Source of the DNA: Pyrococcus kukulkanii
GTDB taxonomy: Archaea; Methanobacteriota_B; Thermococci; Thermococcales; Thermococcaceae
Assembly (NCBI RefSeq): GCF_001577775.1
Contig: NZ_CP010835.1
Location: 1,868,264 to 1,932,263, forward strand
Direction of reading: 5' to 3'
DNA: 64,000 bases
Shown here: piece after piece, positions 1-64,000 of the stretch
How the letters are laid out: the number at the start of each line of letters is the position of its first letter
Numbering within the stretch: position 1 is the stretch's first letter
Notes under the pieces: generated by a model
Seen by the model: only the letters and a program-made list of their open reading frames with translations
The model's database searches: none
What the model was told of the DNA's origin: nothing
Program-made: the position numbers and the translations under genes

Positions 1-254
1 TTAGAGTTAAGTTTCCCATCTCTCTCTCCCAGGGAGATTATGTTAACATTATCCTGACGGGAGATGCTGTGGTGATCAATGCAAATATAAGTGATACTTT
101 ATACTCAACAGCCGTGAAACTGCCAATTAGAGTGTCTTCTCATACATCCGTATTAATAACTGAAAACTCTCCTGACTTCTGGATTATTGCATATTATAAT
201 GAAACTAAAGGTGGTGTAGATGTCAAACTCGCGAAGAGCCCAGACGGCCATTGA
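1..254 (+). CDS. C-terminal end of a secreted or surface protein (5' truncated)
   Basis: The frame is open from base 3 to the stop at 252-254, so 83 residues of a larger protein are visible and its start lies outside the window. The segment is rich in beta-prone residues, Ser, Thr and Asn, with no obvious membrane segment, as in archaeal extracellular domains. It overlaps the next gene by 35 bases, and the next gene's GGTGGTG ribosome site lies inside it, so the two are probably co-translated members of the surface-protein cluster that runs to 8477. I do not recognise the family. Confidence 0.6.
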   Translation, partial: RVKFPISLSQGDYVNIILTGDAVVINANISDTLYSTAVKLPIRVSSHTSVLITENSPDFWIIAYYNETKGGVDVKLAKSPDGH

Positions 255-717
255 AGGACTGCTCTTGATGAGTATTGTGGTATTATCCAGTGTTATAGTT
301 ATACTACCTTATTTAGAGAATTCTCGGGAGGCCACAATTCTTCTCCGGCTCAAGGATTCTGCGAGTTTTAGTGCTTCTTATATTACAAATGGTGTTGTAA
401 TCGGGGAGGAGAAGTTCGACCCATTAAATAGTGTTATTAAAAATTACACAGGATCTTCAGGAGTAAAATTTTCATTCCTCGGACTTAAAATAGTAAGGGA
501 AAACTCTAGTGAAATTGTAGTGCTGCTAAAATTTTCCCATAATTTGAATCTAACAAAAGATAAAAACTCTAAAATCGCAAAACTTATTGGAGAATTTGTC
601 GAAGATTCATTAAAAGATTTGTCAATTATTAGTACTTATAATGAAAAAATATACAGTGGTGAAAAACATCTCATATTAAATATAACAGTTGAAGATGGAT
701 GGAGCGTGATAAAATGA
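220..717 (+). CDS. Pilin-like protein with class III-type signal
   Basis: This 165-residue protein starts with a short basic segment followed by RAQTAIEGLLLM and a hydrophobic helix (residues about 13-32). That resembles the archaeal class III (DUF361/type IV pilin-like) signal, in which a basic residue and Gln precede a processed hydrophobic helix with a conserved Glu. The remainder is a soluble domain. The start is supported by GGTGGTG at 209-215. The stop overlaps the next start (ATGA at 714-717). By inference it is a small pilin or pseudopilin subunit of the cell-surface assembly encoded by this cluster; the specific filament is unknown. Confidence 0.6.
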   Translation: MSNSRRAQTAIEGLLLMSIVVLSSVIVILPYLENSREATILLRLKDSASFSASYITNGVVIGEEKFDPLNSVIKNYTGSSGVKFSFLGLKIVRENSSEIVVLLKFSHNLNLTKDKNSKIAKLIGEFVEDSLKDLSIISTYNEKIYSGEKHLILNITVEDGWSVIK

Positions 718-2423
718 AAAGAGCTCAAATATTTTCACTTGATGCATTTATAGCATTAACCTTAACAATCCTACTTATAGGTACAATATCAGCAACGTCT
801 GAATCCTTGAGAAATGCAATATCTTCCGTTGTTTCGTGGTATGAGAGGGCGAATATTCCAGACAATATGTTAGATGTTCTTTTAAAAACTCCTGGAGAGC
901 CCTCTAATTGGAATGAGGATCTAGTTTTATTAAAAAGCATTGGGCTCAGGGAAGAGGATTCACCCTTTATATCCTACGAGAAGGCTTTAATGTTTTTTAA
1001 TCTTGTGGAGAATCAGAATCCTCTAGTTTTGGACTTTCTTAAGAATCTAAGTTTAGGAAAGCCCTTCTGCTTTGAGTTTTATCTTGGTGTATGGAATTTC
1101 ACAGCAGACTTTACATGGAACCCTAATGCTAGCGGAGTTTTAAGTGAATTTGAGGTTTACTCTGGCGAGTGTACCATTAGGGGGAATAGAGAGTTGACGT
1201 TTACTGATCCAACTATAATCCAGTGTGCTCCTTTTGATGTTAGGGGCTCGGCTTCAATATCGAGCGATGCTCCTCTCTGCATTCTTGGGAGTGTCGATAC
1301 TCACGGCTCCTTAACAATAACAGTGGGTCATTATCCTCCCCCAGCAGGTGGTCCTTATCCTTACTTGGCAATTAATGGGGACTGGGTTATAACCGGAGCT
1401 GTAACCGTTAATGTAGGGGGAAATGCCTACATAGGCGGAGCATTAATAGTTAGAGGAGAAGGCGCTAGAACAATAAACATTGCAAAGGATCTAGTGATAT
1501 TTGGAGACAACACCACTAATCCTTATCTTATTGACATATCCGGCTCTGCCACGATTAACATAGGAATTTCAGGCTATCTTCCTGGAAACCTTTACCTCAA
1601 AGTTGGAAATACGTGGTATGCCTCAAATAAGACTGGGGAATGGTACGAGTGGAGTGGAGAGGGGTGGAGGAAGGTTAGCGAGCCCCCCGTTATAAGGACA
1701 ACTGGAAGTTCCACACTGAACATAAACGGCTATCCGCTCTCTGAGACTTGGAGTCCTCCAACTCCACCCCCATGCTTTACAGCTAGCCTCCCCATTGAGG
1801 TCTCTTCGGTAAATTTGGACTACACTTATCCACAGGCTCTTAACAGATCTGAGGCGTGGGGTAGGGTTGCTTACTTCAAGAATAACTTCACGGTTAATCT
1901 CGTTGAGATACCAGAAAACGCTAGCTGGGTTGAATATGCTAGCAGGGTTGTATCCGTTGACATGAGAAAGTACAATACAACGATAGAGGTCACGTCAAAC
2001 TACACGAGACTTATCTCAGGTGTTCTTAAGTACACCCCTCCAGCCTATGCAAGGTTCGAGATTAGGGTTCCAAATGAAACTGGTTATGCCCTCTTCATAA
2101 TAGTGGATGGAGAAGATACCAAGCTCCTAGGTGTCGTGAAGACGAGGGTTTCCCCTTATGTTCAGGCATATCTGTGGACGAATGCTACTGGAAACGTAAG
2201 TCTGCAGAAGACCTATGTGGGCAATGAAACATCAGTCAGAATACGTTGGGTTGACGTGTTCTCTGAGTTCTCAAGTGAGACCGGGAAGCCCATTGAGATA
2301 TGGATTTACGAAACGAACTTTAGTGATCCTATATATATTATTGATGAGTACAACATAGGGTTGTTGCTCGATAGGAAGTATGAGCTGGGGTTGGTAAAGC
2401 TGTGGGTGTGGGATGAGAGATGA
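714..2423 (+). CDS. Large N-anchored surface protein with bactofilin-like repeats
   Basis: The 569-residue protein begins MKRAQIFSLDAFIALTL, a basic tip followed directly by a hydrophobic helix (residues about 5-28), the layout of a pilin-type or uncleaved anchor. I chose ATG 714 because it overlaps the previous stop and has GGAG at 701-704; an in-frame codon at 699 lacks such support. Residues about 165-310 contain Gly/Ile/Thr/Val-rich repeats (INGDWVITGAVTVNVGG type) like a beta-helix or polymer-forming domain. The C-terminal third has many N-glycosylation sequons. It overlaps the next gene by ATGA. Function unknown; extracellular by inference. Confidence 0.6.
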   Translation: MKRAQIFSLDAFIALTLTILLIGTISATSESLRNAISSVVSWYERANIPDNMLDVLLKTPGEPSNWNEDLVLLKSIGLREEDSPFISYEKALMFFNLVENQNPLVLDFLKNLSLGKPFCFEFYLGVWNFTADFTWNPNASGVLSEFEVYSGECTIRGNRELTFTDPTIIQCAPFDVRGSASISSDAPLCILGSVDTHGSLTITVGHYPPPAGGPYPYLAINGDWVITGAVTVNVGGNAYIGGALIVRGEGARTINIAKDLVIFGDNTTNPYLIDISGSATINIGISGYLPGNLYLKVGNTWYASNKTGEWYEWSGEGWRKVSEPPVIRTTGSSTLNINGYPLSETWSPPTPPPCFTASLPIEVSSVNLDYTYPQALNRSEAWGRVAYFKNNFTVNLVEIPENASWVEYASRVVSVDMRKYNTTIEVTSNYTRLISGVLKYTPPAYARFEIRVPNETGYALFIIVDGEDTKLLGVVKTRVSPYVQAYLWTNATGNVSLQKTYVGNETSVRIRWVDVFSEFSSETGKPIEIWIYETNFSDPIYIIDEYNIGLLLDRKYELGLVKLWVWDER

Positions 2424-4495
2424 GGAGGGGATTTATATTTACGCTTGACGTTCTCTTAGCTTTCATCCTAGTATCCACAATAGTTGTGGGAGTAGTTACA
2501 ACTCAAATAAACACCCAATCACTGTATCAAACCTACATGAGAGAGCAGAGCATGAAGAGTGCGGGAGATGTGTTAACTATTTTAAGAACCGTTCCCCTTA
2601 ATCAGTTGGTTCCAGGGGATGTTATTAAGGAGTGGATTCAGAATGGAACCCTTAATACAACCCTTGTATCTCCTGACATGTCTCCTTTAGACATTTTGGC
2701 TACTTACTGGGCCATACAGCCCCTCTATCCTTCTGTTGACTACAAGAGAAGGGCAAAAACGGTAGTTAACTATGTTCTCCAGCGCCTTCTTCCCGGGTAT
2801 GGGTACGAGCTTGTAGTGAGCAATGAATCATTTATTAGAACTTCCAGCCCTCAAGTGGCTGGAGATATTTCGACTTCCAGTACAGTTCTTAGTGGGTATT
2901 CTTATAACAGGACTCCAAGAGGGTACGTGGCTAGGGCATACCTAACGAAAATTGGAAAGAAAGAAAATATATATGTAGTCAGAGGAAGCTACATTGAAGC
3001 ACGTACGTACTCTGAAGATGATGCTGTCGTGATTAGGTATATTATTCCGGCAGATGCAATTCCCTCTGATGCCGTGGTTAATAAAATTGAATGGTTTATT
3101 GAACCAGCATGGGTTGGTTCTAATTATGAAGTATATCTTAACGGGATTTTGATATGGAGTGGATATGTTAGAAATAATAAGTTAATCTCTAGTGATATGT
3201 ATCCTCGTTTGTTGGATTTGTTTACTCCTGGAAGAATTAACATATTTGAAGTCAGAGTATATAGACCACCGTACTATGGGGGTGAGGATGGAGCCCAATA
3301 CATAAAAATATATTATACCACCTCGAAATTAACAACATTTAAGCTTCCAGAGAGGATATATTTTGAAGATGTTAAAGCTAAGTATGGGATAAAAGTCTGG
3401 AAATACCTATTTATTCCTGGGTATTTAAAGTCAATTTCAATTAAAATTTCAGTTGCAAATGTGTCCTCCCAAACTCCAATATCTCTTTCATTTATGTTTG
3501 ATAAAGAAATAAATATTAGTTCAACGTCCTGTGAATATAATGCAGCTTCCAGGATTAAAACATGTTATTGGAGCAACGAGACGATTTCATCCACTTTATT
3601 TACAAACGGATATAATTATAGTCACATCTCCAGTAGGTATACTACTATAATAGTTAGAGTTGGGAATGAAAATACTTATTATCCAGGAATTCACTTACTT
3701 GGAGATAATTCCTACATAGACATTAAATATGACTTCAAGGTATTAATAACACCATACTCAATTGATATAACAGAGCCGATAACGCTTCCAAATCTAGATT
3801 GGACTAATGATGTGACAATTACATTTAATGTTCCAAGGGGAGCATTGCCTCTCTGGGTAAGATTTCAATTTCCATGGTTATATATTGTCGACTATGGCGA
3901 GCCATCTCAGGAAGTTATATTGACTAACAATGAACTTAATAATGTATATCTCTACAAGCATCCCCCTAATCCCTTCATTCATGCATTTGCAAGGTTAGGA
4001 TTTACAAGAGATACTTATGACTACAAATATAGACTTATTAAAAATGCTATCACTGGGGGGGCTAATACTATTGAAATCAGACTTGGACAGGGATACCAAA
4101 TACAACCAAAAAATGGAGATGGGGAATTAACTTACATACTTCAAGCATATGCTGGATATGGGGAGGTATTTCCTAAGTTAATTAGGGAGGGATGTAGTGG
4201 ATATAACATTTCGTACTACTGGGTTGGAGATTTAAATAATCCTAAGTATATATTGGCAGGCACTTCTCCATATTGTACTGTCTCTGCAGATACCCTTCTC
4301 ATGGGTAGAGACACATATGCTGTCGATGATGCGATTATTAGATTATTCAATAATCTAGGAGGAGATGGAACCAGAAGTAATCCACTTTTAATAGAGTTAC
4401 CTTCTTCAGTAACAATAGAAGTAGTCGGCATGGGTGATATCCCGGGATTATTTACTCCAATAACTGTGACACTCAGGATATGGAGGGAGTCTTGA
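2420..4495 (+). CDS. Large N-anchored surface protein
   Basis: This 691-residue protein opens with MRRGFIFTLDVLLAFILVST, the same basic-tip plus hydrophobic-helix pattern as its neighbours (note the shared IF[ST]LD motif with the upstream gene). The rest is predicted extracellular and beta-rich, with many Asn-X-Ser/Thr sequons. The stretch encoded by roughly 2950-4400 looks more AT-rich than the two ends of the gene, which suggests domain exchange or a variable middle. Start and stop overlap both neighbours (ATGA at 2420, TGATG at 4493-4497), so translation is probably coupled. No enzyme motif recognised. Confidence 0.6.
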   Translation: MRRGFIFTLDVLLAFILVSTIVVGVVTTQINTQSLYQTYMREQSMKSAGDVLTILRTVPLNQLVPGDVIKEWIQNGTLNTTLVSPDMSPLDILATYWAIQPLYPSVDYKRRAKTVVNYVLQRLLPGYGYELVVSNESFIRTSSPQVAGDISTSSTVLSGYSYNRTPRGYVARAYLTKIGKKENIYVVRGSYIEARTYSEDDAVVIRYIIPADAIPSDAVVNKIEWFIEPAWVGSNYEVYLNGILIWSGYVRNNKLISSDMYPRLLDLFTPGRINIFEVRVYRPPYYGGEDGAQYIKIYYTTSKLTTFKLPERIYFEDVKAKYGIKVWKYLFIPGYLKSISIKISVANVSSQTPISLSFMFDKEINISSTSCEYNAASRIKTCYWSNETISSTLFTNGYNYSHISSRYTTIIVRVGNENTYYPGIHLLGDNSYIDIKYDFKVLITPYSIDITEPITLPNLDWTNDVTITFNVPRGALPLWVRFQFPWLYIVDYGEPSQEVILTNNELNNVYLYKHPPNPFIHAFARLGFTRDTYDYKYRLIKNAITGGANTIEIRLGQGYQIQPKNGDGELTYILQAYAGYGEVFPKLIREGCSGYNISYYWVGDLNNPKYILAGTSPYCTVSADTLLMGRDTYAVDDAIIRLFNNLGGDGTRSNPLLIELPSSVTIEVVGMGDIPGLFTPITVTLRIWRES

Positions 4496-7400
4496 TGAGG
4501 AGGGGATTTATAATTAATGCCTCGATCCTCGTCCTCTTAATCCCCATAATCTTGCTTTTAGCTACTTATGAAGAGGTGTCATCTCAGGTAGCCCTCAGTC
4601 AAAGCGAGAGGACTTACTCTGAGAGAGTCTATCAGGTGATTTCTGCACTTCAGCTGGAATTTAAGAGAGCTTTGGAGATATCTGGAAAAAGGGCAATTAT
4701 TGCTGTTATAGACTACGTTGCGGTATCTGGAAACTTCATATCTCCAACGTATGGTGTCAACAACACGATAAGGGATCTGATTTTATCAGGTGGCTCTCCC
4801 TCAATTTCTGGATACGATGTAGAAAGAATCATGGGGAATCAGACCATAGAGGGATGGCTGAAAGAGGTGGCAAATCAACTTAGGAAACAAGGCTTAGTTT
4901 TTGGAATGGATGAAGATGAAATAATAAGTAACACTGAGATTTTAGTTGCTCCTCTGGATTCATTTAGGGTTGTGATTAAGGGAAGGATAAACAGGATAGT
5001 TGTTAAAGATGTCTCAGGTAAAGTAATCTATGAGGGTAGTATTCCCGAGAAGGGTTATGTATATTCGGTGGTTGACTTAAACGGACTTGAGGATCCAATG
5101 TTTTCCGCCGTTACTGGAGGTAGATACCAAAGGGTTTTGAGGGCATGCAAGTACGCTTATCCAGAGATTTTCACCAAGCCGATAAAGGTTTTGGAGGGGG
5201 CAGGGGTTAGTAGCTATTCCCCAGTGGTTGGAAGGTTCTCGACGGCAGTTTCTTCGGACACAATATATATCGGTGAAAGTTACCCTGGGGATGGAGCCTT
5301 AGCTTACGTTCTTAAGGAGGGAGATTTCTCTCAAACAACATCTCCAATAATAGTGAACACAACTCTTGATGGAGAGATAGTTGATCCAACTGAAGTGCTC
5401 ACGGAAGGTGGTATGGGTGTGCTTGTGTTCGGGAGCAGCGTGACTTGGTGTAATTACACCTATCCGTATAGAGTTGCTTTCACGATTCCCTCCGATTACA
5501 TTGGAAAATTAGTCCTCTTAGAGTTTAACGCTACCCAGTATCCCTTTAGGATAATCCCACACTCTGGAGAATTTGGAGCATTAAGAATATATGGCTCTGA
5601 CTGTGCAGAGGCAAGCTACTGGATAGAGTACTGGGGCAATGATAAAGTGCTTATCTGGCTAAGGCCAACGGTAACAACTTATTACATCTACTACTCAAAA
5701 TCTGCGGATGTTCCCTTCTTGAGGGGTTCGATAACATCTGTCTTTGGAGCGAATTATACTGTTGATGTTAGGGTTTTGGCAGGGGAGAAAATATCTCTGT
5801 TCTCAACTCAGTCAACTCAGTTCTTTGTGAGGTATAATTTGTCGGCATCTTGGGACAATGACTTTAATGGAGGAATTGAGATAGGGTTTACAGGTGTAGG
5901 ATTCTCGGACGTTAGGGTTTGGGAAGTGTCTCTGGACTATCCTCAGACTGTTACTGATGTTCAAGTCCCCATATACCTAAACAGCACTATAGCCAGTATA
6001 ATTCCACACACAGTCACACCGCCCAAGGCGAGGATAAAGGTTTATGCTGACAGTGAACTTACCAGAGAGCTTCCTTTCTGGATAGAGTATTGGGACGATA
6101 GCGGCGCACTTATTTGGGTTAAGACTGACGTACCTGGCACAATCTACATAGCTTACTCTGACTCTTTCCCATATACTAGAGGAAATGGGGACTTGGTATT
6201 TCTATTCTTTGATGACTTCAACGAGAGTTCAATTAATGAGCTAGAACAGAAGTGGGTAATATTAGGTCAAATAGGTGGCCTAGATCCAACGGGAAATGGG
6301 ACTCTTACAATATTAGGAGGAGATAGTGTATTGGCTCTTCGCACAAGGGATCCTCTCAATATCGACTATCAATTTGCTGTTAGATTTAGGATGAAACCTA
6401 ACTTTGAGGACAATGAAGACTGGGATGCGGGGATAGGGCTCGAAGATTATTATGTTAATAATGAAGATTATCCCCTCCTCTTGTTTACTGATGATATTGT
6501 AGGAGATTTCTTGGCCCAGCATCGTGCATGGTGGTCGTCACTGTGGCTTGAGACGGAAGTAAGTAGTCAAGATGGAAGAGAAGATTACTTATTCCACACG
6601 TACTCAGTTGAGATGACTGACTATTATTGGTGGTGGCCTAGCTATTGGGGAGATTTCATATTCAAAGATATAACCGCCTCAAATAGACAAGGGAGTGCTG
6701 GTAGTTGGAGGTTTAGATATCCGTTCCTTTACTTATATCTCGTTATTGATAGTGAATCTCAATCAAGAGGAGCAATCTTTGATTGGATATTCATTAGGAG
6801 ATATATAGATCTAAGCTCACTCTCCCAAAGCATTACCGAACTTGGAACCCCCGTAACGTTCCAGTTCGTAGACAACTGGACTACTGAGAAGCTCTTCATT
6901 CTGAAGGACTGGAATGCCTTAGCCAGCTACTCGCCTGGCACTTGGTTCATATCAAACCCCAATAGGTATGAGGTTAGAATTAACACAACGTTGGGCTTAA
7001 ACTTCACTTACACTCATGAACCTCAAGCCTCTTCCGAGGCTTCCCAAGCTTACATTCCTGGAGCTGTAACATCACCAATTTCAGTTTATTTAGTGGTCAA
7101 CAATACCTTCAACAATAACGGATACTTCTCTTGGGTGATCTGGGGAACATCGTATATAGAATACTCACCCCAGCTTTCAGAGGAAGAAACCCAGCCACCA
7201 GAGAACCTTGCAAAGGCTTACGACATTGAGCCTTTCCTGCTCTGCATAAATGAGCAGGAGAGAGTTGGAAGTAAGGAAGGAGAGATAAGATACTTCGGCG
7301 TTTCATGGGGCATGTCCTTCTTTGAGAGGCTTGAGGGGAGCACGGAGAATCATGAGAAATACATCACCCTTGCAAAAGGAATGCAGGAAGAGCTTGGCCT

Positions 7401-7737
7401 TGCCAAAAATGGACTCTACTATCCGATAGGATTAGTGAGCTTCATGATACCAACAGATAGTATGACCTATTATTTTGATGAGAAACTCAATAGGCTATTT
7501 CTGACAGTTCTTCAAAAACCTCCAGAAGAATATGTCAATAGTGTTGACTTCTGCTTTCTTGATCACTATTTCCCAGGGAAGCTTTCCATTAATAGCCCAG
7601 TTTGTAAACAACAGACGTACAGGGTTTATGGAATTTCAGACTCTCCTGATAGGGAGGGAGTCTACTTCTTTATTGACAATACAACTGCCATGTCTCTATT
7701 TGGTATCACAGGTGCATCTGAATTGTTGCAGAAGTAG
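4495..7737 (+). CDS. Giant N-anchored surface protein with DUF2341-like domains
   Basis: The 1080-residue protein starts MRRGFIINASILVLLIPII, again a basic tip and one hydrophobic helix. I chose ATG 4495 (GGAGGG at 4482-4487; the start overlaps the previous stop) over an upstream in-frame codon at 4480. Two related segments, about residues 320-415 and 490-580, contain paired [SF]-[YW]WIEYW and IYI.YS motifs typical of DUF2341, a secreted carbohydrate- or ligand-binding-like domain. The region between and after is Trp/Tyr-rich and beta-prone. It is probably the large tip or adhesin-like subunit of the cluster; that role is inferred. Confidence 0.6.
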   Translation: MRRGFIINASILVLLIPIILLLATYEEVSSQVALSQSERTYSERVYQVISALQLEFKRALEISGKRAIIAVIDYVAVSGNFISPTYGVNNTIRDLILSGGSPSISGYDVERIMGNQTIEGWLKEVANQLRKQGLVFGMDEDEIISNTEILVAPLDSFRVVIKGRINRIVVKDVSGKVIYEGSIPEKGYVYSVVDLNGLEDPMFSAVTGGRYQRVLRACKYAYPEIFTKPIKVLEGAGVSSYSPVVGRFSTAVSSDTIYIGESYPGDGALAYVLKEGDFSQTTSPIIVNTTLDGEIVDPTEVLTEGGMGVLVFGSSVTWCNYTYPYRVAFTIPSDYIGKLVLLEFNATQYPFRIIPHSGEFGALRIYGSDCAEASYWIEYWGNDKVLIWLRPTVTTYYIYYSKSADVPFLRGSITSVFGANYTVDVRVLAGEKISLFSTQSTQFFVRYNLSASWDNDFNGGIEIGFTGVGFSDVRVWEVSLDYPQTVTDVQVPIYLNSTIASIIPHTVTPPKARIKVYADSELTRELPFWIEYWDDSGALIWVKTDVPGTIYIAYSDSFPYTRGNGDLVFLFFDDFNESSINELEQKWVILGQIGGLDPTGNGTLTILGGDSVLALRTRDPLNIDYQFAVRFRMKPNFEDNEDWDAGIGLEDYYVNNEDYPLLLFTDDIVGDFLAQHRAWWSSLWLETEVSSQDGREDYLFHTYSVEMTDYYWWWPSYWGDFIFKDITASNRQGSAGSWRFRYPFLYLYLVIDSESQSRGAIFDWIFIRRYIDLSSLSQSITELGTPVTFQFVDNWTTEKLFILKDWNALASYSPGTWFISNPNRYEVRINTTLGLNFTYTHEPQASSEASQAYIPGAVTSPISVYLVVNNTFNNNGYFSWVIWGTSYIEYSPQLSEEETQPPENLAKAYDIEPFLLCINEQERVGSKEGEIRYFGVSWGMSFFERLEGSTENHEKYITLAKGMQEELGLAKNGLYYPIGLVSFMIPTDSMTYYFDEKLNRLFLTVLQKPPEEYVNSVDFCFLDHYFPGKLSINSPVCKQQTYRVYGISDSPDREGVYFFIDNTTAMSLFGITGASELLQK

Positions 7738-7757
7738 AGACAAGGAGGTGGCTTATC

Positions 7758-8477
7758 TTGGATATAATAAATATACTAGACAGAATAGGATGTTGGACTC
7801 AAAACGTGATAAAAGTGCTTAAGCTTTTTTTCTTCCCTAAACCCTTAAATAGGCCTCCAAAAATCAGACTTAAAAAGTATACAATCCATGAAACATTCAG
7901 CCTATATCTTCAGCTTGTTTTCATACTATACCTTGTCATAGGGGTTTTGATGATAATAGCAAAAATGCCAATTCATGCTATTCTTGCCTTATGTATTGTG
8001 GCATACCTTGCTATTAGGTTTATATTGATCGCTGGAGCTAATTTTATCATTAATGTCCCCGCATATAGATTTTTTTATTATGGTCTTGTAGGGATATCCT
8101 CTGTGGCGTTTGTTGGATATATGATCCTAAGAAGAATTAAAAATGACCCGATGTACTTGTATGGGTTTATTGGGAGCATTACAGTTGTCGTTCTTGCGTT
8201 TAGGAGTTATTTTAAGGTAAGATTTGGGAGAGATTACACATACGGTGTCGTAGAAGAGGTAAAGGGTGAGCTAGCGAAAGTATTTGTGCATGATGATATT
8301 AGTGCCAATGTTAAGCCTGGCTATTACTGGGTGACGTGTAACCTTAAAGTTAAACCAGGAGATTTAGTTAAGATTGCTATAGAGAACAAAACATTAAGAG
8401 GTGCCATCCCTAAGGGGGTTATTGAGGTTGCTCAATCCTCCCAAACCAAAACCGAGCCAAAGGCTGAGACCGAGTAA
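7758..8477 (+). CDS. DUF2101-type membrane protein
   Basis: The 239-residue product has about four membrane helices (residues about 50-150), then a soluble C-terminal domain of about 75 residues that ends in a charged tail. It resembles the Thermococcales DUF2101 family, whose function is unknown. The start is TTG 7758, with GGAGGTG at 7744-7750 as ribosome site. It follows the pilin-like genes by 20 bases and is probably the last gene of their operon, so an assembly or membrane-platform role is possible but unproven. Its 3' end overlaps the convergent gene at 8432-8701 by 46 bases. Confidence 0.55.
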   Translation: MDIINILDRIGCWTQNVIKVLKLFFFPKPLNRPPKIRLKKYTIHETFSLYLQLVFILYLVIGVLMIIAKMPIHAILALCIVAYLAIRFILIAGANFIINVPAYRFFYYGLVGISSVAFVGYMILRRIKNDPMYLYGFIGSITVVVLAFRSYFKVRFGRDYTYGVVEEVKGELAKVFVHDDISANVKPGYYWVTCNLKVKPGDLVKIAIENKTLRGAIPKGVIEVAQSSQTKTEPKAETE

Positions 8478-8701
8478 AGTATGAGGAGATATATTGAAGT
8501 CACAGGCTCCTTTCCGTAAGTCTTTACGAATCCTTCTCCCTTTGCTGGAATGAGCAAGCTTTCAACGCTCTCCCCTTTTATCATTACGGAGTCGTTAGAA
8601 AGTTCAAGCTCAATCCCTAACCCATGGCAAATCCTCTCAATGAACTTAACAAACTCACTCCACCTAGTTATCCTAACTCTGTAATATATCGTGTATCCCA
8701 A
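8432..8701 (-). CDS. Small conserved-type hypothetical protein
   Basis: This 89-residue protein is not recognised. It has no clear membrane span or metal motif. The reading frame is supported by a ribosome site GGTGAT four bases before the ATG and by a TATA-like TTTTTAAGG about 30 bases further upstream. It is encoded opposite the last 46 bases of the DUF2101 gene, so one of the two termini may be shorter than drawn. Confidence 0.45.
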   Translation of the reverse strand: MGYTIYYRVRITRWSEFVKFIERICHGLGIELELSNDSVMIKGESVESLLIPAKGEGFVKTYGKEPVTSIYLLILYSVSAFGSVLVWED

Positions 8702-8757
8702 AGTATCACCATTAATAGTAAAAGCTAAACCTTAAAAAGTTTATTCTTCAGAATTCC

Positions 8758-8815
8758 GTGATGATGACTAAACCCGTTGCTGAAGGAAAAGATGATGACA
8801 GGATCGACTAGCTGA
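8758..8815 (+). ncRNA. C/D-box guide sRNA (2'-O-methylation guide)
   Basis: All four boxes are present in order and spacing: C box GTGATGA/ATGATGA (8758-8767), a 12-base guide (8768-8779), D' box CTGA (8780-8783), an 8-base spacer, C' box ATGATGA (8792-8798), a 13-base guide (8799-8811) and D box CTGA (8812-8815). This is the compact double-guide design of Pyrococcus C/D sRNAs, which direct fibrillarin methylation of rRNA or tRNA. It lies between a TATA-like CTTAAAAAG (8731-8739) and the guaA stop codon, which it overlaps in antisense. By the D+5 rule the two guides would target CAACGGGTTTAG and CTAGTCGATCCTG; I could not check these against rRNA. Confidence 0.75.
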
Positions 8816-9377
8816 TCTCTCCGCAAATCTTCGCAAAATTCCTAAGTACTTCAGCTCCGTGCTCCGTGTGCGCGACCTCCGGGTGGAACTGAACCCCATA
8901 GATTGGCAACTTTTCGTGTTTCATTGCCTCTATCGGGCACGTCTCGCTCTTGGCCAACAACTTAAATCCTGGGGGAAGCTCCTTAACTTCATCCATGTGG
9001 CTCTCCCAGACCTTGAGCTTCTTCGGCAATCCTTCGAAGATATCATCCTCATCAACGATTTCGATCTCAACTAAGCTGTACTCGGCTTTCTCCCCCCTAC
9101 CAACTTTTCCTCCAAAGAACTTAGCGATCAGCTGGTGCCCCAGGCAGATCCCCAGGATCGGGACGTTGAATTCCTCGTAGTTCTCAAGGATCTTTTCGCA
9201 GTTGCCCGTGTTCTCCAAGCTTGGGCCGCCCGAGAATATTATTCCTCTGGGCTTCATCTTCTTTATCTCCTCTAGGGGAGTGGTGTTGGGAATTATCTTG
9301 GCCTCAACCCCGAGGTAGCGGAGTGTCCTCCAAATCCTGTGCACGTATTGGCCCCCGTTGTCCATGATAACTATCAT
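8808..9377 (-). CDS. guaAA: GMP synthase glutamine amidotransferase subunit
   Basis: This 189-residue class I glutaminase supplies ammonia to the separate ATP-pyrophosphatase subunit, which turns XMP into GMP. The nucleophile Cys78 lies in GICLGHQL, and the catalytic pair His165/Glu167 in GVQFHPE. The start is the ATG at 9377 preceded by GGAGGTGAAAG; a longer frame to 9428 lacks support. In related Pyrococcus species I recall the two GMP synthase genes as adjacent; here a vapBC module separates them. Its ribosome site lies inside the remnant of an antitoxin gene (see 9304-9486). Confidence 0.93.
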
Positions 9378-9486
9378 TTCTTTCACCTCCTCTAAGACGA
9401 AGGAGATAATCGGTAGGATCTTCCTCAAAGTTTTCGGGGGTTACCTTCTTACGAATTTTCCTTGCAAGCTCTATGAGATCATCCAT
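9304..9486 (-). pseudogene. Antitoxin C-terminal remnant fused in frame order to guaA leader
   Basis: A 60-codon frame starts at ATG 9486, four bases after the vapC stop, with GGTGAT as ribosome site. Its first 34 residues ([20 protein letters not shown]) closely match the C-terminal half of the intact antitoxin at 9940-10155 ([20 protein letters not shown]). The N-terminal half expected for this antitoxin type is missing. After the LR..ER motif the frame runs into the guaA coding region and has no further meaning. It could be a relic of a second toxin-antitoxin pair or a short functional leader. Confidence 0.55.
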
Positions 9487-9490
9487 AATA

Positions 9491-9943
9491 TCACCGGTTT
9501 TTGGTTTTAATGAACCTAAAGAACTCATCTGCTTCTTCGAGAAGGTAAAATGTCTTTATTCCAATAGACTTTGCGACCATTGCCATTTTCCTGTCATTTG
9601 TTATTAAAATTGCATTTAAATGCTTGGCAGTCGCGATAAAATATAGATCGGGAACTCTGTGTGAAGTTAAAAATGCTAACCCTCTAATGGTGTCAATAAT
9701 CTCGCTCTCTCCAATGAATTCATCTATGAGGGATCTGTACTCCTCCCAAGCTTCTTTGGTTAGATCGTCGGGTAAAAATCTTGAGATAACTGATATAAAT
9801 TCAAATTCACCTAAGCGGGGAGAATATAAGACCAGTTCCCCCTCCTCTGCCAGAATTGCAATTTTCTTGGCAACTTCAGTTCGATCTGGATAAAAATTGG
9901 AGAATAAATTAATGATAACTGAGGTGTCTATAACGACTCTCAT
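9491..9943 (-). CDS. vapC: VapC-type PIN-domain ribonuclease toxin
   Basis: The 150-residue protein has the PIN-domain layout: MRVVIDTSV (Asp6), acidic residues around 46-48, and Asp99 in [10 protein letters not shown] followed by Asp117 in ITND, the Mg-binding cluster of VapC RNases. Such toxins cleave RNA when freed from their antitoxin. Its start overlaps the antitoxin stop (ATGA at 9940-9943), the normal coupled arrangement. The module lies between the two GMP synthase genes and is the likely insertion there. Confidence 0.85.
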
Positions 9944-10155
9944 CTCCTCTCCTCCCTAAGGCGGGCAAGATACTCTTCAGGACTTTCTTTAAACTTTTCT
10001 GGGGTTATTATTTTTCTGAACTTTTCTGTTCTCTCTATTATTCCTTTTTTGTATATTTTTACAACTAAGACTTCTCCATCTTTTAAGTTGAGGGGCTTTA
10101 GAGGTTTTAGTACTCCATTTTCATAAATTACCTCAATTGTCAAAGGTCCTCCCAA
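9940..10155 (-). CDS. AF2212-like antitoxin (VapB partner)
   Basis: This 71-residue protein contains [21 protein letters not shown], the signature of AF2212-like/DUF104 antitoxins, then a charged helix ending in [10 protein letters not shown] that would bind the toxin. I place the start at TTG 10155, with AGGTGA five bases upstream; GTG 10164 and TTG 10143 are alternatives. It is the first gene of the toxin-antitoxin pair and probably represses its own promoter, as known for the family. Confidence 0.75.
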
Positions 10156-10199
10156 CTCTCTCACCTTAGTATTCTTACGGTAAAATTAGGATAAAAAGT

Positions 10200-11123
10200 T
10201 CACTCGAACTCAATGGTTGCAGGTGGCTTGTTGGTTATATCATATAGAACCCTTCCAACTTGAGGAATCTCGCTGGTTATCCTGAAGGCTATCCTCTGCA
10301 GGACTTCCCAGGGGACGTTCATGGCATTGGCCGTCATTCCATCTACGCTCTCGACTATCCTAACGGCAATCGTCTCCTTGTACGCCCTTATATCACCTTG
10401 AACTCCAACTGTTTTAACTCCCAACAGAACTGCAAAGGCCTGCCATGGCCTAAGGCCCGCCTTCTCAACTTCCTCCTCGACAATAGCATTTGCCTCCCTG
10501 ACGATCGCTATCTTCTCTGGAGTTACCTCCCCTATGACCCTGACCGCAAGGCCGGGCCCAGGGAAGGGCATCCTGTTGTAGATCTTTTCAGGAAGGCCCA
10601 ATTCTTTGGCCAGCTGCCTGACCTCGTCCTTGTAAAGATCCCTTAAGGGTTCGATTAGCTTGAGGTTGAGCCTCTCCGGTAAGCCCCCAACGTTGTGGTG
10701 GCTCTTTATCTTTCCTTTGCTCTCTATCCAGTCCGGGGCGATCGTTCCTTGAATTAAGTACTCGGCCCCGATTTCCTTGGCGACCTCCTCGAATACCTCT
10801 ATGAAAACGCGACCAATTATCTTCCTTTTCTCCTCTGGGTCTGTAACTCCCTTCAAGGCCTCGAAGAACCTGTCCTGGGCGTCAACGTAATGGAGGTTCA
10901 TGCCAAACTCGTCCCTGAAAGTTTTGACGACGAACTCCGGCTCTCCCTTTCTAAGGAAGCCCGTGTTGACGAAGACCGCATGCAGTCTATCTCCGATGGC
11001 CTTCTGAGCTAGAACTGCGGCAGTTGAGCTGTCAACTCCACCCGAGAGGGCTATTATCGCCTTAGCATCTCCAACGGTTTCCCTGATCTCTCTAACTTTC
11101 TCCTCTATGAACTTCTCCCACAT
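10200..11123 (-). CDS. guaAB: GMP synthase ATP-pyrophosphatase subunit
   Basis: The 307-residue protein activates XMP with ATP and amidates it to GMP using ammonia from the glutaminase subunit at 8808-9377. The PP-loop SGGVDSS is at residues 27-33, and the C-terminal dimerisation domain ends in the conserved [18 protein letters not shown] start it at ATG 11123, which has AGGTGA upstream, rather than at 11162; this gives the usual archaeal length of about 308. The promoter TATA (CTTTAAAT, about 11163-11170) lies within an inverted repeat ACATTTAAA/TTTAAATGT (11161-11191). Confidence 0.93.
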
Positions 11124-11285
11124 CCCTCTCACCTTATCAAGATCTTGTCTAAAATATGCCACATTTAAAGTTTATTTTGACGTTTAAATGTTAATGTATC
11201 TCCGTGCTCTTAAGCTTTTTAGCCCTAGTGAATTTTTAAATTGTTTTGTAGTGGTTTTATGGAGCCACGGTGGGAGGGCTAAAAT

Positions 11286-12124
11286 ATGGGAGAGAAAATC
11301 CTTCTTGTTGATGAGAGTGGCGATCTTAGAGGAAAGTATAGAAGATCCTCTAGGTATTTTGTATTAACTGGTGTTTACGTTTCTTCTTCCTACCTTGATG
11401 AGATCAGGCGCATTATTATTGCCATACTTCGAGATCTAAGGAGAGAAAAACCTTCTGTTCAGGAACTGAAAGGTCAATACTTAAGGGACAACAAACTTAA
11501 ATCTATCTTAGAGTTACTTTCAATTCATATTAAATCTGTAGATATTTTTATGTTTATATCTCCAAGAATAGCACAGATTTTGCAAGATTCGTTAGTGGAA
11601 ATCAGAGTGAAGTTTATTCAATTTTGATGATAAATTTAATTGATCAATTTGGGCTACATCCCTCAACAGTTATCCTTGATCCTAATCAGTATACCAATTT
11701 TGTAGGAGATGTCCTCTTGATGTACTACAACTATAGAAACTTGAATGTTGTTCATAATAAGACATCTTCACAAGAGTCCGCATTACAGTTCGTTGATATT
11801 TTATCCAATGCATTTTTTAAGTTCAAGGAATTCAAGAGAAGGGACATTTTTGATATTATTCAAAAGTTTTGGAGTATACGGGAGAAGTTCTGTACGACCG
11901 GTTTGTCAAAAGAGAATATCATAGGCTATTATCAATGGGAATCTTTACAAAGAAATGAAATTATCATTAGTCGGGGCCTCACAGCTCGTAAGGGCCCCCA
12001 GTTACTACTCTCTCAACAAGAGACTACTGCAAGCGGGGACCCCTACGAGCTCCTCCCTCTCATCCTTCTGGTATATTATTGTGATTATTGTGTATTGGAG
12101 ATATTCAAACTTTTGCTTAATTAA
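11286..12124 (+). pseudogene. DUF3800 family protein, frameshifted
   Basis: The first 113 codons (11286-11627) begin with the DUF3800 hallmark LVDESGD. The second half in another frame (from about 11600 to 12124) carries the matching C-terminal motif SALQFVDILSNAFFK. The downstream frame is open upstream of its ATG at 11624 (EVYSILMINLID), so one frameshift around 11595-11615 has split a single gene. DUF3800 proteins have an RNase H-like fold and are often in mobile or defence contexts; function unproven. After about 11960 the coding sense fades and the frame crosses a GC-rich hairpin. A two-peptide gene or a sequencing error are alternatives. Confidence 0.6.
11983..12051. repeat. GC-rich extended hairpin (69 bases)
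   Basis: An inverted repeat pairs AGCTCGTA (11983-11990) with TACGAGCT (12044-12051), then GGG/CCC, CCCC/GGGG, CAGT/ACTG and TCTCT/AGAGA. This gives 24 base pairs in five stems, with small internal loops and a CAACA apex. It is far more GC-rich than its surroundings. In AT-rich hyperthermophiles such islands are often structured RNAs, but I see no C/D boxes or ACA tail; a transposon-end relic is also possible. An alternative pairing GGGGCC (11973-11978) with GGCCCC (11993-11998) exists. Confidence 0.6.
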
Positions 12125-12125
12125 G

Positions 12126-13142
<1,017 letters not shown>

Positions 13143-13153
13143 TTAGTCAAAAT

Positions 13154-13194
13154 CATGTAAAATTCACTGCACTTTTAAAGGTTATTTTTACATG
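13154..13194 (-). promoter_or_regulatory. Inverted repeat bracketing the purP TATA box
   Basis: CATGTAAAA (13154-13162) and TTTTACATG (13186-13194) form a perfect 9-base inverted repeat around the TATA-like CTTTTAAAG that would drive purP. A dimeric regulator bound to both arms would enclose the promoter. The regulator is unknown; purine control is an inference from the gene. Confidence 0.45.
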
Positions 13195-13210
13195 TTTTTA
13201 TCAACGAATG

Positions 13211-13264
13211 ATGTTCTGCAGACAGTCCAACCATTTATAAATAGATGGACTACTGACAGAACAT
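13211..13264. promoter_or_regulatory. TATA-centred 54-base dyad
   Basis: ATGTTCTG (13211-13218) pairs with CAGAACAT (13257-13264), and AGTCCA (13224-13229) with TGGACT (13246-13251). Both arms have a 5-base non-matching spacer. The palindrome TTTATAAA (13234-13241) sits exactly at the centre, so the element is symmetric down to the TATA box. Both neighbouring genes appear to have nearer TATA boxes of their own, so its role is open. It could be a bidirectional regulated promoter or a small mobile-element relic. Confidence 0.5.
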
Positions 13265-13353
13265 AAAAAGCGTTATGTTGGAGCCTAGTTGAAATTCCCA
13301 AGAATGTGCTGGCTATCTCAGCGTTATAGTAAGCTTGAGGAAATGGCTCTTAG

Positions 13354-13374
13354 TTTGATAACCTACCTATCAAA
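13354..13374 (+). promoter_or_regulatory. Candidate operator for the thiamine-binding protein gene
   Basis: TTTGATA-N7-TATCAAA (13354-13374) is a perfect 7-base inverted repeat directly preceding the TATA-like ATTTAAAAA (13374-13382) and 40 bases before the start codon. Its position over the BRE/TATA region suits a DNA-binding regulator. I see no TPP riboswitch core in the leader. Confidence 0.45.
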
Positions 13375-13413
13375 TTTAAAAACTTGGTGCTTAGAGAAAT
13401 TCGGTGGTGGGGG

Positions 13414-14454
13414 ATGAAGAAGGCGGTTTCAATAGCTTTGGTTCTGCTAACGTTCCTGGGACTTGGATGCATAAGCTCTCAACAACAAACTCCGAGGACT
13501 CTAACGGTTTACGCCTACGATAGCCTTGAATACTGGCTCAAGGAAGTAATTCCCGAGTTCGAGAAGGAGTACAACGTCAAAGTCAACCTCGTCTTGGTGG
13601 GAAGCACGGGGGAGTTAGTTAACAGACTCATCCTTGAGAAGGACAACCCTCAGGCTGATGTTGTAGTTGGAATCGACAACACATTCATGGCCAAGGCAAT
13701 AAACGCCGGAGTTCTTGAGAAGTTCAGGCCCAGGAACTTCGACGTAATAAGGAAGGACATACTAGAATACTTCCCCGCGGATGACTATTTAACTCCATTC
13801 GACTACGGTTTTCTGGCCTTCAACTACAGGACTGACATGATAGAAGAGCCACCGAAGAGCCTCGATGAGTTGATAAAGCCTGAGTGGAAGGGGAAGATAA
13901 TAATCGAAGATCCAAGAACTAGCTCTCCCGGCTTAGCATTTATGCTATGGACGATAGCCGTTTATGGAAATTCTTGGCTCGAGTATTGGGCGAAGCTCAG
14001 GAACAACGTTCAGATAGTTAAGGGCTGGAGCGCCGCATGGGAGGCCTTCAGTAAGGGTGAGTATCCGGTAGTTCTCAGCTATGCCACTTCTCCGGCAGCC
14101 GTTGTGTACTACGACAACAAGACGAACGTTAAAGCCGTTCAGTTCAGGAGGGGCAACTTCATCCAGGTGGAGGGCGCTGGGATAGTGAAGGGGACGAAAA
14201 ACAGGGATCTCGCCGAGAAGTTCATAGAGTTTCTTATAAGTGAAAAGGCCCAAGAGAAGCTACCAACGACCCAGTGGATGTACCCGATAAACAAGAACGT
14301 CAAGCTACCCGAGGTCTACAAGTACGCCCTCAACGTTACCAAGCCGATCTCCCTTGATCCTGGGCTCGTTATGGAGAACCTCGATAAGTGGCTGAAGCAG
14401 TGGACTGCTGTCGTCGTTGAGGGCAAGAGTCCCCAGGAGGCAATTAAAGGATGA
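13414..14454 (+). CDS. tbpA: Thiamine ABC transporter substrate-binding lipoprotein
   Basis: The 346-residue protein has a lipoprotein signal ending LGLGC (Cys19), so it is probably tethered outside the membrane. Motifs LTVYAYDS, PFDYGFLAF, EDPRTSSPGL, VKGWSAAWEAF, LSYATSPAA and TTQWMYPI match the thiamine-binding protein TbpA/ThiB family as I know it. ATG 13414 follows GGTGGTGGGGG; an upstream frame to 13384 would spoil the signal peptide. It is convergent with its presumed ATPase and permease, overlapping thiQ by 11 bases. Confidence 0.85.
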   Translation: MKKAVSIALVLLTFLGLGCISSQQQTPRTLTVYAYDSLEYWLKEVIPEFEKEYNVKVNLVLVGSTGELVNRLILEKDNPQADVVVGIDNTFMAKAINAGVLEKFRPRNFDVIRKDILEYFPADDYLTPFDYGFLAFNYRTDMIEEPPKSLDELIKPEWKGKIIIEDPRTSSPGLAFMLWTIAVYGNSWLEYWAKLRNNVQIVKGWSAAWEAFSKGEYPVVLSYATSPAAVVYYDNKTNVKAVQFRRGNFIQVEGAGIVKGTKNRDLAEKFIEFLISEKAQEKLPTTQWMYPINKNVKLPEVYKYALNVTKPISLDPGLVMENLDKWLKQWTAVVVEGKSPQEAIKG

Positions 14455-15430
14455 CGTAGTTTTCAATTCTTATCTTAACTTTCTTTTTCTTAGGATCGAA
14501 CCTAGAGAGCTTCTCCTCTGCTATGATCTCAACTCCATGAATCCTGAGTCTAATTCTCACCCTCCCTGGGAGTAGCTCGTAGTCGATGACTTCAGCTTCA
14601 GCACCATCTCCTATCTCAACGCTTTCGGGCCTGAAGAACACCCTAACCTTTCCATCTTTTGGAGTTTTGAAGCAGAGCTTGCCCAGGCAGGCCTTTCCGT
14701 TCTTGGCGTGCAACTCTAGAATGTTTCCAGTCCCCAGGAACTTGGCTACAAACTCCGTTTTTGGCCCCATGTAGAGCTCCAAGGGCTCGCCAACCTGCTC
14801 TATCCTTCCGAGGTTCATCACAGCTATCCTGTCGCTTATCGCCATGGCCTCCTCTTGATCGTGGGTGACGTACACGGTTGTTATCCCTAGATCCCTCTGA
14901 ATCCTTCTTATCTCTCCCCTGAGCCTCTCCCTCACTTTGGCATCTAGATTGCTCAAGGGTTCGTCGAGTAGCAGGACGTCCGGCTCTATAACCAAAGCCC
15001 TGGCCAAGGCAACCCTCTGCTGCTGTCCCCCAGAGAGCTGCTCCGGATACCTGTTCTCGAACCCTTCAAGGCCGACGAGCTTTAGGGCCCATCTTACCCT
15101 TTTCTCTATCTCCTTCCTGGGGAGCTTCCTCATCTCTAATCCAAACGCTATGTTTTTGAACACCGTTAGGTGCGGGAAGAGGGCGTAGTCCTGAAACACC
15201 ATCCCTATGTTTCTCTCGTATGGCTTCCTCTCGGTTACATCCTCTCCTCCAAAGAGGACTCTTCCAGAATCGGGCCTTTCAAGCCCGGCGATGATTCTGA
15301 GGGTTGTGGTCTTTCCGCACCCACTTGGTCCTAGAAGGGTCATCAGCTCTCCATCCCTAACCTTGAGGTTAACGTTCAGCGTGAATTCATCGTACCTCTT
15401 AACCACATCCCTAAGCTCAATGCTCACCAT
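14444..15430 (-). CDS. thiQ: Thiamine ABC transporter ATPase
   Basis: The 328-residue ABC ATPase powers the importer. Walker A is GPSGCGKTT (about residues 34-42), the signature LSGGQQQR, Walker B VLLLDEP, and the switch histidine is in VTHDQEEA. The C-terminal 90 residues form a TOBE-like regulatory domain. Its start overlaps the permease stop (15424-15430), so the two are co-translated. The iron/putrescine-type ATPase family is broad; the thiamine assignment rests on the neighbouring TbpA. Confidence 0.8.
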   Translation of the reverse strand: MVSIELRDVVKRYDEFTLNVNLKVRDGELMTLLGPSGCGKTTTLRIIAGLERPDSGRVLFGGEDVTERKPYERNIGMVFQDYALFPHLTVFKNIAFGLEMRKLPRKEIEKRVRWALKLVGLEGFENRYPEQLSGGQQQRVALARALVIEPDVLLLDEPLSNLDAKVRERLRGEIRRIQRDLGITTVYVTHDQEEAMAISDRIAVMNLGRIEQVGEPLELYMGPKTEFVAKFLGTGNILELHAKNGKACLGKLCFKTPKDGKVRVFFRPESVEIGDGAEAEVIDYELLPGRVRIRLRIHGVEIIAEEKLSRFDPKKKKVKIRIENYVIL

Positions 15431-16995
15431 ACCTCCTCACCCATCCTCTCTATAAGGGCGAAGCTAACGCCGGAAATTGCCATGAGAACAACGGCTAGGG
15501 CTGATGCAGGGCCGAACTGCCTTGAGGAGAGGAACTTGTATATGGCTAACGTGAGGGTCGTGTATTCTGGCCTGGCGAGCATGTACGTTGTTGCGAGCTC
15601 GGCTATGCTCATTGCAAAGGCGAAGATAGCTCCGACTATTATTCCCTTTGAGGCTAGGGGTAGCTCGACCTTAAGGAATGCCCTCTCTTCATTCGCCCCC
15701 AGGGTTAGAGCAGCTTCATACAGGTTCTCCTTTATCTTGACGAGGGCTGAGCTTACGGCTCTCAGGACGAAGGGATAAGCGACTATCGAGTGGGCCAGGG
15801 CCACTACCACCCAGCTTCCGTAGAGCGGAGTTCTCCTAAAAATTAGGAGGTAGCCTAGACCAAGTATTACTGGAGAGCTGGCTAAGGGCAGGGTCGCAAG
15901 TGCATCCGCGATAACTTTACCTTTGAATCTCCATTTAACGAGGGAGTAACTCAAGGGTAGTGCGACCAAAGTTGAGATCACGACAGTTAAAACTCCAAAG
16001 AAAATTGAATTTGCGATGGTTCTGACCACGGTAGTCCCGAACATCGGGTTGTACTCTTGCGAAAATGCCCTCCTGTACATCTCCAGGCTGAAGCTCCCAG
16101 TATAGAATAGGGAATCATATATCACGGCAATTAATGGTCCGAGGATTAGAATCGATACCAGTAAGAAGTAGGGAACCGCCCACAGAGCCGTTCTTAAGGT
16201 TATTCTCTCCGGCTTTCTCATGACCTTCTGCTCCTCTCTCTTCGCGTAGAGCTGTAGGGCTTTGAGGTAGAGGTACATAAACGCTAAACTCAGGAGAATT
16301 TGGAGTAGGGCTAGAGAAGAAGCCGTCTTGAAGTCGAGCATCACCATTGCAGAAGTGAAGATGTCAACTTCGAGCGTAGCGTACCTGTAGCCTCCGAGGA
16401 TCAGGGGGATTGAGAAGCTCATGAAGGAGAATGTGAAGGTTAGAAGGGCCGAGGCAAGGATTCCGGGCATGATAAGGGGCAGAGTCACTTTCCTGAAGAG
16501 TGTAAAGCCTTTAGCTCCGAGAGTCATTGCGACCTCTTCATAACTTGGGTTCACCCTCTCTATTAGGGCCGAGACCATCCTAACTACTATCGGAAAGTTG
16601 TAGAATGCGTGGGCGAGAACTATGGCCTTCCATGAGTACAGGATGTCTAATCCTCCAAAAGGCCCACCCTTTCCAAATAGGAGTATGAAACCTAGGGCCA
16701 CCATCACGCTGGGCATCACGAAAGGAATCGTCATTATCGCCTTCAGAATTCTCTTCCCAGGAAAGTCGTACTTCCCAAAGACGTAGGCCCCAGGAAGACC
16801 TATGGCAAGGGTCAGAAGAGTTGAGGCCAGGGCTTGGGCGAATGTGAAAGATATTATCCTCTTATGGTAAGAATCCGAGAGAATCTGGATTATAGCTCTG
16901 GGATCAAAGCCCAAACCTATGACCGAGAGCAGGGGGAGGTAGAAGAAGATAAGCAGGAACGCAAAGGCCGGAAGTGTTAGGATAACCCTTCTCAT
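15424..16995 (-). CDS. thiP: Thiamine ABC transporter permease, two fused halves
   Basis: The 523-residue protein contains two homologous membrane halves of about 250 residues with some 12 helices. Each has an EAA-type loop: YEEVAMTLGAKGFTLFRKVTLP in the first half and YEAALTLGANEERAFLKVELP in the second. This fused form is typical of ThiP/FbpB permeases. Its start overlaps the stop of the upstream AAA ATPase gene (ATGA at 16992-16995) and it is coupled to thiQ downstream. Substrate inferred from tbpA. Confidence 0.82.
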   Translation of the reverse strand: MRRVILTLPAFAFLLIFFYLPLLSVIGLGFDPRAIIQILSDSYHKRIISFTFAQALASTLLTLAIGLPGAYVFGKYDFPGKRILKAIMTIPFVMPSVMVALGFILLFGKGGPFGGLDILYSWKAIVLAHAFYNFPIVVRMVSALIERVNPSYEEVAMTLGAKGFTLFRKVTLPLIMPGILASALLTFTFSFMSFSIPLILGGYRYATLEVDIFTSAMVMLDFKTASSLALLQILLSLAFMYLYLKALQLYAKREEQKVMRKPERITLRTALWAVPYFLLVSILILGPLIAVIYDSLFYTGSFSLEMYRRAFSQEYNPMFGTTVVRTIANSIFFGVLTVVISTLVALPLSYSLVKWRFKGKVIADALATLPLASSPVILGLGYLLIFRRTPLYGSWVVVALAHSIVAYPFVLRAVSSALVKIKENLYEAALTLGANEERAFLKVELPLASKGIIVGAIFAFAMSIAELATTYMLARPEYTTLTLAIYKFLSSRQFGPASALAVVLMAISGVSFALIERMGEEVW

Positions 16996-17990
16996 GTTTC
17001 AAGGTCAGTGTTCCTTTTTAAAGCGTTTCTAATGGCCAACAACTCCAATCTCCCCTGGGGTTTTATTACCCCGTTTGGCAGATCAACGAACAGAACGTTC
17101 TTCCTGACAAGCTCTCTTACCGGCTCTGATATTTTGCCGTCAAATGGGATGGTTTCTTTATTTAAGAACTCCCTCAGGATATCAGCAATGCCTGGCATAT
17201 CTATAATACTGTTTATCATCTGGGTCCTAATCCTAAGTTGCTTCTCGCACCATTCCTTCAACCTATCTCTGTGTTTAACTGCCTCAATGAGATAAACTGG
17301 CTTTCCTCCAAAATAGCTCCAAACGAACTCTGCCTCCTCATCTTCAAGTCCCAATTCTTTCAGAAACTTGAGTGTAGTGTTTTTATCTAGGTCATCGACT
17401 AGGAAGTAGTCAGCTCTTCCGTAGAGCATTGCCTCCCCATATATCTTCTCAAGGAACAGGCTGTCGGAGGTTATTACGAATACGTGGGCTAAATGCAACT
17501 CCTTCGTTAGCCTTATGAAGAAGTTAAAGAGGCTGTAGATAAAGGGCCCATCAATTTTCAAATCTCCAATAACCTGTAATTCATCGAGAATTAAAATTGG
17601 AATTTTACCTTTTTCTTTTAGACTATTGAAGTAACCTTCGAGGAACACAAAGGGATCTTCTTCATATTTGAGAAGCTTTCTCAGGATGCTCTCAGGCACA
17701 GGAATTCCTCTATAAGCCAAACCACTTTTTATGATCTCGGATATTATCTCGGCCATGGATTCCTTTTTAATGCTAAACATGACATTTATAAACTCTTCAT
17801 AGGTTGGGATGAACCTCCCCCTTAGGTTTATAGAAAAGGTTACATACTTGTCAGAAAGTCTGCCAATAAATTCTTCCATCAGTGTAGTTTTTCCGGAATT
17901 TATTGGTCCATAGACAAAAATTATCATGTTTGGCTCGTATGTGATCAAATTCATAAGCTCCTTAAGCTCCCTCTCCCTGTCGAAGAACAT
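16992..17990 (-). CDS. Archaeal AAA ATPase (ATPase_2 family)
   Basis: The 332-residue STAND/AAA-type ATPase has Walker A YGPINSGKTT (about residues 28-37), Walker B PILILDELQ (about 150-158) and a C-terminal winged-helix-like region. The archaeal ATPase_2 family is large and mostly of unknown function. The start ATG 17990 has GGGGGAGA upstream and a TATA-like TTAAATATG (18000-18009) a few bases before it, giving a very short leader. It overlaps thiP by ATGA, so it heads the transporter operon, an unusual partnership. Confidence 0.8.
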   Translation of the reverse strand: MFFDRERELKELMNLITYEPNMIIFVYGPINSGKTTLMEEFIGRLSDKYVTFSINLRGRFIPTYEEFINVMFSIKKESMAEIISEIIKSGLAYRGIPVPESILRKLLKYEEDPFVFLEGYFNSLKEKGKIPILILDELQVIGDLKIDGPFIYSLFNFFIRLTKELHLAHVFVITSDSLFLEKIYGEAMLYGRADYFLVDDLDKNTTLKFLKELGLEDEEAEFVWSYFGGKPVYLIEAVKHRDRLKEWCEKQLRIRTQMINSIIDMPGIADILREFLNKETIPFDGKISEPVRELVRKNVLFVDLPNGVIKPQGRLELLAIRNALKRNTDLET

Positions 17991-18023
17991 CTTTCTCCCC
18001 CATATTTAAGATGCACGGGAAAA

Positions 18024-20003
18024 TTAAAGCTTAACTATCCTTGCAGCCGAGAACTTCAATTCCGGAGTTCCGGCCTTATTTAATGCGTCGTTAGTTAGAA
18101 CATTTGCATCGAAGTGGAAGGGCACAATTATCACTCCTTCTTTCACGTTGGCTATCTTCGCCTTCAGGGTTAAGCTACCCCTCCTAGTTTCAACCTTAAC
18201 TAGATCCCCATCCTTTATCCCGTACTTCTCCGCGTCCTCCCTGCTTATGTAAACCACGGGCTCGCTCATCAGCTTCACGAGGGATGGACTTCTCAGGGTC
18301 ATCTCTCCGGTGTTGTAGTGGCTTATCACCCTGACCGTGGTTAATATCAGTGGATACTCCCCGTTGGGCGTTTCCCAGGGCATTATCTGCTCCACCGCGT
18401 ACATCCTAGCCTTTCCATCTGGAGTTGAGAACTGGATCGTGTGAAGCCTCCTGTAGGGGATTATTATTCCCTCGGAGTTCTTCAGCTCTTCAGCGCTTCT
18501 CCCCTCAAGCTCTGGAAACATCTTGAAGTACTCCTCTGTTATCTCCTCGACTCTTGAGTAGTTGAAGCCTGGCAATCCCAGGACTTTGCCAAGCTCGCTC
18601 AGGATTACCCAGTCAGGCTTGGCCTCCCCTGGGGGATCGCAGACCTTGGAGCTCCACTGGATCCTCCTTTCGCTGTTCATGTAGCTCCCTTCCTTCTCGC
18701 AGAAGGCTGCTGCTGGAAGAACGTAGTGAGCAAATCTAGCTGTTCTCGTGAGGAATATGTCCTGAACTACGAGCAGATCAAGCTTCGTTAAGGCCTTTCT
18801 AACCTTTAAGACGTTAGCCTCGCTCACTGCTGGATTCTCCCCAACTATGTAGAGGGCCTTAATCTCGCCTTCAAGTATGGCATCCCAGAGCTCCGTTAAG
18901 TAAAATCCCCTCTCCGTTGGGAGGTCTTCAACTCCCCAGAGCCTCGCGACCCTCTTCCTGAAGTTCTCATCGTTTAGGGGTATGTACCCAGGGAGAAACT
19001 CGCTCAGAGCCCCCATATATGCGGCTCCCTGGACGTTGTTCTGGCCTCTCATTGGGTAAAGGCCGCCTCTGTCCCCTATATATCCCAAAAGGAGGGCTAT
19101 GTCTATTATCGCGAGAACGTTCTCCACTCCGGAAACATGTTGCGTTAAGCCCATCCCCCACATTATCGCCCCGCTTCCAGCCTTCGCAAAGACCCTGGCA
19201 ACTTCCCTTATTAGCCTAGAATCAACACCAGTAACCTTCTCAGCGTACTCCGGGGTGTACTTCTTAACCCCCATCTTAACCTCCGAGAACCCTGTAGTTC
19301 TCGTCTTAACGAAGTCCTTATTGTACAGGCCCTCAGATATTATGACGTTCATTATTGCATTTGCAAGTGTTATGTCCGTTCCAGGCTTGATTATGACCTT
19401 GTAATCTGCAAGCTTCATGGTTGTGGTCTCCCTCACATCGACAACTATTATTTTCGCCCCCTTCTTCTTTGCCTTCAGTATGTAATCCATGACAACGGGG
19501 TGGGTTTCGGCCGGATTGTAGCCCCAGATGAGTACGGCCTTAACGTTCTCCAAGTCAGAATATGGATTGGTTTGGGCTCCAGTTCCAAGTGTCATCTTCA
19601 AAGCGTGAACGCTGGCTTCATGGCATAGACGGGCACAATTATCGATGTTATTCGTTCCAAAAAGCCTAGCTATCTTTTGAAGGAGGTAGTTTTCCTCATT
19701 TGAAACCTTTGAAGAAGCTATGAACGCAACGGCATCTGCTCCATAGTTCTCCCTTATTTCAAGGAGCCTTGAAGAAATCTCTTCCATGGCCTTATCCCAG
19801 CTAATTCTAACGAAGTCCTCTCCCACCTTTTTTAAGGGATACATGAGTCTGTCCTTAGAGAACACGAACTCTAGGGCATGCAGTCCTTTTGGGCAGAGCT
19901 TCCCCCTATTGGGCTCTCCCTTGTAGGGGGTTATCTTGAGGGTCTTCGGATCTATAAGGATGTTACAGCCAAAGCCACAATAGGGACAGACTACCTTTAT
20001 CAC
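18024..20003 (-). CDS. fdhA: Formate dehydrogenase-like molybdo/tungstopterin oxidoreductase
   Basis: The about 659-residue catalytic subunit has an N-terminal 4Fe-4S motif (Cys6, 9, 13, 37 in CPYCGFGCN and LCPKG) and a Cys (not selenocysteine) metal ligand at about 127 in ARLCHEAS. The C-terminal dinucleotide-binding domain has THPVVMD and HYNTGEMT motifs. It probably oxidises formate or a related substrate for cytoplasmic electron transfer. I start it at GTG 20003: GGTGGT lies just upstream, and a TATA-like TTTATATTT at 20034-20043 would place transcription start near 20013. Alternatives are ATG 20021 and ATG 20054. No partner subunits adjoin it. Confidence 0.85.
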   Translation of the reverse strand: MIKVVCPYCGFGCNILIDPKTLKITPYKGEPNRGKLCPKGLHALEFVFSKDRLMYPLKKVGEDFVRISWDKAMEEISSRLLEIRENYGADAVAFIASSKVSNEENYLLQKIARLFGTNNIDNCARLCHEASVHALKMTLGTGAQTNPYSDLENVKAVLIWGYNPAETHPVVMDYILKAKKKGAKIIVVDVRETTTMKLADYKVIIKPGTDITLANAIMNVIISEGLYNKDFVKTRTTGFSEVKMGVKKYTPEYAEKVTGVDSRLIREVARVFAKAGSGAIMWGMGLTQHVSGVENVLAIIDIALLLGYIGDRGGLYPMRGQNNVQGAAYMGALSEFLPGYIPLNDENFRKRVARLWGVEDLPTERGFYLTELWDAILEGEIKALYIVGENPAVSEANVLKVRKALTKLDLLVVQDIFLTRTARFAHYVLPAAAFCEKEGSYMNSERRIQWSSKVCDPPGEAKPDWVILSELGKVLGLPGFNYSRVEEITEEYFKMFPELEGRSAEELKNSEGIIIPYRRLHTIQFSTPDGKARMYAVEQIMPWETPNGEYPLILTTVRVISHYNTGEMTLRSPSLVKLMSEPVVYISREDAEKYGIKDGDLVKVETRRGSLTLKAKIANVKEGVIIVPFHFDANVLTNDALNKAGTPELKFSAARIVKL

Positions 20004-20044
20004 TCTACCACCAATAAACATGAATACGTCAAAAATATAAAGAT

Positions 20045-20056
20045 TTTTGGCCAAAA
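20045..20056. promoter_or_regulatory. Palindrome TTTTGGCCAAAA upstream of fdhA TATA
   Basis: A perfect 12-base palindrome sits immediately upstream of the fdhA TATA box. A near copy, TTTTTGGCCTAAA (20153-20165), lies just after the TATA-like region of the divergent osmC gene. The same regulator may act on both genes. Confidence 0.4.
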
Positions 20057-20193
20057 TTGACCAATTTATGTTAATCTTTTATTTTTCCCTTAAAACCTTA
20101 CCCTTCAGGGCAAGGAGACGGCCAGATTTCAGATTTCATTTAAAAATATTTATTTTTGGCCTAAACCTTCATTACTAGAAGGGGGAAATCAAC

Positions 20194-20607
20194 ATGGAGC
20201 GCCTTGAATACCAGGTTGAATTAGAATGGGATGGCAATGTTGGGAGTGAGGCTAAGGTTAGGGAGTTCTCGTTCAGGATTGACACGAAGACGGATGGTCA
20301 TAACTCTGGACCAAATCCCACAGAGTACCTGCTTGCCGCCATAGGTGGCTGTTTAACCGTGAACTGGGGCAGGCTTATAAAGAAAATGCGTCTGAAGGTC
20401 GAGAGCATGGAAATAACAGTCTATGGATGGAGGGACAGGAAAGAGCCTCAATTGAAGGAGATTACCTACAAGATCCGTATCGTGACGAACGAGCCCGAGA
20501 AAAAGATACTCCGTGTCAAGGAGCTCGCCGAGAAGTATGGGACGGTCTTCAACACAGTTGGGGCGGGGAAGATAAAGGGTGATGTGGAGATAGTCAGGCC
20601 TAGGTGA
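20194..20607 (+). CDS. OsmC family protein
   Basis: The 137-residue protein has the OsmC/Ohr fold signature GPNPTEYLLAAIGGCLT with Cys53. OsmC proteins reduce organic hydroperoxides with two cysteines, but the second cysteine (normally C-P-V near residue 115) is replaced by G-T-V here. Peroxidase activity is therefore doubtful, and a sulfur-carrier or ligand-binding role is possible. The start ATG has an A/G-rich ribosome site (AGAAGGGGG). It is divergent from fdhA, with which it shares a palindrome motif, and convergent with the ABC exporter, overlapping by 8 bases. Confidence 0.8.
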   Translation: MERLEYQVELEWDGNVGSEAKVREFSFRIDTKTDGHNSGPNPTEYLLAAIGGCLTVNWGRLIKKMRLKVESMEITVYGWRDRKEPQLKEITYKIRIVTNEPEKKILRVKELAEKYGTVFNTVGAGKIKGDVEIVRPR

Positions 20608-21340
20608 ACCTTCTTTCCAGGACTTTTCTGTGGATTGCAGTGCCCGTGAGGAAGAACGCGAGGCCAAACAGGGCCAGCATTAAAAGGTCAAGCCACACTG
20701 GAAGGTAGCCCTTTCCGATGGAGTGCCTCAGGGCGTCGACGTAGTATGTCAGCGGTGAGACGAAGGAAATCCACCTACCATAGGTTGGCAGGTTTTCGAT
20801 GGGGACGAAGATACCGCTGATGAAGAGGAGCGAGAACTTAACGAGCGAGGACAGCATCATAACGTCAGCTGGGACGTCCGTGGGAGGATAGGAGGACATG
20901 AGCACCGTCATTGCGGAGAAGCACCCGACCGCCAAGAGCGTGGACAGTATGAAGAGCCAGATAGCAGGGTGGACTGAGAGGTAGAGCATTGCGGGAACGG
21001 TTATCGCAAACGTTATCGCCAGCCCGAAGTAGAGGGAAGCCTGAAAGTCGCCGAGGAGCACCGTTGTTAATGAAACTGGAGCGGTTATGAGCCTCTCGAA
21101 TGTCCTCCCCCTACACTCCCACGGGATTATCGTGGGGCCGACGGCCGTTGACGTGAAGAAGGCCGTCATGGCCGTTAGAGCAACGAAGAGATGGCTGCCC
21201 GAGAGGTTGCGCCCTATCATGAAAGCTAGGAACAGGAAGAAGGGGAAGAGGAGGCCCATTATCACGACGGGCCCCTTGAGGTAGAAGATGCGCATGTCCT
21301 TCTTCGCTACGGCAAAAGAACGCTTCAGCGTTTCAATCAT
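20600..21340 (-). CDS. ABC-2 type exporter permease
   Basis: The 246-residue protein has six predicted membrane helices and the ABC-2 pattern of drug/polyketide exporters. The signature ECRGRTFERLITAPVS follows helix two. ATG 21340 has GGTGAGGGG before it and overlaps the end of the ATPase gene, so the pair is co-translated. Substrate not predictable. Confidence 0.8.
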   Translation of the reverse strand: MIETLKRSFAVAKKDMRIFYLKGPVVIMGLLFPFFLFLAFMIGRNLSGSHLFVALTAMTAFFTSTAVGPTIIPWECRGRTFERLITAPVSLTTVLLGDFQASLYFGLAITFAITVPAMLYLSVHPAIWLFILSTLLAVGCFSAMTVLMSSYPPTDVPADVMMLSSLVKFSLLFISGIFVPIENLPTYGRWISFVSPLTYYVDALRHSIGKGYLPVWLDLLMLALFGLAFFLTGTAIHRKVLERRFT

Positions 21341-22259
21341 TCCCCTCACCCACCAGCTTGATGAAGACGTCCTCCAGTGAAGGAGAGAGCGTTCTTAGGC
21401 TCACTATCCGCAGGTTATTTCTTTCGGCGTAGTGGACGAGCTCCTTAACCGTTGCATCTGGGTCGTTCGTGAAAACCCTCGCCTTGTCCCCCATCAGCTC
21501 GACCCTCGTTGCCGAGGCTATCTCAGAGGGGTCAAGTTTCATCGGCTCAAAGCTAACTTCAACTGAAATGCTACCCTTAACCAGTTGCTTTAGCTTCTCG
21601 GGCGTGTCAATCGCTATTAGCTTTCCCCTCCTTATGATTCCAATTCTCTCGCACAGCTCGTTTGCGTCAACCATGTTGTGGGTCGTCATGAATATCGTCT
21701 TTCCCTTCCTCTTCTCCTCGCGGATGACGTCCTTTATCAGGCGTGCGCTTATAACATCGAGTCCGCTCGTCGGCTCATCCAGAATTAGAAGCTCTGGGTC
21801 GCTTATCATCGCCATCGCGAGGATGAGGCGCTGTCTCATGCCCTTGGAAAAGGCCCTCACCTTCACGTTCCTCTTCTCGTAAAGAGCAAAAAGCTTGAGG
21901 AGTTCAATTGAGCGTTTCTCTATCTCCCGTCGCTCCATTCCGTAGAGCTCGCCCATAAGCCTGAGGTTCTGCATCGCCGTCAGATCAACGTAGGGGTTAG
22001 CCATCTCTGGAACTATGCCCATCCTTTCTCTTGCCTTTATCTTTTCCCTCTCGTCAAGCATGTCATAGCCGAGAACCCTTATCTCCCCAGAACTCGGCTT
22101 CAAAATGCCGGTAATCGTTCTAACTGTGGTTGTCTTTCCAGCCCCATTCGGACCAAGGAAACCAAAAATCTCGCCTTTCTTAACGTCAAAGCTCACGTTA
22201 TCAACGGCGAGAAAGGAGCCGTAGTACTTGGTGAGTCCCACGACTTCTATGGCTTTCAT
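21333..22259 (-). CDS. ABC-2 exporter ATPase (drug-resistance type)
   Basis: The 308-residue ATPase has Walker A GPNGAGKTTT (about 36-45), signature FSKGMRQRL, Walker B LLILDEPTSGLD and the C-terminal extension of DrrA-like exporters. It is the first gene of a two-gene exporter operon. The promoter shows TTTTAATCC, followed by an inverted repeat ATGAAC-N4-GTTCAT near the expected transcription start. Confidence 0.88.
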   Translation of the reverse strand: MKAIEVVGLTKYYGSFLAVDNVSFDVKKGEIFGFLGPNGAGKTTTVRTITGILKPSSGEIRVLGYDMLDEREKIKARERMGIVPEMANPYVDLTAMQNLRLMGELYGMERREIEKRSIELLKLFALYEKRNVKVRAFSKGMRQRLILAMAMISDPELLILDEPTSGLDVISARLIKDVIREEKRKGKTIFMTTHNMVDANELCERIGIIRRGKLIAIDTPEKLKQLVKGSISVEVSFEPMKLDPSEIASATRVELMGDKARVFTNDPDATVKELVHYAERNNLRIVSLRTLSPSLEDVFIKLVGEGND

Positions 22260-22274
22260 GCCCTTGACACCTGA

Positions 22275-22290
22275 ATGAACTAAGGTTCAT
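22275..22290 (-). promoter_or_regulatory. Candidate operator for the ABC exporter
   Basis: ATGAAC-TAAG-GTTCAT is a perfect 6-base inverted repeat between the TATA-like sequence (about 22293-22301) and the ATG at 22259. A bound protein would block transcription start. No dedicated regulator gene is adjacent. Confidence 0.4.
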
Positions 22291-22315
22291 GGATTAAAAG
22301 TCTTTGGAACTGAAT

Positions 22316-22351
22316 GAAGCTATAGGAGAATTAGAAGCTATAAGAGAATCT
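22316..22351 (+). repeat. Tandem 18-base duplication in a coding-like relic
   Basis: GAAGCTATAGGAGAATTA is followed directly by GAAGCTATAAGAGAATCT (16 of 18 bases identical up to the last two). In one frame it reads EAIGELEAIRESAEMNTWK and stops at 22385, like the end of a helical protein. An in-frame stop at 22295 and the lack of a start suggest a decayed gene tail. Confidence 0.35.
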
Positions 22352-22463
22352 GCTGAGATGAATACATGGAAAAGTGAGTTTTACTAGAAATTTTTCACAT
22401 GTAGTATCTATCAATCGAACTAAGCTTTATAAAAGTGTCAAAGCCTTATTTTAGGTGAGCCTA

Positions 22464-22727
22464 ATGAAAGAAGATTACCCTAAGTTATTTGAACCGATAA
22501 ATATCGGTAACGTTGAGCTCATGAACAGAGTAGTATTTGCGCCGATATCGACAAACTTTGCCCGTGAGAACGGAAGGCTAACGGAGAGATTCGTCAAGCA
22601 CTACAAGAGACGCGCAAGGGGTGGTGTTGGTCTGATAATAGTAGAAAACACATCCATAGATTTTCCAGAAGGAAAACACATGCCTCTCCAGCCGAGGATT
22701 GACTCAAAAGCCGTCCTCAAGGGTTAG
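22464..22727 (+). pseudogene. Truncated Old Yellow Enzyme-type NADH:flavin oxidoreductase
   Basis: The 87-residue frame matches only the N-terminus of OYE/2,4-dienoyl-CoA reductase barrels: LFEPINIGNVELMNRVVFAP, then YYKRRARGGVGLIIVE-like residues. These enzymes are normally 350-650 residues, so at least three quarters is missing and no continuation is found in any frame before 22831. The ribosome site AGGTGAGCCTAATG is the same as before the TauE gene at 33900. A TATA-like CTTTATAAA (22426-22434) still precedes it. Confidence 0.75.
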
Positions 22728-22830
22728 GAATGGTTGACCTTTGAGGTTCACAAGAGTAGTACGAATAAATCGAGGATGCAACCTGAGTAGGTGCTGTGAA
22801 AAGTTTCTCAGGCCTTAGAGCCTTCGATAA

Positions 22831-23829
22831 TCACATTGGCTTCTTACTTTCCGCCCACTTCGCCCTCAGGCTAGCGAAGAGCCTTACGAAGAGTATCATG
22901 AGTATCATGTCGCTGAAGGGACCTCCTAAGGCGGTTCCAACAGCCGCGAGGGAGCCAAACGTCCCTATTGCCATCGCCGTCGCGAGGGTCATGTTGGAGC
23001 CGGTTGAATATACGAGAGATATGATGTGCTCTAGAGGAAAGCCAAGCGCTTTTCCGGTGAAATAAGCTATGGCCGCACGCGTTAGGAAGTATGCGTTCAT
23101 TATGAGCGCTCCAACGACTATAACCTCCGGCTTCTCGACTATCATCTTCCCGTTTATGCCGAAGACCACGGTTATCATCCAGTACATGCCGAGGAGCGAG
23201 AGGCCCACAAGGGGCTCCTTGAGCTTCATGAGGGCATCTTTTCCCTTCCACCTCAGAACCGCGTACTTCGTCAGCTGGCCCGCTACGAGGGGCACTATGA
23301 TATAGAGGACGAGCGACTTGAGGAGGAGCCACGTGGGGACTTTTATGAGTGTGTGGAGGAGCAACTTGGCGTAAACGGGCATGACGAAGAGCGAGAGGAT
23401 GAACGTCCACACAACGCCGACGAGCGTCAGCTGAAACTTTCCGCCCGCGAGGTTCGTGAATGCTGGAGCCGAGCTGGGGAGGGGGGCGAGGCTTATCAGC
23501 ACAACCCCAGCGAGCAGCCTCGGGTCAGTATTAGGCATTACCGCAAGCCAGAACTTGATGAGGAACCACGTTAAAGCTGGGAAGAGGAGGACGTAGAAGG
23601 CCGTCAGTGCTACGAGATACTTCGTCTTTATCTCCGTTCTCGTCGTGAACGCCTTTCTTATGTCCATGAATACCATTGGCTGGAAGAGCATCATAAAGAG
23701 CGCAATCGGTAGCGTCCATTTGAGAGATAGAAACACCTCCCTGTGATAGATGCCAGCGTAACTCGATAAGATTATGAGCGTGAAGACGATGTAAATCATC
23801 CTATCCTTCAGGAACTTCACAACTTTCAT
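22831..23829 (-). CDS. Bile acid/arsenite-type (BASS/ACR3 superfamily) membrane transporter
   Basis: The 332-residue protein has about ten membrane helices and the BASS/ACR3 pattern, including PLPSSAPAFTNLAGG and YSTGSNMTLATAMAIG. True ACR3 arsenite exporters use a cysteine in the first of these motifs; this protein contains no cysteine at all, so arsenite export is uncertain and another anion or organic acid is possible. ATG 23829 has GGTGG upstream. It is the third gene of an operon with a Cys-motif protein and a TauE transporter, opposite an ArsR-type regulator. Confidence 0.75.
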   Translation of the reverse strand: MKVVKFLKDRMIYIVFTLIILSSYAGIYHREVFLSLKWTLPIALFMMLFQPMVFMDIRKAFTTRTEIKTKYLVALTAFYVLLFPALTWFLIKFWLAVMPNTDPRLLAGVVLISLAPLPSSAPAFTNLAGGKFQLTLVGVVWTFILSLFVMPVYAKLLLHTLIKVPTWLLLKSLVLYIIVPLVAGQLTKYAVLRWKGKDALMKLKEPLVGLSLLGMYWMITVVFGINGKMIVEKPEVIVVGALIMNAYFLTRAAIAYFTGKALGFPLEHIISLVYSTGSNMTLATAMAIGTFGSLAAVGTALGGPFSDMILMILFVRLFASLRAKWAESKKPM

Positions 23830-23860
23830 CCCGACCACCTTCTATTGGAAAAATAAAAGC

Positions 23861-24175
23861 TCAGGCGAGCCAGAGAAGGCCCACCACCCTTCCATTCTTC
23901 ACGAGCTGGACTTTCGTCCCCCACTTTCCGTGCCAGTAAGCGCCGACTTCGAGTTCTCTCGGCTCAACGTCCTCCCAGAGCTCTCCAACTATCTCCCCCT
24001 CAACGAGCAGGGGGACGTGGAAGGTCCCGCAGCGGCAGTGCCACGCGGGCCCTTTCGTGGCCTTCTCGAGCAGTGCCTTTGCCTTTGCCTTAATCTCCTC
24101 GTAGCTCGGCTCCTTTTCCATCACGTAGCCAAACCTTCCAACCTTCCACTTCCATCCGGGAACACCGAACGGCAT
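23861..24175 (-). CDS. Small CxC-motif protein of unknown function
   Basis: The 104-residue protein carries a single metal-like motif WHCRCGTFHVP (Cys47, Cys49, His53), a helical segment before it and a Trp-rich C-terminus. I do not recognise the family. ATG 24175 has AGGAGGTG upstream, which rules out the longer frame to 24262. Its position between two membrane transporters and near an ArsR-like gene suggests a metallochaperone or thiol-binding partner; this is inference. Confidence 0.6.
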   Translation of the reverse strand: MPFGVPGWKWKVGRFGYVMEKEPSYEEIKAKAKALLEKATKGPAWHCRCGTFHVPLLVEGEIVGELWEDVEPRELEVGAYWHGKWGTKVQLVKNGRVVGLLWLA

Positions 24176-24213
24176 CTCAACACCTCCTACTTTTTGCTCA
24201 AACAACGAAAGGG

Positions 24214-25053
24214 TCACGGGGAGGGGAAGGGCCTTCTCGCCATGTGTCTCCCCATTCCGCATAGGAAGGCCAGGAAGCCGCTCACAACTACCCCCACGCT
24301 GAGTATGTGGAGTGTCTCGGGCACGTTCGCCGTGAGTATCTTCGCCGTTACCTCAACGGTTGCAAGCGAGAGCAATGCCATTGTTGTATAGCGGACGTAG
24401 AGTGGTTTCACCCTGTGCATCAGGAGTGTACCCGTTACCCCACCGAGAAAGCCCGCAGTCGCCACTGTCAGGAGAGTTTCCGTGGCTATAGGTATCCTTG
24501 GGAGCAAGAGAGCGTACGTCAGGAGGGTAACGCCCGAAACTCCGAGTGCAGTTGCCGCAGTGTTCGCCGAGACCTTCTTCGGGTTTCTGAAGAGGTATGA
24601 GAAGGCTATGATTGCTATTGGCGATGCGTCCACACCTATGAGCCCCGCGGTGAAGCCCTGAATGGCTCCCAGTAAGTATGTCTTCCATCTATCTTTGCTC
24701 TCTGCTACTCCACCGGTAACCATGCGGTAGATAGCAAAGAGGAAGAACAATGCGAGGGCGACAAGTACGAGGATCCTTGGGGTGTGGACATTCACGTACG
24801 CCCCTAAAGGCACGAAGAGCGCCGCGGGAACGAATACCCTTGCAACATTTCTCCATTCTATGAGGCCCTTCTTCCAGTTCATGGCAGTTGCAACGGTCAG
24901 CTCCGCGGTGTTTTGGGTCAGCCCGAGTATCATGGCCGCGTGAACGCTCAGTCCTATAGCTATGTAGTTGGGTATGAGCACCCCTGCCGCTCCCATTCCA
25001 GCTATCGCGAATACACTCGCGAGGATGTAGGTGAGTACCACCATTCCCAACAT
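24214..25053 (-). CDS. TauE/SafE family anion/sulfite exporter
   Basis: The 279-residue protein has about eight helices in two repeats, with GMGAAGVLIPNYIAI and GLIGVDASPIAIIAF as the paired half motifs of TauE/SafE transporters, which move sulfite, sulfonates or similar anions. It is the first gene of the three-gene operon. A TATA-like CTTTATAAAG (25097-25106) and the inverted repeat TTTTGT-N6-ACAAAA (25078-25095) lie upstream. Confidence 0.8.
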   Translation of the reverse strand: MLGMVVLTYILASVFAIAGMGAAGVLIPNYIAIGLSVHAAMILGLTQNTAELTVATAMNWKKGLIEWRNVARVFVPAALFVPLGAYVNVHTPRILVLVALALFFLFAIYRMVTGGVAESKDRWKTYLLGAIQGFTAGLIGVDASPIAIIAFSYLFRNPKKVSANTAATALGVSGVTLLTYALLLPRIPIATETLLTVATAGFLGGVTGTLLMHRVKPLYVRYTTMALLSLATVEVTAKILTANVPETLHILSVGVVVSGFLAFLCGMGRHMARRPFPSP

Positions 25054-25077
25054 CTTTTCATCTCTCCATGTTTCCTG

Positions 25078-25095
25078 TTTTGTAATATCACAAAA
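25078..25095 (-). promoter_or_regulatory. Candidate ArsR-type operator
   Basis: TTTTGT-AATATC-ACAAAA lies just downstream of the TATA box of the transporter operon, overlapping the expected start site. This is a repressor position. The divergent ArsR-like gene at 25189 is the obvious candidate regulator. Confidence 0.5.
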
Positions 25096-25188
25096 GTCTT
25101 TATAAAGTTTTCTATAATATTCGAGTTAAACTTGGACAAAAGCGGTAATTTTATAAGGATTAAGGATTAGGAATTAGAGGTGGTGGGA

Positions 25189-25518
25189 GTGCCAAGATGG
25201 ATGATGGGCAACATGGCTAGTCTTAAGAACCTGATGATGATGCTCAAACCTTTGATGGCCGAACCGAGGCGAAGCATTATAAAAATCCTTGGGGAAGGTG
25301 TTAAGGGGACTAATGAGATATATCAAGCCCTACAGGAGAGGGGCTTTAACATGCCCCGCTCAACGCTCTACTACCACCTCTCGGCCCTCGAAGATATGGG
25401 AATAATTGAGATGGCTGGCTATCGAGAGGAGGGGGGAGGGGCACCCGAGAAGCTCTGGAAGCTTAAGATCAGAAAAATAGGGATAGATCTCGTTACTGGA
25501 GAGATATTCAGGGAATGA
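25189..25518 (+). CDS. ArsR-type winged-helix transcriptional regulator
   Basis: The 109-residue protein contains a winged helix (LMAEPRRSIIKILGEGVKG, then STLYYHLSALEDMGIIE), typical of ArsR/PadR-like regulators. It has no CxC metal site, so the inducer may not be a metal. GTG 25189 follows GAGGTGGTGG; GTG 25180 and ATG 25201 are alternatives. TATA-like TTTTATAAGG is at 25149-25158. It is divergent from the transporter operon and probably controls it. Confidence 0.78.
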   Translation: MPRWMMGNMASLKNLMMMLKPLMAEPRRSIIKILGEGVKGTNEIYQALQERGFNMPRSTLYYHLSALEDMGIIEMAGYREEGGGAPEKLWKLKIRKIGIDLVTGEIFRE

Positions 25519-25934
25519 GTCTAAAAAAGGAACCTCAGAGCACACCCATTCTAATTGTCTCTGTCTTTCTGTCTTGGGGAAGCTACCATAATTGTTACCA
25601 GCTACCACTTAAATAGTAGAGCTTGGGAAAAGGATCACGGGCGGAAATCAAATGCTACAACTGGTAATTCTGTCACAAGAAGCTTAATAGGGCTTCTTTC
25701 CTTTCCTGGCTCTCCTTTCCATGTTCTCAACTAAATCACCCTCCTTCTAAACAATCAGAATTCTGAACGCATCAACACTCGAGCACATTTCCACATAGTT
25801 ATATTTTACCCTGCACATGGGCGGTTGCACATGTTCAGCAACAACCAATTCGTCTGAGATGGTGCCTTCGCTCATATAATTAGGCTAGCAGAAGATAAAA
25901 CACCCAAATAGCACTTGGAGAGGACATCCTACAA
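25519..25934. other. Non-coding stretch with possible short relics
   Basis: No intact gene is visible. On the minus strand a 42-codon frame ends near 25752 (MSEGTISDELVVAEHVQPPM at its start), and a 31-codon TTG frame follows GGAGGGTGA near 25740. Neither has a recognisable family, and both lie downstream of the regulator pseudogene, so they are probably decayed sequence. Confidence 0.35.
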
Positions 25935-26330
25935 GCTCTCCAAGGATTTTCTCTGTGCCTTTCTTAAATGCTCCTTTACAGTTGAAGGGCTGGAGGTTCA
26001 GCATCCCGGCGAGCTCCCTTAGAGTAATTCTCCTTAGATTGTTGAAGTAGCAACTCTTGTATGTCGGGAGCAGTGTATCAAGCTATTTTCCGGTGAGCTT
26101 TGAGAATAAGCTCTCTTCCGGGGGAGTACTCCGTGCTCGCCAGCTTCTAGCCCTGCGCTTTCTTTACTACCAAGATAGCCTCCTCACAAGATCCTCCTCA
26201 CAGACTGCGTACAAGTAAACTCGCTGGGTGTGAGGGGTCTTCTTAGACGCTGATGTGGGAGAGTTCAAGGAGTCTTTTAACGGTTCTCTCAGAATTTACT
26301 GCTTTCTCGAGAGCTCAAACTATAAATGCA
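25935..26330 (-). pseudogene. Decayed HTH_10 (bat-type) transcription regulator
   Basis: Three frames of the minus strand together give a recognisable C-terminal regulator. First come VNSERTVKRLLELSH, then EEAILVVKKAQG, then YKSCYFNNLRRITLRELAG followed by MLNLQP and KGTEKILG. The last part matches the HTH_10 pattern (GYF..PR..TLRELA..L.......HLRKAQRKIL). At least four stop codons and two frame changes interrupt it, so no protein can be made. The N-terminal sensor part is lost. Confidence 0.6.
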
Positions 26331-26539
26331 CAGAAAACAATTTTCTCATAACATCTCACCACTCTATTCTCGCCTTAAAAACATAAAAGGATTCTGGAAG
26401 CTTCAAACCAATTTGAACCTATATTTATGTCTTCTCAGCCGTGAGTTTGGCCATTCCAAACCACTTGTCGGACGGGACTAGCTTCAAGATTTTAGTGGGT
26501 TCCTACAACTTAACTCCTTATCAAACTCTCCAGCACAGC

Positions 26540-27001
26540 TCAAGAACCACTTAGGGTCTTTAACTCCTCAACAAATTCCTTTATCCCTTCCTCTAACCTT
26601 TTTCTCACCAGGATCTTCCTGAGGACGGGCCTCTTGCCAAGGATTTCCTCCATCTGCTCGAGGCACTTTCCGGGCCTTCCTGCGCACGTGCAGAAAAAGG
26701 CGGCGTTCCTAATCTTCCCCCGGTTCTGGAGTAGGTAGGTCCTTATGGCAGGAGTCACGCGACCGTTCCAGACAGGTGTGCCAATGACCACGAGGTCATA
26801 GCTGGAAGGGTCTTTCTCAAACTCTATCTCTGTAGTTTTACCCATCGTTGCGTCATAACCAGCTATGAGGAAGCCAATAATTCCCTTCCTGGGCTTTTTG
26901 TCAATGATCTCGTCAATATCGGCGTTAAGGGCCTTAGCTACCTCCTGGGCGATTCGTTTTGTAGTTCTGCTCCGTGAGTAGAAGACAATGAGTGTTTTCA
27001 T
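26540..27001 (-). CDS. Flavodoxin-like protein
   Basis: The 153-residue protein starts MKTLIVFYSRSRTTKRIA, a flavodoxin phosphate-binding loop that would hold FMN. PVWNGRVTPAIRTYL forms the isoalloxazine loop. A Cys pair (CTCAGRPGKC) is unusual for flavodoxins. It may act as an NAD(P)H-dependent quinone or disulfide reductase partner. The start could be ATG 27001 or 27007. It is divergent from the MarR-like gene, whose operator at 27068-27083 may also affect it. Confidence 0.75.
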   Translation of the reverse strand: MKTLIVFYSRSRTTKRIAQEVAKALNADIDEIIDKKPRKGIIGFLIAGYDATMGKTTEIEFEKDPSSYDLVVIGTPVWNGRVTPAIRTYLLQNRGKIRNAAFFCTCAGRPGKCLEQMEEILGKRPVLRKILVRKRLEEGIKEFVEELKTLSGS

Positions 27002-27067
27002 GGGCATCCCTGACTAAATTCCCTGTTGAGGTTAATATGAGTTTCCAAGAATGCTTTTAAACCCAAA

Positions 27068-27083
27068 AGTTTCAATTGAAACT
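27068..27083. promoter_or_regulatory. Perfect 16-base palindrome, MarR-type operator
   Basis: AGTTTCAATTGAAACT is fully self-complementary. It ends one base before ATG 27084, and the TATA-like CTTTTAAAC (27052-27060) places the transcription start inside it. This is a textbook autorepression position for the MarR-type regulator that follows. Confidence 0.6.
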
Positions 27084-27509
27084 ATGCCGCAGAAGGAGAA
27101 AAGGCATGCGACCTTATATCGGAGCTTTACTGGGCCATGAGAAAGATCTGTGAATAGGCTTGAGGAACTGGGGATTACCTTTCTTGAGTTCAAAGCCCTG
27201 ATGCACCTGAAGAGTACAGAGACCCAGGGAGACCTCCTGAGAGAAATGGGCGTTTCCAAATCAACGGCCTCAAAAGTGCTCTCCTCCCTTGAGAGAAAGG
27301 GGATTGTAAAAAGGGAGCGCAGAGGGAGGGCATATACTATTGAACTAACCGACAAGGCCCTTGAGATGCTAAAGGCCATCGAGAAGGCTGGAATGGAGCT
27401 TGAGGAAAAGATGTTCTCCCGGATGGCTCGCAAAGAAAAATCTGAATTTCTGTCTCTCCTTAAAAGAGCGATAAATAGTCTTGAGGGAAACAGATGGGTG
27501 GAAATATGA
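27084..27509 (+). pseudogene. MarR family regulator with two compensating frameshifts
   Basis: The frame from GTG 27150 to 27509 encodes a MarR winged helix (FLEFKALMHLKSTETQGDLL, GVSKSTASKVLSSLERKGIV). The true N-terminus appears to begin at ATG 27084 (MPQKEK), then continues in another frame as DLISELYWAMRKI (27110-27149), before returning to the first frame as VNRLEELGITF. One base lost from an A run near 27098-27102 and one gained near 27147 would explain this. Without helix 1 the shortened protein may dimerise poorly. It ends overlapping the MATE gene (ATGA at 27506). A sequencing error is possible. Confidence 0.6.
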
Positions 27510-28859
27510 CAAAGGGTGTCCAGATTTTAAGGGGCGACCCGAAAAAGGCCATAATAAAGCTCTCAATCCCGATGATGATAGGCATGTTGGTGCAGACGAT
27601 GTATAACCTCGCCGACGGAATATGGGTCTCTGGCCTCGGCCCGGACGCTCTGGCCGCCGTTGGACTTTTCTTCCCGATTTTCACGGGGATTATAGCACTC
27701 GCCGCAGGTCTTGGTGTGGGCGCAAGCTCCGCGATAGCGAGGAGGATTGGAGCCAGAAATAAGAAAGGAGTCGACAACGTTGCCGTGCACGCCATCGTTC
27801 TCTCGCTCTTCTTGGGTGTAGCCATACCGCTTGTCATGCTCCCCACGATAGATTCGTTCTTCGGGTTAATGGGCGCCAAAGAGGATGTCGTTGAGCTGGC
27901 CACAGCCTACGCGAGGGTGCTCCTTATTGGGGCTTTCATGGCCGTCTTCAACAACGTCGGAAACGGTATTCTAAGGGGAGAAGGAGATGCAAACAGGGCA
28001 ATGCTTGCAATGGTGCTTGGTTCAGGACTCAACATAGTTCTTGACCCAATATTTATTTATACCCTAAACTTTGGAATCGTTGGTGCCGCTTACGCAACCT
28101 TGCTCTCCATGACAATCACTTCACTTTTCATCGCTTACTGGCTCTTCATCAAGAGGGACCTTACGTTGAGATTACCCTCAGAGACTTCTCGCCGAGCTGG
28201 GAAATCCTTAAGGACATATTGCGTGTTGGTCTTCCTGCCTCACTCTCTCAGCTCTCCACGTCTATAGCGATGTTTTCCTCAACCGCGTTGCGATAATGGC
28301 GGGCGGGGAAAATGGTGTTGCCGTCTTTACCAGTGCTTGGCGTGTCACGATGCTCGGAATAGTACCAATACTTGGTATGGCTGCTGCAACAACTGCAGTA
28401 ACTGGAGCCGCTTACGGGGAGAGAAACACTGAAAAGTTGGAAGCTGCCTACCTCTATGCAATAAAGATAGCATTCATGATAGAGCTTGGCGTAGTCTCCT
28501 TCATAATGGCCTTCGCTCCTCAAGTGGCCTATCTTTTCACGTACTCCGAGATAGCACAGGTGATAAAGCAGGAACTCATCTCCGCCCTCAGAACCCTTCC
28601 AATATTTTTACTCCTAACCCCCTTCGGCATGATGACCTCCGCAATGTTCCAAGGCATAGGTGAAGGAGAAAAGTCTCTGATTTTAACGATATTCAGAACT
28701 TTGGTCATGCAGGTTGGCTTCGCTTATACCTTCGTGAACCTGGGGCTCGGCCTTAGGGGAGTTTGGCTGGGGATAGTTGTCGGGAACATGGTGGCAGCTG
28801 TCATGGGCTTCACCTGGGGAAGAGTAAGAATAAGGGTAGTAAGACGAGCTTTGAGGTGA
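27506..28859 (+). pseudogene. MATE family multidrug exporter, doubly frameshifted
   Basis: Three successive frames cover one MATE transporter of about 450 residues: MTKGVQILRGDPKKAIIKLS to about 28180, then DFSPSWEILKDILRVGLPAS to about 28275, then FLNRVAIMAGGENGVAVFTS to 28859. Two single-base shifts, near 28180 and near 28275, break it, so an intact 12-helix pump cannot be made by normal translation. It is coupled to the MarR gene, which is also damaged, so the efflux module seems to be decaying as a unit. Confidence 0.75.
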
Positions 28860-28880
28860 AATAGATAGAATATGATCAGA

Positions 28881-29028
28881 CTATTCTTTCTTCCTCCTTG
28901 GTATTATATCTGATAGAAGCTTTCCATCCACCCTCTTTATTAACTCCCTCTTAGTTTCTACATCGGCTTTTGATCCCCTCAATTATCACCGTTGGCGTGG
29001 CTTTCCTCAAATTAACCTTCGTTTTCAC
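28881..29028 (-). pseudogene. Small frameshifted gene relic
   Basis: The minus strand reads MKTKVNLRKATPTVIIEGIK from GTG 29028, then, after a one-base shift near 28970, continues as KADVETKRELIKRVDGKLLS and stops at 28881-28883. The joined peptide would be about 48 residues with a beta-strand then a charged helix, as in small antitoxins or nucleic-acid-binding proteins. Family not recognised. Confidence 0.35.
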
Positions 29029-29039
29029 ACGTCAAAATG

Positions 29040-29440
29040 TTTAGCAAACTTGACTAATACTCCAAAGGACCTTTTATTATGAGTTAGACCTTTCCATTAT
29101 TAGCCAGAAAACGCTCTCTTCACGGTGGGAGAGTCACCTTTAACAGTTTTTGTGTAATACCCAAGCTAAGGCGGGAAGGTTTATGGACTCGTCACTTGCT
29201 TTCGTTGCTAGTTCCAGCTCCAGCCCGCAGGCTCGATTTTGGTCCTATTACCCTTTGACTTGAAGTTCCTTGGTAACCTCGCCAAGCCTACATTACAATA
29301 GGGCTTCGACAGTTAAAGACCAATTGGGTAGTATTTTGGATCCCGCCCTAACGGACAAGGCTTGAAAAAGAGTCACTCAATATTGGCAGAAGAAGCATCT
29401 CAATCTTTTGTGCCTATGCACAAAGCTTATATGAGAAAAA
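29040..29440. other. Intergenic stretch without an intact gene
   Basis: No supported gene. Short coding-like scraps occur: the minus strand at about 29160-29250 reads RACGLELELATKASDE, and the plus strand at 29311-29364 reads VKDQLGSILDPALTDKA before a stop. The first faintly recalls the tail of an insertion-sequence protein, but that is too weak to assign. Decayed sequence is the simplest reading. Confidence 0.3.
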
Positions 29441-29466
29441 AATTTCAATTAAACGGGTGATGTAAC

Positions 29467-29874
29467 ATGAGGATAGCTGTTCCAGCCGTGGACGATAAAG
29501 GCTTAGAAAGCGAAGTGAGTAGACACTTTGGCAGGGCAAGGTACTTTGTATTTGTTGACGTTGAAAACAATGAAATTAAAGGTGCGGAGGTCGTTGAGGT
29601 TCCTTTCGAGGAGCATGGACCAGGGGATCTTCCAAGGTTCGTCAAGGAGCACGGAGGAGAAGTCGTCCTTGCTTATGGAATGGGGCATAAAGCTATTTCA
29701 TTCTTCAACGAGCTCGGCATAGAAGTCGTTACTGGGGCCTATGGAAGAATAAGAGATGTGGTTGAGGCCTTTATACACCAGGTTCTAGAGTTAGATCCTC
29801 ACTGGAAGGAGAAGATAGAGCGCGAAAAGGAAAGGGAGAGAGGTGAAAAGCACGAGCAGAGAGATGGTTTGTAA
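29467..29874 (+). CDS. NifX/NafY-type Fe-Mo cofactor-binding domain protein
   Basis: The 135-residue protein has the dinitrogenase cofactor-biosynthesis fold: MRIAVPAVDDKGLESEVSRH, FGRARYFV, and GDLPRFVKEHGGEVVLAYGM. In non-diazotrophs these small proteins are thought to bind or carry Fe-S or Mo/W clusters. The C-terminus is highly charged (His, Glu, Lys). GGGTGAT (29455-29461) is the ribosome site and GCTTATATG (about 29424-29432) a TATA. It lies just upstream of a TDT transporter and near Suf genes. Confidence 0.8.
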   Translation: MRIAVPAVDDKGLESEVSRHFGRARYFVFVDVENNEIKGAEVVEVPFEEHGPGDLPRFVKEHGGEVVLAYGMGHKAISFFNELGIEVVTGAYGRIRDVVEAFIHQVLELDPHWKEKIEREKERERGEKHEQRDGL

Positions 29875-29932
29875 CGAGGGGTTTAAAAAATCTTTAAAAT
29901 TCTTCATATGATGCAATCTTCTGGTGAAGTAA

Positions 29933-30937
29933 ATGGGGATAAGTATAAAGGACTTTGCTCCTAGCTGGTTTGCGAGCGTTATGGGGACGGGAGCCTTAGC
30001 TTTGACAAGTAAAGCGTACTCATCGAAGCTTCCAGCCTTGGCTGGATTTGCGAAATTTCTCGTCTACCTCAACACCCTCCTATTCTTCATCCTTCTAATT
30101 CCATGGCTTCTCAGATGGGTGAAGTACACGGAAAACGCCTTAGAAGATCTAAAACATCCGATGGTGAGTCACTTTTATGGAACGATAGCAGTGGCTATGC
30201 TCGTCCTCTCGGCGGATTATCTCTTTATACTTAAAAAAATCACCATTGCAAAGGCGTTCTGGATCCCTGGGACAGTTTTAACGATATTCTTTGCCCTACT
30301 AATACCCTATTTGATGTTTGTGGAAAGAGAAATAGATCTTAAGGTCGTTACTCCTGCATGGTTTATTCCCCCCGTGGGGCTTATCGTTATTCCCATGGGA
30401 GGTGCAGGCCTAATCTCAAGCTTCTCTGGGACTGCCCGGGAGATCGCCTATGTGGTTAATTACTTCGCCTGGGGGGCTGGTTTCTTCCTTTACTTGGGCC
30501 TGTTCGCGATAGTGTTTTTCCGCTTCATAAGGCATGAACCGATGCCCTGTGGTATGGCTCCAGCTGTATGGATAAACCTTGGACCAATAGGGGCTGGAAC
30601 TTCAACACTCTATGCACTCGTCAAAGCTAGTGAGTTCCTGAAAGTTAAAGAGCCTTTCTTGGCGTTTGGTTTAATATTCTGGGGCTTTGGCGTCTGGTGG
30701 CTGGCGATGGCTATCATGATGACCATCTACTACATCAGAAAACTCAACTTACCCTATAGCCTGGCTTGGTGGGCTTTCATCTTCCCACTCGGAGCCTACG
30801 TGGGGGCAACGCACAACGTTGGTACAGCCTTTGGTATAGGAATTATAGACAGCTTTGGCTTTGTCCTTTACTGGCTTCTACTGGCTATGTGGCTGATCAC
30901 GGGTGTAAAAACTGTAAAGCACGTGCTTCTCGAATGA
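29933..30937 (+). CDS. TDT family anion channel/transporter (TehA/SLAC1-like)
   Basis: The 334-residue protein shows about ten membrane helices and the family motif APSWFASVMGTGALAL at the N-terminus. TehA, malate permeases and the sulfite pump Ssu1 belong to this family, so the substrate may be an organic acid or sulfite. The sulfur-related neighbours make sulfite attractive, as inference only. GGTGAAG precedes the ATG. Confidence 0.8.
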   Translation: MGISIKDFAPSWFASVMGTGALALTSKAYSSKLPALAGFAKFLVYLNTLLFFILLIPWLLRWVKYTENALEDLKHPMVSHFYGTIAVAMLVLSADYLFILKKITIAKAFWIPGTVLTIFFALLIPYLMFVEREIDLKVVTPAWFIPPVGLIVIPMGGAGLISSFSGTAREIAYVVNYFAWGAGFFLYLGLFAIVFFRFIRHEPMPCGMAPAVWINLGPIGAGTSTLYALVKASEFLKVKEPFLAFGLIFWGFGVWWLAMAIMMTIYYIRKLNLPYSLAWWAFIFPLGAYVGATHNVGTAFGIGIIDSFGFVLYWLLLAMWLITGVKTVKHVLLE

Positions 30938-30963
30938 TTTTTAACTTTTTTATTATTGAACTA
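30938..30963. terminator. T-rich convergent termination region
   Basis: The 26 bases between the convergent TDT and sufB stops contain TTTTTAACTTTTTTATT (plus strand), the T-run pattern of archaeal terminators. The minus strand has fewer T-runs. Confidence 0.4.
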
Positions 30964-31914
30964 TCATTCTCCCAAGAGACCCTTTATAATTAGCTCAGCC
31001 GCTTCATCCTCTGTTAGACCCTTAGCCATGAGCTGAATGAGCTGGGCTTCGTTTATCCTTCCTATGGATGCCTCGTGCGTGAGCTCGGCCTTGTCGTTCT
31101 TTACCCTTAGGAGAGGAACAGTCTGAACGTCAGCATTACCTTTAACAATCTCGTGACACTCAACGTGGCCCTTTGCGTAGTCACCGAGGCCGTAGGCCTC
31201 GTTTATAACGCTAGCCCTTGCCCTGTCAAAGGCTATAACCGTACTTCTTAGGTTTGCCCTGGAGTGTGCCCCCTCCAGATAGGCGACTTCCTTTATCTCA
31301 ACTGAATCATCTTTAACTGCCTTCACCTTTGACTCAAGCTCAAGAACAGCCCTCTCATCGAGTCTCGCGATCATCTCAAGCTTCAGCTTCTTTGCCCTGT
31401 GCTTCGTCAGAGAGAACCTTCCCGTATAGCGGGCACCTCTGCCCACATCCACCTCTGTCTTGCCGATCATCCTTACACCCTCGCCGTGCACGTGTTCATC
31501 GTCGTAGAGCACGCTTGAACCTTCTCCAATTTTTATCCTTGTCACCGCTTCGTGGGTGAAGTTCTTTGCGTAGGGAAAGATGCAATGGGATATGAATTTA
31601 ACCTTCGAGTTTTTGCCGACGTTTATGTCAAAGACAACCCTCTGGTACCCCTCGCTTTCCAAATAACCAGTGCAAAGGTGAACGGGAAAGGGAAGCTCAA
31701 CGTTGTCCGCGATTTTAACTTCAGCTTTAACTCCGTTCTTAATCTCCTTTCCCTTTATCTCAACCCCTGGAACATTGTTGAGCCCGATGATTTTGTCTCC
31801 ACTGATGATTATCGTTGCTATTCTGCCCTCGAAAAGGGAGGTGTCAAGACCTTCTCGCTGATAGGCCTCAACTAACGCCTCGTATTCCCTAGTGAGATCA
31901 ATCTTTATCGTCAT
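30964..31914 (-). CDS. sufB: SufB/SufD-like Fe-S cluster scaffold protein
   Basis: The 316-residue beta-helix protein matches the short archaeal SufB/D type. YTGRFSLTKHRAKKLKLE, EAYGLGDYAKGHVECHEIV and LTHEASIGRINEAQLIQLMA are diagnostic, and HEASIGRI is the region around the conserved His/Asp of SufD/B. With SufC it forms the scaffold for Fe-S cluster assembly. ATG 31914 starts two bases after the sufC stop; a longer frame to 31938 is unsupported. There is no separate cysteine desulfurase here, so sulfur may come directly from sulfide. Confidence 0.88.
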   Translation of the reverse strand: MTIKIDLTREYEALVEAYQREGLDTSLFEGRIATIIISGDKIIGLNNVPGVEIKGKEIKNGVKAEVKIADNVELPFPVHLCTGYLESEGYQRVVFDINVGKNSKVKFISHCIFPYAKNFTHEAVTRIKIGEGSSVLYDDEHVHGEGVRMIGKTEVDVGRGARYTGRFSLTKHRAKKLKLEMIARLDERAVLELESKVKAVKDDSVEIKEVAYLEGAHSRANLRSTVIAFDRARASVINEAYGLGDYAKGHVECHEIVKGNADVQTVPLLRVKNDKAELTHEASIGRINEAQLIQLMAKGLTEDEAAELIIKGLLGE

Positions 31915-31916
31915 CC

Positions 31917-32630
31917 TCAGCCCTCCGGGAAGGAGCATCTTCTACAGGTCTTCCGATAGTAGTCAACGACCTCATGTGAAAAGCCTTTTTTCACTAATCT
32001 ACCTGCGCAGATGAAGTATGAGAAGTCTGTTTTGGCTGCTATCTCCTCGTGGTGGGTGATAAGTATCACGGTGGTACCGTACTTCTGGAAATAGTTTAGG
32101 ATTCTCTCTATGAGTTCTTTGGCCGTTATGTCGAGGCCCGAGTCAGGTTCATCGAGAATTGCGTACCTTGGTTTAAGGAGAAGAAGTGATGCAAGCTCTA
32201 CCCTTTTCCTTTCACCACCGCTCAAACTTTTGTCCACAAAACGATGAGCATAGAGCTCATAGGACAGGCCAACAAGCTCGAGGACTTCTTGTATTTCATC
32301 TTCCTTAATTTTGAGCTTCCCACCAAGGGTGAGGTAGTCCTTCACGGTTATGCCCTCATACCGGGCCGGCTCCTGCCAGGCCATGCTTATCCCAAGTTTT
32401 GCCCTCTCAGTAATGCTCAACCCGGTTATATCCTTACCATCAAGGATAATCTGACCAGATGTGGGCTTTAGCTCTCCCATCAAAATGCGGGCTATTGTCG
32501 ATTTTCCCGCGCCGTTCGGCCCAAGTATTGAGTAGCTTATTCCATCTCTGAAGGTCATGTTTATTGAGTGAAGGATTTTCCTGCAATTTTGTAAGTACTC
32601 AACGTTCCTCAAGCAGAGCATTCTCATCAT
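31917..32630 (-). CDS. sufC: SufC ABC-type ATPase
   Basis: The 237-residue soluble ATPase has Walker A GPNGAGKST, signature LSGGERKR and Walker B YAILDEPDSGLD. It drives the SufB scaffold. Three start codons lie close together (32630, 32627, 32621); no strong ribosome site separates them. A Cys-rich tail (KTCRRCSFPEG) is unusual for SufC. An exact SurR-type motif lies about 45 bases upstream. Confidence 0.88.
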   Translation of the reverse strand: MMRMLCLRNVEYLQNCRKILHSINMTFRDGISYSILGPNGAGKSTIARILMGELKPTSGQIILDGKDITGLSITERAKLGISMAWQEPARYEGITVKDYLTLGGKLKIKEDEIQEVLELVGLSYELYAHRFVDKSLSGGERKRVELASLLLLKPRYAILDEPDSGLDITAKELIERILNYFQKYGTTVILITHHEEIAAKTDFSYFICAGRLVKKGFSHEVVDYYRKTCRRCSFPEG

Positions 32631-32674
32631 GAGAATTTCATTTGAAATTAACTTAAGATTTTCTAATAAGTTTC

Positions 32675-32691
32675 GTTCGGAACTATTAGTT
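32675..32691. promoter_or_regulatory. Extended SurR-type site
   Basis: GTTCGGAACTATTAGTT fits the published extended consensus for the Thermococcales sulfur-response regulator SurR, GTTn3AACn5GTT, at all nine fixed positions. It lies between sufC (minus) and a ferredoxin gene (plus), upstream of the AT-rich promoter elements of both. From known SurR behaviour, an upstream site suggests activation when the redox-active regulator is reduced. Confidence 0.65.
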
Positions 32692-32756
32692 GAAAATTAT
32701 AACATATGAAAAACATTTTAAATTAAGATGACAAACTCATCATGGAGGATATGAAA

Positions 32757-33173
32757 ATGTCCGGCGATGAAGCTCCTATCATTGGAAAGGATGCACTTGG
32801 GAGGCCAGTTAAAGATTTAAGCGTTATCCCATGGTGGGGAGTTGATCGGAAGGATATAGAGTGGTACCCGAAGATAAACTACGACAGATGTGCGGGATGC
32901 GGAATCTGCTTCATAACCTGTGGAAGGCGCGTCTTTGACTGGGACAAGGAGAAGGGGAAACCAGTTGTTGCGAGGCCCTATAACTGTATGGTAGGTTGTT
33001 CAACGTGCGCAATGCTCTGCCCCTGCGACGCGATAGAATTTCCGCCGAAGGAGTACATCAAAAAGCTCGTCGTTGAGAACAACATAGTAAGAAAAGCCTT
33101 TGAGATAACGAAGCCCTTAAGCAAGAAAAACGAAAAGAAACCTGAGGGAACCGAGAGCAAGTTCAACCCATAA
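32757..33173 (+). CDS. Two-cluster 4Fe-4S ferredoxin-like protein
   Basis: The 138-residue protein has two cysteine motifs: CAGCGICFITC and CMVGCSTCAMLCPC. These would bind two 4Fe-4S clusters, the first in standard CxxCxxCxxxC form. It probably carries electrons or supports cluster assembly. GGAGGAT (32745-32751) favours ATG 32757 over the ATG codons at 32742 and 32751. It is divergent from sufC across the SurR-type site and convergent with the TauE gene, overlapping by 11 bases. Confidence 0.85.
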   Translation: MSGDEAPIIGKDALGRPVKDLSVIPWWGVDRKDIEWYPKINYDRCAGCGICFITCGRRVFDWDKEKGKPVVARPYNCMVGCSTCAMLCPCDAIEFPPKEYIKKLVVENNIVRKAFEITKPLSKKNEKKPEGTESKFNP

Positions 33174-33900
33174 CCATGAGGAGCGTCTTAAGGGCTATAA
33201 GGTATATTATGACACCTATCACCTTTTTTACATGTTCAGAACTCATCTTGAAGTGCATTAGGTGGGTCCCTAGCCAGCCTCCTGCTATAGCGGGAATCGA
33301 AACCCATAGGAGCAGTTTCCAGTTTAGAGTTCCCATCCCTAAATAGGTTACAAATCCACTAAGAGATGAGAAGAAAACAACCAATGCTGTAGTTGCAGCA
33401 ACTTTTTTGGGTTCATAACCGAGCATTATAAGGGCGGGGCTAATTATTCCGCCCCCACCGACGCCAAGGAGACCGCCGAGGAAACCAGCTATTCCCCCAA
33501 TTAGTGAGCCCTCAATGACGTGATTTTCATGGCTTTCCCTTTTCTTAGGTTTAAAGAAAATCATCATCGTGCCTGAGTAAAGCAAAAATGCAACAAATAC
33601 CCAGAGGACATATACCTTAGGAATAAATTTACTTGCATAAGCTCCGATCGGGGCCATGGAGGTTGCGAGGATTAATATCGGGAGCCCAAAACGGTGGTCG
33701 AGCTTTCCATGCTTTATATTTTTGAGAGTCGCTGAAAGCATTGAGAGGGTGTTTATGAAGAGACCAGCAGGCTTGGCCGTCATAAGTGGGACTCCAAGCC
33801 AGCCCATTATTGGAACTATGGCGATGGCAGAACCTACGCCACCTATTGAGAAGATGACACTTAAGATAAAAGCTATAAGGACCATCTCTAAATAAGTCAT
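33163..33900 (-). CDS. TauE/SafE family anion/sulfite exporter
   Basis: The 245-residue protein has about eight helices with the paired glycine motifs FSIGGVGSAIAIVP and LGGLLGVGGGGIISPA of TauE/SafE transporters. It is a more canonical member than the one at 24214. AGGTGAGCC precedes ATG 33900, and TTTATAAAGG (33944-33953) is the TATA. A sulfur-anion substrate is suggested by the neighbouring suf genes. Confidence 0.82.
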   Translation of the reverse strand: MTYLEMVLIAFILSVIFSIGGVGSAIAIVPIMGWLGVPLMTAKPAGLFINTLSMLSATLKNIKHGKLDHRFGLPILILATSMAPIGAYASKFIPKVYVLWVFVAFLLYSGTMMIFFKPKKRESHENHVIEGSLIGGIAGFLGGLLGVGGGGIISPALIMLGYEPKKVAATTALVVFFSSLSGFVTYLGMGTLNWKLLLWVSIPAIAGGWLGTHLMHFKMSSEHVKKVIGVIIYLIALKTLLMVMG

Positions 33901-33993
33901 TAGGCTCACCTTATTTTATTTTACTGGCCGAATAAACTAGTTAGACCTTTATAAACTTACTTATTTGTGTTAAAGGGTAAAGAAGATAAAAAA

Positions 33994-34455
33994 TCATTCA
34001 TTTGTAAGACATTCACTTTCTTCCTCGACACGAATTATCAGCTCAAGAACGCATTCAAGTTTCTTTAGATCATTTAAAATAGTATTCAGCTTTGACTTCA
34101 TGTTTTCATCATACTTTCTCATCATAGATTTTACGATTTCTTCTAAAGGGCGGATTTCCCGCTCTAGCATCTCCTTAGGTTGGTGAAGGAACTTTTCAAA
34201 AAAAGCAGGACTTGCTGTGAAATATTTAATTCTGCCTCTTTTGCGGCATGTTACAAGATAGTCCCTGGATAATCTGGTTAGCGATATTGAAACTGATGAG
34301 CGACTTAAACCAGTTTTTTCAACAAGTTCAGTTATTGTCATAGGTGTACTTGAAAGTAACAAAGTTGCATATACCTTTCCCTCGGTTGAAGTATATCCCC
34401 AACGCACCATAATCCTTTCCACGATTTCTATGAACTTTCTTTCTTCGATATCCAT
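33994..34455 (-). CDS. GbsR/MarR-type transcriptional regulator
   Basis: The 153-residue protein has an N-terminal winged helix (WGYTSTEGKVYATLLLS, ITELVEKTGLSRSSVSISLT) and a C-terminal coiled helix, as in GbsR/TrmB-like regulators. It contains two Cys near the end (Cys about 133 and 150) and one in the wing. It lies upstream of the TauE gene on the same strand and may regulate it or the divergent genes at 34925/35091. Confidence 0.78.
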   Translation of the reverse strand: MDIEERKFIEIVERIMVRWGYTSTEGKVYATLLLSSTPMTITELVEKTGLSRSSVSISLTRLSRDYLVTCRKRGRIKYFTASPAFFEKFLHQPKEMLEREIRPLEEIVKSMMRKYDENMKSKLNTILNDLKKLECVLELIIRVEEESECLTNE

Positions 34456-34607
34456 TTAGGCCCCCCCAAGTTTCGATAATACACAGATCAAGGAATTTTA
34501 AATACCTAGTAGCCTCTAAAACCTTCTTATGTGACGATATAATTTTAAGGTTTTTCCCAAATTTGATGATGATAATAAGGTAAAATTAAAACTAAAAAGA
34601 GAGAACG

Positions 34608-34925
34608 TTACTCCTTTGCTGTTGCTATTATGATTCCCCCTATTAGGGCAATTATCGCTCCTATAAGCCAAAAACCACCATCAAATGACATCGCTATCAG
34701 GGCTAGGATTACAATGCTCCATCCAACGAGGCCTTTATTACTCTTATAATAGTATGCTAACCCGAGCATTATAAGGCTAAGGATTATCTCAATCAATCCG
34801 ACCGTTGAAGTGCTTCCATAGTGCCATCCATAAAATTTCCCTGTTGCTAAGACAACTATCCCATCTAATAGTATTAGAAGTGCCCCTATTAAGGTTATCC
34901 ACATTCCGGTTTTTGCCGAGCTCAT
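34608..34925 (-). CDS. Small four-helix membrane protein
   Basis: The 105-residue protein is almost entirely four hydrophobic helices with Gly-rich turns. The function is unknown; it looks like Thermococcales-specific small membrane proteins. AGGAGGT precedes the ATG. It is divergent from the radical SAM gene, with a palindromic promoter region between them. Confidence 0.6.
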   Translation of the reverse strand: MSSAKTGMWITLIGALLILLDGIVVLATGKFYGWHYGSTSTVGLIEIILSLIMLGLAYYYKSNKGLVGWSIVILALIAMSFDGGFWLIGAIIALIGGIIIATAKE

Positions 34926-34986
34926 TTTGCTTACCTCCTATAATTTTCAAAGTTTAGATAATAGGTTTATAATATTTAAATTTTTC

Positions 34987-35017
34987 TGATATGTTAGTCA
35001 TATCAAAAAATACTAAC
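34987..35017. promoter_or_regulatory. Nested inverted repeats in a divergent promoter
   Basis: TGATATG-N5-CATATCA (34987-35005) overlaps a second repeat, GTTAGT (34993-34998) with ACTAAC (35012-35017). They lie between the membrane-protein gene and the radical SAM gene, close to ATATAAATT (about 35023-35031), a possible TATA for the latter. The nearby GbsR-like regulator is a candidate ligand. Confidence 0.45.
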
Positions 35018-35090
35018 ATTGAGATATAAATTGGTTATATCGAAAACTTTAAACGTAACAAATTACTATGGAGTATTTGAGAGTGATAAG

Positions 35091-36755
35091 ATGAAAGTTC
35101 CTAGAGCCATAAAAGAACCATTTCCAAACGCTATGAATCCATCATCAGATGTTGAGAACGTCAAATCCAAGGAAAGTGGGAGCCAACTAACTACGGCACT
35201 AAAAGCATTTAGGCTTATTCTTGGAAACCCAATTGCAAGAGCCCTTATAAAACCAAGCCTTAAAAAATATAAGATAAATGGGAGGGAACTTCCAGGCCTT
35301 TACTGGGCGCTTAGTATCTATGCAGGGGAGAGCATAAATGCACCAATGATGGTGCGGTTTCAGGCAGATACAATAAAGCTCCTTCTCAAACTCGGCATAA
35401 AATTGGCTCGTGGTGATGAGGAGGCGGTAAAAGAGGCTCTTCTCAGGGATCCTCACATAAGGCGCGGTATTTGGGTTGTTCTTGAGGGGATTGCCAAATA
35501 TGGGGTGACTGTCCCTCAGCGTCTTGCTGGCCCTTTTCTCATTGTATGGAATTTTACAAATATGTGTAATTTCAGGTGCAAGCACTGCTATCAGAGGGCA
35601 GATAAGCCTTTGCCGACCGAACTAACTCTCAAGGAAAAGCTCGAGCTCGTCGATCAGCTTGATAAGGGCGGTGTTGCTGCAGTTGCTTTAAGCGGGGGAG
35701 AGCCCACTATACATCCACACTTCCTTAGGATTGTGAAGGAGCTCTCAAGTAGGGGTATTCATACGTCTGTAGCAACTAATGGTTGGACATTTGCCAAAAA
35801 AGAAGAGTTGGAAAAGGCAATTAGAGCTGGAATAAAGTACGTTGAGGTGAGCGTAGATTCAGCGAAGCCTGAAAAACATGATGAGTTCAGAGGTATCCCA
35901 GGAGCATGGGAGCACGCTATAAAGGCACTCGAGAATGCTGTTGAGCTTGGAATAAGCCATGGAATGGCAACGATAATGGATAAGGAAACGTTTCAGGAAA
36001 TAGACGATATCCTAGACCTTGCGGAGAATATAGGGGTAAAGCGTGTTATATTCTTTAACCTCGTGCCAACGGGCAGAGCAGAAGATATGATTAAGGTTGA
36101 TCTATCTCCTGAAGAGCGTGAAGAGTTCATGAAGGAAGTTTATCGTCAAATGAAAAGGAGGAAACTTGAGATACTCACAACTGCTCCCCAATATGCTAGG
36201 GTAACTCTCTTGATGAGTAGCGGAAGGGAAATAACCCCAGCTCACTTTTATATTGGGGAGAATAACTCTGTGAAAGTCTTAGCAGAATTTATAGGGGGTT
36301 GTGGTGCCGGTAGAATTTATGCCGGCATAGAGCCAGATGGAACCGTAGTTCCTTGTGTTTTCCTTCCATTACCAGTTGGAAATATCAGAAATAAATCATT
36401 TAAGGAAATATGGGAAAACAGTAGGATATTCAATATCCTTAGGGACAGAGATAGCTGGGAGGGGCAGTGTGGTAGTTGTCCATACAAGTACATTTGCGGA
36501 GGATGCCGTGCGAGGGCTTATCACTATACCCTTGACTTAAGGGGGGATGACCCAGGCTGTATAATAAATAAACGCCTTTGGGAGGAAATAGTTAAGCATG
36601 GAAAGCCTAAAGGGCTCACAGAAGTTAATTGGGTTGATGAAAGTGTTGTCCTTCGGGGACCAGCCCTTTATGTGCCCAGTTATTACAGAGGTCTCGAGGC
36701 TTCAGGGGAGAAAATTGTTAGTAGGAGTTACAAAGTTCAAGAAATTCATACCTAA
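35091..36755 (+). CDS. Radical SAM/SPASM-domain protein of unknown substrate
   Basis: The 554-residue protein has a 170-residue helical N-terminal extension, then the radical SAM motif CNFRCKHC (4Fe-4S and SAM binding) with SGGEPT. A C-terminal SPASM region with CGAGR, PCVF, CGSCPYKYICGGC and GC follows and would bind further clusters. Such enzymes modify peptides or cofactors. There is no adjacent small peptide substrate or partner oxidoreductase that I can recognise, so the substrate is unknown. ATG 35091 after GAGTGATAAG is preferred; an in-frame start at 35019 would lie at the TATA. Confidence 0.82.
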   Translation: MKVPRAIKEPFPNAMNPSSDVENVKSKESGSQLTTALKAFRLILGNPIARALIKPSLKKYKINGRELPGLYWALSIYAGESINAPMMVRFQADTIKLLLKLGIKLARGDEEAVKEALLRDPHIRRGIWVVLEGIAKYGVTVPQRLAGPFLIVWNFTNMCNFRCKHCYQRADKPLPTELTLKEKLELVDQLDKGGVAAVALSGGEPTIHPHFLRIVKELSSRGIHTSVATNGWTFAKKEELEKAIRAGIKYVEVSVDSAKPEKHDEFRGIPGAWEHAIKALENAVELGISHGMATIMDKETFQEIDDILDLAENIGVKRVIFFNLVPTGRAEDMIKVDLSPEEREEFMKEVYRQMKRRKLEILTTAPQYARVTLLMSSGREITPAHFYIGENNSVKVLAEFIGGCGAGRIYAGIEPDGTVVPCVFLPLPVGNIRNKSFKEIWENSRIFNILRDRDSWEGQCGSCPYKYICGGCRARAYHYTLDLRGDDPGCIINKRLWEEIVKHGKPKGLTEVNWVDESVVLRGPALYVPSYYRGLEASGEKIVSRSYKVQEIHT

Positions 36756-36773
36756 AGATGAGGAAGAGGAGCA

Positions 36774-37364
36774 TTAGAGAAGTTTTTCCAAAAGATACTC
36801 ATGGATCCTCGTATCGTCAGTAAGCTCGGGGTGGAATTCTAGGCCTATGATATTGTCCTGCTCAACGCCAACAATCCTGTTCTCAAGCCACGCTAGGGGC
36901 TTTACCTTGTCACTGAGTAACTTAAGTATCCTGGGGGCCCTTATGAAGACCCCTGTAAACGGCTCATCATCAAAGGAAAGCTTCACGGGCGCTTCAAAGC
37001 TGTCCACCTGCCTTCCATAGGCGTTCCTGTTTACCTTCACGTCGAGAACCTCTAGGAATTTCTGCTCAGGAGTTGCCCCAACTACCTCCTTGGATAGCAT
37101 TATCAGCCCTGCACAGGTTCCCATCACCGGCAGTCCATCTTCAATCAGCTTCTTTACAGGCTCAAAGAGACCTGTTTTCTGCATGAGCCTTGAGATCGTA
37201 GTGCTCTCTCCTCCAGGGATTATTATCGCACTAATGCTTTCGAGCTGTTCAGGTTTCCTGAGCCAAATGACGTCACCGAAAACGCCGAGGCTTTCCATGG
37301 CTCTCTTTGTTGCCTCTATATGCTCACTGACGTCTCCCTGCAATCCGATAACTCCTACCTTCAT
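36774..37364 (-). CDS. pdxT: Pyridoxal 5'-phosphate synthase glutaminase subunit
   Basis: The 196-residue class I glutaminase feeds ammonia to PdxS. The signature GLQGDVSEHI, the GGESTT loop, the nucleophile Cys in MGTCAGLI and the His/Glu pair in LEFHPE are all present. It follows pdxS on the same strand with a 27-base gap, forming the pdxST operon. Confidence 0.95.
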   Translation of the reverse strand: MKVGVIGLQGDVSEHIEATKRAMESLGVFGDVIWLRKPEQLESISAIIIPGGESTTISRLMQKTGLFEPVKKLIEDGLPVMGTCAGLIMLSKEVVGATPEQKFLEVLDVKVNRNAYGRQVDSFEAPVKLSFDDEPFTGVFIRAPRILKLLSDKVKPLAWLENRIVGVEQDNIIGLEFHPELTDDTRIHEYLLEKLL

Positions 37365-37391
37365 CCTAAAACCTCCAAAAGAAAAAGGGGA

Positions 37392-38402
37392 TTAAACGCC
37401 CCTCTCCTCCATCCTTACCTCGAGCTCCGCTATGTCCTGACCTCTCATTGGCTCTCCTATCTCTCTGCTTATCTCCGCAAGGACATCTGGCTCGTCCCAG
37501 TGGTTAACGGCTTCAACTATCGCCCTTGCCATCGCCGGTGGGTTTGAGCTCTTGAAAATTCCTGAACCTACGAACACCCCATCCATCCCCATTGCCATCA
37601 TCAAAGCTGCATCAGCAGGGGTTGCTACTCCACCGGCGGCGAAGTTAACGACTGGTAACCTGCCAAGTTTCTTGATCTCGAGGAGGATCTTATAAAGTCC
37701 TTCAACGATCTCCCTGTAAGTGTAGCCCTCGTAAATTGGCTCGTTCTCTAGAACCCTCTTCGGAAGGCCGCTTATCTCCTTGACGCTAAACGCAAGCCTC
37801 AGATAGGGCTCGGCGAACTTCTCGGCGACTCCGTAAATTTCTTCATCAGTCATCCTCTGGATGAGCCTTATGTTCTCGTTCACCAGTCTTACGTGCCTTA
37901 TCGCCTCTATTATATTTCCAGTTCCGGCCTCTCCCTTGGTTCTTATCATCGCAGCCCCTTCCCAGATCCTCCTAACTGCCTCTCCAAGGTTCCTCGCACC
38001 GCAAACAAAGGGGACTGTGAACTTCTTCTTGTAGATGTGGAAGAATGGGTCTGCTGGAGTTAAAACTTCGCTTTCATCAATCATGTCAACTCCCAATGCC
38101 TCAAGAATTCTTGCCTCGGCCTCATGGCCAATTCTTACTTTGGCCATTACTGGAATTGTTACTGCATCCATTATCTCCTGAATCTTCTCCACGGGAGCCA
38201 TCCTCGCAACCCCGCCAGCCTTCCTTATATCCGCAGGAACCTTGTGAAGGGCCATAACTGAAACCGCTCCGGCCTCCTCAGCTATCCTGGCCTGTTCTGC
38301 ATTTGTAACGTCCATGATGACTCCACCTTTGACCATCTTCGCAAAGCCCCTCTTCAGCCTCTCAGTTCCCTTTTCCATAATTACCTTTAGCTTGTCCGTC
38401 AT
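37392..38402 (-). CDS. pdxS: Pyridoxal 5'-phosphate synthase lyase subunit
   Basis: The 336-residue barrel makes PLP from ribose 5-phosphate, glyceraldehyde 3-phosphate and ammonia. Key motifs are [30 protein letters not shown] (active-site Lys), GARNLGEA and [20 protein letters not shown] 38402 has AGGTGAT before it; TATA-like CCTTATATG is at about 38451-38459. The pathway's pentose source, rpiA, is also in this window. Confidence 0.96.
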
Positions 38403-38499
38403 ATCAATCACCTCAAGTCTAAGCTTTCAATGTATATCAAGTTAAAACTTGCATATAAGGATTACCATTAACTGAAAGTGACTACAAAAATGAGAGGGG

Positions 38500-39252
38500 T
38501 TAGAGCTTGGAAAGGATCTCCTGGGCAGCTTTCTTACCGCTTAAGAACATTCCACCAAATATTGGGCCCATCCTCGGGGCTCCGCTCACGGCATTGGCCG
38601 CCATTCCGGTAACGTACAGTCCTGGATACACTTCTCTGGTGTTCTCCACCGTTAGCCTCTCACCCTGATCTGCCCACATTGGGCCTTCCCCAGGAATCTT
38701 CTCTATCAGCCCCCTCTTGAGGAGGAACTGAGTTATCTGAGCTCCATGCCCCGTTGAATCTATTACATACTTCGCCTCAACCGTCAGGGGATCAACGTGA
38801 AGTCCCGTCATGTGAATCGGAGTCCAGTTAATCACTATTCCAGAAACCCTGTTGTTCTTCACAACTAGATCTTCAACTTCGATCATGTTGAATATCTTAA
38901 CCCCCGCCTTCACGACCTTGCTGGCTATGGTTGTTGCCACTTCAATAGCATCAGCCACGTAGTAGCCTTCCTCAAACTTCTCGTACCTTATTCCAAATTC
39001 ATCAAGGATCTCTTTAGCTTCTTCCTGAACCACGATCTTGTTGAAGCCCATTGCACCTCCCCAGATCCCCCCGCCTATTGAGAGCTTCTTCTCGAAGATA
39101 GCTACTTTAGCCCCTCCCTTCGCCAAATAATAGGCGGCAACCATCCCGGAGGGGCCGGCTCCGACTATGGCAACGTCAAGCTCGAGGTTATTGAGTAGAT
39201 CCTTGAAGTAACTCTCAATTATAGCCCTGCTAATTATCACGTCCCTCAGCAT
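38500..39252 (-). CDS. thi4: Thi4 thiazole synthase, sulfide-dependent type
   Basis: The 250-residue FAD/NAD-fold protein makes the thiazole part of thiamine from NAD and glycine. The dinucleotide motif GAGPSG is at residues 31-36. At the position of the sacrificial Cys205 of yeast Thi4 there is a His (about 152, in TGLHVDPL), as in archaeal enzymes that use free sulfide catalytically. ATG 39252 has GGGGAT upstream; a longer frame to 39294 crosses the TATA (TTTTATATT, about 39283-39291). Confidence 0.92.
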
Positions 39253-39293
39253 GGAGATCCCCTGCAAAAACTTGGTTTTGCAATATAAAAACA

Positions 39294-39305
39294 TTGTTAT
39301 AACAA
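39294..39305 (-). promoter_or_regulatory. Palindrome upstream of the thi4 TATA box
   Basis: TTGTTATAACAA is a perfect 12-base palindrome directly upstream of the thi4 TATA box and just before the stop of the gene at 39310. It could be a regulator site or part of the BRE region. Confidence 0.35.
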
Positions 39306-39309
39306 GGTA

Positions 39310-39744
39310 TTATGGTGCCCTGGGTATATTGAGGGTCGAGAAGACGTAAGCTATTTCCTCCGGCCTGTTGGTCGAGAAAGATACCGATATCCCCCTCTTC
39401 CTCGTTATGAGTACACACGCCTTGGCCGGAAGCATGAAGTGGAGTAAACCAGAACAGCTCATCCAGCCTTCCTTTACGGAGTAGCTCTCTATATCCTCTA
39501 TTTTAATGGTCTTCCTGACTAGAAGGCCAAGTCTCCCCCTTATCCTTATCTCTTTCTGAGTTATTCTAATGTTAAGAGCTGAAATATCCCATATTATCGC
39601 GAACACTATTATAGCCTCAATTCCAACTATCCCAACTGCTGGCGGGTTGTTTCTAACTGCAAAGAGGACTATCAGGATTGGAGCGAATAGTATTGCCAAG
39701 AATAAGTTATATCCCCTGCTCTGCACGGTTTCCTCGTACAGCAT
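39310..39744 (-). CDS. PH-domain-like membrane protein
   Basis: The 144-residue protein has two N-terminal membrane helices (about residues 13-30 and 37-55) followed by a soluble domain of the kind found in bacterial PH-like (DUF304-type) proteins, with IRIRGRLGLLVRKTIKIEDI. Function unknown. It is 57 bases upstream of thi4 on the same strand. Confidence 0.55.
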   Translation of the reverse strand: MLYEETVQSRGYNLFLAILFAPILIVLFAVRNNPPAVGIVGIEAIIVFAIIWDISALNIRITQKEIRIRGRLGLLVRKTIKIEDIESYSVKEGWMSCSGLLHFMLPAKACVLITRKRGISVSFSTNRPEEIAYVFSTLNIPRAP

Positions 39745-39765
39745 GAAGTGTCCTTCATGAAACCC

Positions 39766-40533
39766 CTATTTGTGAGTTTCGATTCCTTCCACTCTAACGT
39801 TCAGTCTTTTGAGAACATCTTTAATGCTCCTTAGATAACTAGTAAACTTATCATAGTCTGTTAGCACGGCGTAGCTCTCAGGGAATTCCTCCTCCAAATT
39901 TTTCCTGAATTCTTCTCCAGCTTTCTTTAAGTTCAGGAATTCTAGGAAGTACCAATTAACGAAGTCTCTGGTTTCCCTTATAATTGCCTCAACGTCCGTT
40001 ATTCCAGGAATTATTGGGCTAATAAAAGCGTAGTTCTTTATTCCCTCCTCATGCAGAGCCTTGAGCGCGTTGATTCTTGCCCTTTGGATGGGAGTTAAGG
40101 GCTCAAAAAGCTTCTTTTCCTTCCCCTCGAAGGAATTCACCGTAAGTCCAACCTCTACCTTGGGGAATAGCTTTAGAATACTAACATCCCTGACGACTAA
40201 TGGTGACTTAGTCAGGATCATGAGTTCGTTTCTCTTGTCCATGAACCTAAGAACGCTTCTCGTGAGCTTAAGCTTGGCCTCTATTGGCTGATATGGATCG
40301 CTCACCGAGGACATTAAAATAGTGCCTTTAACTCTCTTCCTCGCCAGATCGGGTGCGTTAACCTTAACTTCAACCCAGGTACCCCAGGGTTCTTCTCTTC
40401 TAACTATTTCCTTGGCATAGCAGTACTTACAGGCAAATTGACAGCCAACGTACTGGTTGACGCTCCACTCTATCCCGGGAATCCTCGACCGAGTGTAGAG
40501 TGTCTTTACCTTCCTTTTGATGATCTTGATCAA
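39766..40533 (-). CDS. Radical SAM protein, SplB/Rv2578c-like
   Basis: The 255-residue protein has the radical SAM motif CQFACKYCYA, preceded by the family signature WSVNQYVGC, and downstream SSVSDPYQPIE and ILTKSPLVVRD. This group is related to spore photoproduct lyase but has no established substrate in archaea. The start is TTG 40533, with GGAGGG eight bases upstream. It is divergent from the uracil permease gene. Confidence 0.85.
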   Translation of the reverse strand: MIKIIKRKVKTLYTRSRIPGIEWSVNQYVGCQFACKYCYAKEIVRREEPWGTWVEVKVNAPDLARKRVKGTILMSSVSDPYQPIEAKLKLTRSVLRFMDKRNELMILTKSPLVVRDVSILKLFPKVEVGLTVNSFEGKEKKLFEPLTPIQRARINALKALHEEGIKNYAFISPIIPGITDVEAIIRETRDFVNWYFLEFLNLKKAGEEFRKNLEEEFPESYAVLTDYDKFTSYLRSIKDVLKRLNVRVEGIETHK

Positions 40534-40613
40534 CTTTCAAGCCCTCCAAGGTTAAGTTAAAAACCTTTCTAAAAATTTTTAAGTCATTGCGAACACACTT
40601 TTGGCGGGTTCTC

Positions 40614-41897
40614 ATGGTTCCAGGTGTTAGGGTTAAAATAGATGAGAAGGTTGAACCTAAAAAAGCTGTTCTCTTAGGTCTTCAGCACGTCCTTGCAATG
40701 TTCGGAGCTACAGTGACGGTACCTCTAGTCGTTGGAACTGCAGTCGGTCTTTCAAAGCACGAGATAGCTTTGATGATCCAGGCGGTTCTCTTAGCAATGG
40801 GCATTGCAACCCTGCTCCAGACCACGATAGGCTCGAGGTATCCGATAGTTCAGGGGTCGAGCTTCGCCTTCATTCCTGGGCTCATAAGCATAGGGAACAG
40901 CCTTGGGATGGCGGCAACCCAGGGGGCATTGATAGTCGGAGGAATTATCGAGGCCTTAGTTGGTGGCCTTGGTATAGTGGGGAAAGTGAAGAAGCTCTTC
41001 ACACCGCTCGTTACGGGAGTTACGATAATGCTGATAGGGTTCTCCTTGGCGGATGTTGCGGTTAAGTACTTCTTCAACTACTACGCAGATCCCTCAGGGG
41101 CGAGCATCCCTAAGGCTACCTTAGTTGCCCTAATAACCTTCGCGACGACTGTTTACATAGCCTTAAAGGCTAAGGGAGCTTTAAGGGCAATGCCCGTGAT
41201 AGTTGGGGCATTTGTTGGCTATATCGTAAGCATTCCACTGGGACTTACGAACTTCCAGCTAGTTCACGAGCTCCCCGCGGTGAGCGTTCCAAAGCTGTTT
41301 CCCTGGGGAACCCCGGTGTTCGATGCAACCGCAATAATAACACTGCTCTTTGCCTTCATGGTGAGCATAATAGAGAGCGTCGGTGATTACCATGCCATCT
41401 CAGCTATAGCCGAGGCACCAATAACGAATAGGCACATAAACAGGGGAATAATGAGTGAGGGAATTGCCTGTTCGATAGCTGGTGTTCTTGGAGCCTGTGG
41501 TACAACGAGCTACTCAGAGAACATTGGACTTGTGGCTTTGACTAAGGTGGCAAGCAGGTACGTGGTTCAGGTTGGGGGATTAATTTTAATCGTCATTGCG
41601 ATGTTCCCCAAGTTTGCTGGGATTTTAGCATCGATGCCCGCTCCGGTATTGGGTGGATTAACGCTGGCCCTATATGGAATGATCAGCGTGACTGGCCTAA
41701 GGCTAATTAAGGAGAAGGTTGAACTTGATGACAGGAATACACTGATACTTGCCGCAGCCCTAATAGCTGGACTTGGTGCACCCCAGCTACCTCCAGAGTT
41801 CCTCGAGCACTTTCCCAGGATAATTGCGAGTATACTAGAATCCGGAATGGCAGTTGGGGCTATTACGGCGATAGTTTTAGATCAGGTGTTGAGGTGA
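40614..41897 (+). CDS. uraA: Uracil/xanthine permease (NCS2 family)
   Basis: The 427-residue transporter has about 14 helices and NCS2 motifs: [30 protein letters not shown] and [13 protein letters not shown], where the Glu binds the base. The neighbouring upp gene four bases downstream points to uracil. ATG 40614 is preferred over an in-frame GTG at 40587. Confidence 0.92.
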
Positions 41898-41901
41898 TAG
41901 C

Positions 41902-42600
41902 ATGATTGAAGATAAGAGGTGGGAGAAGGTTTACTCCTTTGAGGATTCCCCGTTTATTATGGAAATACTGACCCAGCTTAGGGACAAGAACACTGGCAGC
42001 ATAGCCTTCAGGAAGGGTCTAGTCAAGCTTGGAAGGTACATGGCCTATGAAATTACGAAGACAATGGAAACTAAGACCGTAAAAGTTGAGACCCCTCTGG
42101 AGGAGACCGAGGGAATAATAGTCAAGGATAGGAGGAACGTAGTTATAGTTACAGTTCTCAGGGCTGCAATTCCCTTAATGGAAGGGCTAATCAAAGTTTT
42201 CGAGCATGCAAGGGTTGGAATTGTATCGGCCGTAAGGGGCAAGGCTCCGAAGTTTGAAATTGAGATGGACTATGTGAAGATACCTCAGATAAAGCCTGAA
42301 GACACAGTAATAGTCGCCGATCCTATGATAGCTACTGGTTCAACTCTAACGAAAGTTCTTGAGGAGGTAAAGAAGTACGGCGAGCCAAAGAGGACTATAG
42401 TCGTTGGCGTTCTCGCGGCACCTGAGGGGATTACAAAGATAAAGAGCAAGTTCCCCGATGTAGAGATATTCGTGGCGAAGATAGATAGGGAACTAGACGA
42501 CAAAGGCTACATCCTTCCAGGCCTTGGAGATGCAGGTGACAGGGCATTCGGTGAGCCTCTAAAGCTAACTACCCTCCCCCAGGTTCACTATATCGAGTGA
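41902..42600 (+). CDS. upp: Uracil phosphoribosyltransferase
   Basis: The 232-residue enzyme converts uracil and PRPP to UMP. The PRPP loop [15 protein letters not shown] and the uracil-binding region [15 protein letters not shown] are clear. It forms a salvage operon with uraA, starting after TTGAGGTGATAGC. Its last 32 bases overlap the convergent oxidoreductase gene. Confidence 0.95.
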
Positions 42601-44500
42601 CTTCAACCCAGGTCGAGTGAAATGCTGAGCCCTTTCCGTACTTTTCTACCTTTTTATCAGTTGTCAGGAAGTTGACGTTCCATCCAAGTATCGAAGGCCA
42701 AAAGGCTTTGTATAGTAAAACTACTCCTTGGGGAACGTCCTCCGTGAGCTTTACCGTTGTTACTACTTCTCCTAGCTCATTGAAGACCTTAACTTTATCT
42801 CCATCTTTAATTCCTCTCTCATGGGCATCCTTGGAGTTCATGTAGAGACTTGGATCTATCATTCCATGGGTGTTGTGGTATTGGCTGGTTATCGTCATCC
42901 TGTAGGTTGGACTTAACAGCCTTAGCGGATAATTCCCCGAATACCTCTCGTACTTAGGGAACGGACTTAGCCCCCTTCTAACGGCCCTTTGAAAATAGAA
43001 TTCTATCTTTCCGCTTGGTGTGTTCCACTTTCTGGGCTTTTCAGGAATTTTAACGAATCCCTTCTTTTTTAGTTCTTCCCAGCTTATTCCATTGTCCGCG
43101 AGAACTCTCTTTATCACGGCTTCATCACTCTCATAGAGATACCTGTTCTTTATGCCTAGTGCCTTAGCTATTAATCTAGTTACCTCGCTGTTGCTCTTTC
43201 CTGGGCCCTTTGCGACCGGCTCGTTCAGTAGAACGTATCTGTGATAGTAGGAGTCCACTATATCAAGTCTCTCAAAGAAAGTGTTGGCTGGTAAAACTAC
43301 GTCCGAGTACAGGGCTGTATCAGTTAAGAATACATCGTGGGTAACTATGAATACGTCACTTTTCTTGATCGCCCTTCTTAGCCTATTCTGGTTTGGATAG
43401 CTCGCTAAGGGGTTTGAGTTGTAGATATAGAGGAACTTAACCTCACCATCTTCGATAGCCTCAGCTAGCTCCATCTGAGGAATTTGATTTTCAGGCTTAG
43501 TTCTCAGGAATTTTGCTTGGGCGTAGCTCTTGTCTATGGTTTTCATGTTATAGATAAATCCAAACTTATGGCCAACTAAAGCTGGAAGGATTGCAATTGC
43601 CCTTACTGCTTCTCCCCCAGCTAATGAGCGCTGGAGGCCGTAGCCTATATGAATTACCCCCTTCTTCTCAGCGAATTCCCTCGCAAACTCTTCAATTCTC
43701 TCAACGCTAAGCCCGGTTTCCTGGGCTACATAATCAAATGATAATGTTTTTACATAATTCTTGAATTCTTTAAATCCATAGACGTTGTTCTTAATGAACT
43801 CCTTATCGTACAGCCTTTTCTCGATAATTACCTTCGCCACGCCAAGGGCAAAAAGAACGTCTGTATCCGGCCGTATCTGGAAGAACTTATCACTTTTCTT
43901 GGCCGTTTCCGTTCTTATGACATCAACCGTCCAGATCTCAAGTCCATACTTTTTCGCCAGCATGAAGCCGTGCAGGTTAGTCTAGAAGGCGTTAATTCCC
44001 CAGTAGACTATTAGCCTACTTTCCTTTAGCTTTTCTGGATCTATCCCTACCGCCGTTCCATAAACGTCCTTTAGGGCCTCTTGCCCAGCCCTATCGCAGA
44101 TTGCCCCATCTATTGTGGATGCATTTAGGTAGTGAAAGAGCCTCATGGGGAAGTAATAACTCACTACTCCTCTATCCCCCGCATATTTGTAAACAAGTAC
44201 AGAATAACTTCCATACTCCCTTATAGTCTCATTGATATTCTCTGCAATGAGATTTAGTGCTTCTTTCCAGCTTGCCTCTCTAAACTCTCCACTACCCTTC
44301 TTTCCTTCGAGGATTAATAGTTTCCTTAGCCTCTCCTTTGAGTGGAACCACTTGGGCAGTAATGCCCCCTTTGGGCAGAGAAATCCTCGCGTTATTGGAT
44401 GTTCCGGATTTCCCCTAACCGTGAGTTTGCCGTTCTTGAAGTTTGAGATTATCGAGCATGTATCGTAGCAGTCCCTCATGCAGGCTGAGAACAACTTCAA
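42569..44500 (-). pseudogene. Molybdopterin oxidoreductase interrupted by an in-frame TAG
   Basis: A 644-codon frame is continuous apart from one amber codon at 43982-43984. The upstream part (44500-43985) has the 4Fe-4S ligands Cys7, 11, 15 and 42 (CMRDCYDTCS, FLCPKG) and the candidate metal Cys in GAICDRAGQEAL. The downstream part carries the molybdopterin-binding domains (YGLQRSLAGGEA, TSQYHNTHGM). A single substitution (for example TGG or GAG to TAG) would explain the break; Pyrococcus is not known to use TAG as sense. Substrate unknown. It overlaps its upstream partner gene by ATGA. A sequencing error is possible. Confidence 0.8.
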
Positions 44501-44766
44501 TCCCTCTCGAGCTTATACCTAACTACATATCTCCCCTCTTCGAAGTCTTCCTCGCTCTCAACGACTTCAACTGGCTTAATTTTTAAGCCGAAATCGATAG
44601 CCTCCCAGGCTATGTCGTCAAAGTAATCATACAATCCACATGTTTTGCAAAATGTCCCCCTAAACTCTATTATAACTTCGTCCTCTTTAGCTTCGAGTAT
44701 TCTAGCTTGAGCCTCCCTTCCATGCCACTTATTGAATTCTTTAATTACATAATCAAGTTTTTCCAT
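44497..44766 (-). CDS. Small CxxC protein coupled to the oxidoreductase
   Basis: The 89-residue protein contains FRGTFCKTCGLYDYFDDIAWE, with one CxxC pair (Cys40, Cys43), and many acidic residues. No family recognised. It overlaps the start of the molybdopterin oxidoreductase gene (ATGA at 44497-44500), so a chaperone, maturation or electron-transfer role for that enzyme is plausible. If the enzyme is dead, this gene may be an orphan partner. Confidence 0.6.
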   Translation of the reverse strand: MEKLDYVIKEFNKWHGREAQARILEAKEDEVIIEFRGTFCKTCGLYDYFDDIAWEAIDFGLKIKPVEVVESEEDFEEGRYVVRYKLERD

Positions 44767-44768
44767 AA

Positions 44769-45047
44769 TTAGTCACCTCCGATGTAGTCCAAGGTTTCAT
44801 CAATGAAGTCCTCGAATGCCTCCTCACTTACTTCCTCTAGCTTAAAAGTGAATTCCCTTCCAAGGTACCATCTAACTGCAACCTTTCCCTTATTGGTTTC
44901 AGCTATCACAAGCCCAAAGGGCATATCTCCTGCCCAGTGGTGCCTGTAAAAGGTGACCTCGTAACCTTCCTCCCTCAACTTCTTCAGCACGAACTTCAGG
45001 GCTTCCCCGGGTCCACCCTCTATTTTCGCGAATCCTATAGTTGGCAT
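44769..45047 (-). CDS. Small acidic protein of unknown function
   Basis: The 92-residue soluble protein (begins MPTIGFAKIEGGPGEALKFV) has an alpha/beta look and an acidic C-terminal helix. ATG 45047 has AGGTGA six bases upstream. It lies two bases upstream of the CxxC gene and is the first gene of the oxidoreductase operon, with a TATA-like CATTTAAATA (45098-45107) inside the end of the upstream gene. Confidence 0.55.
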   Translation of the reverse strand: MPTIGFAKIEGGPGEALKFVLKKLREEGYEVTFYRHHWAGDMPFGLVIAETNKGKVAVRWYLGREFTFKLEEVSEEAFEDFIDETLDYIGGD

Positions 45048-45075
45048 TCCATTCACCTTTGGTTCGAATTTCTAA

Positions 45076-45540
45076 TCACATTGATTTATTATTCGAATAT
45101 TTAAATGCTTTTCGAAGGTTTTCTATTGAATATTCCTCGCCCGTTAAACTATCGATTATTGAACCTTCCGTTATCCAAAAGACCTTATAGGCCTTCTCCC
45201 ACCTTATAACTTCAACCCTGGGATACCACCAGGAAACTACCCTTGAGTTTCCCCATGTTATCGCGCTTTCAATGGCCTTTTGTTTGGCCTCTTCGAAGTC
45301 AACTAGGTACTCCATAACGGTGTTCTCTGGAACCTCCCATTCCTCGATCTCGATAAATGAATTTCCCCTTTCAGCCCCGAATCTGTAAGCGTCGATATAT
45401 GCAAAATAATCAAAGATTTTGTCCTTCATTCCCAGACGTTTGTAAAATAAACGCAGGTGGAATATCCAGTATGGGTAAAGTATGAACTTACATTCACTTT
45501 TTGGTTTGAATATGGGCCTCATAATCTTTACATTCTTCAA
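45076..45540 (-). CDS. Hypothetical aromatic-rich protein
   Basis: The 154-residue protein is rich in Trp, Tyr and Phe (ILYPYWIFHLRLFYKRL; VVSWWYPRVEVIRWEKAYKV) and has no clear membrane helix. I do not recognise it. TTG 45540 after GGGGGGTGA is the best-supported start; GTG 45591 would lie at the expected transcription start. It is divergent from the proline symporter operon and shares its TATA region. Confidence 0.5.
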   Translation of the reverse strand: MKNVKIMRPIFKPKSECKFILYPYWIFHLRLFYKRLGMKDKIFDYFAYIDAYRFGAERGNSFIEIEEWEVPENTVMEYLVDFEEAKQKAIESAITWGNSRVVSWWYPRVEVIRWEKAYKVFWITEGSIIDSLTGEEYSIENLRKAFKYSNNKSM

Positions 45541-45595
45541 ATTTTTCACCCCCCAATATTTACAACTATATTCATGTATATTAATGTTCACTTAA

Positions 45596-45606
45596 CTTTT
45601 ATAAGG
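45596..45606. promoter_or_regulatory. Shared bidirectional TATA element
   Basis: CTTTTATAAGG reads as a TATA box on both strands. It lies about 50 bases from the ATG of the symporter accessory gene (45653) and about 55 bases from the TTG of the divergent gene (45540). No second TATA is evident in the gap. Confidence 0.45.
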
Positions 45607-45652
45607 TTGTGTTCCCCTTAATTAATTTTGTAAACCTAATGGGGGTGTTCAC

Positions 45653-45820
45653 ATGGGTCTCAGTGGTGCGGCCTGGGCTACCCTCTTAATTCCAACGATT
45701 TTGGCGTTTGTTGTGATGTTACTGTATGGCTTCTGGGACAAAATTACTGGAAAGGAGTACTACGTAGATGAGGAGATTCTCGCGTACGATGAAGAACTCC
45801 TTAAGGAGGGAGGCAAATGA
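45653..45820 (+). CDS. Small single-helix accessory subunit of the Na+/proline symporter
   Basis: The 55-residue protein (MGLSGAAWATLLIPTILAFV at its start) has one membrane helix followed by an acidic tail (YYVDEEILAYDEELLKEGGK). GGGGGTG lies before its ATG and its stop overlaps the symporter start (ATGA at 45817-45820). That coupling and the design match small accessory proteins encoded just before SSS-family symporters. Probably needed for stability or activity of the symporter. Confidence 0.75.
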   Translation: MGLSGAAWATLLIPTILAFVVMLLYGFWDKITGKEYYVDEEILAYDEELLKEGGK

Positions 45821-47430
45821 ACTTTGGCGTGCTCTTTGGGTTCTTGGTATACCTGGTAATACTAGCATATATAGGATGGTGGGCCAATAGGTACACGAGG
45901 ACTGAAGATCAGTACTTCGTTGGTGGCAGGAAAGTTCATGTTCTTGCGGCAACTTTGTCGGATAAGGCAAGTGATTTTTCAGGCTGGCTAATGTTAGGTT
46001 ATCCTGGGAGCGCATTTAAAGCAGGACTTGGTGCTTTCTGGGCTGCAATAGGCTGTCTCTACGGAACCTTAGCGGATTATCTGCTAATAGGTCCAAGGTT
46101 AAGGATCTATGCGGGAAAGTTCAGGGCAATAACTCTGCCCGACTACTTGGAGGCAAGGCTAAAGGACAACACAAAGCTCATTAGGATCCTAAGTGCAGCC
46201 ATAATTCTAGTCTTCATGACAGCCTACGTTGCCGCCCAGTTTACCGCGGGAGGAAAGACATTTGCTGAGGGCTTTGGAGTAAGCGTTACAACTGGTATAC
46301 TAATTACGGTGATAATCCTGACAGCATATGTTATCACTGGAGGTTTCTTTGCAGTAGTTTGGACCGATGTAGTTCAGGCAATGTTTATGTTAATGACGTT
46401 GATAATAGTTCCAATCTTAGCGTTAGTTGAAGTTGGCGGTCTTGATTCTGCCACTGCTGCAATAGCCTCAGTTGATCTGGCAAAACTCCATCCATTCGGT
46501 GGTAAAACAGGTTTTGCAGCCCTGATATTTGCAATAGGCTATGCTTCGTGGATAGTTGGTTACCTCGGACAGCCCCATATAGTCACAAGGTACATGAGCG
46601 TTGAGGATCCTAGGAAGCTCAGGAGGCCCGGAATATTCATTAGTGGCATCTGGACCACAATAGTTCTTTGGGGTGCTTTCTTCGCTGGCTTCCTGGGGTA
46701 TGCAATGGTTGTCAAGGGTCTAATAAAAGTCGATGATCCCGAAAAGATAGTTCCAGCTTTGGCAGTTCACTTCCTACCGAGTTGGCTTGCCGGTTTCGTT
46801 ATCGCGGGAATAATATCCGCGGTAATGAGTACTGCAGATTCACAGTTGTTAGTTGCATCGTCCGCAATAGCGAGGGACATCTATCACAAGGTTCTCGGTC
46901 AGGAACTTGGAAAGAAGCAAATGGTGAACATTTCAAGAGTAGTTGTAAGCATTGTTGCATTGGTAGCCTTAATATTTGCCATAAAAGGCCCAGGAGTTAT
47001 TTATCAGATGGTAGCTACGGCTTGGGGAGGACTTGCTGTAGGTTTCGGCCCAATACTGACCCTTAGCCTATGGTGGAAGAGGGTAACGAAGGAGGCAGGG
47101 ATAGTTGGCATGGCCTATGGTTTAGTCAGCGAAGTTCTCTTGGAGGCAAAGATCTACGGATGGGCATTCAATCCAGACGCCCCAGGGTTCTTTGGAACCC
47201 TTGGAAGGATATTTGACGGTGTCCCAGTGTTCTTTATAAACTTCTTCATTACCCTCTTCATCATAATAATAGTCAGCCTCCTCACGAAGCCTCCCGAAGA
47301 TGTAGTCAAGTTACATGAGCAGCTCTTCACAAAGGTTCCAATTGAGAGGACGGAAAAGAGAGCTATTGCAAGGACAATGAGCCAGGCAGAAAACGTGTTC
47401 GCATTTGCAACTTCTTCTGGTCTTCTCTGA
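45817..47430 (+). CDS. putP: Sodium/proline symporter (SSS family)
   Basis: The 537-residue transporter has about 13 helices and SSS motifs: SDKASDFSGWLMLGYPGSAF, GGFFAVVWTDVVQAMFM and SAVMSTADSQLLVASSA, including sodium-site Ser/Thr residues in the last. Proline is inferred from PutP-like motifs and the proline dehydrogenase genes that follow. A T-rich run (47435-47457) follows the stop. Confidence 0.88.
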   Translation: MNFGVLFGFLVYLVILAYIGWWANRYTRTEDQYFVGGRKVHVLAATLSDKASDFSGWLMLGYPGSAFKAGLGAFWAAIGCLYGTLADYLLIGPRLRIYAGKFRAITLPDYLEARLKDNTKLIRILSAAIILVFMTAYVAAQFTAGGKTFAEGFGVSVTTGILITVIILTAYVITGGFFAVVWTDVVQAMFMLMTLIIVPILALVEVGGLDSATAAIASVDLAKLHPFGGKTGFAALIFAIGYASWIVGYLGQPHIVTRYMSVEDPRKLRRPGIFISGIWTTIVLWGAFFAGFLGYAMVVKGLIKVDDPEKIVPALAVHFLPSWLAGFVIAGIISAVMSTADSQLLVASSAIARDIYHKVLGQELGKKQMVNISRVVVSIVALVALIFAIKGPGVIYQMVATAWGGLAVGFGPILTLSLWWKRVTKEAGIVGMAYGLVSEVLLEAKIYGWAFNPDAPGFFGTLGRIFDGVPVFFINFFITLFIIIIVSLLTKPPEDVVKLHEQLFTKVPIERTEKRAIARTMSQAENVFAFATSSGLL

Positions 47431-47460
47431 TTTCACTTTTTGTTTTAAACCTTTTTTGGT
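47431..47460 (+). terminator. T-rich terminator after the symporter gene
   Basis: CTTTTTGTTTTAAACCTTTTTT between putP and the proline dehydrogenase promoter has three T-runs, as in archaeal termination. A new TATA (TTTTATAAG, about 47470-47478) follows. Confidence 0.4.
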
Positions 47461-47526
47461 TAACCTAATGTTTTATAAGCATGGTTTTCTATTTTACAAG
47501 TGTAAACTATTTTAGAGGTGATAGCG

Positions 47527-49002
47527 TTGAGGCCATTAGACCTCACAGAGAAGAAAGGTAAGAGAGTCAGGATATTCTTTGAAGGAAGGGAGCTTGAGGG
47601 TTACGAAGGTGAAAAGCTCACGGTTTCCTTACTTGCCAACGGGATTTACTGGCTAACAACCAGCACTGAAGGGAGAAAAAGGGGAGCATTTACATTTGGC
47701 CCTGTTCCCATGGTAGTTAACGGTGTGAAGAACGTTGATGCTAGAAAAACAAAGGTTCAAGACGGCATGAAAGTTGAGAGGCAGGTTTATGGGGAGTTTC
47801 AAGAGGAACCAGTTGGGAACTACTCTGGGAGCGTTAAGGAAGTAGTTGTGGACGTTGCGGTTATTGGGGGAGGGCCTGCAGGCCTAGGCGCAACACTTGA
47901 GCTCCAGGATAGCTTGATGATAGCCTTAATTGAGGAAAAAGGGTGGCTCGGTGGAGATTTATGGATAAGAGGTGTGGAAGTTGAGGGTTTCGGCGACCCC
48001 AAGAGAGCCGTAGGGGATTTGGTAGATAAGCTAAACGAAAACGTGAAGGTGTTTCTGGGTAGCTCCGCCCTTGGCGTTTTTGAGAAGGGAGAGTATTTCT
48101 TAATTCCGGTTGTTAAGAGCAACGAGTTAATCGAGATCTTGGCCAAGAGAGTAGTTCTCGCAACGGGAGCCGTTGAGAGCATAATGCTCTTCGAAAACAA
48201 CGATATGCCCGGAGTCTTTAGGAGAGACTTTGCATTGGAGGTAATGAACGTTTGGGAAGTTGCCCCAGGATGGAACGTAGCAGTAACTGGAAGCAGAGCA
48301 GAAGAGGTCATTGAAGAACTTGAAAGGTGGGGAATTGACTACGTCCATATTCCAAATGTCAAGAGGGTGGAGGGAGAGGAGAAAGTTGAGAAAGTTGTAG
48401 ATATGAACGGCAACGAATACAAAGTTGATGCTTTAGTGTTTGCCGATGGAAGGAGGCCGGACATAAACCCGATAACTCAAGCTGGGGGTAGGCTCTTCTT
48501 CAGAAGAGGCTACTTTAGGCCGGTAATAGATCAGCAACACAGGATAAAGCACGGAATTTACGTTGCTGGAAGTGCTGTTTCAATTAAGCCACCTTACGCT
48601 AACTACATAGAGGGCAGACTTGTTGGGGCCTACATCTTGAAGGAATTTGGATTTGAGAGTGAGCCCTGTGTTTACGAAGAAAAGCTCAAGGAGTATGAGC
48701 CAGAAGCACTCCAAATTCCGAAGATACCCTTTGACAAGTTCAACCTCGAGGACGTTCAGATATGCGGTTGTGATGTTTCTCTAAAGAAGGTTGATGATGT
48801 CGTTAGAAGGGGAATAACAGATCTCCAGATAATAAAGAGACTCACTCATTTAGCCATGGGCTTCTGCCAAGGTAGGTACTGCCTATTTAATGGGGCTGTC
48901 GTCGTTGCCCAGAGAACCGGAAAGAAGTTGAGTGAGATAGATCTGCCCGTTGCTAGGTCGCCTATAAAGAATGTTAGAATGGGTGTTCTCGCTAGGAGGT
49001 GA
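47527..49002 (+). CDS. Dye-linked L-proline dehydrogenase alpha subunit
   Basis: The 491-residue protein has an N-terminal 2Fe-2S-ferredoxin-like segment without cysteines, an FAD/nucleotide fold (VIGGGPAGLGA, about residue 118), a second nucleotide site (VAVTGSRAEEV), and a C-terminal Cys motif (ICGCDV then GFCQGRYC) like BFD-type domains. It closely resembles the P. horikoshii PDH1 alpha subunit as I remember it. With the beta subunit it passes electrons from proline oxidation. The start is TTG 47527 with GAGGTGAT upstream. Confidence 0.88.
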   Translation: MRPLDLTEKKGKRVRIFFEGRELEGYEGEKLTVSLLANGIYWLTTSTEGRKRGAFTFGPVPMVVNGVKNVDARKTKVQDGMKVERQVYGEFQEEPVGNYSGSVKEVVVDVAVIGGGPAGLGATLELQDSLMIALIEEKGWLGGDLWIRGVEVEGFGDPKRAVGDLVDKLNENVKVFLGSSALGVFEKGEYFLIPVVKSNELIEILAKRVVLATGAVESIMLFENNDMPGVFRRDFALEVMNVWEVAPGWNVAVTGSRAEEVIEELERWGIDYVHIPNVKRVEGEEKVEKVVDMNGNEYKVDALVFADGRRPDINPITQAGGRLFFRRGYFRPVIDQQHRIKHGIYVAGSAVSIKPPYANYIEGRLVGAYILKEFGFESEPCVYEEKLKEYEPEALQIPKIPFDKFNLEDVQICGCDVSLKKVDDVVRRGITDLQIIKRLTHLAMGFCQGRYCLFNGAVVVAQRTGKKLSEIDLPVARSPIKNVRMGVLARR

Positions 49003-49006
49003 TTCT

Positions 49007-50155
49007 ATGCTACCCGAAAGGGCTGAGATCGTTGTTATTGGTGGGGGAATAGTGGGAGTTACCATAGCCCATGAGCTCGCGAGGAGGGGAGAGGATGTTG
49101 TAGTTTTGGAGAAGAGGTTCATAGGTTCTGGCTCAACTTTTCGTTGTGGGACCGGAATTAGGCAACAGTTCAATGATGAGGCGAACGTTAAAGTAATGAA
49201 ACGATCTGTCGAGCTTTGGAAGAAGTACAGCGAAGAATATAACTTTTCATTTGAGCAGACAGGCTATCTCTTTCTTCTGTATGATGACAAGGAAGTTGAG
49301 GAGTTTAAGCGGAACATAAAAATCCAGAACAAGTTTGGTGTGCCGACGAGGCTTATAACACCTGAGGAAGCTAAAGAGATCGTGCCTCTACTAGATATAA
49401 GTGAAGTAATCGCCGCTTCATGGAATCCCACCGATGGGAAGGCTGACCCCTTTGCCTCGACAACTGCCTTTGCCCTAAAGGCGAAAGAGTATGGTGCTAA
49501 GCTACTGGAGTATACTGAGGTAAAGGGTTTCATAATTGAGGATGGCGAGATAAAAGGAATTAAGACCAACAGGGGTGTAATTAAGACGGGAATTGTTGTT
49601 AATGCAACGAACGCTTGGGCCAAGTTAATCAATGCAATGGCCGGAATTAAGGTGCATATTCCAATTGAGCCGTACAAGCATCAAGCCGTAATTACGCAAC
49701 CAATAAAGAGGGGCACTATAAGGCCGATGATAATATCCTTCAAGTACGGCCATGCTTACCTAACTCAAACATCCCATGGCGGAATTATCGGCGGTGTGGG
49801 GTACGAGATAGGGCCAACTTATGACTTAACTCCAACATATGAATTCCTTAGGGAAGTCAGTTATTACTTCACGAAGATAATTCCAGCCTTAAAGGATCTC
49901 CTAATCTTGAGAACGTGGGCCGGCTACTACGCAAAAACCCCTGACAGCAACCCAGCGATAGGAAAGATCAATGAGCTTAGTGATTACTACATAGCGGCGG
50001 GCTTCAGTGGGCATGGCTTTATGATGGCTCCCGCAGTTGCCGAGATGGTTGCAGATCTAATTACTAAAGGCAAGACTGACCTTCCTGTTGATTGGTATGA
50101 TCCCTACAGGTTTGAGAGAGGGGAACTAAGGAGTACAGCCCTACAGATGGGCTGA
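49007..50155 (+). CDS. Dye-linked L-proline dehydrogenase beta subunit
   Basis: The 382-residue flavoenzyme of the DAO/sarcosine oxidase family carries the catalytic FAD: EIVVIGGGIVGVTIAHELAR at the N-terminus and FSGHGFMMAPAVAEMVAD at the C-terminus. It oxidises proline to pyrroline-5-carboxylate. ATG 49007 follows AGGAGGTGAT and is five bases after the alpha stop. The alpha-beta pair without further small subunits is the PDH1 type. Confidence 0.9.
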   Translation: MLPERAEIVVIGGGIVGVTIAHELARRGEDVVVLEKRFIGSGSTFRCGTGIRQQFNDEANVKVMKRSVELWKKYSEEYNFSFEQTGYLFLLYDDKEVEEFKRNIKIQNKFGVPTRLITPEEAKEIVPLLDISEVIAASWNPTDGKADPFASTTAFALKAKEYGAKLLEYTEVKGFIIEDGEIKGIKTNRGVIKTGIVVNATNAWAKLINAMAGIKVHIPIEPYKHQAVITQPIKRGTIRPMIISFKYGHAYLTQTSHGGIIGGVGYEIGPTYDLTPTYEFLREVSYYFTKIIPALKDLLILRTWAGYYAKTPDSNPAIGKINELSDYYIAAGFSGHGFMMAPAVAEMVADLITKGKTDLPVDWYDPYRFERGELRSTALQMG

Positions 50156-50275
50156 TCATTCTTTAATTTTTAATTTATCTCCTCGATGTAAAGTATTCTT
50201 GACATTTAGTTTAACAATGATGTGTATAGGAAGACTTTTAACTTAATAATAACACTTCCAAGATAGGGTGATAAA

Positions 50276-51289
50276 ATGGGAGTACTAAACATTGCAATAA
50301 AAGAGTTTGAGGTAGGAATTAGAACGAGAAGGTTTTATGCGACAATCTTCGTGTTCTTTGTGTTGGCTCTGGTCTTCATAAAGGTAACAAGTATAACCAG
50401 TGGGTTACCCCTCAATCTAGAAGAGATGTATAATACCCCTTTCCAGGCCCTCTTCTTCTCGTCCCTTTCATCGGCGTTTAATTATGCCGTTGCACTCCTT
50501 GCAGTCCTGTTGGGGGCCACCTCAATAAATCAAGAAATTAGGGATGGAACGATAAAGGTCCTGTATTCAAAACCAATATATAGGGATACGATTATTTGGG
50601 GCAAATTGCTAGGAGGAATTTTAATGATAGCAGTGACTGTTGGTCTGTTCTATATCTTCATGGTTGGAATAGCCCTTATATTCGGAAAGCCAGTGACAGA
50701 ATACGATATCTCGAGGTTACTTGCGATATATCCTTTCACAATCCTTTACGGCGTAGCTTTCTACTCTCTTGGACTGCTATTCTCGGTATTGATTAAAACC
50801 CCACTCAACAGCATAGTTGCTGGTATCTTGGCTTTCCTCTTTGTGGCGATAATAATTCCAATGATCTTAGCTCCCCTTATCGCTTTTGCCATTGCTGGGG
50901 CCCCGCAATTTTCATCCTCGGAGTTTCAAACAATAAATTCGTCAAATGGATCTTCAGTCGAGATTACTTACAATCCTTTTGAAGACAGGGAGTTTATGCA
51001 GTGGATGGAGAAGTATATGGACACTTACAGAAAGGTTATGTATGTTTCCCTTACTTACCACTTTGATGAAATCTCGGGAATAATCTTTGGAAGGAAGACA
51101 ACAGAGGATGTACTCGGTGCTATAGGTCAGTTGGTAAGTATGGAGGAAGGGAGCTACAAGCTCGTGGAAGATAGGTCAATAGGGGAGGCAATAAGTTTAG
51201 TTGTTGGAAATATTATTGCTCTCATTGTCTCTACCTTCATGTTTCTTATCCCGGCTTATCTGAAATTCGCCAAGATTGATCTGAGGTGA
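50276..51289 (+). CDS. ABC-2 permease, first of two in the cluster
   Basis: The 337-residue protein has six helices in the NosY-like ABC-2 pattern, with INQEIRDGTIKVLYSKPIYR after helix two and a long extracytoplasmic loop before the last helix. The second permease at 54402 has the equivalent motif, so the exporter may be a heterodimer. A TATA-like CTTTTAACTT (about 50235-50244) precedes the gene. Confidence 0.8.
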   Translation: MGVLNIAIKEFEVGIRTRRFYATIFVFFVLALVFIKVTSITSGLPLNLEEMYNTPFQALFFSSLSSAFNYAVALLAVLLGATSINQEIRDGTIKVLYSKPIYRDTIIWGKLLGGILMIAVTVGLFYIFMVGIALIFGKPVTEYDISRLLAIYPFTILYGVAFYSLGLLFSVLIKTPLNSIVAGILAFLFVAIIIPMILAPLIAFAIAGAPQFSSSEFQTINSSNGSSVEITYNPFEDREFMQWMEKYMDTYRKVMYVSLTYHFDEISGIIFGRKTTEDVLGAIGQLVSMEEGSYKLVEDRSIGEAISLVVGNIIALIVSTFMFLIPAYLKFAKIDLR

Positions 51290-51295
51290 TGTATT

Positions 51296-52213
51296 ATGAA
51301 TGTTATTGAGATTAAAAACCTAACAAAAAGCTATGGGAAGTTTAAGGCTGTGGACAATCTAAATCTAGCAGTTGAAAAGGGCATAGTTTTTGGATTTTTG
51401 GGGCCAAATGGTGCTGGGAAAACCACGACCATATTAAGCATGCTTGGCCTAATAATCCCGGACAGTGGGGAGATAAGGATCCTGGGACATGACATATTTA
51501 GGGAGCCAATAAAGGCTAAGGAGAGGCTCGGATTTCTACCAGAAAACGCCACAATATATGAAGAGCTAACGGCGTGGAGAAACCTTGACTTCTTTGCAAG
51601 CTTCTACAATATGTCGAAGGCAGAAAAAGAGAAGAGAATCGAAGAGTTGCTCAAACTTGTCGGCCTTTGGGATGCAAGGTACAGGAAGGTAAAAACATTT
51701 TCTAAAGGAATGAAGCAGAGGCTTTTGTTGGCTCAAGCATTGATAAATGATCCCGAGCTCCTAATACTTGATGAACCAACGAGCGGTCTTGATCCAGAGG
51801 GTGCCCATCTTGTTAAAAGCATAATTAGGGAGCAGAGGAAGGCTGGCAAGACAATATTCTTCTCGTCCCACATACTAAGCGAGGTCGAAGAATTAGCAGA
51901 TAAAGTGGGCATTATAGTAAAAGGAAAACTGAGAACCGTCGGAACGCTTGATGAGATAAAGAAGCAGTTCATGGAACTTGAGGGTTACGAAATAAAGATA
52001 GAAACTAAACAGGCTCTCCCCGAAATTGAGCATCCTGAAATAATAAGGATCGAGAAACTAGCCGACAATAGGGCGATAATATTTGCAAAGAGCGATATAA
52101 GGGAGGAGATAAGTGAAATGCTGTCCTCCAAGGGAATTACGATACTTAGCTTAGAAATTGAAGAGCCCAGCTTGGAGGATGTGTTTCTTAGGACAATTTA
52201 TAGGAGGGAGTGA
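51296..52213 (+). CDS. ABC transporter ATPase of the NEW3 cluster
   Basis: The 305-residue ATPase has Walker A GPNGAGKTTT (about 36-45), signature FSKGMKQRL, Walker B LILDEPTSGLD and a CcmA/NatA-like C-terminal part. It lies six bases after the first permease and two bases before the NEW3 protein, and is the only ATPase of the cluster. Confidence 0.88.
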   Translation: MNVIEIKNLTKSYGKFKAVDNLNLAVEKGIVFGFLGPNGAGKTTTILSMLGLIIPDSGEIRILGHDIFREPIKAKERLGFLPENATIYEELTAWRNLDFFASFYNMSKAEKEKRIEELLKLVGLWDARYRKVKTFSKGMKQRLLLAQALINDPELLILDEPTSGLDPEGAHLVKSIIREQRKAGKTIFFSSHILSEVEELADKVGIIVKGKLRTVGTLDEIKKQFMELEGYEIKIETKQALPEIEHPEIIRIEKLADNRAIIFAKSDIREEISEMLSSKGITILSLEIEEPSLEDVFLRTIYRRE

Positions 52214-52215
52214 TT

Positions 52216-54405
52216 ATGAAAAAAATCTTCCTGTCTGTTGTTCTTGTGTCCCTTTTGCTAATGAACTTCCCGGTCTTATCAAGCTCCGACAAGTGGGTCG
52301 TTGTTTATACGGGCTATTTAAAGCCGGGAGATATCCTAAGCGTTGGAGATTACACAATTACGGTGAGGCAGAGTATCTACGGCTCCCCTTATATCTTCAT
52401 TAAGAAGGGCAGCGAATGGGGAACCTTCTTTAAAGCTGATTTTGGTGCAAGTCTGGAATATGAAAACATAAGGGTTACTCCAGGTAGCTATGATAGCGAA
52501 AAAGGCTTATTCGTTGTAGTTAACTATAAAGTCACCAGTGAAGAGCACAAAGCAAAGCCTGGGTTATATTTTAAGGGTTTTGAGATATTGAACGTGACGA
52601 ATAGCACAGTTAAGATAAAGTACAGCGGGAAGATCCTAACTTTGTTGGCAAACTCTTCAGCTAGAATCGGCTCGTACCTTTTAGAGTTCACTGGAAGCAC
52701 GGTAGTTCTATATGAGTTGCCCAAAGTTGTGGTGAGTACTAGTGGGGCTGAGCTGGTAGTCTCATTTCCCTATAGAGAAATTACGGTTTTTCCTGGGGAG
52801 ACAATTCAGTTGCCTGTCTTCGTAACTAATAATGGATCCGAGAAAGTCACGGTAAAAGCGGGCATCTTAAGCGCTCCCGCTGACTGGGACGTTGGTCTCT
52901 ACTATCAGGGAGTTGAAATAGGCTCAATGGACCTTGAGGGCAAATCAACTCTTTCTTTAGAATTGCGGATCTCGATACCGCAGAACGCTTCAGGAGTGCA
53001 CTACATCAAGTTTTCAATAAATGACGAGATATTTACACTTAAAGTTAAGGTAAAGGAACCGAAGGGGGTAGAAGAAGGGGTAAAGGTATACACTCCAATA
53101 CTCGTCCAAGAAGTTGAGGCTGGAGAATCTGCGAGGTTCCCTCTGGTTATATCGACACCCTACGATGCCAATATTTCCATATCCCTCCACGCTCCAACTA
53201 ACTGGAAGGCTTACTCAACTTACCAGAATATGAGGGTATCGGAGGTTTCCCTCAGAAAGGGGGAGAGTGTTGTCTTTGATGTAGTCGTGGAAGTCCCAAG
53301 AAACGCGGATCTTGGAGCCCATGAGATAAAAGTGGGAATAGCAGTTGAGGGGTCTCAAGGGAGCATTACGAAGGACATAACGTTTGTCATTAATGTGTAC
53401 AAGACTTACAAGGGTCAAAAAGCAACTCTCAAATTGGCAGTGGTTGACGATAGCGGAATGCCCGTTCCAAAGGCCACCGTTAAGATAGAAAATGAGACGT
53501 ATGGGACGGACATCAACGGACTTTTAGAAGTTGAGTTGGATCCTGGGGAGTATAAGGTGGTAGTCGCTAAAGATGGCTTTGAAAAGGCTGAAGAGGATGT
53601 CAAGCTGGAAGACGGTGAGGTTAAGGAATTAAAGATAATGATAAGGAAGGAGGCCTATTACTTTGTCGTTGACACGGAATCGGATGTGTATCCAATAACA
53701 CTTGGAAGTGTCTCGTCCCCCTTCGCAATTACGATAGAGAATTTGGGTAGGAACGATGACGAGTATAAGCTAGGCATATCAGGCCTTCCGAGCAATTGGA
53801 ACGCAATGTTTACACAGTCACCTGAAAGTACACTTCAACTAACTAAAATAAAAGTTGAGGCTGGAAAATCAGAAACCATTTACCTTAAAGTGTACCCCTC
53901 CCTAAACGCTAAGCCTGGGAAGTATAACATCACGTTAATAGTTCGGAGTTCTAGCGGCCTAGTCAAAGAGGTGCCAATAAAAATAGATCTAACGGGAATT
54001 TATCAGATGGACGTTAACCTAATGAACTACAGGCTAACTATAACCGCAGGCGAAGAAAGGGAGACTACCATAAATATATACAACTTTGGAACGGCGCCGA
54101 TAACCAACATTAGAATATCTGCTTCTGCACCAAAGGGTTGGGAAGTTTACGTTGAGCCTCAATCAATCCCGATACTAGATCCCAAGAAGCCTACGAGTGC
54201 CATGATAAGAATAAAGGTGCCGAAAGGGACTCCCGCTGGGGACTACAGAGTAAGGATAACGGTTAAGTCTGACCAGCAGGAGTGGAACGACTCAATTAGA
54301 GTTGTCGTCAGACAAAAGTCTACCTCGGCCTATATAGGTATCTTTCTCTTGATATTGGCGTTTGTGGGAGTAATATTAATGATAAGGAGGGTTGGAAGGA
54401 GATGA
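52216..54405 (+). CDS. Membrane-anchored NEW3-domain surface protein
   Basis: The 729-residue protein has a signal peptide (residues 1-24) and repeated Ig-like NEW3/NPCBM-associated domains (VFPGETIQLPVFVTNNGSEK, ITAGEERETTINIYNFGTAP). A carboxypeptidase-regulatory-like domain lies at about 400-475 (PVPKATVKIENETYGTDING), and a C-terminal membrane helix with Arg-rich tail ends the protein. It would sit outside the cell bound to the membrane. It is coupled to the second permease by ATGA (54402-54405), so it is likely a component or client of the transporter. Confidence 0.8.
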   Translation: MKKIFLSVVLVSLLLMNFPVLSSSDKWVVVYTGYLKPGDILSVGDYTITVRQSIYGSPYIFIKKGSEWGTFFKADFGASLEYENIRVTPGSYDSEKGLFVVVNYKVTSEEHKAKPGLYFKGFEILNVTNSTVKIKYSGKILTLLANSSARIGSYLLEFTGSTVVLYELPKVVVSTSGAELVVSFPYREITVFPGETIQLPVFVTNNGSEKVTVKAGILSAPADWDVGLYYQGVEIGSMDLEGKSTLSLELRISIPQNASGVHYIKFSINDEIFTLKVKVKEPKGVEEGVKVYTPILVQEVEAGESARFPLVISTPYDANISISLHAPTNWKAYSTYQNMRVSEVSLRKGESVVFDVVVEVPRNADLGAHEIKVGIAVEGSQGSITKDITFVINVYKTYKGQKATLKLAVVDDSGMPVPKATVKIENETYGTDINGLLEVELDPGEYKVVVAKDGFEKAEEDVKLEDGEVKELKIMIRKEAYYFVVDTESDVYPITLGSVSSPFAITIENLGRNDDEYKLGISGLPSNWNAMFTQSPESTLQLTKIKVEAGKSETIYLKVYPSLNAKPGKYNITLIVRSSSGLVKEVPIKIDLTGIYQMDVNLMNYRLTITAGEERETTINIYNFGTAPITNIRISASAPKGWEVYVEPQSIPILDPKKPTSAMIRIKVPKGTPAGDYRVRITVKSDQQEWNDSIRVVVRQKSTSAYIGIFLLILAFVGVILMIRRVGRR

Positions 54406-55400
54406 GTGCCATTCAAAACATAGCAAGTAAGGAGCTTTACTTAGCAGTAAAGACCAAGAGGTTTATAATCTTACTTTCCGTCTATTTAATCTTTTTAGCC
54501 CTCTCCGTATATTTCACAAGGTTTGATGTTACTGCAGAAGGTAGCTATGGCTATACCGTTCACAGGACTATAATGGGAGCTAGTGGTGTTATATATGAAA
54601 CTCCAATCTCATCAATTTTCATTAACAACTCAATGTTGTGGATGTTCTTCGGATCTCTTCTTGGCATTTTATTGGGCGCAGACTCGATAAATAGAGAGCT
54701 CCAAGAAGGAACGGTAAAAGTTCTACTTGGTCATCCAGTTTATAGGGATGAAGTAATAAATGGCAAGTTCTTGGGGAATGCACTAGCCCTCCTGCTCGTG
54801 ATCTTGGTAGGGTTCATCTTTACCATAGCAACAGCCCTAATATTCGGAATCCCAATGGAAGGTCTGTCATTAGCTAGGCTCTTCATACTATCAATTTTCA
54901 TATTCCTATACACTCTCGTGTTCTTGAGTTTGGGAACTATGATATCAACGCTTATCAGGAGTCCCGAAACTTCAATATTAGTTAGTATAGGTTTGGTTAT
55001 CTTCTTTGTCATAGTTTATCCGATACTTGCAGGTTCGTTGGCTAACTCGATAGTAGGCGAGCCTCCCGAGTGCCATGCCGTAACGGTAGTCAGGCAGGTT
55101 GAGGCAAATGGTCAAATAATAGAGTCCATTGGGCCTTCAAATGATAACTGTGCAGAGATATATGAGGAGTGGAGGGAAAAAGTGACGGTATGGGAGAGGA
55201 GGATAAATATCCTGAACCCGGCAATGCACTTTGCTCAGCTGATGATCTACACCTTCGCGGGAGAGGAAGGTTACGATGATTATTTGCCCCTTTCAGATAG
55301 CCTTGGTTACGCGATTAACAACTTGGCTATTCTTATAATAGAGCTACTGTTCCCGTTCTCAATAGCGTACGTCAGATTTCTCACTAGAGATTTACGTTAG
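54402..55400 (+). CDS. ABC-2 permease, second of the cluster
   Basis: The 332-residue six-helix protein has INRELQEGTVKVLLGHPVYRD, matching the motif in the first permease, and a large loop with two Cys before the last helix. It closes the four-gene operon. Its 3' end overlaps the convergent aminotransferase gene by 9 bases. Confidence 0.8.
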   Translation: MSAIQNIASKELYLAVKTKRFIILLSVYLIFLALSVYFTRFDVTAEGSYGYTVHRTIMGASGVIYETPISSIFINNSMLWMFFGSLLGILLGADSINRELQEGTVKVLLGHPVYRDEVINGKFLGNALALLLVILVGFIFTIATALIFGIPMEGLSLARLFILSIFIFLYTLVFLSLGTMISTLIRSPETSILVSIGLVIFFVIVYPILAGSLANSIVGEPPECHAVTVVRQVEANGQIIESIGPSNDNCAEIYEEWREKVTVWERRINILNPAMHFAQLMIYTFAGEEGYDDYLPLSDSLGYAINNLAILIIELLFPFSIAYVRFLTRDLR

Positions 55401-56561
55401 CTTCTTCTCTTTTAGGACTTTTTCCATTCTGTCCATTGCCTCTTCCAGCTTTTCATAAGCGGTTGCGTAGCTTATTCTTACGTAACCTTCTCCTGCTTTT
55501 CCAAATGCGCTCCCAGGAACTACAGCAACCCTAGCTTCCTTGAGCATTAATTCGCTGAACTCCTTGCTCGTGAGGCCCGTATCTTTAATCCTTGGGAATA
55601 TGTAGAATGCTCCCTTGGGCTTCACGGTTGGCAAGCCCATCTCGTTGAGCCTCTTCCAAACTAGCTTCCTCCTCCTGTCGTACTCTTTCCTCATCTCCTC
55701 GACGGCTTTCCAGCTCCTTTCATCCCTCAGTGCTTTTGCGGCTGCATATTGGATAAATGTCACCGGGCATGTAGCATTGTACATCTGGAACCTGACCATC
55801 TTTTCAATAACCCATGAAGGTGCTGCAACGAAACCTAGCCTCCATCCCGTCATTGCAAACGTCTTTGAGAATCCATTTACTGTAATAGTCCTTTCAAACA
55901 TTCCATCAAGGGCTGCTATGCTGTAATGCTTTGCATCATCGTATATGAAGTGTTCATAGACTTCATCACTTATAACTATCAGATCATGCTCTACTGCAAA
56001 ATCTGCAATTTCCTCAAGATCCTTTCTAGTTAGCACTGCACCCGTTGGATTGTTTGGGGAGTTTATAATCAAAGCTCTCGTTTTCTCAGTTATGTATTTC
56101 TCCAAGTCATCAACATTTAGTCTGAACTCATTCTCTTCATAAGTCGGCACTTCAACGGGCTTTCCTCCTGCTAAAATCACGGCTGGAGCATAGCTAACGA
56201 ACATTGGGCTTGGGATTAGAACTTCTTCTCCATCACCTAAGAATGTTGAAAGGCTCATTAGGAAAGCTTGGTTTGCTCCTACTAAAACCATGATCTCAGT
56301 TTTTGGATCTGCATCAATCCCATTCTGTTTTTTTAATTTTTCGGCTATTGCCTCCCTAAGTTCTAATAGCCCAATATTTGGCCCATAGTGAGTCAATCCT
56401 AAGTCTAAAGCTTCTTTGACATACTCTTTTATGTGTTGAGGAGTATCGAAATCTGGCTCTCCTATTCCTAGAGATATAACGTCTTTCATACCAGCTGCTA
56501 TGTCAAAGAGCTTTCTTATCTCGGAAGGATTTACAAGTTCAAGTCTATCTTTTAGGGCCAT
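55392..56561 (-). CDS. Aromatic/aspartate-type aminotransferase (class I)
   Basis: The 389-residue PLP enzyme has the class I pattern: GIGEPDFDTP, SPNNPTGAV, the PLP lysine in GFSKTFAMTGWRLGF and the substrate Arg in GYVRISYA. From memory it corresponds to the P. horikoshii aromatic aminotransferase of this gene neighbourhood. It probably works in amino-acid fermentation or aromatic synthesis. Confidence 0.9.
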   Translation of the reverse strand: MALKDRLELVNPSEIRKLFDIAAGMKDVISLGIGEPDFDTPQHIKEYVKEALDLGLTHYGPNIGLLELREAIAEKLKKQNGIDADPKTEIMVLVGANQAFLMSLSTFLGDGEEVLIPSPMFVSYAPAVILAGGKPVEVPTYEENEFRLNVDDLEKYITEKTRALIINSPNNPTGAVLTRKDLEEIADFAVEHDLIVISDEVYEHFIYDDAKHYSIAALDGMFERTITVNGFSKTFAMTGWRLGFVAAPSWVIEKMVRFQMYNATCPVTFIQYAAAKALRDERSWKAVEEMRKEYDRRRKLVWKRLNEMGLPTVKPKGAFYIFPRIKDTGLTSKEFSELMLKEARVAVVPGSAFGKAGEGYVRISYATAYEKLEEAMDRMEKVLKEKKLT

Positions 56562-56612
56562 TTCCTACACCTCCGCACTAAAATAACAACGAAGCGTTTA
56601 ATAATTTATATT

Positions 56613-56643
56613 CAAGCAAGTTATTTATGTTTTACAAGCAAGT
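56613..56643. promoter_or_regulatory. Direct repeats CAAGCAAGT in a divergent promoter region
   Basis: CAAGCAAGT occurs at 56613-56621 and 56635-56643, exactly 22 bases apart (two helical turns). The repeats lie between the aminotransferase start and the TATA of the NSS transporter (CTTTATAAAC, about 56688-56697). The flanking bases are also similar. This is a candidate site for a regulator of both genes. Confidence 0.4.
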
Positions 56644-56771
56644 AAATGTTCTTGTTTGTCAATTGTTCACATCAGAGGCCGGCAATCTTTATAAACTTCA
56701 TGCGTTGTAGTATATCCGTAAATCTCTGGATTTTATTTTTTAGATTATGTACCATGGGAGGTGACATCGAT

Positions 56772-58331
56772 ATGGAGCAGAGGGAAAAATGGGCAACTAA
56801 GATTGGATTGATTTTAGCGATGGCAGGAAATGCCATTGGTCTCGGTAACTTCGTCAGATTTCCAACACAGGTCGCAGGGAACGGTGGAGGAGCTTTTATG
56901 GTTCCATACTTCTTGGCATTGTTCCTCCTCGGAATACCTGTGATGTGGGTTGAGTGGGTTCAGGGAAGGTACGGAGGAAAGTATGGTCATGGAACCCTTG
57001 GTCCAACGTTCTATTTAATGGCCAGAGAAAGTGTAAAGCCAAGAACAGCTTTAATCTTTGGATTAATTGGTGGTGCATTAGCATTTGCAACAACGACGTT
57101 ACTTAACAGCTACTATCTTCACTTAATTGGATGGTCTGCAGCATACTCCTGGTTCAGTATTACTGGAGCATATTTTGGTAAAAACACGGCAGAATTCTTT
57201 AGCCAGTACCTAAGCAATCACGGCCAAGTATTCCTATTCTGGGGTATAACAGTAGTCCTTTTGGGCATTGCGGTAGGTCAGGGTGTAAGTAAGGGTATCG
57301 AGAGATGGGTCAAAGTCATGATGCCTCTCTTATATGTGTTCGCAATAATCCTAGTTATCTACGTCTTTGCGTTAGGTTCCCCACTTGGTGATCCCAAGTG
57401 GTCAACACTTAAGGGATTTGAGTTCATTTGGTCACCAAACTGGACTTATCTCAAAGAGAACTTATGGAGTGTAATGTTGGCTGCAAGTGGTCAGATATTC
57501 TTCACCTTATCATTAGGTATGAGTATCATCCAGAACTACGCTTCATACTTAGGGCCAAAGGATGACGTTGCCTTGTCAGGTCTAGCAACAGTGTCATTAA
57601 ATGAGTTTGCAGAGGTAGTTTTGGGTGGTTCAATCGCCGTTCCACTGGCAGTGGCTTACGCCCCAAAGATAGTGCCTGCAGATGTTCTTGCTAAGGGTAG
57701 TGATGCTGCACTGCAATGGATTTCAGAGAATTTCGGTCTTGGATTCTCTTATACCAGCCTACCAAACATCTTCGTTCAGATGGGAGCAGCTGGAAGATTC
57801 TTTGGAGCACTATGGTTCCTTCTCCTATGGTTTGCTGGATTCACTTCGGCAATAGCAATGTATAACTACTTAACGGCTCTACTTGAAGAAGACCTTGGAA
57901 TACCAAGGAAGACTGGAACATGGGTAGTCTTCGTTATATACTTCCTCCTGGGAATTCCAGTAGTGTACATAAGTGGATACCTAGATCAGGTTGATGCATG
58001 GATAAGCTTCCAGCTTGCATTACTTGCACTGTTTGACATAATAGTTGGAGTGTGGCTGTTCAAGCCTGACAACTTCTGGAAGGAGTTACACGAGGGTGCC
58101 CTCATTAACGTGCCAGAGATATACAAGTGGATTACGGTAATAGTCGCACCGATCTTCATTGCGCTGCCCTTGTTTGGTACAGCAAAGTCCTTAATCGGAA
58201 CAACTCTCCAATGGCCAGCTAGGATAGCTATCCTGGCAATGTTAACCATCGGAGCAATAGAGACATACTATGCAATCAAGAAGAAGTACGGGGAAGAGTT
58301 AGAGAAGAATGAGGTTATCATAAAGGTCTGA
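56772..58331 (+). CDS. Sodium-dependent amino acid transporter (NSS family)
   Basis: The 519-residue transporter has the NSS core: AMAGNAIGLGNFVRFPTQVA in helix 1 with its sodium and substrate backbone sites, GGAFMVPYFLALFLLGIP, and about 12 helices. ATG 56772 has GGGAGGTGA upstream, which rules out the longer frame from 56646. It is followed by a MetS-type small subunit; a hydrophobic amino acid such as methionine or alanine is the likely substrate, consistent with the neighbouring aminotransferase. Confidence 0.88.
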   Translation: MEQREKWATKIGLILAMAGNAIGLGNFVRFPTQVAGNGGGAFMVPYFLALFLLGIPVMWVEWVQGRYGGKYGHGTLGPTFYLMARESVKPRTALIFGLIGGALAFATTTLLNSYYLHLIGWSAAYSWFSITGAYFGKNTAEFFSQYLSNHGQVFLFWGITVVLLGIAVGQGVSKGIERWVKVMMPLLYVFAIILVIYVFALGSPLGDPKWSTLKGFEFIWSPNWTYLKENLWSVMLAASGQIFFTLSLGMSIIQNYASYLGPKDDVALSGLATVSLNEFAEVVLGGSIAVPLAVAYAPKIVPADVLAKGSDAALQWISENFGLGFSYTSLPNIFVQMGAAGRFFGALWFLLLWFAGFTSAIAMYNYLTALLEEDLGIPRKTGTWVVFVIYFLLGIPVVYISGYLDQVDAWISFQLALLALFDIIVGVWLFKPDNFWKELHEGALINVPEIYKWITVIVAPIFIALPLFGTAKSLIGTTLQWPARIAILAMLTIGAIETYYAIKKKYGEELEKNEVIIKV

Positions 58332-58341
58332 GGTGACAAAA

Positions 58342-58434
58342 ATGTGGGCAGTGTACATGGTATTGGCGTGGCTTGTTATCTTTATAATGATGGGTTGGAG
58401 CATCAGCAAACTAATGAAAGCTCAACAGGCTTGA
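58342..58434 (+). CDS. MetS-type small subunit of the NSS transporter
   Basis: The 30-residue single-helix peptide (begins MWAVYMVLAWLVIFIMMGWS) starts ten bases after the transporter stop with GAGGTGA before its ATG. MetS-family small subunits of MetP-type NSS transporters have this size, position and Gly-Trp-Ser helix end. It ends in a short basic tail (KLMKAQQA). Easily missed because of its length. Confidence 0.75.
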   Translation: MWAVYMVLAWLVIFIMMGWSISKLMKAQQA

Positions 58435-58470
58435 ATTTTTAAATTTCTTTTCTTCTTTAATTTTGGGGGT
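58435..58470 (+). terminator. T-rich terminator after the NSS operon
   Basis: ATTTTTAAATTTCTTTTCTTC after the small subunit has several T-runs of archaeal type and separates the operon from the next gene, whose ribosome site GGGGGTG follows. Confidence 0.35.
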
Positions 58471-58476
58471 GTAGAA

Positions 58477-59211
58477 GTGAAAAGTCCAGATATTCTTAGG
58501 GAAGTTGCGGAGAACTTAAAACTTACCATAGAACGATTACAAAAGGTTAAAGTTCTTGGAGAAAAGAAAAAGAAAAGGGCAATAAATCTGCTTAATGAGG
58601 CATCAGAAAACTTTCTTATACTGAGTGGGGAGGTTGAAAGGGATAATATTGAAATGGCTGAATTTCTTCGAAAGAAATCTGTCGAAATCAAAAATAATAC
58701 ATCAGATAGGGCAATAGAGAGAATAGGAGAAAAAGAATACCTCAAGAGCATTGAAAAAATGAACCTTTACTCAAAAACGGCATTTTATGATTTCAAGCCA
58801 ACGAAACTTAAGGAGCTCAAAAGAGCTTATAGGGCATTTATATACGGAATGGCCTTATATTTTGTCCTTGCTGGTTTATCTACAAGACCAGAACTTGCGA
58901 TTACTGCCCTTATATTAGCAATTCCAGCGATATTATCAATGCTCAGCCTTCAAAGGAGAGGGTATACTGGATTAATGCTTGCTTATGCAGTCTCGCCAAT
59001 TCCAATAATACAGAGTGCAATGCTTGTCAGGATGTTTTATTCAGTTGTTACAAATCCTGAGATGATCAAGAAGGCGGCTGAGGTTTTAGGGAAGAGTGAA
59101 AGCTTTATTGTTGCATACAGCTGGGGTGTGATATTGCTTTCATTCATCGATTTCGCTTTGCTTACTTATGGCATATACTCTCTAACAAAACACAGGCATG
59201 CATTCCTCTAG
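58477..59211 (+). CDS. Coiled-coil membrane protein of unknown function
   Basis: The 244-residue protein has a long charged helical N-terminal half (about residues 1-115, rich in Lys/Glu, coiled-coil-like) and about four membrane helices after it. No family recognised. The GTG start follows GGGGGTGTAGAA. It is convergent with the methyltransferase gene, overlapping by four bases. Confidence 0.6.
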   Translation: MKSPDILREVAENLKLTIERLQKVKVLGEKKKKRAINLLNEASENFLILSGEVERDNIEMAEFLRKKSVEIKNNTSDRAIERIGEKEYLKSIEKMNLYSKTAFYDFKPTKLKELKRAYRAFIYGMALYFVLAGLSTRPELAITALILAIPAILSMLSLQRRGYTGLMLAYAVSPIPIIQSAMLVRMFYSVVTNPEMIKKAAEVLGKSESFIVAYSWGVILLSFIDFALLTYGIYSLTKHRHAFL

Positions 59212-60137
59212 AGCTTTCTAATTTTTGCCACAAAAAATCCACTAGTCTTATGAACATCTGGATAGAATCTCCTCGCTTTTCCTATCTCCTCATCAAGCTC
59301 AATTCCAAATGGTGATGTGAGGGCGGGCTCTCCATACTTAAGGGGAAGCAACTCAATGTCAAAATTATCAAGGACCCATTGTATAACAAACTCGTTTTCT
59401 TCTGGCTCCAGGGAACATGTTGAGTAAACGAGGATTCCCCCAGGTTTTAAAACTTCTATAGCCTTCTCGATCATCTTCATCTGTAGACCCTGGCAGTACT
59501 TGATATCTTCCATTGTTCTATTATGTTTCCTTTCGGGATTCTTATGAATCGTCCCGCTACCGGTGCATGGAGCGTCCAATAATATCTTATCGAACTCGGT
59601 TCCTAATTCATTTATATAGAGGGAGGACTTGTGAAATAATATTGTATTCACAACGCCTAACCTGGCTAAGTTTAATCTCGTTTCCCTTAATCTATCTTCG
59701 CCAACGTCAAATGCATATATTATCCCTTTATTTTCCATCAACTGTGCCAAGTGTGATGTTTTTCCACCTGGAGCAGCTGCCATATCCGCAACGACTTCCC
59801 CGGGTTTTGGATCTAAAGCCACTGGTGGATACATTGAACTCGCCTCTTGGATGTAGATTAATCCAGTAAGATATTCAGGGGTTGAGGTTATTGAGAACGG
59901 CTCCCTTGTTAAGCAGAAACCTTCCCTGGCCCATGGAACCTTTCTGAACTGAAACCCCTTTTTGGTGAGCCTCTTTGTCAGCTCAGCCACGGTTGTTTTG
60001 AGTGTATTGACTCTAAAACATCTTGGTAGAGGTTTTTCCATAGCTTGAGCTATCCTGTAGGCCCTCTCTCCCCAGAGTTGATAATACCTTTCCGCGAAAG
60101 TTTTAGAATAGCCAAGGGAGATCAGTTTATCTATCAT
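59208..60137 (-). CDS. RNA m5C methyltransferase (NOL1/NOP2/sun family)
   Basis: The 309-residue SAM-dependent enzyme has the RsmB/Trm4 signature: ADMAAAPGGKTSHLAQLM, the motif IV Cys in DAPCTGSG and the nucleophile Cys in STCSLEPEEN. It methylates cytosine in tRNA or rRNA; the exact target cannot be read from the sequence. It lacks an N-terminal PUA domain. Its start overlaps the rpiA stop (ATGA at 60134-60137). Confidence 0.88.
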   Translation of the reverse strand: MIDKLISLGYSKTFAERYYQLWGERAYRIAQAMEKPLPRCFRVNTLKTTVAELTKRLTKKGFQFRKVPWAREGFCLTREPFSITSTPEYLTGLIYIQEASSMYPPVALDPKPGEVVADMAAAPGGKTSHLAQLMENKGIIYAFDVGEDRLRETRLNLARLGVVNTILFHKSSLYINELGTEFDKILLDAPCTGSGTIHKNPERKHNRTMEDIKYCQGLQMKMIEKAIEVLKPGGILVYSTCSLEPEENEFVIQWVLDNFDIELLPLKYGEPALTSPFGIELDEEIGKARRFYPDVHKTSGFFVAKIRKL

Positions 60138-60823
60138 CTCTCCATCTTCTTAACGCCCTCTTTGGTTCCCACTAATACTATGTCAGCTATATCCGCAAAT
60201 ATCCCGTTCTCGACAACTCCTGGGATAGTATTTAGCTCTATCTCCATATCAAGTGGATCTTCTATCCTTTGGAATTTCGCATCAATTATGAAGTTTCCAT
60301 TTTCCGTGACTACCGGGCCGTCTTTCTTTTTGCCCATTCTTAGCTCAGCTTCCGCATTAAATATACTAAGTTCCTCAAGAATTGCCTTCCATGCCGCTGG
60401 AATTACCTCAATTGGGACTGGCATCTTCTGACAGAGATAATCAACAAGCTTCGTTTCATCAACTAAAACTATGAAGGTTCCAGCTCTGTACTCTATAATC
60501 TTCTCCATTGTTAAAGCTGCTCCTCTGCCTTTAATTAAGTTTAAATTTGGATCAACTTCGTCCGCCCCGTCTACAGCTACATCGATTGCGTCAACTTGAT
60601 CTAAGCTAACCACGGGAACTCCATATTCCATTGCAAGGATCTTTGCCTGGTAGGATGTGGGAACTCCATATATTTCTTCTAACTCCCCTTTCTGAATTTT
60701 CTCGCTTAAAAACTGAATAAAGTAAGCAGTAGTTGATCCCGTTCCTAGTCCAATAACCATATCGTCTTCTATATACCTTAATGCTTCTTTTGCTACTGCC
60801 TTTTTCATGTCTTCAACATTCAT
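60134..60823 (-). CDS. rpiA: Ribose-5-phosphate isomerase A
   Basis: The 229-residue enzyme interconverts ribulose 5-phosphate and ribose 5-phosphate. Motifs GLGTGSTTAYF, DGADEVD and KGRGAALTMEKI (base Glu and Lys) are complete. It supplies ribose phosphate for the purine and PLP pathways also present here. It lies in a minus-strand operon with the genes at 59208 and 60827-62650. Confidence 0.95.
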   Translation of the reverse strand: MNVEDMKKAVAKEALRYIEDDMVIGLGTGSTTAYFIQFLSEKIQKGELEEIYGVPTSYQAKILAMEYGVPVVSLDQVDAIDVAVDGADEVDPNLNLIKGRGAALTMEKIIEYRAGTFIVLVDETKLVDYLCQKMPVPIEVIPAAWKAILEELSIFNAEAELRMGKKKDGPVVTENGNFIIDAKFQRIEDPLDMEIELNTIPGVVENGIFADIADIVLVGTKEGVKKMER

Positions 60824-60826
60824 ATT

Positions 60827-61132
60827 TCATCCCTTCGTTACGTTGTAATATATTGTCTGGTTATAATATGCCACTGGCTGGTATTTAATTGCTATTGTAT
60901 AGAACATCCCTGTAAAGTACAGCCAGAAGAAGAAAAAGCTCCAAAATGTCTTTTTAAGTAAAACCCTTTCATCTTTTAATTCTTCGGGGATATCTTTGAC
61001 TATCGCTATCAGTATTTTTGGGGAAATTATGTATATCGCCCAACCGATTATCCAGCCCATAGGAGCATACGCTGAGGCTATTCCACTTATGATTCCAGCT
61101 ATAGCGAACATTGCATATGCGATAAGCATCAT
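60827..61132 (-). CDS. Small membrane protein
   Basis: The 101-residue protein begins MMLIAYAMFAIAGIISGIAS and has three hydrophobic segments separated by a charged loop (PEELKDERVLLKK). Unknown family. ATG 61132 follows the stop of the gene at 61134 immediately; the longer frame to 61207 would overlap that gene. Confidence 0.55.
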   Translation of the reverse strand: MMLIAYAMFAIAGIISGIASAYAPMGWIIGWAIYIISPKILIAIVKDIPEELKDERVLLKKTFWSFFFFWLYFTGMFYTIAIKYQPVAYYNQTIYYNVTKG

Positions 61133-61133
61133 T

Positions 61134-62081
61134 TTATTTTCCGTATTCACCACTCTCACCCGGCTCGCTTTGGTTTCTGGACTCCATTTTAAATAGTTTT
61201 TCCTCAAGTTCTGTGATCCTTTCCAGAACCTCTTTACTTAACATACTTTCAAGTTCCTTCCTAGCTTTAAGGGCCATTTCGAATTTTGAGGAGAATTTTC
61301 CCACATGTATCCAGCTTAACTTCTCTCCTTCCACTATTACATCAATGTCACAAAGCCTTTTGTATCCTTTATATTCGAGTCCCTTTAGAAGGAACTTTAT
61401 TCTCTCAGGACTTTCCCAGGTTATTAACTTCAATTTATAGACTGGCACCTTGAGAAGCGGCCTTGGATAATCCCAATCCCATCCTTCTGCAACAATCAAT
61501 CCAAGGTCTAAATCCTCTATCGTTAGCACAAGTCTCTCTATATTCTCACGATAATTTTCGAACGTGTCATATAGCTTTATTATTATCTCGTTCCACTCGG
61601 GTTTTGCCTCTATCATAACCATTGGTATCTCAAGCACAAGAATCCTATATACATCATGAAACTTCTTTGGCACTATTAGAGCCCCCTTTATGTCTTCAAA
61701 TGAAAGTGCTCTTGTGAGAGGTTTTTCTGTTATAAGAACTAGGGTATCTGAGGGAGATGATTTGATAATTGCTTCTCTTGGTTCAAGGATTTTGCCTCCA
61801 AGTTTTTCTTTTAGGGACATCATTCCTTTTTTAACATCTGGAACTCTAACTATTATTATAGGAGCCGCAGGTTTTATGGTAAGTGATTGTTTAAAATTAA
61901 TGAGATCAGCTAAAACCTTCCATGGATGTTCTTTGATTAATACTGCAAGATCCCCCAAGACTATTATAGTCTCAAGCTCTTTTGCAAGTTTAAAGGCTTC
62001 TTCTGGTTTCATGAGTTCCCCAGATATCTTTAGATCTCCTTTTGCAAAGAAAATTGCTGGCCCTAGTCTTAGGAGTCTCAT
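61134..62081 (-). CDS. Hypothetical Thermococcales-type protein
   Basis: The 315-residue soluble protein has alternating strands and helices (TIIVLGDLAVLIKEHP; APIIIVRVPDVKKG) and a C-terminal charged coiled coil. I do not recognise a family. Its start overlaps the stop of the phosphoesterase gene (62081), so the two are co-translated and may act together. Confidence 0.55.
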   Translation of the reverse strand: MRLLRLGPAIFFAKGDLKISGELMKPEEAFKLAKELETIIVLGDLAVLIKEHPWKVLADLINFKQSLTIKPAAPIIIVRVPDVKKGMMSLKEKLGGKILEPREAIIKSSPSDTLVLITEKPLTRALSFEDIKGALIVPKKFHDVYRILVLEIPMVMIEAKPEWNEIIIKLYDTFENYRENIERLVLTIEDLDLGLIVAEGWDWDYPRPLLKVPVYKLKLITWESPERIKFLLKGLEYKGYKRLCDIDVIVEGEKLSWIHVGKFSSKFEMALKARKELESMLSKEVLERITELEEKLFKMESRNQSEPGESGEYGK

Positions 62082-62650
62082 TATAATCCCCTCAACATTC
62101 TGTATCCCCTATCAAAGTTGGTTCCTGGTGGATATGGTATTCTAAAAACACGCCAATCTGGATACGTTATTACATTTATTGATAATATCCCATTTAGTCC
62201 AAATGTTTTCTTGGGATCATGACCATAAAGCAAGAAATCTGCGTTTATATTTGTCACATCTTCAGGTTCATGGCCAACTCCGATTCTTTTCCCCCAAATT
62301 TCGAGGATTGTTCCCGGTTCAACTATTATTGCGGAATTCTGGAATACCTCTCTAATAATCTCCTTGTCATCTTCATTTCCTGGGATTAAGTATAATCTCT
62401 CCGTCCTGGAAAGAACTTGTTTCAGCACTACAAGTTTTCCTCTATACTCTTCCCTTAACCAAGGTTTTCTCTCTAACTTTATGTTATCCACGAGATCCCC
62501 AGTGTGGATTACTATATTGGGCTGAATCTCTCTAAATAATTTCTCCAAGAATCCATATATTGATTCGGGAGTGTCGCTTATATGCACTATCTTTTTTTGT
62601 GCTTTTTTAATGTCTTCTGGTATCCTAATTCTTCTCTTAAGGATTAACAC
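62081..62650 (-). CDS. Metallophosphoesterase (YfcE/calcineurin-like)
   Basis: The 189-residue enzyme shows the metallophosphoesterase ligands in order: HISDT (degenerate DxH), HTGDLVD, PGNEDD, VGHEPE and YGHDP. Two metals would cleave a phosphodiester or monoester; the substrate is unknown. The start is GTG 62650 with a short leader after TATA-like AAATTATAT. It heads the operon that runs to 59208. Confidence 0.8.
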   Translation of the reverse strand: MLILKRRIRIPEDIKKAQKKIVHISDTPESIYGFLEKLFREIQPNIVIHTGDLVDNIKLERKPWLREEYRGKLVVLKQVLSRTERLYLIPGNEDDKEIIREVFQNSAIIVEPGTILEIWGKRIGVGHEPEDVTNINADFLLYGHDPKKTFGLNGILSINVITYPDWRVFRIPYPPGTNFDRGYRMLRGL

Positions 62651-62659
62651 AAGCCTTGA

Positions 62660-63379
<720 letters not shown>

Positions 63380-63435
63380 CTTTATAATCTGTGTTTCAAG
63401 GGTAAAGTTAAGGTGAACCCACAGGAGGGAGTCAA

Positions 63436-64000
63436 ATGAGAGGTAAGAGCTTGTATTTCGTTTTTATATTGATAGCGTACACAGTTGGAATATGGACGTT
63501 TTCACTCATTCCAAAGATACTAATGACAGTTGGACTAACAGGACTAGCTTTAATGGTTAGTTTCTCACTAATAATCGGAGCCATGGTAACTGTTGAAGTA
63601 AACGGCATAATGAAAAAAGCCTACAGGGTACATGAGTTCATGACAAAAATTGGAAGAACGCCAACGGTTTCACTCGTTTTGTTGGCATTTCTATTCATTG
63701 TGACATCTGTTATAAGCCATTATACAGGAGTTGCCCTTGAAAAAATCCTAGGGTTGACAATTCCAGGGGTAGGGATTTTAGTAATTCTGTTAGGTCTAAT
63801 ATTGCTTATTATGGCAAAGTCCAAGTCCTTAGATTTAATTGTAGTGTTCTCTATCCTATTGGTGATCCTGACAATCTTTGCGGCTGCCTTCTTGGGGTCA
63901 AAAGTTGATAATGTTGTTACGAAGGAGGCATCATATCAGTACATATCGACAACCCTTACAAAGCTTCACACGTTTACAGGTGAAGTTCCAATTTCGATAG
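63436..64000 (+). CDS. Multi-helix membrane transporter-like protein (3' truncated)
   Basis: The visible 188 residues begin MRGKSLYFVFILIAYTVGIW and contain four to five membrane helices. GGAGGGAGT before the ATG and TATA-like CTTTATAAT (63382-63390) support the start. The first helices faintly resemble the helix 1-2 layout of NSS transporters (GIW.FSLIPKI, then E..GIMKK) but the key glycines are missing, so the family is open. The gene continues beyond the window. Confidence 0.5.
   Translation, partial: MRGKSLYFVFILIAYTVGIWTFSLIPKILMTVGLTGLALMVSFSLIIGAMVTVEVNGIMKKAYRVHEFMTKIGRTPTVSLVLLAFLFIVTSVISHYTGVALEKILGLTIPGVGILVILLGLILLIMAKSKSLDLIVVFSILLVILTIFAAAFLGSKVDNVVTKEASYQYISTTLTKLHTFTGEVPISI

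Follow-up and report, generated by a model that had tools for sequence, protein, structure and literature searches.

A conserved SurR-type site between the genes for an Fd-3 ferredoxin and an auxiliary SMS scaffold in Pyrococcus kukulkanii: a proposed addition to the SurR regulon

Introduction

The closest described control system is the SurR regulon of the Thermococcales (PF0095; sites GTTn3AAC, the short form, and GTTn3AACn5GTT, the long form). SurR positioned upstream of the BRE/TATA element activates mbh, whereas overlap with BRE/TATA represses mbs, and sulfur oxidises the CxxC motif of SurR, which is then released from DNA (PMC12401011, excerpt). Ferredoxin Fd-3 (TK2012) of T. kodakarensis, a protein of 15.6 kDa with a pI of 8.4 and nine cysteines, has been tied to the membrane-bound hydrogenase; it was needed without sulfur, could be deleted only when sulfur was present, and was undetected in the presence of sulfur (PMC6401487, excerpt). 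TK2012 RNA was about sixfold lower after sulfur addition, and indirect control by an antisense RNA was proposed (PMC4247193, excerpt); in an interactome, Fd3 was found in sulfur-grown cells too (PMC12016516, excerpt).

Among the Fe-S scaffolds, the SMS system of Methanocaldococcus jannaschii assembles clusters from sulfide, and residues C218, C239 and C242 are the ligands of its SmsC [4Fe-4S] cluster (PMC12192291, excerpt). Archaeal SmsB proteins fall into two clades, one of methanogens and some Thermococcales and the other containing Tk-SmsB (PMC12442378, excerpt). Excerpts of PMC4463584, PMC6981617, PMC3407056 and PMC10746257 held no expression data for smsCB of the MJ0034/MJ0035 type. Other Suf proteins rise with sulfur in Palaeococcus and T. 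onnurineus according to excerpts that made no tie to the MJ-type pair, and from which TON_0849-0850 could not be tied to it. Neither Fd-3 nor a second SMS scaffold was found in the open-licence literature as a direct SurR target with its site named.

Here, a stretch of 64,000 nucleotides from Pyrococcus kukulkanii (the window) was analysed around a SurR-type site that lies between genes of these two kinds.

Results

The genes on either side of the site

The ferredoxin gene (32757..33173, + strand; ATG at 32757, ribosome-binding GGAGG at 32744-32748) encodes 138 aa with nine cysteines, 15,632 Da and a pI of 8.7, and is 79% identical over its full length to the ferredoxin at locus L010 (138 aa, 15,611 Da, pI 8.36, nine cysteines), which was equated with TK2012 from matching protein properties. 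What a sequence-only reading had called a ferredoxin can thereby be specified as an Fd-3 ortholog, and among 94 genomes of the family 35 have a full-length relative. Since Fd-3 is an electron carrier of the H2 mode, the best-supported effect of the site is on hydrogen metabolism.

Outside the Thermococcales, Fd-3-like ferredoxins adjoin sulfur-handling genes (L051 4819-6402; L055 5383-6372), the neighbours being a TDT/SLAC1 protein, DsrE, a YeeE-type transporter and a TusA-ArsR protein in Marinitoga and an OsmC protein in Methanocaldococcus. These neighbourhoods suggest a mobile sulfur-related module.

On the other side lie smsC (31917..32630, − strand; start at 32630 or, likelier from relatives, at 32621) and smsB (30964..31938, − strand; 324 aa), which overlap and form a two-gene smsCB without sufD; smsB is followed by a convergent TDT gene. 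The name sufC given to the first gene did not stand: it scored 152.3 against the SufC model TIGR01978 (cut-off 212.8), and the sufB-like gene scored 82.3 against the NCBIfam SmsB model NF052511 (cut-off 650). The best solved relatives were MJ0035 (E 9.4e-66) for smsC and MJ0034 (E 1.8e-55) for smsB, the two subunits of the M. jannaschii SMS. C208, C229 and C232 of the window SmsC align with the three cluster ligands of the M. jannaschii protein, and C261, H288 and E289 of SmsB lie in stretches that align with MJ0034 and match the ligand residues of Tk-SmsB (PMC12442378, excerpt). The supposed SufC-SufB pair is a methanogen-type SMS (MJ0035/MJ0034 type) and an extra scaffold. A second pair, of the TK0730/0731 type, lies outside the window (L091), some 36 kb away from the site, and the SmsC of that pair contains no cysteine. 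Within 220 bp upstream of this second pair no long or short site was found. The sequence-only reading had placed Fe-S cluster assembly as a whole under elemental-sulfur control; this was too broad, as the site adjoins the MJ0034/MJ0035-type SMS only.

Sequence and frequency of the SurR-type site

The element GTTCGGAACTATTAGTT (32675..32691, + strand) lies in the intergenic DNA between the SufC-like gene (−) and the ferredoxin gene (+) and matches all nine defined bases of GTTn3AACn5GTT, exactly as had been read. The long motif was found twice in the window against 0.38 expected, and at least two copies arose in 5 of 100 shuffles of the window, so that the bare match is modestly unlikely and, alone, weak evidence. 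The short motif GTTn3AAC occurred 18 times against 13.4 expected, a number reached in 16 of 100 shuffles, and was not clearly enriched.

Genome-wide (1,977,126 bases), the long motif was found 30 times and the same pattern read backwards (mirror) 16 times. By a mechanical placement rule with an ORF cut-off of 100 aa, 20 of the 30 long sites (18/28 outside the window, 2/2 inside) were not wholly within an ORF, against 1 of the 16 mirror sites. A SurR ortholog is encoded at L093:2074-2799 (393 bits to the PDB entry of PF0095; CxxC present as CTEC); its gene stands next to one for a Pdo-like protein, and the intergenic DNA common to both contains a long site. Other long sites stand beside genes for HypF, HypA, the SH-II beta subunit, Nfn-like flavoproteins, a hydrogenase large subunit of the FrhA kind and an Mrp-E subunit, and because these neighbours look like the known SurR regulon the long motif is meaningful in this genome. 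At L100 ~1994-2016 (G000:C1:948894-948916), two long sites overlap on opposite strands as GTTn3AACn5GTTn3AAC, a fully symmetric form of the operator, and this double site precedes a gene of 230 aa.

Conservation in the family

Across the family, 53 genomes contributed 54 upstream regions (G007 was counted twice, its two genes lying apart), namely 24 with Fd-3 and SmsC divergent, 11 with Fd-3 but no adjacent SmsC and 19 with SmsC but no adjacent Fd-3. An exact long site was present in 44 of the 54 (21/24, 8/11 and 15/19, respectively) and absent in 10, counts that are inflated by the relatedness of the genomes; in the same regions the mirror pattern was found in none and four altered spacings in 0, 0, 0 and 1. 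Shuffles of the first 49 regions that preserve base composition only gave a long-site rate of 0.15%. Among the 41 of these 49 regions that contain the site, 32 combinations of spacers were seen with GTT/AAC/GTT unchanged; the spacers drift around defined bases that stay fixed. It is this conservation at the same place in relatives that makes the GTTCGGAACTATTAGTT site convincing, and the site is more than chance, though not in the form stressed earlier. A functionless chance match, in favour of which stand the shuffles of the window and the rarity of the forward form among relatives, has a probability close to negligible in view of the 44 regions against 0 to 1 for the control patterns and of the unequal placement of long and mirror sites outside ORFs.

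Since the site is kept with either gene alone, it probably serves both Fd-3 and the SMS pair, which upholds the earlier statement that it is placed to affect both divergent units. The site was absent from two sets of control promoters. TK0731-type smsC promoters carried a long or short site within 140 bp in 0 of 30 relatives (the best 30 of 87 matching genomes). Fd-3-like genes of other lineages (mostly Thermotogales, Methanocaldococcus, Desulfurococcales, Caldiserica and others, with L050 labelled Thermococcus) had a site in 0 of 22 upstream regions. In these scans L052, the upstream region of which was too short, and L072 were left out, and the start positions of L156 and L066-L071 are uncertain.

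The sequence-only reading had offered conservation of the site, in particular in other Pyrococcus species, as a check on the forward form. The site is indeed kept, predominantly on the other strand: 40 of the 54 regions carry the exact reverse form and four, the window included, the exact forward form. Within the genus, the reverse site lies between the two genes in G009 and G010, and G007 has it at Fd-3, with none at its separate smsC, while G006 is one base off. The arrangement, which had been referred to this genus, is neither general in it nor confined to it: a full-length Fd-3 is present in 4 of its 9 genomes and the SMS pair in 5 of 9, yet an exact site occurs in 5 of the 6 genera of the family; the sixth (G093) has Fd-3 without the site.

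The window itself contains a reverse-strand long site with one mismatch, ATTTTCAACTAATAGTT (32681..32697, − strand), and the core AACn5GTT (32681..32691), common to both orientations, was found in 44 of 49 regions; the five regions without the core were excluded from the aligned columns. In the 44 core-aligned rows the right arm was AAC in 37, AAT in 6 and another triplet in 1. The left arm GTT occurred in four rows (the window, G014, G034 and G045), all of which lack AAC on the right; in G045 the forward site is differently spaced from the start and could be an independent one. Three AAT rows (G051, G030 and G033) have neither exact form and are one base away. In the core-aligned rows the forward form was thus found only where the reverse arm is broken (P by simple counting 0.0016 without and 0.00026 with G045, values that ignore relatedness and serve as a guide only). 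The forward site is thus the less common and probably a derived form of an older opposite-strand site. As an example of a transcription-factor site switching strand around a persistent core, the family is a clear one.

At L079 (2944-4025), where Fd-3 is absent, another gene, encoding a Cys-rich protein of 148 aa (LPSCHKEAENLDIIFTCSGA...), stands opposite smsC, and the same SurR-type site lies between the two; genes for a 132-aa protein and a 66-aa ferredoxin follow it.

Promoter layout

Two elements, TGAAAAACATTTTAAAT before the Fd-3 gene (32707..32723, + strand; strongly conserved columns) and GAAAATCTTAAGT before smsC (32651..32663, − strand; GAAAAnTTTAAAT in relatives), are predicted BRE/TATA elements by their resemblance to the consensus. 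The forward site lies 15 bp from the predicted Fd-3 BRE and 11 bp from the predicted smsC BRE, and for the reverse form the distances are 9 bp and 17 bp, so the SurR-type site is upstream of both predicted elements and overlaps neither. By the upstream-site rule (PMC12401011, excerpt), both units are predicted to be activated without sulfur; for Fd-3 this matches its known expression and for smsCB it is a prediction.

The opposite direction, in which SurR would repress one or both units until released by sulfur, with SMS made when sulfide is abundant, would suit the use of sulfide by the M. jannaschii SMS (PMC12192291, excerpt) and the increase of other Suf proteins with sulfur in T. onnurineus (excerpt). 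It appears improbable, as neither predicted BRE/TATA is overlapped, upstream sites activate (PMC12401011, excerpt) and Fd-3 RNA drops with sulfur (PMC4247193, excerpt).

Between the SurR core and the smsC BRE, at 32659-32683 of the window, most relatives have a partial palindrome, TTCTGGACA...GTCCAGAAC, which is degraded in the window and is possibly the operator of another regulator. As a second operator, the half-palindrome TTCTGG...CCAGAAC was scanned for in the genome with up to two mismatches; it gave 60 matches against 40 for the reversed pattern and none in the intergenic region of the window, so no regulon could be drawn. A candidate element GGACA..., common to the two smsC promoters, was inspected by eye.

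The site might alternatively be an operator of the Fd-3 promoter only, with smsCB under some other control; the half-palindrome TTCTGGACA...GTCCAGAAC, which touches the smsC BRE, would be a possible element for this. Expression evidence exists for Fd-3 alone, the half-palindrome is kept beside the smsC BRE in many relatives, and the reverse form is nearest the Fd-3 BRE in relatives, as is the imperfect reverse site of the window (9 bp, against 17 bp to the smsC BRE). This account is nevertheless unlikely, given that the site is kept in 15 of 19 smsC regions without adjacent Fd-3, G055 and G050 included, and that the half-palindrome is degraded in the window.

A further route to the known expression of Fd-3 is indirect, through an antisense RNA under SurR regulation, a proposal made for TK2012. 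An antisense transcript whose TATA box has a SurR site was reported (PMC4247193, excerpt), and a short site lies 7 bases past the Fd-3 stop of L010. A short site at that position was found only in L010 and L011, however, and one anywhere near the stop in 4 of 30 loci, while the upstream site is much more widespread and L010 has that one as well. Antisense control as the explanation is very improbable; it is simpler to assume direct control, to which the antisense RNA would be added locally. Direct control by SurR would explain the known loss of Fd-3 with sulfur, hitherto ascribed to antisense RNA.

The TDT gene and the wider neighbourhood

A second exact long SurR-type site (29867..29883, + strand) lies 49 bases before a gene for a TDT/SLAC1 family transporter (29933..30937, + strand) that is convergent with smsB. 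This site overlaps the end of a NifX-like gene and abuts the predicted BRE of the TDT gene, a position compatible with activation or repression. Homologous upstream regions had the exact long site in 16 of 30 cases (the best 30 of 63 matching genomes), mostly those closest to the window. Because the TDT gene ends against smsB, all three transcription units of the cluster have a SurR-type site.

Elsewhere in the window are genes for OsmC, two TauE/SafE exporters and a TrmB/MarR-like regulator (20194-20604, 24214-25053, 33163-33909 and 33994-34455), which make up a sulfur-related neighbourhood.

Discussion

The earlier interpretation of the site as a SurR-type operator for both units is partly supported. 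From a position upstream of both promoters, reduced SurR probably switches on Fd-3 and, with it, the auxiliary SMS in the absence of sulfur. In this model two divergent promoters would share a SurR operator. When elemental sulfur is lacking, SurR whose CxxC is reduced would bind just upstream of both BRE/TATA elements and activate the Fd-3 gene, the product of which would pass electrons to the membrane-bound, H2-evolving hydrogenase, and smsCB, an operon that would provide an auxiliary, sulfide-fed [4Fe-4S] scaffold; with sulfur, SurR would be oxidised and leave the DNA, and both units would fall. In the lineage of the window the reverse arm would have decayed from AAC to AAT, and a forward arm GTT would complete the same AACn5GTT core.

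The sequence, its conservation, the specificity of the motif and the identities of the genes are observed here, and the action of SurR and the fall of Fd-3 RNA are taken from the cited papers; SurR binding at the GTTCGGAACTATTAGTT site, the direction of control and the co-regulation of smsCB we infer from these. A point against the mechanism is that the window itself is without the exact conserved (reverse) form; the 10 of 54 regions that lack any exact site, the finding of Fd3 in sulfur-grown cells (PMC12016516, excerpt) and the rise of other Suf proteins with sulfur in Palaeococcus and T. onnurineus also speak against it. A fall of smsCB with sulfur is also not an obvious need, because the M. 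jannaschii SMS uses sulfide, which is expected to be plentiful with sulfur; one guess is that the SMS provides hydrogenases and ferredoxin with clusters at times of sulfide scarcity.

More tentatively, and at somewhat less than even probability, a wider picture can be drawn in which SurR, through one operator, would co-activate a hydrogenase-dedicated Fd-3 and a second, methanogen-type SMS that meets the Fe-S demand of the H2 mode, the housekeeping scaffold staying outside the regulon; together with the TDT site this would form a SurR-controlled island, the operator of which has changed strand in several lineages around a fixed core. Some Thermococcales are thus predicted to operate two scaffolds of the SMS type, one of which is linked to the H2 mode, and why they have two becomes a testable question.

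Compared with the known SurR regulon, the locus has the same exact long motif, a SurR ortholog with CxxC is likewise present, and the site is upstream of BRE/TATA as in activated targets such as mbh (PMC12401011, excerpt). The 65 bp from the site to the Fd-3 start are close to the distances of long sites in T. piezophilus (SHII 69, Nfn I 72; PMC8595942). Unlike in that regulon, the putative targets here are Fd-3 and a second SMS scaffold, and the operator changed strand between lineages; judged from sequence, the Fd-3/smsCB site may be a newly proposed addition to it. In comparison with T. kodakarensis Fd-3, the window gene faces smsCB, whereas L010 has no smsCB pair. SmsC2B2 of M. jannaschii provides the nearest solved relatives of both subunits and its three SmsC cluster ligands are kept, but here the system is a second one beside a TK0730/0731-type SmsCB and adjoins a SurR-type site. 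SmsB-SmsC of T. kodakarensis (TK0730/TK0731) is likewise a SufBC-like two-part scaffold (PMC12442378, excerpt); SmsB of that type has about 450 aa against 324 here, with 28-30% identity over the shared part, and the ortholog of that type in the same genome, unlike the MJ-type pair, has neither an SmsC cysteine nor a SurR-type site.
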